Made by a program: the position numbers and the translations under genes. A stretch of DNA of 29,258 bases from the IMG/VR virus record IMGVR_UViG_3300023174_000506, positions 1 through 29,258 of that record. One strand, written 5' to 3'. How positions within the stretch are numbered: position 1 is the first letter of the stretch; each line of letters opens with the position of its first letter. This DNA comes from a virus. The notes below the pieces were generated by a model. It was not told the DNA's origin. It worked only from the letters and a program-made list of their open reading frames with translations, and did no database searches. This document shows positions 1 to 29,258 of this stretch, in pieces.

Positions 1-19
1 GTAACGATGGACGTAGGTA

Positions 20-319
20 ATGGCAATTAACCCCCAAATTAAGACGCTAGATCTTAGACCGCCAAAGGCGCCTAACCTACCCATTGCGCCCGTAGAATAC
101 CGCCAGCTATACCAAGATCAGATTTTAAATGCCCTGCGCTTATACTTTAATCAAATAGATAACTTTGCCCAAGGTGTTTTGGTTCCAGCATCAGGCGCAA
201 CTTCTGGCAGACCGACTGAAAGATTGCAAGTAGGGCAGTATTACTTTGACACGACTATTGGCAGACCCATTTTTTGGAATGGAACAAACTGGATTAACGC
301 CGCTGGAACAGTGGTTTAA
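20..319 (+). CDS. Small phage virion-associated protein, function unknown
   Basis: A 99-residue protein at the left edge of the structural operon. Its N-terminal half (about residues 1-55) is Pro/Leu-rich with a predicted helix. The C-terminal part (about 65-99) has the Gly/Tyr/Trp-rich pattern GQYYFDTTIGRPIFWNGTNW. Similar patterns are common at the ends of phage fibre or baseplate-like proteins, where a short beta module ends the chain. The start ATG at 20 overlaps a possible upstream stop (TAA at 18-20), which suggests translational coupling to a gene outside the window. It lies 49 bases before the large Gly/Ala-rich virion gene. I do not recognise a named family. A structural role is inferred from context and from the beta-rich tail. 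Confidence 0.7.
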   Translation: MAINPQIKTLDLRPPKAPNLPIAPVEYRQLYQDQILNALRLYFNQIDNFAQGVLVPASGATSGRPTERLQVGQYYFDTTIGRPIFWNGTNWINAAGTVV

Positions 320-368
320 AAGGCAATGACATGATAAACTTCAATCAATTCAATCCCGTGAGGTTCTT

Positions 369-2165
369 ATGAGCCATGCAGCAGCCCAACATTTAGCCTC
401 CTATGGTCGTGGAGGTGACACCGAATTAGTCCATATGACTAAGGGTGAGATAAAAGGTCTTCAGGCTTTAGCTTTGGCGCACGGTGGTTCGCTCACAATT
501 AACCCCAATACTGGTCTAGTAGAAGCAGGTTTCTTAAAAAAACTTCTCCCCACAATAGCAGGTGCAGCCCTTGCGGCTACTGGCGTAGGTGCACCTATGG
601 CGGCTTTAATGGTTGGTGGTGGTTATGGCTTGGCTACAGGTAGTATTACCAAGGGTCTCATGGCTGGTCTTGGGGCTTGGGGTGGTGCTGGTCTAACTAG
701 CAGTCTAGGAAGTTTAGGTGGAGAAGCTTTAGCAACTCAAGGAGGTGATGCTGCTTTAAATGCGTTTAACGAAACTCAACGACAAGCAATTACGTCAGGA
801 CTTGAAAACCTTCCTGTTGGTAGTGGTGGTGTTGGTGTACCTACAGAATCTGGGATGTATTTTCCTGGAGCAACCCCGGGAACTGGTGTTGAGGTAGGAT
901 CGGCAGCTGCACCTAGCGCAGCAGGAACTAATTATTACCAACAAGCTGCTCAAAAGTTTTTAGAAAATCCCAATAATTTCCCAGGGTTAAGCCCAACAAC
1001 CTTACAGAATTACCAAGCTTCTTTAAATGCTCCTGGCGCTGTTCCTACTGATGTTATTAGCGCCGCCGGTAGAGCTCAAGGTGCTGCAGGTGCTACCACA
1101 GCAGGTAATATAACAGCGGGGTTAAAAGCTATAAATCCAACAACTGAAGCGGGTAGAGCTGCTTTGGGTAGTTTTATCAAAGATAATGCAACTACTATCG
1201 GTGGTGCATTCTTACCTTCAATGACTCAAGAACAAAAAGCTGCTCCTGCTGGCTATACCGAGGACGAATACGATAGGTATCTAAAAGGTTTCCGTATGAG
1301 CCCCAATTATCAAGCCTACGAGGCTCCAAGACCTAATCCATACTACCAAGCTCAATATGCAGCCGAAGGCGGTATTATGAAGCTACAAGGCGGTGGCGGT
1401 CCTGTAGAGCGTATGAGTCAAATGAACACGGCTATGAACCCACAAGGCGGCTTATACCCCATGGGTATGATTGATAAAACCCAATATGCTACCCCTATTC
1501 AACGCCCAGTAAGTTCTGAGATGGTTATGGATGCCCCTGCTTATGAGAGGTCTAACCCAATGCTGATGGCTGAAGGTGGCATTGCTCGATATGCTTCTAA
1601 GGGGCAAGTTAATGTGTTACAAGATTATCTAGACCGACAAGGGCAGCAGCAAATGAGCCCACTACCAGAAAGCGTTGGAATCCCACGCACAGGTATTTAT
1701 AGAGATACTGACGTAGATACAGCTCGTAAAGACGCACTGACTGCCGCTATGATTCGTTTAGGCAAAGCTGGTAAAGGTGCTGGTATTAAGCCTATAGCTC
1801 TCCCTAAGACTGCTATTAAGGGTCTAGGCGATATAAGCGGTATTTCTGAAGACACCACTGAAGCTGCTGCTGGTGGCACTATGCGTTACAACCTAGGAGG
1901 TTATTCCGATGGTGGAAGAATGCTTAAAGGACCTGGGGATGGTATGTCTGATTCTATCCCTGCTACTATTGCTGGAAAACAACCAGCACGGTTGGCTGAT
2001 GGAGAGTTTGTTGTCCCGGCTGATGTTGTTTCGCATTTAGGCAATGGCTCTACGGATGCTGGTGCTAAGAAGTTATACGGCATGATGGACAAGATTCGCA
2101 AGGCTAGGACGGGTAAAAAGAAGCAAGCCCCCGCAGTTAAAGCTAGTAGCTATATGCCAGCTTAA
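369..2165 (+). CDS. Gly/Ala-rich virion structural protein (internal virion or tail)
   Basis: A 598-residue protein. The N-terminus (about 12-60) has a 'GRGGDTELVHMT' segment followed by 'GGSLTINPNTGLVEAGF', a pattern I associate with virion proteins of aquatic podo- and siphophages. Residues about 57-125 are hydrophobic Gly/Ala-rich stretches that could insert in a membrane. Short AEGGI-type motifs occur near residues 333 and 400. The C-terminus (about 515-585) carries GPGDGMSDSIPA and LADGEFVVPADVVSHLGNGS, then a basic Lys/Arg/Ala tail. The start at 369 is preceded by GAGG about 5 bases upstream. It sits directly before a GNAT-like gene and two large internal-virion-type genes, matching the order head/tail, then ejection proteins. 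No enzymatic motif is visible. The exact place in the particle is unknown. Confidence 0.75.
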   Translation: MSHAAAQHLASYGRGGDTELVHMTKGEIKGLQALALAHGGSLTINPNTGLVEAGFLKKLLPTIAGAALAATGVGAPMAALMVGGGYGLATGSITKGLMAGLGAWGGAGLTSSLGSLGGEALATQGGDAALNAFNETQRQAITSGLENLPVGSGGVGVPTESGMYFPGATPGTGVEVGSAAAPSAAGTNYYQQAAQKFLENPNNFPGLSPTTLQNYQASLNAPGAVPTDVISAAGRAQGAAGATTAGNITAGLKAINPTTEAGRAALGSFIKDNATTIGGAFLPSMTQEQKAAPAGYTEDEYDRYLKGFRMSPNYQAYEAPRPNPYYQAQYAAEGGIMKLQGGGGPVERMSQMNTAMNPQGGLYPMGMIDKTQYATPIQRPVSSEMVMDAPAYERSNPMLMAEGGIARYASKGQVNVLQDYLDRQGQQQMSPLPESVGIPRTGIYRDTDVDTARKDALTAAMIRLGKAGKGAGIKPIALPKTAIKGLGDISGISEDTTEAAAGGTMRYNLGGYSDGGRMLKGPGDGMSDSIPATIAGKQPARLADGEFVVPADVVSHLGNGSTDAGAKKLYGMMDKIRKARTGKKKQAPAVKASSYMPA

Positions 2166-2167
2166 AA

Positions 2168-2581
2168 ATGGCGTTGAATATACACCCAGTACTTACTGCG
2201 AATATCCATCAAACATGGCCCTTAGTTGAGTCGTTTTTAGCTGAAGCATTAAAATGGGGTGAAGACGATTACACAGCCGAGCAAGCTAAAGTTTATTTAG
2301 CCAGGGGTGATTGGTTATTGGTAGTTGCAGTAGATGAAGAAAACGTTATTAAAGGTGCGGCGGCTATTAATTTTAATAACTTGCCCAACCACAGAGTCGC
2401 CTTTATAGTAGCTATAGGTGGGAAGTTAATAAGTAATCAGGAGACGTTTGGGCAGTTTTCTGAATTATTAAAAAGTTATGGCGCAACCAAAATACAGGGT
2501 GCGGTTAGGGACGTAGTAGCAAAATGGGCAGCTAAATATGGGTTTAGGAAACGCTACACAATTGTAGAGGCGACATTATGA
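2168..2581 (+). CDS. GNAT-fold protein of the T7 gp13/DUF2833 type
   Basis: A 137-residue protein with the shape of a compact GNAT acetyltransferase. It has an N-terminal helix pair, a central beta pair around 'WLLVVAVDEENVIKGAAAI' (about 49-67), a further strand 'HRVAFIVAIGG', and a C-terminal helix ending in 'AAKYGFRKRYTIVEA'. That ending resembles the 'GF...' close of GNAT domains. The usual acetyl-CoA loop (Q/RxxGxG/A) is not clear, so catalysis is doubtful. T7-like phages encode a GNAT-like protein (gp13, DUF2833 family) next to the internal core genes, and this neighbourhood matches. The gene begins 2 bases after the previous stop and overlaps the next start by an ATGA. An assembly role is inferred. 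Confidence 0.65.
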   Translation: MALNIHPVLTANIHQTWPLVESFLAEALKWGEDDYTAEQAKVYLARGDWLLVVAVDEENVIKGAAAINFNNLPNHRVAFIVAIGGKLISNQETFGQFSELLKSYGATKIQGAVRDVVAKWAAKYGFRKRYTIVEATL

Positions 2582-5106
2582 GTTTATTAAGATACAAACA
2601 AAAATTATTGCCTTATGGTAATGCCATGGGTGGTGATAGCGGTGGCGGCGGTGGCGGACAACCTACCCAGTCTACTACTTACAATACTAATATTCCCGAA
2701 TATGCCAAGCCTTATGTAACCACAATGCTGGGTGCTACCCAGAAACAATTATTTGAAGGTAGTCCTACCGCAGAAGGCGGTTTTGATATTACTGGGTTTA
2801 AACCTTATCGTCCATATAGCACTGACGTAAATAATTACTTTGCAGGCTTTTCTCCAATGCAACGGCAAGCCCAACAAGCTGCTGGGCGGCTGCAAGTTCC
2901 TGGTGAATATCAACAAGCTACTGGATTAACTGGTTTAGGTGCATTAGGCGCTATGGGTTTAGCAGGTCAAGCCGCTGGTGCAGGGCAACAATATGCTCAA
3001 ATGGCAACAAACCCCGAAATGCAACAGGCTTACATGTCGCCTTATATGCAAAACGTAGTGGACTATCAAAAATCACAGGCATTACGTGACTTCCAGATGA
3101 GTCAACCTATGATGGCTAGACAAGCCGTAGGTCAAGGTGCTTTTGGTGGTAATCGTCTTGCACTGCAACAAGCAGAAGCGCAACGTGGTTTAATGTCTCA
3201 ACTGCAAGGTATTGAGGCACAAGGTCGTCAACAAGCGTTCCAACAAGCGCAACAAGCTCAACAGTTTGGGGCTAATCTTGGTCTTCAAGGAATTCAAGGT
3301 GGTCTTAGTGGCTTAGGCACAGCATTGCAAGGTGCTGGTCAATTAGGTCAATTAGGCGGCGCCCAGTTAGGTGCACAAAAAGACATTATTGGTATGCAGT
3401 CCCAGATGGGTAAAGAGCAACAGGCTCTTGAGCAAGCTAAGATTAATCAAGCTATCCAAGACTACGCTACGATGCAACAGTACCCACTCATGCAACTTGG
3501 CTTCATGTCAAATATGTTGCGTGGCTTACCAATGCAAGCAACCACTACGCAGTCTTATCAAGCCATGCCTTCTCAGCTTACGCAGGGTCTTGGCGTTTTG
3601 GCTGGCGCAGCTGGTGCTAGACAAGCTGGTTTGTTTGCAGAGGGGGGAACTATCAAAGAGTTAGCCTCTGGTGGTGTTGCAGGCTACGCTAATAGGGGGA
3701 TGGTTCAGGCCAATCCAGATAGCGGAGTAGTTCGTGGTGTCCGTGCCAAATTAGAAATGATGACCGCCGATCAACTGCAAAAAGTAGCTCAGACTAGCCC
3801 TAGCGAAGAAATTCGTGCCATGGCAATACAGATACTACAAGAGCAAAAGATTAGAGAGCAAGCTGAAGCACAAGCCCAACAGTCTATTGCACAAGATCAA
3901 CAACGTGGTCTACCCACTCCTGTTACGGAGCGAGCTGGTTTACCCGCCGCACCCGCCGGGTCTATGGATACATTAAATGCCGCCAGTGGCGGTATCGTGG
4001 CTTTTGCTGGAAAAGATGAGAGTTTAGTTGAAGCTCCTAATATGTCTTCAGAAGAATACGCAAAATACATAAGTGATGTTATGGGCAGCGATATTTCAAT
4101 CCAAAGAAAAAGGGAAATTGCTCCAGGATTAGGGCAGGCTTTAAATCAGCTTCTTAGAAGAGAAAACCCTGGTGCTTTTGAAACATCACAGAATAAAGGA
4201 CTTGGTGCTACTGTTACAGGGCCTACTAGTACATCTACCTCTACTAGAACAAGAGTTTCTGGTTCTAATCTAGAAGACGAAGCGTACAAAGTTCCTACTA
4301 GAGAAGAAGCACTTGCGCAAATTAAAAAGCGTAATGAAGAACTTGGCATCACTGGTAGCCCAAGAGAAAGTCTTAGCAAGTTTTACGCTAAAGAACAAGA
4401 AAGCTTAGCAGATGCTGAGAAACAAGCTAGAGGATATGACCTATTAAACTTTGGTCTTAATTTAGCTACTCAACCAGGTTCTATAATGTATGCAGGTGCT
4501 AGAGCAGGACAAGCAACACTGCCCGGTATGATTGAACGCCAAGAAAAACTTAGAGGTCGTAAGGGTGATATTGCTAAGGGCATGGCTGAAATAGAACAAG
4601 CTGATCGTCTTGAGCGTCTAGGTTACGCCAAAGAAGCCGAAGTTATGCGTGAGAATGCACTTAATCGGTTTAGCAAAAAAGATATTGCAATAATGGAATC
4701 CGAAAGCCGTAGGGCAATAGCTGCTAAAGACACTGCTCTTGATAAGATATATAACGACGTATTTGATGATTTAGTTAAAAATCAAAAAATGGATCCAAAC
4801 AACCCCAATACTAGAGTAATGGCTCGTAGGATAGCAGCGGGTATTTCTGGTTTAACTGCTGAAAAAGTTGATGTCCAAAAAGAAGCTCAAGTTACTAGAA
4901 GAGAAAAAGAAGATGGTGAATTGAGACAACTTGAAATAGAGTTTATGGGGACAGAACCAGGTTCACAAGAAAGAGCCGCAATTCAGCAAAAAATAGCAGC
5001 TGCAAGACAAAGAATTAGGAATGAGGTATATAAAACAGAACCAAGTGCATCAAAATCATCAGCGCCGCCAGGAACTGCTGAAAATCCTATAGTTATACCG
5101 AGTTAA
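2578..5106 (+). CDS. Gln/Ala/Gly-rich internal virion protein
   Basis: An 842-residue protein. A Gly-run N-terminus (about 18-27) is followed by 'YNTNIPEYAKPYVTTML'. A long low-complexity region comes next (about 95-270), rich in Gln, Ala and Gly with repeated QQAQQA and LGALGAMGLAG-like units. Residues about 355-375 and 465-475 carry AEGG/ASGGV-type motifs like those of the 598-residue protein two genes upstream. The C-terminal third (about 570-830) is charged and predicted helical. No catalytic motif is visible. Size, composition and position, directly before the giant 2032-residue protein, resemble the internal core/ejection proteins of podoviruses (T7 gp14/gp15 type by position only). A tape-measure-like role is the main alternative. 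The start overlaps the preceding stop as ATGA. Confidence 0.7.
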   Translation: MSLLRYKQKLLPYGNAMGGDSGGGGGGQPTQSTTYNTNIPEYAKPYVTTMLGATQKQLFEGSPTAEGGFDITGFKPYRPYSTDVNNYFAGFSPMQRQAQQAAGRLQVPGEYQQATGLTGLGALGAMGLAGQAAGAGQQYAQMATNPEMQQAYMSPYMQNVVDYQKSQALRDFQMSQPMMARQAVGQGAFGGNRLALQQAEAQRGLMSQLQGIEAQGRQQAFQQAQQAQQFGANLGLQGIQGGLSGLGTALQGAGQLGQLGGAQLGAQKDIIGMQSQMGKEQQALEQAKINQAIQDYATMQQYPLMQLGFMSNMLRGLPMQATTTQSYQAMPSQLTQGLGVLAGAAGARQAGLFAEGGTIKELASGGVAGYANRGMVQANPDSGVVRGVRAKLEMMTADQLQKVAQTSPSEEIRAMAIQILQEQKIREQAEAQAQQSIAQDQQRGLPTPVTERAGLPAAPAGSMDTLNAASGGIVAFAGKDESLVEAPNMSSEEYAKYISDVMGSDISIQRKREIAPGLGQALNQLLRRENPGAFETSQNKGLGATVTGPTSTSTSTRTRVSGSNLEDEAYKVPTREEALAQIKKRNEELGITGSPRESLSKFYAKEQESLADAEKQARGYDLLNFGLNLATQPGSIMYAGARAGQATLPGMIERQEKLRGRKGDIAKGMAEIEQADRLERLGYAKEAEVMRENALNRFSKKDIAIMESESRRAIAAKDTALDKIYNDVFDDLVKNQKMDPNNPNTRVMARRIAAGISGLTAEKVDVQKEAQVTRREKEDGELRQLEIEFMGTEPGSQERAAIQQKIAAARQRIRNEVYKTEPSASKSSAPPGTAENPIVIPS

Positions 5107-5109
5107 AAT

Positions 5110-8100
5110 ATGCCTGTATATCAATATAAAGGACAGCATTACAGCATTGATGATACGGATGTAAATGTAGCTAAAAATAAAATACTAGCTTATATTAATG
5201 CGCAAGAAAAAACTCCTGTTGACAAAGAATACAAAAGCGTATTAGAGGGCACCACACTCCCTGCGGTTGAACCCGTTGAGGCAGCTCCTTCACCGTTTGC
5301 ACCTAAAGTGCGTTCTATAAAAGAAATAGCGGCAGGACCTGATTTATCTGAGATTCCTAAGTTTGATGTCACCAAAATGCCTACAGCTGAAGAACGAGCT
5401 AAAGCTGAGTATGGCTATACACCAGATATGGGGACTTTAGAAACAGCTGCAAGGTTTGCTAAACGTATACCCGGTCAAGTTGGAAGAGGTCTTGCACAAG
5501 GGTATTTAGGTATAGATCGTTTTGCCTTAGACATAATGGGCAAAGATTCTTCAGAGATAACTAGCTCATTAAATCAGTTAGCCAAACAGCAACGGGCAAT
5601 AGGAGAATCTGAGAACTATGCCTTAAAAATAACTGAAGGAGCTATTAATTCTATAGGACAACAACTGCCGCTTTTACTTGGCGGTGCTGCAACGGGTAGT
5701 ATGGCTTTGCCACTTGTTGGTATGTTCCAACAGTCTTTTGGTCAAACATATGACGAGAGTCGTAGAGCAGGTTTAGATGTTGCGGATAGCACTGGACGTG
5801 CGGCAGCTTTTGGAGCCTTTGAAGTTATCGGTGAAAAATTTGGTTTGGGCAATATGCTTGATGGTATTAAAGCAGCTGCTAAGGGTGTGCCTACTAAAGA
5901 GCTTGCAGGTTACTTTGCCAAGTCTTTAGTTAAACAAGTCCCTGGAGAACAACTTACTTACGCAGGTCAGTTTGCTGTAGACAAAGGATACGGCATGAAC
6001 CCCGAAGCGGGGGTCAAAGAGTTTATTCAGGGAGCTGTAGATACTCTAGCCTCTACAGTGGTTCAAGGCGGAATAATGCTGGGTGGCGGTGCTGGTATTA
6101 ATAAAACAATACAAAAAATACAAGGCACTCAAGAAGAAAGAGAACAAGAAAGAGCGCAAGATAAACAGCAAGAGCAAGAAAAAACTCAATACAAGCAAGC
6201 GATGTCCACTATCCTTGAGGAAAAGGGCTTTGTTTTTGACAATAAAGAACGCAAATTATTCAATGATGCTGTTGCTAGGTATGAAAGTTCAGGACTTAGC
6301 CGTGAAGATGCGGAGCTATTAGCAACAGAGGAACTTAAGGAGTTGGGTTATGCAGATAAATCAGCTATCGGTGGAGCAGATCAACGAAGCATTTCTGTGC
6401 CTGGCAAACCAATCGAAACCGACACGGGAGTTACTGACACTACCGGAGGAGACCTGGCAACAGCTGGCACGACTACTACTGCTGTTGGAGGTGGAGAAGG
6501 AACTGAACTCAATACATTAGCCGCTGAGCTAAAAGCTAAGTACAACCTAACGGACGAGCAAGCACTAAAGAACGCTGAAGAAAGCCTACGTCAAAAGAAA
6601 ATTGCAGATGCTACAAAAGCAGGTACAGACGCAGCAGCTTACTTTGAAAAGAAAAATGCGTTCGTTAGTAGAATGGATGAGCTCATTCTAGAAAATGAAA
6701 ATTTAGTTCAAGAACAAGATGATTTACGTAATAAGGGTATAGACGAAGGAGATAAGTACAAATACCAAGATGCTATAGATGCTGCAAGAAAAAAATACGA
6801 AGAAAATGGTGCAGAGTTTGATTCTATTTACGAACAAATACAGCAACTTGAGATATCACCAACTACTCCAACCGATACAACTGCACCTTCAGCTCCACCC
6901 GTTAAAACAGGTAAACCTCGTGGTAGACCAGCTGTTGCAAAAACTCCAGAACAAATAGCTACTGATGCTGCGTATAAAAAACAACGCCAAGATATTGGTC
7001 GCACCGCCATTAATGACATTAATAGAGCGGAAAAAGTTTTAACCCAAAAGGTAGATACAGAACAAATTATTAAAAATGCTGCTAATGGAGAAGACGCAGT
7101 ATCTCAACTAACTCAATTAAAACTACAACGCATAGGCGCACTTGAGACGGCATATCGTCTATCTGTTGATCCTGACCAAAAAAATAAAACTGCAGGTAAA
7201 AGAGCTAGTACATTACTAGAAGCAGCTGACCCCAAAGAACTTAAAGCTGCTAAAGAAGCATATGAGTATAAGAAAAAAACAGGCGCACCTAGCCGTGCCG
7301 AACTTACGGAATCTACTAATGGGCAGGATAACACTGTCTTTGAAAAATACAATAATGCTAGAAGCGCAGTAAATTGGATTGCTAATAATGGCAACCCCTT
7401 TGAAAAACTACTGGCTAAGCGGATACTTCCTTTCTTAAATGGGGTTAAGTTTGTTGTAGTAGATAGTGCAGACGATATGCCTACTGCGTTCTTACGAGAC
7501 AGGATGATGGGGGCGGCAGGCTTGTATGTGCCTGATAGAAAGACTATTTATGTAATGCGTAAAGGCGGTATCAATAATACCGTTGTGTTACACGAAGCCC
7601 TACACGCTGCAACTGTTGCCAAAATTGATGCTTTTTTAGAGTTAAGAGAAGCGGGCAAACCTATTCCTGAGTCTTTGCGATCTGTGCCACAGCTTATGGC
7701 TATGATGATACGGGCAAAAGACAATTATGATGCTCTGTTTGCTCAGGCTTTAGAGTCCGGGGATTTGGGGTTACTTACTCCTGAGATGTTAGAAATACCT
7801 AATGACGCCTTTACTGACGTTAAAGAATTTGTAGCATACGGTATGTCGTTGCCTGCTATGCAAGAGTTCCTCCTTCTTTCTCCAGGCAAACTTGCGGGTG
7901 CTCCGCCTAACTTTGTTGATAGGCTGTTTAATAAATTTGTACAAAGCATACGTCAGTTGTTTAATATGGACGAGAAGCATACTTCTGCTCTCCAAGACTT
8001 AATTATTGTTACAAACAAATTGTTAGCTGCACCTATACCAAAGGAAGCAGCAATCTCTAGCGAACCTGTAGCGGCTAAAAAGCTAAATAAAAAAGTAGCC

Positions 8101-11100
8101 AAAGTAGACACAGACATACAGAAAGTTACATTGTCTGAAGACAGCACAGAAACACAAAAACTACTTGGTGATGCCACTGTTGAAGGGCATACTTTTGAGT
8201 ACTACAAGGATCTTTTTGAGAGCCGCACAGATGCCATGGGCAGTGGGTTCATTAGCAAAATACTAGGTGGTTTACATGGTCCTGATATTCTAAGGTGGGT
8301 GGGAGATAAAATACCCGCACTTGTAGAAGTTAATAATTTGCAAAACGAAATGTCCGCTATGAGAATGCGTCTACTAGCGGAAGCAACCAAGAAAACAGAA
8401 AAGTTAGCAGCGTTTGTTCGTAAAAATGGGCAGAAGCAATTAGGCAGAGCCATGCACTTAGCTAGGCTAAAGAAAGTTAGTGCGGATCAGTTTTACACCC
8501 CTTCAAGAGAAGACAAGAGTTTTGACGATATTGTTAAAGACGATATTGTAGTTAAGCATTACGAGAAGTTAATGGCGGACCCAAATATAAGTGCAAAACA
8601 AAAATCTGCATATCAAGGGCAAATAACAAAACGCACCAACGGTTTAAAAGTAGTACACGATGCTTGGTTAGCTTTAGGTAAACAAAAAAATGGTCATGCC
8701 ATGTATTTTATGGTGCGAGATTATTACAAAGATACATATAACGCAACTCGTTTATTGCTAGATCAGCAAATTAATGCACTACCAATTGATGCTGCAGATA
8801 AAGCTAATTTGCTTAAGTCAGTGCGTTTAATGCATGAAAAAACAAAAGGCCCGCAAAAAGATCCAGACGATCCAGACGGATTTACTGATATTGCGTTTCC
8901 ACAACTAGCAGAAGATTATTTCCCATTTAGACGCTATGGTGATTATTGGTTACGTGTCAATGGTGGACCTACTGGGCGTGAATTCTATTTGTTTGAAAGC
9001 GCCACCGCTAGAAACGATTTTAGAGATAAACGGGCTAGAGCCTTAAATGTATCTAAGAAAGACGAAAAAACATTTAAAAAGGGCGATAACATAGGTGCAT
9101 TGCGCACAAACTTTGCTGAAAACGAAGTAATGTTGCAAAACATATTTGAGTCTGTTGCGACTCTTAATTTTACGCCTAGTGCTACTGCTACAACTAGCGA
9201 AGCTACTTTAGCTTTAAAAGAAAAATTAAAAGACCAAATATATCAAATATATTTAATGACGCTACCTGAGCGTAGCCTACGCAAGCAGTTTTTGCATGCA
9301 GAAAATATTACTGGTTTTAGTTCAGATGTACTTCGTAACTTTAAATCTACCGCTACAAGCTACTCAAATCAGTTAGCAAAACTTAAATATGGCAGTAGTT
9401 TGCGCAATGAAATACAACGTGCACGAGATAGTCTTGAAGGCATGCCACCGGATGAACGTGCACGTTTAGAACTCTTTATAAACGAAATGAATATTCGCGT
9501 TGAAGAAGAATTAAACCCACCAGAACAAAGCAAACTTCCAGACCATATTAATCGATTTGCTTATATTATGTTGTTGACTAGTGGGGCATCGGCAATTACA
9601 CAAATGACCTCTATACCGCAAATGGTCATGCCAAACCTTAACGTTGATTATGGTTACATTAATGCAGCAAGAGCTTTTATGCGGTACGTAAATATATTTA
9701 AAAGCGTTAATTTACCCAAACGAAGCGAAGAAGGCGAAATTTCCTGGGAAGCTCCATCAATAAGTTCTTATTCAGCTGTTAAAGACAACCCACTAAGAAG
9801 CAAAGCTTTCCAAGCGGCGGTGGATAAAGACATATTTCAAAATACTAATATTTCAGTATTAACAGATAGAAGACCTACTCCTATGGGAGTAAGTGGTAAA
9901 GCTTATGATTACCGTAAAACTTTTTATAACATGATAACTGCTTTGTTTAATGGCAGCGAACGTATAAGCCGTGAAATGACTTACATGATGGTATTTGATC
10001 TTGAGTATGCAAAGACTAAAAACTTTAATGCCTCAGTACAAAAAGCCATAGATACAACTTATGAGTTGCTAGGTGATTACAGTAATTTTGCCCGTCCTCG
10101 TGTTTTGAGAAATACAGCAGGTAAGACTGTAGGGCAGTTCAAGCTTTATAGTGTGATTACAAGTTCGTTTTACCTAAGAAATAGTTTTGGCATTATTAGA
10201 GCAACTCAACCTGAAGGAAAAAGATTAGAGGCAGCGCATAGGGTAGGCGGCGTTATGCTAATGGGTGTTTTGTTAGGTGGAGTAAAAACAGTATTTTTGT
10301 ACACAATAATATGTTCGATTATTGACGCATATTTAAACAATTTTGGCGACGAAGAAGAAAGAAGGAAACGTCGTGCAAGGAATCCGCTAACTGCTGAAAG
10401 TTCTGATTTACGTTTCCGTTATGACTTTTTGCCTAAGTTTTTCGGGAATATTCTAATTCCAGGTATAGATGGTAGAAACCATAGACTTAGTGAAGTCATA
10501 GAAAATGGGCCTTTTTCTGTTTTATCAGACATGAACTTTAGTTCCCGTGTAAGTCACGACGTAGTAGGTCTATGGTGGAGAGACGGCAAACCTGGTAAAA
10601 ATGCCGTTGAAACTGCTCAAAACATTATTATTGCTAACCTTGGTCCTGGTGTTTCTACTGGAATAAATATGGTTGGGGGCATCGAAGACTTATATGACGG
10701 AAAGTTTGATCGTGGACTAGAAAAATTAGTTCCTGCATTCTTTAAAGGTTCTTTTGTTGCTGAAAGGATGCGAAAAGAAGGAGCAGAAACTAAGGGCGGT
10801 GCTGATCTACTTAAACCAGCAGAACTAAATGAACTTAACTATATTTCTTCAGTGCTTGGTTTCCAACCTACACGTTTAGCTCGTATCCAAGATAAAAACT
10901 TTAAGTTTAATAAAGAAATAATCCAAGCCACCAATAAACGAAGTGAGCTATTACGTAGCCTAAATGAAACTATTTTTGACACCGAAAAGAAAAATAAAGG
11001 CGAAGAGATACGTAAAGTAATTAGAGAAATAATAAAACACAACAAACGCTACCCTGCTGAGGTGTTTGCAATTGAACCAGATGATATATTCCGTTCTATA

Positions 11101-11208
11101 GATTCTTACGCTGAAAGACGAGGCATGACCATACGAGGTCAATATATTAGCGAACAACTAGCTCCGTATTTAATAAAACCCACCCAATCTGTTACACCTC
11201 TTAAATAA
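5110..11208 (+). CDS. Giant 2032-residue internal virion/polyvalent protein with HExxH protease motif
   Basis: The protein begins with a small beta module, 'MPVYQYKGQHYSIDDTD' (1-17), seen at the start of several large phage ejection proteins. A Gly/Ala-rich, possibly membrane-active region spans about 120-335. A Lys/Glu/Gln-rich coiled coil (about 340-370) and charged helical linkers (about 500-760) follow. Residues 828-832 are HEALH, a zinc-metalloprotease HExxH site preceded by a hydrophobic strand. The long C-terminal half is helical, with a strongly hydrophobic segment near 1713-1742. This layout, with one enzyme site embedded in a very long chain, fits phage polyvalent proteins delivered with DNA into the cell. 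It also fits the T7 gp16 position as the last, largest internal virion gene. The protease substrate is unknown. It is the last + strand gene here. Confidence 0.75.
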   Translation: MPVYQYKGQHYSIDDTDVNVAKNKILAYINAQEKTPVDKEYKSVLEGTTLPAVEPVEAAPSPFAPKVRSIKEIAAGPDLSEIPKFDVTKMPTAEERAKAEYGYTPDMGTLETAARFAKRIPGQVGRGLAQGYLGIDRFALDIMGKDSSEITSSLNQLAKQQRAIGESENYALKITEGAINSIGQQLPLLLGGAATGSMALPLVGMFQQSFGQTYDESRRAGLDVADSTGRAAAFGAFEVIGEKFGLGNMLDGIKAAAKGVPTKELAGYFAKSLVKQVPGEQLTYAGQFAVDKGYGMNPEAGVKEFIQGAVDTLASTVVQGGIMLGGGAGINKTIQKIQGTQEEREQERAQDKQQEQEKTQYKQAMSTILEEKGFVFDNKERKLFNDAVARYESSGLSREDAELLATEELKELGYADKSAIGGADQRSISVPGKPIETDTGVTDTTGGDLATAGTTTTAVGGGEGTELNTLAAELKAKYNLTDEQALKNAEESLRQKKIADATKAGTDAAAYFEKKNAFVSRMDELILENENLVQEQDDLRNKGIDEGDKYKYQDAIDAARKKYEENGAEFDSIYEQIQQLEISPTTPTDTTAPSAPPVKTGKPRGRPAVAKTPEQIATDAAYKKQRQDIGRTAINDINRAEKVLTQKVDTEQIIKNAANGEDAVSQLTQLKLQRIGALETAYRLSVDPDQKNKTAGKRASTLLEAADPKELKAAKEAYEYKKKTGAPSRAELTESTNGQDNTVFEKYNNARSAVNWIANNGNPFEKLLAKRILPFLNGVKFVVVDSADDMPTAFLRDRMMGAAGLYVPDRKTIYVMRKGGINNTVVLHEALHAATVAKIDAFLELREAGKPIPESLRSVPQLMAMMIRAKDNYDALFAQALESGDLGLLTPEMLEIPNDAFTDVKEFVAYGMSLPAMQEFLLLSPGKLAGAPPNFVDRLFNKFVQSIRQLFNMDEKHTSALQDLIIVTNKLLAAPIPKEAAISSEPVAAKKLNKKVAKVDTDIQKVTLSEDSTETQKLLGDATVEGHTFEYYKDLFESRTDAMGSGFISKILGGLHGPDILRWVGDKIPALVEVNNLQNEMSAMRMRLLAEATKKTEKLAAFVRKNGQKQLGRAMHLARLKKVSADQFYTPSREDKSFDDIVKDDIVVKHYEKLMADPNISAKQKSAYQGQITKRTNGLKVVHDAWLALGKQKNGHAMYFMVRDYYKDTYNATRLLLDQQINALPIDAADKANLLKSVRLMHEKTKGPQKDPDDPDGFTDIAFPQLAEDYFPFRRYGDYWLRVNGGPTGREFYLFESATARNDFRDKRARALNVSKKDEKTFKKGDNIGALRTNFAENEVMLQNIFESVATLNFTPSATATTSEATLALKEKLKDQIYQIYLMTLPERSLRKQFLHAENITGFSSDVLRNFKSTATSYSNQLAKLKYGSSLRNEIQRARDSLEGMPPDERARLELFINEMNIRVEEELNPPEQSKLPDHINRFAYIMLLTSGASAITQMTSIPQMVMPNLNVDYGYINAARAFMRYVNIFKSVNLPKRSEEGEISWEAPSISSYSAVKDNPLRSKAFQAAVDKDIFQNTNISVLTDRRPTPMGVSGKAYDYRKTFYNMITALFNGSERISREMTYMMVFDLEYAKTKNFNASVQKAIDTTYELLGDYSNFARPRVLRNTAGKTVGQFKLYSVITSSFYLRNSFGIIRATQPEGKRLEAAHRVGGVMLMGVLLGGVKTVFLYTIICSIIDAYLNNFGDEEERRKRRARNPLTAESSDLRFRYDFLPKFFGNILIPGIDGRNHRLSEVIENGPFSVLSDMNFSSRVSHDVVGLWWRDGKPGKNAVETAQNIIIANLGPGVSTGINMVGGIEDLYDGKFDRGLEKLVPAFFKGSFVAERMRKEGAETKGGADLLKPAELNELNYISSVLGFQPTRLARIQDKNFKFNKEIIQATNKRSELLRSLNETIFDTEKKNKGEEIRKVIREIIKHNKRYPAEVFAIEPDDIFRSIDSYAERRGMTIRGQYISEQLAPYLIKPTQSVTPLK

Positions 11209-11212
11209 AAAA

Positions 11213-11231
11213 CCCCCGCACTAGGCGGGGG
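11213..11231 (-). terminator. Intrinsic terminator for the leftward (- strand) replication transcript
   Basis: A perfect 7-bp stem, CCCCCGC (11213-11219) paired with GCGGGGG (11225-11231), has a 5-base loop. On the - strand the stem is followed by TTTTTT then ATTT, a canonical rho-independent terminator. On the + strand no T-run follows, so it should not stop the structural operon efficiently. It lies between the convergent operons. Confidence 0.85.
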
Positions 11232-11241
11232 GTAAAGGTGT

Positions 11242-11289
11242 GGAAGGAGCTAACTTCCGAGGAGAAACAGACGAGCTGTTCTGTGCTCG
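11242..11289. repeat. Two short inverted repeats in the convergent intergenic gap
   Basis: GGAAG (11242-11246) pairs with CTTCC (11254-11258). CGAGC (11272-11276) pairs with GCTCG (11285-11289) around an 8-base loop. Neither is followed by a T-run on either strand. They may be transcript-end stabilising hairpins for the + strand mRNA. No ORF fits in this 88-base gap. Confidence 0.4.
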
Positions 11290-11296
11290 AGTATAG

Positions 11297-11491
11297 TTAA
11301 ATTCTCCAGATGCGTAAACCTTTCACTCCTTCGTTAATAACAGTCTTAAATATAACCTCTATTTTTAATCTTTTTGTAACACGCAGGATGTCTTTCTTAG
11401 CGGCATCAGGATCAAGGCAAGGTATAAAGATCGAATACCCTACCTTAAAGTTCCTCCAATTGACGTTGTAACTAATCTTCTCTACTAGCAT
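11297..11491 (-). CDS. Small conserved-type phage protein of unknown function
   Basis: A 64-residue protein with the pattern 'VGYSIFIPCLDPDAAKKDI ... VINEGVKGLRIWRI'. Small phage proteins with a 'G-S-FFIPCL' strand and a C-terminal 'G-R-W' are familiar next to primase genes, but I know no assigned function. A mixed alpha/beta fold is likely: strand, helix with Lys/Arg residues, then two strands. The start overlaps the 3' end of the primase-helicase by 20 bases, so it is probably translated from the same mRNA. The next element downstream is the unit's terminator, which makes this the last gene of the leftward transcript. Confidence 0.7.
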   Translation of the reverse strand: MLVEKISYNVNWRNFKVGYSIFIPCLDPDAAKKDILRVTKRLKIEVIFKTVINEGVKGLRIWRI

Positions 11492-14312
11492 GCTCGATAA
11501 TCGGTGCTACAACCGCATCCATATCAATAAAGTCAGGTACAGAGCAGTCAAAGAACAATGCATGAACCCCAGGAGATGTAACACGCATACCCTTAGACAT
11601 CTGCTTGGTATCGGCTTTTACGTAGATACCACGGGCTTTTAGCTCGTTCAAGGTCTCTTTGTATGGGGCTTGTGCTTCCACACAGTCTTTTTTAAAGTCT
11701 TTGGCTACTATGTACATCATCTTGGTATCAGGCTCGTAGCGTATTTTGAGTTCACCTCGTGGCTCTTGCACAGGCATTGAGTGCATATTGGTACGCTTGT
11801 CGACTTCGTTGTTTACAACCAACATATTCTGGATATTACGGTTAATGTAGTCACCAATAATAGCTGCGGCGTTATTAGCTGGAGGTGCAATGTCTTGACG
11901 TACTGTAGTTAACATCTGCATAGCCCATGCGTATATGGCTTTCATATCGTAATCGTGTAACCCAAGCATACGTGCAACCAAACCGCCTGTTATGTTACAA
12001 GCAATAAGTGCAGACCAGAAACGCTCCTTGCTGGTTAGACGCATCTCTTTATCAATCTTGGCTTGGATTGCCAGCAAGTTACTGACTGTATCCTCTAGAT
12101 TACCCAGTAAGTAGGTGCAGTAGATGTCCCCAGCATGCCCGTAGTTTTCCTTTAGTTGGTGGTCAAACATCTCCTTAGCCACGTGCACAGGGATAATATT
12201 GCTTGGATGAATCTGATACTCTAATAGGCGCATGCTCTCACCATCCGGACTGTTCTTATGCACCCCTAACTTCTCGTAGAAGCTTGCATTTGAACTCGCC
12301 AAGGATATGGTCTGCCAAGTGGTATTGTTAATACGCATCTCGTTTTTATCCGACCTAGACCTGTTAGCACCACGACCTTGGGACATGCTATAAGCCAGCG
12401 TAGAGAACTCGGCAGGGCTAATGTTGGTAATCTCGTCAATCGTAAAGGGCAGGTTATTCATAATCCCTAGATGCAACATCTTAGCTGCTAGGGTGTCTTT
12501 CCAAATGGCTGCTAGCCTCTCAGGATGTCCGTACACGCTATTACACATATACAGCGCAGTAGATTTACCCGTGCCTGACTCTTTGTGGATGACATTTATG
12601 ATTGCTCCGCTATGACCAGTAAACTTAAGAAGCGGCGCGCCAAACGCAGTAAGCGCAGCAAACGCATGGGGTTCTAGCCCCGGTGCACCATACAGGTTAA
12701 ATACCTCTTTCCATTTCTCTAGTGTGCCCTTTGGATGCATAACGTCCGCAAACGCTCTTGTATTTGCAGAAGGTGGGCTATGGAATGTACCGTCTTTGCT
12801 AATCTCTCTGTCGCCAATAATAAATTTGCTGTTCTTATCCGCCCAGCCAAATTGTGTCCTCATAAGTTCTGCCTTTCCTTTGTACTGCAATTCTTTAATA
12901 AATGACATCAAAAATGCCATTAGTTGATCCATTTGTTTTGGCATCCCTGCGACGCCTTTTGTTGACAACGCTTCACGCAATCTTTCTTTTACTGCTACGG
13001 TAGAAAGAGGGATAGTAAACTCCCGCACGTCATCTTTAGGTAAATGCAACCGCAATAATACAAGCTCACCAACCGCAGGGTCAGGGTCATGCATACGCTT
13101 TACGATGTATAAGTCATGCTCATACACGCAAATGGGCTCTGATTCTTCCTCATCCTTGATTGTTATGTAGATGCCCCCGTTCTTCCCACGGAAATACGGA
13201 AATGGATACGAGGGTATCTTGTACGTTACGGCATCATCTAGTTCCTGTGTCTCGTGAACTTCTGTTTCTTCTGCCTTTACTATTTCTCTACCTAGGGCAA
13301 TAGGTGAACCGATACGTCCTTTCCACTGGCAACCCTCGCAACCGCCCGGGTTATTTTTCTCAAACGTACTGCAACGCTGGGCAAACGCTGTATGGCTAGC
13401 TTTATCTTCTGTGTTTTCGGGTGAATAGTCAGGGTGTTTTTCCGAGATCTTATGGATCGCAGTCTCTCTGTCTACGCAACGATGGGCAATAGATAACGCA
13501 TTGAACCACATAGGTTCAGATACAGATTCTTGATTTTGATACTGGTACAGCAACTGTGCACAACCTTCATTGTTGGCACTGCGGATCATAATCTTGCTAA
13601 ACCGAGATACGGTGTTAGCAGCCATAGCTTTTTGTAATTCACTTAGTTCTCTAGGAGCCGTTGGCTTCTTAGGTGCTTCCTTTACACCAAGTAAGTTCTT
13701 AAATGTTTCGTACTCAACATCTGGTGCATCACAGATTATTTCTACTGGCTTAGGTGGATTATCTTTAAAGTTTAATGTTCCGGGTACCCTAAGCACTCGG
13801 GCTATTTCAAATACACTTGCATCGACATAAAGGTTATGCAATACACATAGTTCATTCAAACGATTAGCAACTGGCTCCCACTCTTCTCTACTAACAGGGT
13901 TAACAAGGGGCCAATACGCATGGATGCCCCTACCTGAGTTAACAAGTAAAGGCTTTGGTAATCCAATTAATTTGCAGAAGGCTTGCAACGCTTGTAGACC
14001 TGTTGCTTGGTCTATATAGCCATCAGGACGATTTGTCTTTGGGTTTAATTCTGCTTTTGCTTCACCGCAATCTAAGTCAAGCCAAAATGCTTTGAGGTCT
14101 TTTACGTTCTCTTTTTTACGATTTAGATTTGTCTCAAACTTAGCAACACCAAAATACACATCTCTGCCTTTGGACAGAAAGTCTTTTACGTGCGTATCAA
14201 ATTCTTCTCGTGTTTGAACAAGCTCTTGTATAGCAGATTTACCCTTTAAGCCAAGTACGGTAAGCCACCCATCGGGGCTTTGCACTCTGTTTAATAGGTC
14301 AATATTTGCCAT
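11472..14312 (-). CDS. Primase-helicase: AEP primase domain plus DUF927/SF3-like ATPase
   Basis: A 946-residue replication protein. The N-terminal archaeo-eukaryotic primase domain shows motif I 'FWLDLDCG' (metal-binding D79 and D81), motif II 'SGRGIHAYW' (H131), and the downstream 'DASVFEIARVLRVPGTLNFK' segment (164-183) typical of this primase group. A Cys cluster (C314, C325, C328) may bind zinc. The C-terminal ATPase has a Walker A-like 'ESGTGKST' (578-585, K583), a Walker B-like 'FTIDEI' (D626, E627), a polar sensor-like 'LASSNAS' (about 671-677) and a candidate arginine finger near R695. It would prime and unwind DNA at the fork, working with the PolA encoded upstream. The Walker A lacks the usual first glycine. 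The gene starts 21 bases after the T-run of a strong terminator. The Shine-Dalgarno sequence is weak. Confidence 0.92.
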   Translation of the reverse strand: MANIDLLNRVQSPDGWLTVLGLKGKSAIQELVQTREEFDTHVKDFLSKGRDVYFGVAKFETNLNRKKENVKDLKAFWLDLDCGEAKAELNPKTNRPDGYIDQATGLQALQAFCKLIGLPKPLLVNSGRGIHAYWPLVNPVSREEWEPVANRLNELCVLHNLYVDASVFEIARVLRVPGTLNFKDNPPKPVEIICDAPDVEYETFKNLLGVKEAPKKPTAPRELSELQKAMAANTVSRFSKIMIRSANNEGCAQLLYQYQNQESVSEPMWFNALSIAHRCVDRETAIHKISEKHPDYSPENTEDKASHTAFAQRCSTFEKNNPGGCEGCQWKGRIGSPIALGREIVKAEETEVHETQELDDAVTYKIPSYPFPYFRGKNGGIYITIKDEEESEPICVYEHDLYIVKRMHDPDPAVGELVLLRLHLPKDDVREFTIPLSTVAVKERLREALSTKGVAGMPKQMDQLMAFLMSFIKELQYKGKAELMRTQFGWADKNSKFIIGDREISKDGTFHSPPSANTRAFADVMHPKGTLEKWKEVFNLYGAPGLEPHAFAALTAFGAPLLKFTGHSGAIINVIHKESGTGKSTALYMCNSVYGHPERLAAIWKDTLAAKMLHLGIMNNLPFTIDEITNISPAEFSTLAYSMSQGRGANRSRSDKNEMRINNTTWQTISLASSNASFYEKLGVHKNSPDGESMRLLEYQIHPSNIIPVHVAKEMFDHQLKENYGHAGDIYCTYLLGNLEDTVSNLLAIQAKIDKEMRLTSKERFWSALIACNITGGLVARMLGLHDYDMKAIYAWAMQMLTTVRQDIAPPANNAAAIIGDYINRNIQNMLVVNNEVDKRTNMHSMPVQEPRGELKIRYEPDTKMMYIVAKDFKKDCVEAQAPYKETLNELKARGIYVKADTKQMSKGMRVTSPGVHALFFDCSVPDFIDMDAVVAPIIEHASRED

Positions 14313-14333
14313 TCTCGTCTCGTTGTTAAGGGG

Positions 14334-14357
14334 AAAAAAGGGGGGACTACTCCCCCC
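14334..14357 (-). terminator. Strong intrinsic terminator between the HTH gene and primase-helicase
   Basis: Read on the - strand, GGGGGGA pairs with TCCCCCC around a GTAG loop (stem 14340-14346 with 14351-14357), then TTTTTT (14339-14334). A second small hairpin, TCACC-TTCC-GGTGA (14358-14371), lies directly upstream. The terminator stands 21 bases before the primase start, so primase expression needs read-through, antitermination or a promoter not recognised here. Confidence 0.85.
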
Positions 14358-14380
14358 TCACCTTCCGGTGATGCTTTTTA

Positions 14381-14638
14381 TTACTTAAGTTTTGATTCTT
14401 TAATGTGCTTAGTAAGACTATTCAGTAACTTAGTTACGTTCTTAACGTAGCGTTTATCGGGTTCGTACGAACCCACAAACCAGTTGTATATCGTTTGCCT
14501 GCTAACCCCAATAGTGGTTGCTACATCTGCAACTGATATACCTAGTTTTATAGCCGCTTTACCAAGAGCAACACCAAGCCTACTGCTATCAGCCTGTTTA
14601 TTAAGCTGAATAGTCTTGGCACTATAACCGTAACTCAT
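14381..14638 (-). CDS. Helix-turn-helix DNA-binding protein, Cro/XRE-like
   Basis: An 85-residue basic protein. Residues about 34-57 give a clear helix-turn-helix: 'VADVATTIGVSRQTIYNWFVG', with the usual A-x3-G turn and a T-I-Y-N-W recognition helix. The C-terminus is Lys-rich. A role as a transcriptional regulator or replication accessory is inferred from the fold only. It starts 2 bases after the stop of the four-Cys protein, shares the promoter at 15.9 kb, and is the last gene before a strong terminator. It is one of the candidates for binding the palindromes described in the findings. Confidence 0.8.
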   Translation of the reverse strand: MSYGYSAKTIQLNKQADSSRLGVALGKAAIKLGISVADVATTIGVSRQTIYNWFVGSYEPDKRYVKNVTKLLNSLTKHIKESKLK

Positions 14639-14640
14639 TA

Positions 14641-15513
14641 TTAGTTATCCGACCAAGCACTAACAACATCTGCTAGTTTTGCTTTTGGTGCGGCAGGAGG
14701 CACCTCAGCTTTCTTAGCTCGTTTAACAACAGGCTCATCAACTACTTCTTCGGCAGGCTCTTTAGCAACCGCAGGTGGTAACTTAATAACACCATCTTGC
14801 TGAGCTACAGTTAACTGAATAACTCGTTTGGACTCTTGAGTAGATTGCGCTGCTTCTACAACATCAATCTCTTCATCAGTCAAATGACGCACTGGGGTGA
14901 ACTTCAACACATCAGCAGTCTCGTTCTCGTCAAATGCAATCTGAGTAATGATGCGATCAATGCTCTCGCCGTTAGCTGGCAGGAACTTGATGTAGCTTTC
15001 AAACGGATGGGTATTACCAACACCCTTACCAAATAAAGACTTGGCAGGAATATTAAATTGGTAAATATCGCCACTCATATCGTTCTCAAGCAACACAGCG
15101 ATACGACGATTAAAACGACATGCACGACCTTTGCCGTTGGCGCCTGAACCATCTATGTTTTGTGGGCAGGTAGCGCAACTTGTGGACTGAGCATTGGCAG
15201 CTTTAGGATCAGGTACATCACCCAAGTTAGACCAGCAATCAGGCAGAGTTGGGGCAGCATCAGGATCAAACGCAGTAGCGTAGAACTGACGGGATACCTT
15301 TGGCAATGCGTTAATAACGATTACGTTTAAGAAACCATCCTTAACTTTGCCAGCTTCTTTGCCGTTTACAATGCGACGGAATACACCTTTGGACATGGTG
15401 ATACGACGGCTAGTAGAACCGCCACCGCTATCCGCTAGGGCTTTAGATAATTCGCTAACCTCACGATTAGTTGCTACTGTGTTTTGCTGCTGAAAAATAG
15501 AAATATTACTCAT
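14641..15513 (-). CDS. Putative ssDNA-binding/replication protein with four-Cys zinc site and acidic tail
   Basis: A 290-residue protein. Residues about 35-200 look like a beta-rich folded domain with four cysteines, C93, C113, C116 and C132, spaced as a zinc site (CxxC in the middle). Residues 225-275 are a Pro/Ala/Lys/Glu linker. The end, 'LADVVSAWSDN', is a short acidic amphipathic tip of the kind that ssDNA-binding proteins use to recruit partners. Phages with a similar replication set often encode such a protein, and SSB function is inferred from that and from architecture. No standalone SSB is seen elsewhere in the window. The start overlaps the previous stop as ATGA. A strong AGAAGGAGC Shine-Dalgarno sequence precedes it. 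Confidence 0.65.
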   Translation of the reverse strand: MSNISIFQQQNTVATNREVSELSKALADSGGGSTSRRITMSKGVFRRIVNGKEAGKVKDGFLNVIVINALPKVSRQFYATAFDPDAAPTLPDCWSNLGDVPDPKAANAQSTSCATCPQNIDGSGANGKGRACRFNRRIAVLLENDMSGDIYQFNIPAKSLFGKGVGNTHPFESYIKFLPANGESIDRIITQIAFDENETADVLKFTPVRHLTDEEIDVVEAAQSTQESKRVIQLTVAQQDGVIKLPPAVAKEPAEEVVDEPVVKRAKKAEVPPAAPKAKLADVVSAWSDN

Positions 15514-15908
15514 GTTTTGCTCCTTCTAACAACCACGGTGTATTTACTGTCCGCTTGTAAACCAGCAGGTAACAGATTTGGATTCTCTTCAAGAAACTGC
15601 TTGAGGTTAGTTTGATGTATCCTCTTCTCGAGCAGGGGGTAGGCATCATGTTCTTGTATGAACTGATACATAGAATCCCAATCAGTCGTCCAGTACCGTG
15701 TATCCACTTTACGAATAATTGTCCCTGCTGGTGTTTTAATGCTATCGGCATTGTTGTCACGACATACTTCAAGCATCTTTTCTGCGAGCAAGTCCTGTTG
15801 AGCTTTTAACTCTTCGTCTTGTTGCTCGTACAACTCTTTAATCTCAGCTCGCTTGTCTCTAATTTTGATGTAAATCTCGGCAAGCTTGTCTGTTTGTACA
15901 TCTTCCAT
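15510..15908 (-). CDS. Coiled-coil phage protein of the replication cluster
   Basis: A 132-residue protein. Residues about 5-52 form a charged coiled coil (Lys/Glu/Gln heptads). It is followed by a small beta region 'GTIIRKVDTRYWTTDWDSMY' (62-81) and a helical 'EKRIHQTNLKQFLEENPNLLPAGL' type segment. This family is frequent beside phage replication genes, but I know no confirmed function. It is the first gene of a unit led by the promoter at 15937-15964. It has an excellent Shine-Dalgarno sequence (GAAGGAG, 6 bases from ATG) and is coupled by ATGA to the four-Cys protein, suggesting that the two act together. Confidence 0.72.
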   Translation of the reverse strand: MEDVQTDKLAEIYIKIRDKRAEIKELYEQQDEELKAQQDLLAEKMLEVCRDNNADSIKTPAGTIIRKVDTRYWTTDWDSMYQFIQEHDAYPLLEKRIHQTNLKQFLEENPNLLPAGLQADSKYTVVVRRSKT

Positions 15909-15936
15909 TTTTAGCTCCTTCTAACTACGAACCACT

Positions 15937-15964
15937 AGTATACCAATGACTTTGACAATGTCAA
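15937..15964 (-). promoter_or_regulatory. Sigma70-like promoter with palindromic operator over the -35 box
   Basis: On the - strand: -35 TTGACA (15964-15959), a 16-base spacer, and -10 TATACT (15942-15937). The -35 lies inside the perfect 13-bp palindrome TTGACAATGTCAA (15952-15964). It faces the coiled-coil gene starting at 15908, leaving a leader of about 20 bases. It overlaps the stop of the helicase gene. Confidence 0.8.
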
Positions 15965-17355
15965 GCTATTTCTTCAATTTCTTGTCTGTATAGGTCAATT
16001 ATTTTTGTGTGGCTATCTATATTATTTTGTAACATTTTGTAAAGCCTAGCTTCTACTTCGCTTCCTTTGATATGCACAATGGTCATAGGGTTCTTTTGCC
16101 CCGGACGATTAATACGTGCATTGGCTTGCAAGTATGTTTCTACGCTGGTCACAGGAGCATACCAAATGATTACATTAGCAGCAGTTAGTGTTAACCCGTG
16201 AGACGCTGCTTGGGGTTGAATTATCAAGACCCTAGTATTCTCAGTGTTTTGGAAGTCTTGAATTATGTCGTGCCTTTTGTTGATAGGCACTTGCCCGTTG
16301 ATGATTCCGCAGGTGATATTAGCTCCGGTAAGATGTTTGTTTAGCAGTTCTATAGTATGCGTAAACGGAACAAACACCAGGACCTTATGTGAAGCTTCGT
16401 TAATAACTTCTTCAATAACTCGTAGGCGGTTGGATACATCAAACTCTATAACTTCTCTAGTATCCGTATAGACCGCACCGCCAGAGATCTGGAGGAGCTT
16501 ATTGATATTAGTCGCTGCATTTACTGAAGTTACTTGCTCACCATCAGCAGACATAGTCATTTGCTTTTTAAGCAGTCTGTAATACTTCATTTGCTGTGGG
16601 GTAAGGGGTGCATCACGTTCTACAAAAGTTACATCAGGTAAGTCTAAGCATTGATCTTTCTCAAAACGTATGGCTGGTTGTAACACCTTATGCACTATGT
16701 CTTTTGCTTCATCCCTTGGTATCCAACGATAAGTACCTACTTTCTTTAAAACTTTGTCTCTGAACTGACCAAAGAATTTAGGGGTGTTGTCGGGGTTAAT
16801 TAGTTTAGCCAAACCAAAAGCATCTACAGGAGATTGTGCTGCTGGAGTACCAGTAAGCATCCACATCCCTTTAACGCTACCAGCTACTTCTCTAAGGGTT
16901 TTCCAGCGGGTTGTTTGTGCATTTTTATAGGCGCTTGCTTCATCGACTACAACTAAATCAAAGCCACCTTTTAATATGGTTTCTTTAACAATCTCTACAC
17001 CATCAAAGTTAATGATGACAAACTCTGCACCAGCATCAATTATCTCCCTGCGCTTTTTAGCTTCACCATAGGCTACGTCGCATGTACGGTGAATAGCAAA
17101 TTTAAATAGGTCAGCTTGCCATGCCGACTTCATAATGGACAAAGGGCATATCACAAGCACACGACGTACGACACCTAGATTCATTAGGTAGTCTGATGCC
17201 CATATTACACTAGCCGTCTTACCTGTACCCTGCTCATTAAAGCAAAATGCCTTGCGGTTAAGCGTTAAAAAATCAGAAGTCTGCTTTTGGTGTGCAAATG
17301 GTTTGTGTTTACCAGGCCAGTTGTAGTCCGTTAGGATGCTACTTTTTTGAGACAT
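15961..17355 (-). CDS. SNF2/DEAD-like superfamily 2 helicase
   Basis: With the start at 17355 the protein has 464 residues. Motifs are 'PFAHQ' (Q-motif-like, about 19-23), Walker A 'EQGTGKT' (41-47), motif II 'VVDEAS' (D138, E139), motif III 'LTGTP' (167-171), and C-terminal motifs including 'LQANARINRPGQ'. The latter is the R-x2-R-x-GQ of SNF2-type enzymes. It is an ATP-driven DNA translocase that could remodel replication or recombination intermediates. An upstream in-frame ATG at 17487 would add 44 residues lying entirely inside the HNH gene. I chose 17355 because the added part has no helicase motif and the overlap then shrinks to 17 bases; the Shine-Dalgarno sequence is weak either way. 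Nuclease genes lie upstream. Confidence 0.9.
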   Translation of the reverse strand: MSQKSSILTDYNWPGKHKPFAHQKQTSDFLTLNRKAFCFNEQGTGKTASVIWASDYLMNLGVVRRVLVICPLSIMKSAWQADLFKFAIHRTCDVAYGEAKKRREIIDAGAEFVIINFDGVEIVKETILKGGFDLVVVDEASAYKNAQTTRWKTLREVAGSVKGMWMLTGTPAAQSPVDAFGLAKLINPDNTPKFFGQFRDKVLKKVGTYRWIPRDEAKDIVHKVLQPAIRFEKDQCLDLPDVTFVERDAPLTPQQMKYYRLLKKQMTMSADGEQVTSVNAATNINKLLQISGGAVYTDTREVIEFDVSNRLRVIEEVINEASHKVLVFVPFTHTIELLNKHLTGANITCGIINGQVPINKRHDIIQDFQNTENTRVLIIQPQAASHGLTLTAANVIIWYAPVTSVETYLQANARINRPGQKNPMTIVHIKGSEVEARLYKMLQNNIDSHTKIIDLYRQEIEEIA

Positions 17356-17623
17356 TCCGTTTGACTGTGTGATCTGAGTTCCTACTGAATGACCTGTTTT
17401 TGCTAGCGGATTTAACCTTGAGATTACCCCTAGCACTTGTTCCCCCCTTGCTGAGAGGTTGTGCATGATCGACGTCTTTTCCATCACCCTTATGTACCTT
17501 TCCTTCTTTCATTAGCTCCGCACGGGCAGCATTACGCTTAGCCCTATTCTTTATCTGTTCGGGTTTACCCTGATACTGTTCGTATTCTTTTTTATATGGT
17601 CTAGGTTTGTTCACGTATGGCAT
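17339..17623 (-). CDS. Small HNH endonuclease-like protein
   Basis: A 94-residue basic protein. An Arg/Lys/Ala-rich helix (about 26-45) is followed by the HNH core 'KDVDHAQPLSKGGTSARGNL' (about 49-68) and then 'SKNRSF'. This gives the D-H, central N and final N of a degenerate HNH finger. No zinc-binding CxxC pair is present. Phage HNH proteins of this size serve in homing, packaging or recombination. Here it is embedded between a 132-residue unknown protein and the SNF2 helicase, overlapping both (23 and 17 bases). That favours an integrated replication/recombination role over a free homing element. Function is inferred. Confidence 0.8.
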   Translation of the reverse strand: MPYVNKPRPYKKEYEQYQGKPEQIKNRAKRNAARAELMKEGKVHKGDGKDVDHAQPLSKGGTSARGNLKVKSASKNRSFSRNSDHTVKRNVSKK

Positions 17624-17999
17624 TTTGAGGTTTTTCCTTACGAAGTTTAGTCCCTACATTATGGCTCCCTAAAGCATCTTTAATCAAGTGCATACCCCAT
17701 TCTGCAGCGCATCCAGCATGCATAGCCAAGGTTACATAATAGTGCCCATACTTTTCTGTGTAGTCCGAAGGATTTGCAACGACTGCTAATTTAGCTAATG
17801 GGCTTAAGTTACTTTCAAACTCATCTTTAGCTAGGTTTACACCATCCCAAAAAACGGCATCTTCTGACCTAAGTATTTTTCTATTTCTACAGGAAGGGTA
17901 TACACACATGCAAATTTCGGTTTCACCTCTATACCCGTCAAACTCCCCTTTCTCCTCGTTTAATTTTCTACCTGCAGGTATACCTTCACTAAAGCTCAT
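17601..17999 (-). CDS. Unknown Cys/His-containing phage protein
   Basis: A 132-residue protein that I do not recognise. Visible features are a Cys-rich stretch 'EICMCVYPSCRNRK' (about 28-41) and a later 'MHAGCAAEWGMHLI' (about 93-106), which together could bind zinc. Lys/Arg-rich tails are present at the C-terminus. It is coupled by ATGA to the Cas4/RecB-like nuclease upstream and overlaps the HNH gene downstream, so it is likely co-translated with two nucleases. A DNA-binding accessory role is possible but unsupported by a named domain. Confidence 0.65.
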   Translation of the reverse strand: MSFSEGIPAGRKLNEEKGEFDGYRGETEICMCVYPSCRNRKILRSEDAVFWDGVNLAKDEFESNLSPLAKLAVVANPSDYTEKYGHYYVTLAMHAGCAAEWGMHLIKDALGSHNVGTKLRKEKPQNAIREQT

Positions 18000-18667
18000 T
18001 TGCGTCTCTCCTTATAGTTATGGCAAGTCTTGACGGGGCACCAACCGCATAACGGACCCGCTACTGCGTTCCATACACCTGTTTCTAGGGCTGTTTCAAG
18101 CCGTTCCAAGTCAAACCGCACATGTTCAAAGTAAGCTAATTTGTGTTGCGAATTGTGTTCTTTATTAACAAATTCATTGCTAACTACAAATATCAAAGCA
18201 GACTTAAGCGTTTTAAGTTCTGGGAAGTGAGCAAATACCGCACCTGCTAGTAAATCCAACTGTTTTAAGTCAGCGTACTTTGCATTCTTACTGCTCTTGT
18301 AATCCACTAGGTAGCCTTCATCGCCATTAACAATCAGCAAGTCAGCGATACCCCGATACCAAGCATCTTTATCGTAGAACCCACAAGGATTAAGTCTGCC
18401 ACCTTTATTAGATACACCTAGTTCAATCTCAGTATGCTTCTCACCTGGTATGTTCTTAAGCGCATCTACTGTCTCTTTAATAAACGCAAACTGAGGGGGT
18501 ATGGGTGTGCCATCTTTAATATAGTCTTCAGCAGCTTTGTGTAGCTCTTTGCCATATATTGTGGCTTCACTACCTTCGTCTTTGACATCCTTAGCTACCT
18601 TAAGATGGTAATACTTCTTCGGGCATTGTTGAAATGTTTTAAGACTGCTGTATGACCATGCTGGCAT
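17996..18667 (-). CDS. Cas4/RecB-like PD-(D/E)XK nuclease with probable Fe-S cluster
   Basis: A 223-residue nuclease. Catalytic signatures in order are 'GKELHKAAE' (H43), 'GIADLL' (D109), 'VDYKSSK' (D122, K124) and 'LKQLDLLAGA' (Q136). This is the H-D-DxK-Q order of the RecB/PDDEXK_1 group. Four cysteines, C15 and C207, C210, C215 ('CGWCPVKTC'), reproduce the one-plus-three layout of Cas4 and AddB Fe-S cluster nucleases. It probably acts as an exonuclease on DNA ends in recombination or host DNA degradation. A TTG at 18679 is possible, but the ATG at 18667 has GGAAG 5 bases upstream and begins just after the previous stop. No CRISPR or cas1/cas2 gene is in the window. Confidence 0.88.
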   Translation of the reverse strand: MPAWSYSSLKTFQQCPKKYYHLKVAKDVKDEGSEATIYGKELHKAAEDYIKDGTPIPPQFAFIKETVDALKNIPGEKHTEIELGVSNKGGRLNPCGFYDKDAWYRGIADLLIVNGDEGYLVDYKSSKNAKYADLKQLDLLAGAVFAHFPELKTLKSALIFVVSNEFVNKEHNSQHKLAYFEHVRFDLERLETALETGVWNAVAGPLCGWCPVKTCHNYKERRK

Positions 18668-18668
18668 A

Positions 18669-18929
18669 TTATCTTCCAAATCTTGGCAAGCAAGTTACAT
18701 CGACAGGAACATCAGATAAGTAGCCATTAATCTTGCGTCTAGACATAATGACGGATGGTCTAAGCCCGCTAGATTCGCACTCTTGAACCGCCAAAATTAC
18801 TTGGCTTCGGCTCATCTGTGGAAGTTCTTTTTCCACCATAAGTTTTGTCTCGGGTATGTTTGATGTATCTAAGTGGGATGAGGAGCATGCTCCTAACAAT
18901 CCACACATTAACAACGCTAGTTTTTTCAT
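18669..18929 (-). CDS. Small phage lipoprotein
   Basis: An 86-residue protein with a lipoprotein signal peptide. It has a basic start MKK, a hydrophobic core, and lipobox L-G-A-C with C15 as the lipidated residue. Ser at +2 predicts outer-membrane sorting in a Gram-negative cell. The mature part (about 71 residues) contains two further Cys residues (C51, C80), possibly a disulfide, and a beta-like 'SVIMSRRKINGYLSDVPVDVTC'-type region. It is not Pro-rich, so it does not look like an Rz1 spanin. It is coupled by ATGA to the zinc-ribbon gene and directly precedes the nuclease. Early expression of an outer-membrane lipoprotein would fit superinfection exclusion, but that is inference. Confidence 0.78.
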   Translation of the reverse strand: MKKLALLMCGLLGACSSSHLDTSNIPETKLMVEKELPQMSRSQVILAVQECESSGLRPSVIMSRRKINGYLSDVPVDVTCLPRFGR

Positions 18930-19168
18930 TCCTTTCTCCTCTTTGATGAATATTTAGCTTTTGAAATTTTTGCTAAGCACTGAGCACATTTCCATCGTCG
19001 AATTGGTCTATGCCGACTACCAACAATAAGCACCTGACCACCAATATCAGGCTGATAGCTAGTACAACTCGAGCAATATTTTTTTCCACCACTAAGCACC
19101 TTTTCTGATATATCGCTTTCTAGGTTTAACTGCTGCAATTCCAAGTTCTTCTCCTTTATCTCTAGCAT
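18926..19168 (-). CDS. Zinc-ribbon-like small protein
   Basis: Up to 80 residues, with two CxxC knuckles, 'CSSC' (32-35) and 'CAQC' (61-64), about 26 residues apart, and a Lys/Arg-rich C-terminus: a zinc ribbon that may bind nucleic acid. The N-terminal part overlaps the upstream 69-residue gene by 77 bases and has no Shine-Dalgarno at the ATG (19168). A TTG at 19144 has a perfect AAGGAG 6 bases upstream and would give 72 residues with both knuckles intact. The TTG may be the real start. Coupled by ATGA to the lipoprotein gene. Confidence 0.65.
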   Translation of the reverse strand: MLEIKEKNLELQQLNLESDISEKVLSGGKKYCSSCTSYQPDIGGQVLIVGSRHRPIRRWKCAQCLAKISKAKYSSKRRKE

Positions 19169-19301
19169 CCATTAGGGCATCTGCCATGCGATACGACGCT
19201 TCAGCCATATCCTGTGGTGTGCCTATATTTTTCATAATTAGCCCACACATAGCCAAGCCCGCAAATATATCACGTAACATACCTTTATCTTCTTCAGTCA
19301 T
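19092..19301 (-). CDS. Short conserved-type helical phage protein
   Basis: A 69-residue protein with the layout 'DIFAGLAMCGLIMKN ... AEASYRMADALMDARD', followed by a basic tail. It has two helices joined by a short turn. Small proteins with an 'A-x-A-MxGL' helix and 'A-x3-Y-x-MADAL' helix are common across unrelated tailed phages as accessory early genes with no known role. The start overlaps the end of the 86-residue gene by 8 bases. Confidence 0.7.
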   Translation of the reverse strand: MTEEDKGMLRDIFAGLAMCGLIMKNIGTPQDMAEASYRMADALMDARDKGEELGIAAVKPRKRYIRKGA

Positions 19302-19554
19302 TTATACCCGCCTCTCTTAATTTACTTCGTAGCCGTTGGCATTCAGCTTGCACCGTATTTAACTGTTCGGTAACTATATGTAACTGATGCCGTAGCATTT
19401 CTTCTGTATCTTCTTTATCTTGTATCGACACCAACCCAGCAAAAGGTATTGGCTCTACTGTAATAACAGCATCTTCATAACCTGGATGGTATGGTGCTTC
19501 TTCTACTTTTTTGCGATAGGCTTCGTTTTTATCATCTGTTGTAAATGTTGTCAT
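19294..19554 (-). CDS. Small acidic protein with C-terminal coiled coil
   Basis: An 86-residue protein that I do not recognise. Residues about 1-45 are acidic and probably extended; about 48-83 form a Glu/Gln/Leu-rich coiled coil ('EEMLRHQLHIVTEQLNTVQA'). The ATG overlaps the stop of the FkbM methyltransferase gene (ATGA), so it is probably translated by coupling with it. The coiled coil suggests oligomerisation. Confidence 0.62.
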   Translation of the reverse strand: MTTFTTDDKNEAYRKKVEEAPYHPGYEDAVITVEPIPFAGLVSIQDKEDTEEMLRHQLHIVTEQLNTVQAECQRLRSKLREAGIND

Positions 19555-20273
19555 TTAGTACCCCCATATGTAGCTAAGTTATTTTGTCCTAACTGTTGTA
19601 TCTTATAGCCGTGACCTTCTAGGTATTCAAGCAGTGCTTTACGCTTAGGTTCAAACCATGGCTTCCATGTCCATGCTTCAAAAATAATTGGTGGGTAGTT
19701 GTTCTTCTTGATGGTTTTAATACCGCCTTTAATTACTTCTAATTCATGCCCCTCTACGTCAATCTTAATAAGACGTACGTTTTGATGCGCACCTGAGTCC
19801 AAAGTAAACACCACCAATGGTTCTTTAACCCCCTCGGTTGTACACTCGTACTCATTCTCACGAACCTCTTTATCCATACTAAATGCACCAATATTACCCT
19901 CGGCTGTATAGTCAGGCATTACAAGCACTAGCCGTTCTTCTTTGTCCGATAGTCCAAAGTTATGGCAATGAATATTATCTAGCCCATTAATGAACGTATT
20001 GGCACATAGCTGGTAATAGACTATCCGTTGTGGCTCAAAGGCATGGTAAAGATGCTTCGGCACTTTCTTAGCCAAGGGTACACAGAACGTACCCAAATTA
20101 GCCCCAATGTCTAGCACCTCACCTTCGGGTGCATCCATTAATAACTTAAGGCTTAGTTGATGTATGTCGTTCTCGTACAGTTCTTGTTTTAAATGGGTTG
20201 ATATTAAGTCTTGCCCTTTGAACACAAGAAATTGTGTGCCGTCTACTTTTACTAGTTCGCAATTAGGTAACAT
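19551..20273 (-). CDS. FkbM-family SAM-dependent methyltransferase
   Basis: A 240-residue enzyme. The SAM-binding motif I is 'LDIGANLGTF' (54-63). The acidic loop 'AFEP' (78-81) and the hallmark 'LIKIDVEGHELEVIKGG' (168-184) follow, which together define the FkbM family. Family members O-methylate sugars or small molecules. It sits 1 base downstream of a glycosyltransferase gene, so the two probably act on one glycan, for example decorating a virion protein, host surface sugar or modified DNA base. Which of these applies cannot be read from the sequence. No truncation is visible; the length is normal for a stand-alone FkbM domain. Confidence 0.88.
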   Translation of the reverse strand: MLPNCELVKVDGTQFLVFKGQDLISTHLKQELYENDIHQLSLKLLMDAPEGEVLDIGANLGTFCVPLAKKVPKHLYHAFEPQRIVYYQLCANTFINGLDNIHCHNFGLSDKEERLVLVMPDYTAEGNIGAFSMDKEVRENEYECTTEGVKEPLVVFTLDSGAHQNVRLIKIDVEGHELEVIKGGIKTIKKNNYPPIIFEAWTWKPWFEPKRKALLEYLEGHGYKIQQLGQNNLATYGGTK

Positions 20274-20274
20274 C

Positions 20275-21048
20275 TTATGCCCTCGGTAAAGTACCGCTAA
20301 AGTTATACGTACCGCTATGAGTTAGGTTTGCCCAAGGCGCCGCATATACTTTGAAGCCTGCTTTGCGAGCAATCTTGCAGAAGTGGTAATCCTCTGATAG
20401 CAGTCGGTTTGTATCCTCATCAATACTGGTATCAAAGAACTCGCTAATGATTTTCTTTACTGGGTTCTTGTCTACGATGAGGATCATGTCGTTGGTATAG
20501 GTTGGTACTAATGGTTTTAATGTCTCAAACACATTGCGCTTGATAAGCATAAAGCCTGTACCGCCGTTGTCAATCTCCATAGGTTCGTTGATATTGCCCG
20601 TGCTTTCCATTGCACCGCCTACTAAGTTCACCACGAAAGAGCCTGTGTAATTACCCAAATCTTTATAGTCCACACCCCGCTTGACCGCATCATGTACTAA
20701 CTGCCAGTTAATTTCTTTTTTGGGATATAGACCACAAATAATGTCTTTGTCAGCATCAATCATACGCACAATATCTTTTGGGTCAAAACTAATATCGGCA
20801 TCAATAAACATCAGATGTGTTGCGTCTGACTGCATGAAGTCATAAGCCATGCCGTTGCGAGCACGGGTAATTAAAGACTCATTCATCATGTACGAGTAAT
20901 ACATCTGAATACTTCGTGGCGAGAATGTTTGCACACAGTTAAGAATACCCATGGTGTAACCGCCTGTGCATAGCCCACCATACATCGGTGTAGCTACAAA
21001 TAATTTAGCGGGCTTTGGCGTTTCTATTGCTGATACGTTTTCTAACAT
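20275..21048 (-). CDS. GT-A-fold glycosyltransferase-like protein
   Basis: A 257-residue protein. A strand-loop start 'LFVATPMYGG' (16-24), the 'SLITRARN' segment (58-65), and the metal-binding DxD motif in 'LMFIDADISF' (D83, D85) mark a GT-A-like nucleotide-sugar transferase. A later 'NGGTGFMLIKRNVFE' (about 160-175) and 'SEDYHFCKIARKAGF' (about 218-232) match the acceptor-side motifs of this group. No membrane anchor is seen, so it is cytosolic. Good Shine-Dalgarno AAGGAG, 6 bases before ATG. It is immediately followed by the FkbM gene, which implies a shared glycan pathway. The donor sugar is unknown. Confidence 0.85.
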   Translation of the reverse strand: MLENVSAIETPKPAKLFVATPMYGGLCTGGYTMGILNCVQTFSPRSIQMYYSYMMNESLITRARNGMAYDFMQSDATHLMFIDADISFDPKDIVRMIDADKDIICGLYPKKEINWQLVHDAVKRGVDYKDLGNYTGSFVVNLVGGAMESTGNINEPMEIDNGGTGFMLIKRNVFETLKPLVPTYTNDMILIVDKNPVKKIISEFFDTSIDEDTNRLLSEDYHFCKIARKAGFKVYAAPWANLTHSGTYNFSGTLPRA

Positions 21049-21216
21049 TTATTGCTCCTTTTTAATTTGTTCATTTCTTGCCTGTTTAATCTCTTCCAAC
21101 ATCTTTTCCATCAGGTCTGCGCAATAACCCATAAAAGGAAATTTGGTTGTTCCATTAGCGACACTACGTGCCAGCCCAATAGTATTTTCAACTGTTCGTA
21201 TGCTCACCTTTCTCAT
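21049..21216 (-). CDS. 55-residue micro-protein (short ORF)
   Basis: Translated directly from the sequence: begins MRKVSIRTVENT, ends NEQIKKEQ, 55 residues, mixed hydrophobic and charged, helical C-terminus. Its ATG overlaps the stop of the 60-residue gene (ATGA), and its stop touches the ATG of the glycosyltransferase. Its 3' end carries the AAGGAG ribosome-binding site of the next gene. Function unknown. Support comes from exact packing between neighbours rather than homology. Confidence 0.6.
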   Translation of the reverse strand: MRKVSIRTVENTIGLARSVANGTTKFPFMGYCADLMEKMLEEIKQARNEQIKKEQ

Positions 21217-21235
21217 TTCTCACTCGCTTTCTTTA
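21213..21235. repeat. 23-bp direct repeat at micro-gene junction, copy 1
   Basis: Identical over 23 bases to 21392-21414. It covers the last codons (KKASEK), stop and next ATG of the 60-residue gene/55-residue gene junction. Confidence 0.9.
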
Positions 21236-21395
21236 TCTTTTCCCATTCAGCCTCTATGTATTCATCCGACAATGGCTTGGCAATTTTAATTGCTTTATTC
21301 AACATATCTTCTGTGACTGTGCAAGTCCATACATGATCGGTCTTATAAAAACGCATAACCAAAGTGCCGATAGGAAACTCCTTAAACGTGTTCAT
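21213..21395 (-). CDS. 60-residue micro-protein of unknown function
   Basis: A 60-residue protein. The N-terminal half is beta-like ('IGTLVMRFYKTDHVWTCTV'), the C-terminal half an acidic/basic helix ending KKASEK. The same KKASEK ending closes the 74-residue neighbour, and the DNA at both junctions is identical over 23 bases. It is coupled by ATGA on both sides. I do not recognise a family. Confidence 0.62.
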   Translation of the reverse strand: MNTFKEFPIGTLVMRFYKTDHVWTCTVTEDMLNKAIKIAKPLSDEYIEAEWEKIKKASEK

Positions 21396-21414
21396 TTCTC
21401 ACTCGCTTTCTTTA
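21392..21414. repeat. 23-bp direct repeat at micro-gene junction, copy 2
   Basis: Second copy of the 23-base repeat, at the 74-residue/60-residue gene junction, 179 bases from the first. The third junction (around 21613-21618) shares only the core AGAAATGA on the - strand. Confidence 0.9.
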
Positions 21415-21616
21415 GTATTGCTCTAGCAAAATCCCTAATTCCACCATTGTCAGCCTCAGTTTCTTTATACAGATTTACTATTTCCTCATCTGTTAGTGTC
21501 TTTGCTGGATGGGTGTAGAGTGGAAACCATTTAAAACCCTGTTTATCAACCTCAGGCTTTTCAAAAAAAGCAATAACACCATCTTCTCTAGCCCACGCTA
21601 TTGGTTCATTGTTCAT
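21392..21616 (-). CDS. 74-residue phage protein with 'PLYTHPAKTLTDEEI' motif
   Basis: A 74-residue protein. Starts 'MNNEPIAWAREDG', continues 'WFPLYTHPAKTLTDEEI' and ends in a helix with KKASEK. The 'EP-AW ... PLYTHP' pattern is widespread in small early proteins of many tailed phages and prophages; its function is unknown to me. Linked by ATGA overlaps to the membrane micro-protein upstream and the 60-residue gene downstream. Confidence 0.72.
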   Translation of the reverse strand: MNNEPIAWAREDGVIAFFEKPEVDKQGFKWFPLYTHPAKTLTDEEIVNLYKETEADNGGIRDFARAILKKASEK

Positions 21617-21786
21617 TTCTGAATCCTATTCCATAGTTCAGACAAGGGCATCCCTTTAATTTCTCTCCAGCCAATGTGTATACAAGCATACATAATGAAC
21701 AGGAAGAAAGCAAAGACCACGGCAAAGATCAGCACCGCACAGGTGGCTAAAAACAAGGCAAACATGTTAAGTATTGTGACGATCAT
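21613..21786 (-). CDS. 57-residue membrane micro-protein (short ORF)
   Basis: Translated directly: begins MIVTILNMFALFLATCAV, ends LSELWNRIQK; 57 residues. Residues about 2-38 are almost entirely hydrophobic, giving one long or two tightly packed transmembrane helices, followed by a charged cytosolic-type tail. It starts 2 bases after the stop of the 411-residue gene and overlaps the 74-residue gene by ATGA. A small early inner-membrane protein could be an exclusion, lysis-regulating or host-takeover factor; nothing decides between these. Confidence 0.65.
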   Translation of the reverse strand: MIVTILNMFALFLATCAVLIFAVVFAFFLFIMYACIHIGWREIKGMPLSELWNRIQK

Positions 21787-21788
21787 TT

Positions 21789-23024
21789 TTAAACTACCCT
21801 ATTTTCTTTGTAATTACCAACGGCATAGTCTTTGATAATCTTGCCGTTTTCTTCATCGCCCACTAGCATTGGGTCTATCCATACTTTCTTACCTGACTTT
21901 TTCATAGTCCGCCAATGACCTCGTCTCCAATGTAGTCGGGGTGATGCGTGTGTGCCATGTGGTATGGACGGCAACGCTGACTTTTTACCATCAACAGTAA
22001 TTAATCTAAATTCAATCAAAGGCTTCTTACCTTTGTTCATACGCTTTTTATTTACAGCAACTTCGTTAGGGGTAGGGGCGGATACGTACATATCACCACC
22101 CGCTATGGTTAGCATATAAATAGCAATAATTGCATGAGTTGTCATGCTTTCCATTGTGCTTTCTTTCGCTAACTCATAATTGTTTTTATTTGTTGAATTT
22201 AGTGGTCTAGATACTTTTAATTTGCCTTCTACAAAATGTAATACACAATGCGCTATATAATACTTATTTCCTACTTCGTTAGGTCTAGTAAACAAGGCAT
22301 GCACTGAAATGTATTCAGCATGTTGTATTAAGAAAAAAGAGTAGAGCAAATTAACTGTTCCGTCTTGTTCCGTCATGGTTGTGGGGTAGTCGTAGTTTGG
22401 GTCGTCATCTACTTTTTCTCCCGATATTATTGTTATTTTTGGAAATGGGAGACGCAACTCACCTAGCGCCTCAATTTCTTTTACGGCTGTTTCATATGTT
22501 AAGTCCTCAACAAACTTACGCTCAACAATCACTTTTGGATACTCAAGAATGCAGTCAATAATTTCTTGAGCTTTACCCTTGTGGTCGTTAGTATAAATAT
22601 CAAAGCATTTACCTTCTTGCGCTAACTTAACATAGTCAGTAAACGCATTTAGCATTTTGCTTTTTATTTCAGGATTTTCAATTGCACTTTTGACGTTGGG
22701 GTATAGCTGGTCAGTAAAACCAATTGACGCAACGGGGTATAGTTTGCTACTGTCTTTTTGTTTAAGACTTTTAATTGCGTTTTCAGTACCTCTAGTTACA
22801 GAACGAAATTTATTCCGAAATTCTTTTGCGTGTTTTTTATCTTTTGGCTCCGAGACTAATTTTGCTATATCTTCGTAGCTAAACGTACCCTCCACCCCAT
22901 CACTATTTTTAAGGTGAAATGAACCATCGGGCATTCTAGTAGACTCAATAACACGTCCATCAGGAGAACGAATAGCTAATTCGTTTTCAGTTTTTTTCAG
23001 TATCTCTGGTTTAGCATTCTCCAT
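21789..23024 (-). CDS. 411-residue orphan protein with HWRRGHWR C-terminal motif
   Basis: The N-terminus has short beta repeats ('SPDGRVIESTRMPDGSFHL', about 19-37). The middle (about 60-330) is mixed alpha/beta with no motif I can name. The C-terminus carries 'HASPRLHWRRGHWRTM' and 'GKKVWIDPMLVGD', a His/Arg/Trp-rich signature that I recall from various phage and mobile-element proteins of unknown function, and which may bind nucleic acid or metal. The start overlaps the polymerase stop by 14 bases, with a good GGGAG Shine-Dalgarno 6 bases before ATG. It is the only large gene between PolA and the micro-gene chain, and its function is unassigned. Confidence 0.78.
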   Translation of the reverse strand: MENAKPEILKKTENELAIRSPDGRVIESTRMPDGSFHLKNSDGVEGTFSYEDIAKLVSEPKDKKHAKEFRNKFRSVTRGTENAIKSLKQKDSSKLYPVASIGFTDQLYPNVKSAIENPEIKSKMLNAFTDYVKLAQEGKCFDIYTNDHKGKAQEIIDCILEYPKVIVERKFVEDLTYETAVKEIEALGELRLPFPKITIISGEKVDDDPNYDYPTTMTEQDGTVNLLYSFFLIQHAEYISVHALFTRPNEVGNKYYIAHCVLHFVEGKLKVSRPLNSTNKNNYELAKESTMESMTTHAIIAIYMLTIAGGDMYVSAPTPNEVAVNKKRMNKGKKPLIEFRLITVDGKKSALPSIPHGTHASPRLHWRRGHWRTMKKSGKKVWIDPMLVGDEENGKIIKDYAVGNYKENRVV

Positions 23025-24834
23025 AGCTTCTCCCTATTCCTGACTCGCAACTTAACGGCAAGTCCTGCGCCCACTTGGGTCGCATCTTCATACACATCTC
23101 TACATACTCTTGCCCTGTCTCTGCCTCTTGCTCAGGTATTACGCAAGCAATCGCATCATGCACAGTCATCACTACTTTGTATTTCTTTGCCACTTGCAAC
23201 ATCTGCTCACCAATGATGATTCGGGCTAACGCTTGGCAGACGTTCTCAATAACTTTACCGCCGTATATCCTATTAGGTACAACCGCCTTACCCTTCTTGG
23301 TGTCGTAGACATACTCGTCTTTGCCCTGCTCGTTACGCATTTTGCGTAGGTTGGGGTACTTTACATACAATCCGTTTGGTAGGCGAATGCCTTTTCTGCC
23401 TTCTACTTCAAGGACTCCTGTTTTACCTAGTGGTGCACTTTGGTTGTTAATGATTGCATCTAGTGCTTTCCCTGCTTGATTCCATAACTGCGGGATCCAG
23501 TCGTAAGTCTGCCGATAGACCTTGATAATACGAGTGGCTTCCTCTTCTTCAATCTCCACATTAAACGTCTTGAGCTGTGTTTTGAATTTCGTGCTCCCCA
23601 TGCCGTAGCCACACCCCAATATAGTCGTTTTGCCAACGAACCTTTCGTCCTTGCTAATTTCTTCAGTTGCCTTGTTATATATAGACGACGCCATGATTCT
23701 GTATACATCTTCGCCCCTTTCAAACGCATTCACTAAATCATTCTGTTCAGCCAGCCACGCTAGAGTTCTTGCTTCTATTTGACTAGAGTCAGAGTCCACA
23801 ACGACGTGTCCAGGCGGAGCCATAATCGCATCTTTGAGGATTGAGCCTCGTGGTAGGTTTTGCAGGTTGACCTTGTCGTCACCGCCCCAACGACCTGTAT
23901 GAGCCGCATAGTAGCGTAGTGGTATGGGGAATAAGCCTCGCTGCGCTATCTCAATAAAGCGTTCAGTCCTTGTTTCTTCAATGGTTGACTTCACTCCTAA
24001 GCGCGCTGATGCTAACGCTTGCACCACTTCGTTTTCATGCTCAAGTAGTTCTTTGAACCCTTCGTCAGTCTTAGCAAATGCCCATGCTTCTTTACCTGTC
24101 GTAGCACTAATCTTGCGTGGGGGTTCTATACCCTGCGCTATGAGCAACTCAGCAAACTTGTCATTGCTCATCAATAATTCTTTTTCTTTCTCGATGCTAG
24201 CTAGCAGACTTTCTTTTCTCTGCCGTACTACACCCAAGTGGTCGTGTAGCAGATTGCCATCAAGCCATAGGCTAGGCTCGGAGAACATACGGATAGTCAG
24301 GTCGATAAGCCGTAACTCACTAGGAGGAAAGCCTGCACTTAGCTTCTCAAACAAACCCATCGTAAGCACCACGTCGTTTTTGCAATACTCGCCGTACTGT
24401 GCCAAGTCCTGTGCATTAAAGTCAATCCGACGTTTGCCCTGTGCCTGTAAGACTTCTGTGCCTTTTACCCCTAGTTCGTAGTGTTCAGCCAAGGCTTTTA
24501 AACTGACACTAACTTCAGTCCCATGTATGGCTCTCGCCATTGATAGCGTATCAGCAATGCCCTTGGGTCTTATATCAAACTGCCAATTAAGAATAGCCAT
24601 ATCAAACATAGCGTTATGGGCTATCACTAAATGCTTGTCGAGTTCAAAGCTATCCAAGAACTTCTTTGTATCTGCTTTAGTACCGCTAAACCACTGAGGA
24701 CCGGCACCTTGTTCGCACACCGCCACCCCAATCGTTTCAAACTCAGGGCTACGGACATACTCTTCCGTGGTAATTTTGCTAAGGGAGAAGGTTTGAGAGT
24801 AGTAGGTCTCAAAGTCCAAACAAAAAATTTTCAT
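23011..24834 (-). CDS. Family A DNA polymerase with 3'-5' proofreading exonuclease
   Basis: A 607-residue replicative polymerase. Exonuclease motifs: ExoI 'DFET' (D7, E9), ExoII 'HNAMFD' (N74, D78), ExoIII 'YCKND' (Y150, D154). Polymerase motif A is 'DSDSSQIEAR' (catalytic D349, E354). Motif B (O-helix) is R398-x3-K402 to Y410-G411, and motif C is 'TVHDA' (D560). No 5'-3' exonuclease domain is present, as is usual for phage enzymes. By alignment of the O-helix to E. coli Pol I, position 762 (Phe there, Tyr in T7) is Leu (L406). Motif C has Ala where the VHDE glutamate normally sits. It would copy the phage genome together with the primase-helicase. Coupled by ATGA to the 142-residue gene upstream. 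Confidence 0.96.
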   Translation of the reverse strand: MKIFCLDFETYYSQTFSLSKITTEEYVRSPEFETIGVAVCEQGAGPQWFSGTKADTKKFLDSFELDKHLVIAHNAMFDMAILNWQFDIRPKGIADTLSMARAIHGTEVSVSLKALAEHYELGVKGTEVLQAQGKRRIDFNAQDLAQYGEYCKNDVVLTMGLFEKLSAGFPPSELRLIDLTIRMFSEPSLWLDGNLLHDHLGVVRQRKESLLASIEKEKELLMSNDKFAELLIAQGIEPPRKISATTGKEAWAFAKTDEGFKELLEHENEVVQALASARLGVKSTIEETRTERFIEIAQRGLFPIPLRYYAAHTGRWGGDDKVNLQNLPRGSILKDAIMAPPGHVVVDSDSSQIEARTLAWLAEQNDLVNAFERGEDVYRIMASSIYNKATEEISKDERFVGKTTILGCGYGMGSTKFKTQLKTFNVEIEEEEATRIIKVYRQTYDWIPQLWNQAGKALDAIINNQSAPLGKTGVLEVEGRKGIRLPNGLYVKYPNLRKMRNEQGKDEYVYDTKKGKAVVPNRIYGGKVIENVCQALARIIIGEQMLQVAKKYKVVMTVHDAIACVIPEQEAETGQEYVEMCMKMRPKWAQDLPLSCESGIGRSYGEC

Positions 24835-25259
24835 CTGCCAAACGCTCTCGCAGTAGCGTTGGTCAGCCGAGCTTCAGCCTTCGTGCGTTCAATTTCCAAC
24901 TTTACCAATTCAATTTTTTGGCTATCGCTTATTGGTTGCGAAGAAGAGAATGATAGTTCTGTCTGCCCCCACCTGCCGTCTTCTGTGCCTCGTAGCAGGG
25001 TATCCATAACTCGTTTAGTAAACAGATCACCTTGCAGGCTCTGCATCTTCTCCCATAGGGCTTTGATTTCTTTGTCGTTTAGGAATGACAACTGATCTTT
25101 GTATTCCTTACCCCCATTGGTTCGCATCTCAATAGAAAGAAGAATGTCTCGCCACTTAGCAGGATACCCATCTCGCAGGGTGGGGATAAACTCATCGGGG
25201 TTACTGCTCATGCGTTCAAGTAGTATCTGAACACCTTTGTTCATTTCAACATCTGCCAT
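24831..25259 (-). CDS. Unknown phage protein adjacent to DNA polymerase
   Basis: A 142-residue, mostly helical charged protein. The opening 'NKGVQILLERMSSNPDEF' is typical of a small family seen beside phage polymerase genes; I know no biochemical role. The C-terminus (about 115-142) is a Lys/Glu helix ending in Ala/Arg. Strong Shine-Dalgarno AGGAGG 7 bases before ATG. It overlaps the VRR-NUC gene by 14 bases and the polymerase by ATGA, so the three are made together. A polymerase accessory role is inferred from linkage only. Confidence 0.7.
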   Translation of the reverse strand: MADVEMNKGVQILLERMSSNPDEFIPTLRDGYPAKWRDILLSIEMRTNGGKEYKDQLSFLNDKEIKALWEKMQSLQGDLFTKRVMDTLLRGTEDGRWGQTELSFSSSQPISDSQKIELVKLEIERTKAEARLTNATARAFGR

Positions 25260-25575
25260 CGTTGTCCTCCTCGTTGTTAGCCCCTGTTAATTTTTTAAGC
25301 AAATTTTCTAACAATGTTAGGTTGCTTTCATTTATTACGACGGCAATTCCACCCTGTTTACGAATGTCTGCCATTTCTTTTTCTTGTAGTGCAGTAGGTT
25401 TATTGTCACCTGCTTTGCACTCAATAGCTACAAACCTTTTTGCAATGCAACAGATAATATCAGGCACACCGCTACGACCATAGCCATGTGTAGCAGGGAA
25501 GAAGTAATAAGCGTCGTAAGCCTTAAGTAGCTTGACGCATTTATCTTTTACTTTCTTTTCGGGAGTGAGTGCCAT
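25246..25575 (-). CDS. VRR-NUC domain nuclease
   Basis: A 109-residue stand-alone VRR-NUC protein. Motifs: 'GRSGVPDIIC' (33-42, catalytic D39), 'FVAIECKAG' (E52, K54) and 'KPTALQ' (Q64), the D-ExK-Q core of this PD-(D/E)XK branch. Stand-alone phage VRR-NUC proteins are thought to act like Holliday-junction resolvases or flap nucleases, trimming replication intermediates before packaging. It is the first gene of the unit started by the promoter at 25582-25609. The predicted transcription start falls at or next to its ATG, so the message may be leaderless. Copy 1 of the 13-bp palindrome lies inside the 3' part of this gene. Confidence 0.9.
   Translation of the reverse strand: MALTPEKKVKDKCVKLLKAYDAYYFFPATHGYGRSGVPDIICCIAKRFVAIECKAGDNKPTALQEKEMADIRKQGGIAVVINESNLTLLENLLKKLTGANNEEDNDGRC
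25308..25320. promoter_or_regulatory. 13-bp palindrome CTAACAWTGTTAG, copy 1
   Basis: CTAACAATGTTAG, a perfect 6-1-6 palindrome, inside the VRR-NUC gene where it encodes Leu-Thr-Leu-Leu. Candidate binding site; see findings. Confidence 0.7.
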
Positions 25576-25577
25576 GC

Positions 25578-25595
25578 CACCATAATAACATGGTG
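25578..25595. promoter_or_regulatory. Inverted repeat covering a -10 box
   Basis: CACCAT (25578-25583) and ATGGTG (25590-25595) form a perfect 6-bp inverted repeat with a 6-base centre. It overlaps the TATTAT -10 box of the promoter at 25582-25609, a good position for a repressor operator. As RNA only the 5' part would be transcribed. Confidence 0.55.
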
Positions 25596-25609
25596 TTGGA
25601 CTTTGTCAA
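25582..25609 (-). promoter_or_regulatory. Sigma70-like promoter upstream of the VRR-NUC/polymerase unit
   Basis: On the - strand: consensus -35 TTGACA (25609-25604), a 16-base spacer, and -10 TATTAT (25587-25582). The expected start point is near 25575, i.e. at the VRR-NUC ATG. Sequence after the -35 resembles the palindrome of the 15.9-kb promoter (11 of 13 positions match TTGACAATGTCAA). Confidence 0.78.
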
Positions 25610-25613
25610 GGAG

Positions 25614-25647
25614 AAAATTGGGTGGAGATGTAGATTCTCTGCCACCC
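25614..25647 (-). terminator. Probable intrinsic terminator after the HTH-DUF3310 gene
   Basis: On the - strand GGGTGG pairs with CCACCC (25642-25647 with 25620-25625), continued by AGA/TCT with one bulged base and a 9-base loop. A weak AATTTT tract follows (25619-25614). It lies just before the promoter at 25582-25609. The rest of the 195-base gap (25648-25770) shows only a repeated AGCTAGCC and no convincing gene. Confidence 0.55.
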
Positions 25648-25761
25648 TCAGAGTTAACAAGGATTCAGCTAGCCATAAAAGTATTGGGGCAAGCTAGCCG
25701 AAGACAAAAACATTCGCATCTACAAGGCTACTAGGTTCTATCTGTAATCAAACTGCCCCTC

Positions 25762-25774
25762 CTAACATTGTTAG
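25762..25774. promoter_or_regulatory. 13-bp palindrome CTAACAWTGTTAG, copy 2
   Basis: CTAACATTGTTAG, spanning the stop codon of the HTH-DUF3310 gene. On the - strand it is followed directly by AGGAGG, but the only ORF there is 6 codons. Confidence 0.7.
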
Positions 25775-26205
25775 GTTTTGCTGATGTTAGCAATCGCCCT
25801 TTCTAAATACCACTTAGCCTTCTGCAAGTCTTCAAGTTTATTGCCTTTCAAATCGGCACGACTTACATACTTCACTACATTACCTAGGTTATACCCTAAG
25901 TTCTTAGCCTCGATGAAATCAATTGTTTCAATACCCCCTGCCTTGTAGTGCGGTGGGTGATTGACCATATCGGCTTTGTTATGAATACTTTTATTGGAGG
26001 TAGACACTGCTATTACTTGCATACCCTTAGTAGCTTTACGTGCGGCAGGCTTAGGCGATAGCATTTCTTTCTTGCGACGATATATCGCTTGATACACGCT
26101 AGCAATTGGAACTCCTGTTGCCTGCGATACTTCCTTAGCTTTAGCATTAGGATTTTTTTGAACGTAACGAACTACTCTACTGCTTTTGTTGAGTTTCTTT
26201 CTCAT
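25771..26205 (-). CDS. Winged-HTH plus DUF3310 fusion protein
   Basis: A 144-residue protein from the ATG at 26205, which has GGAG 6 bases upstream. An earlier ATG at 26229 has no Shine-Dalgarno and a longer overlap. Residues about 8-42 form a helix-turn-helix ('KAKEVSQATGVPIASVYQAI' is the core). Residues about 80-142 are a DUF3310 domain: 'VNHPPHYKAGGIETIDFI', 'NVVKYVSRAD' and 'DLQKAKWYLERAI'. In T7 the DUF3310-like gp1.7 is a nucleotide kinase; whether this one has that activity is unknown. The fusion to an HTH is notable. It is the last gene of the right-hand operon, followed by the terminator at 25614-25647. Confidence 0.85.
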   Translation of the reverse strand: MRKKLNKSSRVVRYVQKNPNAKAKEVSQATGVPIASVYQAIYRRKKEMLSPKPAARKATKGMQVIAVSTSNKSIHNKADMVNHPPHYKAGGIETIDFIEAKNLGYNLGNVVKYVSRADLKGNKLEDLQKAKWYLERAIANISKT

Positions 26206-26374
26206 TTGTTTCTCCGTTTTGTTGGACATAATTAGTTAATACTTCCCTAATCTTTGCACTCCTGTTAGGGTAAGCACTAAAAAAATCTGATACTTCTTGG
26301 CTGATGCGAATAGGTAGGTAAACCATTGCAGGCTTTACCCCCTTACCCCTGCCCTTCTTTATTAGTTCAATCAT
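26177..26374 (-). CDS. Small ribbon-helix-helix-like protein
   Basis: A 65-residue basic protein from the ATG at 26374, whose upstream GAGG is about 10 bases away; an in-frame GTG at 26392 would add 6 residues. The centre reads as a short strand 'AMVYLPIRIS' followed by helix 'QEVSDFFSAY', a turn, and helix 'SAKIREVLTNYV', the strand-helix-helix order of MetJ/Arc regulators. Such proteins bind palindromic operators as dimers, so this is the best local candidate for the CTAACAWTGTTAG repeats. The RHH assignment rests on pattern only. It overlaps both neighbours. Confidence 0.62.
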   Translation of the reverse strand: MIELIKKGRGKGVKPAMVYLPIRISQEVSDFFSAYPNRSAKIREVLTNYVQQNGETNEKETQQKQ

Positions 26375-26582
26375 TTGGTTTATTAGCCTCACGATTTAGT
26401 TTGAACAAATAATCTTCCCGATACTCCGTCGGTGGGACAAACCCGTGCTTTCTCCATGTTCTCATTACGTCAGCACCAGCAGTCCACTTAAACTTTGAGT
26501 CCCTATCCAAAGCCATAGAGGGTATCCTTTCTTGTTTAGGTAAATCATCTACTATAAATACATGCCGTTTCTTTTTAAACAT
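26367..26582 (-). CDS. Small phage protein of unknown function
   Basis: A 71-residue protein. Basic start, then 'FVIDDLP'-like strand and 'SKFKWTAGADVMRTWRKHGFVPPTE' (about 29-53), a Trp/Lys-rich pattern I associate with small early phage proteins of unknown role. Excellent Shine-Dalgarno (AAGGAGG) before the ATG. Copy 3 of the 13-bp palindrome lies 14 bases upstream of the start, directly before the Shine-Dalgarno, so translation or transcription here could be controlled through it. Confidence 0.68.
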   Translation of the reverse strand: MFKKKRHVFIVDDLPKQERIPSMALDRDSKFKWTAGADVMRTWRKHGFVPPTEYREDYLFKLNREANKPND

Positions 26583-26591
26583 ACTTCCTCC

Positions 26592-27428
26592 TTAACTAAC
26601 ATTGTTAGGTAATACCAAGAAAGTGGATTCGTTAACACGAAAACCTACACCACTAATCACTTGGTTATCTTCAACTAATTTAAGTAGCCCTACTGCCCTA
26701 CGAATAAAGTCGGGCAACTCATCACTCTGTTTTACTTCCAAAGGGTCTTTGCCCTTTTGCACAGAATAGTTTACTCCATCTATGAACACAATAAAAGCGT
26801 TGTCAGTTTGCAACATTTTATTTAGATGTTGCGTTGCATTAAACTCTTCTACTTGTGCAGGTAATTGCTCGAGCTGTTTTGCAATACTGCTTTTGTTTAC
26901 TACGCTATCCATAAACAATTGATAATTGCCAACGACAAATGCTCTTGCCTCCGACTCCATTGAACCCCATGTGCCTCGCAGTCGCCACGCTTTCTCGTTA
27001 TCTATTTGCGATAGTGCGTTCTCAACCTTACGTCTAGCCTCGGTAATTTTCTCAACCATATTCTTTTTACCAAAGAACTTATCCACATGTTTGATTGCTT
27101 TGTTAAGGTGAATCGTTTTCATACCACTACCACGTTCACGCATACCCTCAATGCGGTGATTGTCAATGCGAAACCGATAGCCATTACTGCAATAGTCTTT
27201 GTCGATTGTGCCTAGCACTTCTCGCTTATCTTTAACGTCAAAGCGGTGAGCAAGATACGTTTTATCTACTGCCATAGCGGTAGAACTAGTCTCGACAAAC
27301 GTCCATTGCGGATACTTCAAAGCCAACTGTTCAACTAAGTCTTTGAGGAATGGGTCAATCGTGGACTGCCTCTTGATCCCATCACCAAAGCGGTCATGCT
27401 CTTTCAACTCGATGTTTGCATACGTCAT
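26592..27428 (-). CDS. Unknown protein of the MoxR/VWA-type phage module
   Basis: A 278-residue protein that I do not recognise as a named family. The N-terminal half is alpha/beta ('DPFLKDLVEQLALKYPQWTF', about 26-45). The middle (about 115-200) is helical with Lys/Glu-rich segments. The C-terminal part (about 220-275) is beta-rich with 'NAFIVFIDGVNYSV' and ends PNNVS. Good Shine-Dalgarno GGAG 8 bases before ATG. It follows the 285-residue DUF3150-like gene by 11 bases and belongs to the same transcript as the VWA gene, which suggests a shared complex. Its stop codon is next to copy 3 of the palindrome. Confidence 0.7.
   Translation of the reverse strand: MTYANIELKEHDRFGDGIKRQSTIDPFLKDLVEQLALKYPQWTFVETSSTAMAVDKTYLAHRFDVKDKREVLGTIDKDYCSNGYRFRIDNHRIEGMRERGSGMKTIHLNKAIKHVDKFFGKKNMVEKITEARRKVENALSQIDNEKAWRLRGTWGSMESEARAFVVGNYQLFMDSVVNKSSIAKQLEQLPAQVEEFNATQHLNKMLQTDNAFIVFIDGVNYSVQKGKDPLEVKQSDELPDFIRRAVGLLKLVEDNQVISGVGFRVNESTFLVLPNNVS
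26596..26608. promoter_or_regulatory. 13-bp palindrome CTAACAWTGTTAG, copy 3
   Basis: CTAACATTGTTAG at the 3' end of the 278-residue gene, directly upstream of the Shine-Dalgarno of the 71-residue gene. This is the copy best placed for local control. Confidence 0.7.
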
Positions 27429-27439
27429 TAGTTATCTCC

Positions 27440-28297
27440 TTACCAATCAAACTTCTTAAGAATGTCATCAACCTTAGCTTTTACGCTACTACGCACATCA
27501 GGGCTTTCCTTGATTGCCTCGATGTCTACCCCTAACATTGTTAGTTCAAGCGAACGGCGGGCATTCTCAAGCATTGGATCTTTCGTTACGTTCAAGTGCG
27601 TAAGCAAGCCACACAACTCCTGAGCATTGGTAATCAGGGTATCGTGATACCTCTTCTTGGTCTCGTCATCGCCCTCTATATCAGTTAGCTTTTCTGAGAT
27701 ATGGATAAGGGTCTTGTGCAATTTCTCCCATGGTTCACGCATAGCATCTTTGAGCCTGTCGTTAAACGCTGACTCATACTGCTGACCTAGTTCGTCCATG
27801 TCTGCCTTGGGTATGTCAAGACGAAAGTCCCCACCCTCGGGCAATGGAGAGAACACTAAGCGGAATCCAAATTTGTTCCGCAACTCCTCGATACTTGGAT
27901 AGTCATAAGGGTTGAACAGATCACCCATGTGATGTTTCGCCAAGTCGATCAGGTCTGCATAGTTCGCATAGAAGTCCTCGATCATGGTGTTCATGTTCTG
28001 CTGATACACATTCATGTTTGCCTTGTAGTCCATGAACAGGCTAGTAGGCAGTAGCCTCGCACCTTTGTCTGACCACGATAGCGTAGTCTGATTGTGGTAG
28101 AGCCTAGCCTTAGCAGCGTAGTCAGAGATCTTTTTACGCTTGTCCGTTCCTGCCATTAAGTTCTTACGCACTTGTGCTGAGTCCTTGCTCGCCGAGTTAT
28201 TGTTAAGCACCGCCTCGGTTGCACCCTTGTCCAACTTGTTGGCAGTCCAAACACTAATGTTTAGTTCTACCAATACTGCACTAGATGATATGCTCAT
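27440..28297 (-). CDS. DUF3150-like phage protein
   Basis: A 285-residue, mainly helical protein. The opening 'SSSAVLVELNISVWTANKLDK' region (about 5-24) and the 'KARLYHNQTTLSWSDKGARL' region (about 63-82) resemble DUF3150 proteins, which in phages occur beside MoxR AAA+ and VWA genes. The assignment is from memory of the pattern. The rest is Leu/Glu/Lys-rich helices with an acidic 'DIEGDDET' loop (about 209). No catalytic motif is visible. It starts 1 base after the previous stop, with GGAG upstream. Copy 4 of the palindrome lies in its coding sequence, encoding Leu-Thr-Met-Leu. Confidence 0.72.
   Translation of the reverse strand: MSISSSAVLVELNISVWTANKLDKGATEAVLNNNSASKDSAQVRKNLMAGTDKRKKISDYAAKARLYHNQTTLSWSDKGARLLPTSLFMDYKANMNVYQQNMNTMIEDFYANYADLIDLAKHHMGDLFNPYDYPSIEELRNKFGFRLVFSPLPEGGDFRLDIPKADMDELGQQYESAFNDRLKDAMREPWEKLHKTLIHISEKLTDIEGDDETKKRYHDTLITNAQELCGLLTHLNVTKDPMLENARRSLELTMLGVDIEAIKESPDVRSSVKAKVDDILKKFDW
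27532..27544. promoter_or_regulatory. 13-bp palindrome CTAACAWTGTTAG, copy 4
   Basis: CTAACATTGTTAG inside the 285-residue gene near its 3' end, 936 bases from copy 3. Confidence 0.7.
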
Positions 28298-28298
28298 A

Positions 28299-28541
28299 TC
28301 AATTCTCCTCGGGTTTACCTGCTAACTTCGCTAATGAATACATATTGCTACTTAATACTTTCATACTGCACAACTCTCTTTGTTGCGGAAATATATGGTA
28401 GGTATTGCCACCTTTTTCGGTTGATCTATACACCTCCTTGTATACCTCTGCATCTTTGAGTAGGTCTAACAATGTTAGGGCTTTGTCAGCGTCCATTACG
28501 AACGCTTTGTCATATCCAAATTCAAGAATTACTTTTGCCAT
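28299..28541 (-). CDS. 80-residue unknown protein following the VWA gene
   Basis: An 80-residue protein from the ATG at 28541, 4 bases after the VWA gene stop, with AAGGA about 8 bases upstream. A longer in-frame ORF reaches 28649, but it would overlap the VWA gene by over 100 bases and is rejected. The sequence is alpha/beta ('AKVILEFGYDKAFVMDADKA' at the start), then a basic helix and a Lys-rich tail. No family recognised. Copy 5 of the palindrome lies inside it, encoding Leu-Thr-Leu-Leu. Confidence 0.72.
   Translation of the reverse strand: MAKVILEFGYDKAFVMDADKALTLLDLLKDAEVYKEVYRSTEKGGNTYHIFPQQRELCSMKVLSSNMYSLAKLAGKPEEN
28466..28478. promoter_or_regulatory. 13-bp palindrome CTAACAWTGTTAG, copy 5
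   Basis: CTAACAATGTTAG inside the 80-residue gene, 934 bases from copy 4. Confidence 0.7.
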
Positions 28542-28545
28542 AGGA

Positions 28546-29258
28546 TTAGTCCTTAACATGTATTGTTTTACCCACAGGGGCAAACTCCTTGTTGCCTCCA
28601 ACAATAGTCCATAGAATCGGTGCATTCCACTTGTCTCCCCAATCTCCAATGTAACCGTCAGTAAGCATGATGATTGCCTCGGGCTTGATTGCTTTCTCTT
28701 CCATGTATTCCATTACGCAAGTAGGATCAGTCCCCCCACCACCTTTAGGTTTGGTTGAATCAATGATTGAATCTACTTGGCTAGACGAATACTCCTCATG
28801 CCCTGCGACTCTGCCGTCCCAATAAATGAGATCGACCTTATCGGGGTGAACATCTTTCGCAATCGACTGCACCTCGGATAAAAACTCCGCTAGTTCCTTG
28901 TTGCCTACTGAGCCACTCGTATCAATGCCAATCACCAGATGCCCAACTTTTTCACCTATTAGGCTAGGCATATAGATGTCATTACCTAGGTATCTACGAT
29001 TGACCCGTCGCCACGAACTTGTGTCTTTTGCGTTACATGTAGTCTTAACAAACTCACGCAACACATCTCGCCAATCCACCTTGGGTTCAAGCAACTCGGC
29101 TAGGTCTCGACCCATAGCACCACCGCCTTTGCCTGCAACTTTCTGTTCGGCAATAAGTCCTTGACGAATAGCGGAGTCAATGTCTCGTTCCAATTCTTTC
29201 TTGGCTTTCTCGTCTAGTTCCTTCGCACCTTCCCAATCGTGTTCGTCGAATCCCTCCC
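28546..29258 (-). CDS. VWA-domain protein (CobT/DUF2201-like), 5' end outside window
   Basis: At least 237 residues; the frame stays open to the right edge, so the gene is partial. A TTG at 29193 is not the start, because the upstream part ('FDEHDWEGAKELDEK' region) is typical of these proteins. The VWA domain has the metal-ion site 'GIDTSGS' (DxSxS), 'GGGTDP' (Thr ligand) and 'LTDGYIGDWG' (Asp). In bacteria and phages such proteins pair with MoxR-type AAA+ ATPases (CobS/CobT-like, VWA-MoxR) as a chaperone-like complex acting on a substrate protein. The ATPase gene would be expected just beyond the right edge. Family and MIDAS are clear; the phage role is unknown. Confidence 0.85.
   Translation of the reverse strand, partial: EGFDEHDWEGAKELDEKAKKELERDIDSAIRQGLIAEQKVAGKGGGAMGRDLAELLEPKVDWRDVLREFVKTTCNAKDTSSWRRVNRRYLGNDIYMPSLIGEKVGHLVIGIDTSGSVGNKELAEFLSEVQSIAKDVHPDKVDLIYWDGRVAGHEEYSSSQVDSIIDSTKPKGGGGTDPTCVMEYMEEKAIKPEAIIMLTDGYIGDWGDKWNAPILWTIVGGNKEFAPVGKTIHVKD

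Follow-up and report, generated by a model that had tools for sequence, protein, structure and literature searches.

A chain of small viral genes whose stop-start overlaps probably serve as joints for cassette exchange

It is a long-standing question whether phages swap accessory genes without breaking them through random breaks and selection, or through joints that the exchanged genes have in common. The locus described here bears on that question. In a 29,258-nt stretch of viral DNA (IMG/VR record IMGVR_UViG_3300023174_000506; hereafter the window), four small genes follow one another with overlapping stop and start codons, and identical DNA recurs at their junctions. A sequence-only reading of the locus had proposed that small genes are swapped there by recombination at a conserved stop-start joint. 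We compared the genes, their order and the DNA at their junctions with those of other viral contigs.

RESULTS

The gene chain and its joint words

The four open reading frames (ORFs) of 57, 74, 60 and 55 codons that the sequence-only reading described are all present on the minus strand, chained by three ATGA stop/start overlaps (Table 1). The predicted product of m57 has a single long hydrophobic stretch. The p74 family is marked by PxAW at its N terminus, a central LTDEEI and a C-terminal FARAILKKASEK, and its relatives are encoded in at least 507 of at least 599 candidate stretches; 22 relatives were found for p60 and 80 for p55. On the upstream side of p55 there were 48 nonredundant ATGA joints with 25 upstream families, and 14 of the 48 had no AGAA. 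The fourth boundary, from p55 to a glycosyltransferase-like gene, is a TAA followed immediately by ATG.

The 23-base repeat reported for the p74 and p60 junctions is exact (TAAAGAAAGCGAGTGAGAAATGA); an analytic calculation from base composition puts the chance expectation for same-strand 23-mer pairs at about 1e-5 across the window and at 7e-9 for a stretch of 738 bp. This joint word, J1, reads ...AAAGAAAGCGAGTGAGAA and then ATGA, coding for KKASEK-stop/Met. The third junction, between m57 and p74, does carry AGAAATGA (21613-21620), 8 nt in common with J1, as had been noticed; this is weak if taken alone, because AGAA precedes ATGA in 196 of 2473 other ATGA joints (8%). A fourth copy of AGAAATGA in the chain, overlooked earlier, lies inside the p55 gene.

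Table 1. Positions of the chain genes, their joint words and neighboring genes in the window
Feature	Position	Strand	Remarks
PD-(D/E)XK exonuclease	17996..18679	-	PF12705, E 3e-13; phrog_69, E 5e-23; right edge of variable interval
Glycosyltransferase-like gene	20275..21048	-	PHROG 1574; sub-threshold Pfam Anp1; adjoins chain
p55, 55-aa cassette	21049..21216	-	ORF; predicted helical hairpin
Internal AGAAATGA	21071..21078	-	Within 3' end of p55 gene, out of frame with p55
J1 copy 2	21213..21235	-	p60 3' end and p55 start; 23-nt exact repeat
p60, 60-aa cassette	21213..21395	-	ORF
J1 copy 1	21392..21414	-	p74 3' end and p60 start; 23-nt exact repeat
p74, 74-aa cassette	21392..21616	-	ORF
J3 (GGATTCAGAAATGA)	21613..21626	-	m57 3' end and p74 start
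m57, 57-aa membrane-protein cassette	21613..21786	-	ORF
DNA polymerase I-like gene (PolA)	23011..24834	-	Left edge of variable interval

The chain sits amid replication genes (PolA, exonuclease and helicase) in a record that is a 29-kb fragment. Between PolA and the chain lies a 411-aa gene (21789-23024) with a weak match to PHROG 10678, found in just 4 of 80 PolA relatives. The glycosyltransferase-like gene occurs in varied contexts, with a 96% identical copy in locus L357 and a 91% identical copy in L364, where PolA is 58% and 60% identical, respectively, to that of the window. Part of this gene (20372-21006) shows DNA likeness, in short pieces of 66-82% identity, to three Manatee Spring phage records. 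It is adjoined by an FkbM-type methyltransferase gene (19551-20273), and both recur near cassettes in L357 and L364.

Gene content and order among relatives

The same four genes in the same order were not found in all relatives. At E values up to 1e-4, m57, p74, p60 and p55 were detected in 3, 1, 0 and 2, respectively, of 80 PolA relatives, many of which are short contigs; at 1e-2, p74 was detected in 2 of the 80. The interval from PolA to the exonuclease ranged from 4 to 4507 bp across the 57 loci with both ends visible. A conserved operon is ruled out by this variable gene content together with the variable order of the genes. The order was 57-60-..-74-55 in L282, 57-74-55-60 in L284 and L303, and 57-55 in L288, L301, L313 and L357, while L364 has 57-60, with p74 missing between m57 and p60. 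Where p74 is present in the reordered contigs, it is another member of its family (40-50% identity); m57, p60 and p55 are 77-98% identical to their counterparts. Locus L359 keeps the window's gene order, with p60 98%, m57 93%, p55 90% and p74 50% identical; its gene block is placed after the exonuclease, and its PolA is 59% identical to that of the window. Phages with a PolA just about 60% identical carry three of the four chain genes with 88-98% identity at the protein level.

The proteins themselves vary in their ends. Relatives of p60 finish in KKASEK, RKAQEK, GKAQEK or unrelated residues. In-frame fusions join p55 to a p74-type C terminus (L307 and L309, from 4001) and, in L356 (from 162), to a protein that resembles HNH94 of the window; p55 is also fused to the C terminus of another small family (L324, from 2954). 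These p55 fusions amount to shuffling below the level of the gene.

Breakpoints and indels at the joints

Breakpoints were checked against the repeat, and they fall on the joint in the cases aligned base by base. At the joints of L301, L288 and L364, a close match to the left partner in the window extends as far as AGAAATGA, and a close match to the right partner begins there. The pair L308/L313, with 99.2% identity over 3640 bp, differs at AGAAATGA by roughly 350 bp of inserted DNA that includes one small gene or more. Copies of J1 edge a 625-bp insertion (L199/L101), and copies of a sister joint, J2, edge one of 461 bp (L274/L162). In one case, L108, J1 leads into the glycosyltransferase leader, and the join lies at the AGAAATGA inside p55, where there is no gene boundary. 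With gene orders permuted and the aligned breakpoints lying on the joint, the proposal that small genes are swapped by recombination at a stop-start joint is well supported.

Indel junctions, counted pairwise and hence not independent events, gave a broader view. Among 278 dereplicated junctions at p55/p60 loci, ATGA was present in 66%, AGAAATGA in 56% and J1 or J2 within 20 nt in 22%, against null values of 9%, 1% and 1%, respectively; for AGAAATGA the largest of 200 null shifts reached 3%. The 38 junctions at PolA loci had ATGA in 37% versus a null of 5%, AGAAATGA in 3% (1/38) and J1/J2 within 20 nt in 0%. At loci collected by the J1 pattern (31 junctions), ATGA reached 48% versus 11% and AGAAATGA 13%, and J1/J2 lay within 20 nt in 10%, equal to the largest of 200 null shifts. 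Figures for J2-pattern loci (18 junctions) were 44% versus 9% for ATGA and 0% for both AGAAATGA and J1/J2 within 20 nt; the 9 junctions at p74 loci had ATGA in 67% versus 27% (largest null shift, also 67%), and AGAAATGA and J1/J2 each in 0%. Joint enrichment at indels is strong in the p55/p60 set only.

Distribution of J1 and J2

A scan of 2.9 million viral contigs found the J1 21-mer AAAGAAAGCGAGTGAGAAATG in at least 120 stretches; the reversed 21-mer, scanned as a control, occurred in none. The 80 matches listed came from 79 contigs of 4 to 202 kb and 66 metagenomes. Although the search pattern stopped at ATG, all 163 J1 copies, in 119 loci, continue as ATGA; near-identical contigs are included, and 148 of the 163 have distinct 100-nt contexts. 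In 141 copies, J1 closes an ORF of at least 30 aa with KKASEK-stop. A contig edge intervenes in 5, and in the other 17 the frame closes within 60 codons upstream, so that no ORF of that length ends there. Downstream, an ORF of at least 30 aa opens, or the contig runs out, in 151 of 163. Among the 80 matches listed for a degenerate KKASEK-like-stop/Met pattern (256 sequences), 91 of 117 copies had the exact J1 nucleotides, and therefore DNA, beyond the peptide alone, is common to the copies. The 17 out-of-gene copies, together with L108, argue that common DNA, and not gene ends, can guide joining.

J2 is AAGAAAGGCACAAGAGAA and codes for RKAQEK-stop. Among 2795 ATGA joints with distinct contexts, drawn from all loci then collected, the most frequent 18-mers preceding ATGA were J1 (129) and J2 (106), the J1 count being inflated by the J1-based scan and J2 being unsearched when it emerged. 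J2 is present in at least 120 stretches of the viral collection. The window's PolA was detected in 10 of 40 joint-bearing records, picked mainly for length, so the joints are found, as far as fragmentary records can tell, in phages whose replication genes differ. The 202-kb contig L106, seven times the length of the window, has four exact J1 copies in about 0.8 kb and no match to the window's PolA.

Unrelated genes on either side of the joints

Families were defined by clustering at 70% mutual coverage with tails trimmed; single-linkage clustering was dropped, as chimeric proteins merged into one giant family. By this measure, 143 clustered J1 joints brought together 90 upstream and 109 downstream families, and 139 J2 joints brought together 62 and 81. 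The J3 class, which is the m57 3' end, had one upstream and 12 downstream families in 33 joints. Upstream families seen at least twice had two or more partners in 19 of 19 cases at J1, 11 of 13 at J2 and 212 of 324 at other joints; the corresponding downstream figures were 19 of 21, 19 of 20 and 230 of 331. For J1 and J2 together versus other joints, the Fisher p value was 0.0005 upstream and 0.001 downstream, with joints that are not independent. Loci selected by protein alone gave 105 family pairs in 121 J2 joints and 11 pairs in 13 J1 joints.

In J1 pairs unrelated on both sides, DNA identity upstream of the joint fell from 0.92 through 0.64, 0.52, 0.45 and 0.35 to 0.31 between 15-18 and 46-60 nt, the last 14 nt being fixed as identical by the class definition, and just past ATGA it was about 0.3. 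Matches to the p74-type 3' end have a bimodal length: they are full length in 68 of 148 J1 joints and 18-26 nt long in 61 of the 80 others. This suggests that the p74-family 3' end (FARAIL-KKASEK) is the source of J1, with crossovers cutting it in different places. A FARAIL-like segment, as judged by a simple pattern, was missing from 83 of 148 proteins upstream of J1 and from 89 of 141 upstream of J2.

DISCUSSION

Probable exchange through shared joints

In our view the chain likely consists of single-gene cassettes from an accessory pool that is shuffled via short-homology recombination joints. Each cassette would span one stop/start joint to the next, and the joints would be short DNA words common to otherwise unrelated genes, namely J1 (about 18-35 nt), J2 and, as a minimum, AGAAATGA. 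Recombination within the common word would place one cassette's start behind the 3' end of a different cassette; the word would bring both stop and start, and an upstream gene that is in frame would gain a coded tail (KKASEK or RKAQEK). Joint DNA is conserved between unrelated genes, cassettes are present or absent and change places, and breakpoints lie on joints. Pairing or annealing of short homologies may drive the crossovers, beyond any later tolerance by selection, and the cassettes may provide accessory early functions.

The work could be done by a phage exonuclease with an annealing protein or by host pathways. A PD-(D/E)XK exonuclease was found in 32 of 41 records, these being the 40 joint-bearing records and the window's (31 over the cut-off), and that of the window is a candidate recombination partner. 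The annealing protein Erf was found in 12 of the 41 and missing from 29, and RecT was found in none; neither was found in the window's 29-kb record. AAA_24, a Sak4-type family, was matched in 6 of 41, below its cut-off. The window also has an endonuclease-like gene (phrog_93; sub-threshold VRR-NUC and Hjc).

In the excerpted text of PMC3945230, Red-beta is given a minimal efficient pairing segment of 23-27 bp and RecA one of 31-34 bp. J1, at 18-35 nt, overlaps this range and AGAAATGA is far below it; we therefore infer that annealing-type recombination would act at J1 and J2 and microhomology joining at AGAAATGA. Many exchanged joints have just 4-8 nt in common, too short for efficient homologous pairing.

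A bolder form of this model is doubtful, although we entertain it: J1 and J2 might be dedicated, spreading recombination adapters that allow whole genes to move as cassettes with no integrase involved. The words would have spread among phages differing greatly in genome size because any small gene that carries them becomes plug-compatible, and internal words such as LTDEEI and MLRQQAD segments would possibly build chimeric proteins as well.

Alternative explanations

Exchange by illegitimate recombination anywhere in the genome, with selection keeping intact genes so that joins gather at gene ends and the joints are by-products, is an unlikely account. It has general phage mosaicism on its side, together with the many breakpoints that overlap by 4-8 nt, the 43 of 278 with no overlap, the weak enrichment at indels outside the p55/p60 set and the 8% of other ATGA joints that AGAA precedes anyway. 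It leaves unexplained, however, why 18-35 nt of DNA should be identical, synonymous positions included, in the 3' ends of unrelated genes, and why identity should decay by degrees upstream of J1 and J2; it also fits poorly with L108, the one case joined at a AGAAATGA that is no gene end.

The joints might instead be conserved as a translation signal, for ribosome binding or stop-start coupling, or for the KKASEK tail, with no exchange through them. Every copy does span a start codon, and usually an ORF stop too, in the position of a ribosome-binding site. A Shine-Dalgarno core lay within 20 nt, however, in only 1 of 148 J1 and 5 of 141 J2 joints, versus 845 of the 1679 other joints whose two ORFs each reach 50 aa or more, a comparison in which the class definitions fix 14-15 of the 20 nt and make the counts nonindependent. 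Moreover, the same genes are served by J1, J2 and J3 in spite of their different sequences, exact codons are kept beyond what the peptide demands, and cassette exchange is observed directly. We judge a signal for translation only to be very unlikely because the core is absent and different joints serve the same genes. Since the joint words have no Shine-Dalgarno core, the genes downstream of J1 and J2 probably rely on stop-start coupling.

Integron gene cassettes are single-gene units with a fixed direction that are reordered and widely shared. A site-specific system of that kind, integron-like or resolvase-driven with J1 and J2 as recombinase sites, would account for short defined sites, single-gene cassettes and fixed orientation. 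Unlike in integrons, neither a recombinase nor a folded site was found here: there was no match to a tyrosine recombinase in the 40 joint-bearing records, which do not include the window's (control, 14 of 14 genomes), or to a serine recombinase in 41 records with the window's included, all of which may be fragments, and four folded joint stretches of 23-49 nt gave no stable hairpin. With 8-nt words also acting as breakpoints, we hold this to be extremely unlikely.

Misjoining of metagenome contigs at 21-mers is a negligible explanation even though the relatives with chain genes all come from uncultivated contigs, given the 79 contigs and 66 metagenomes among the J1 matches listed, the same 57/55 joint in contigs of four metagenomes (L288, L301, L313 and L357), the ORFs of at least 30 aa that end on 141 of 163 J1 copies, and 8-nt joins presumably too short to mislead an assembler.

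Relation to known systems

Exchange through shared joints has partial precedents, ATGA-linked small-gene chains and motif-guided shuffling being known already. The lambda nin region holds such a chain (Kroger and Hobom 1982, as cited in the excerpted text of PMC8022706), and it resembles the present one in its tightly packed small genes, early in lambda and possibly so here, its ATGA overlaps and its content that varies between related phages. The seven annotated ATGA-start genes of lambda from ren to Q, however, share at most 9 nt including ATGA, versus 23 nt here, and their starts have GGAG-like ribosome sites, which J1 and J2 do not; the common word described here falls within the 3' end of a coding sequence, and unrelated proteins gain a tail from it. 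In T4-like phages, promoter/stem-loop motifs (PeSLs) are reported to mediate modular shuffling (PMC4503421, in excerpt), likewise by means of a repeated short motif between genes. A PeSL is a composite promoter-terminator motif with a stem-loop, whereas J1 and J2 gave no stable hairpin in the stretches folded (23-49 nt) and lie inside overlapping coding sequence that leaves no intergenic space. The Start-Associated Sequence (SAS) of cluster K mycobacteriophages is a 13-bp AGGAG-containing motif like a ribosome site, for which a role in translation is proposed in the part of PMC3203893 cited here. It too is a short repeat at the start codons of different families, nearly always in one orientation, in the nonstructural half of the genome; unlike SAS, J1 and J2 as written have no AGGAG and mark exchange breakpoints.

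Titles and abstract openings, with subscription journals mostly outside their coverage, yielded no description of such joints. As far as the literature searched shows, the new feature is a long stretch of joint DNA that lies within coding ends, is common to dozens of unrelated genes in many phages and has breakpoints mapped to it. Such joints have been delimited to the single base, are present in over 100 stretches of viral contigs and can be altered synonymously, so that the question of random breaks or common joints becomes directly testable. The words can also be used as search tags, since a gene between two joints is a candidate accessory cassette, possibly a counter-defense one, that can be picked out with no knowledge of its own sequence.

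Protein function and possible hosts

The four chain proteins had no confident match in Pfam, PHROGs or PADLOC, and 25 p55 relatives compared with NCBIfam, Pfam and PHROGs gave stray weak matches only. A fold model of p60 (pLDDT 74) found no useful match. Structure models of p55 had pLDDT values of 83 (the best, which was used), 69, 67, 65 and 62. In a Foldseek search of the PDB, Tad1 chains took ranks 1-16, with a nonsignificant best E value of just 0.35, and VIA aligned p55 with Tad1 at Z 7.7, ahead of the first unrelated row by 1.4, and an rmsd of 2.6 across 54 residues; the tool warns that Z values under about 13 are common for helical models. In a viral structure library the first nine matches were not named Tad1, and the Acb2/Tad1 hairpin appeared at ranks 10 and 39 (E values of 1.3 and 3.0). 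By sequence, 24 of 25 p55 members had no Pfam match at E values up to 1 and one matched another family, and a PDB profile search returned no Tad1 chain at E values up to 10. Tad1 is described in the excerpted text of PMC12043709 as having an N-terminal beta-sheet that precedes two long helices, and that sheet is missing from the p55 model. The modeled p55 thus weakly resembles the Acb2/Tad1 hairpin by fold only, a lead toward Tad1, an anti-Thoeris/CBASS sponge, and the sole lead for the possible host-takeover or anti-defense role that the sequence-only reading had suggested for genes at this site.

Among cultured phages there was no match to p55 and no full copy of a 39-nt joint query, which gave just 4 weak partial matches. 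In prokaryote genomes (84,980 species, one genome each; contigs of at least 3,000 bases) the 22-mer occurred in 2 contigs, L381 and L382, and an origin of the joint in host genomes was rejected, as both look phage-like. These contigs belong to Chitinophagaceae and Methylococcales MAGs, respectively, and L382 might point to a methanotroph host.
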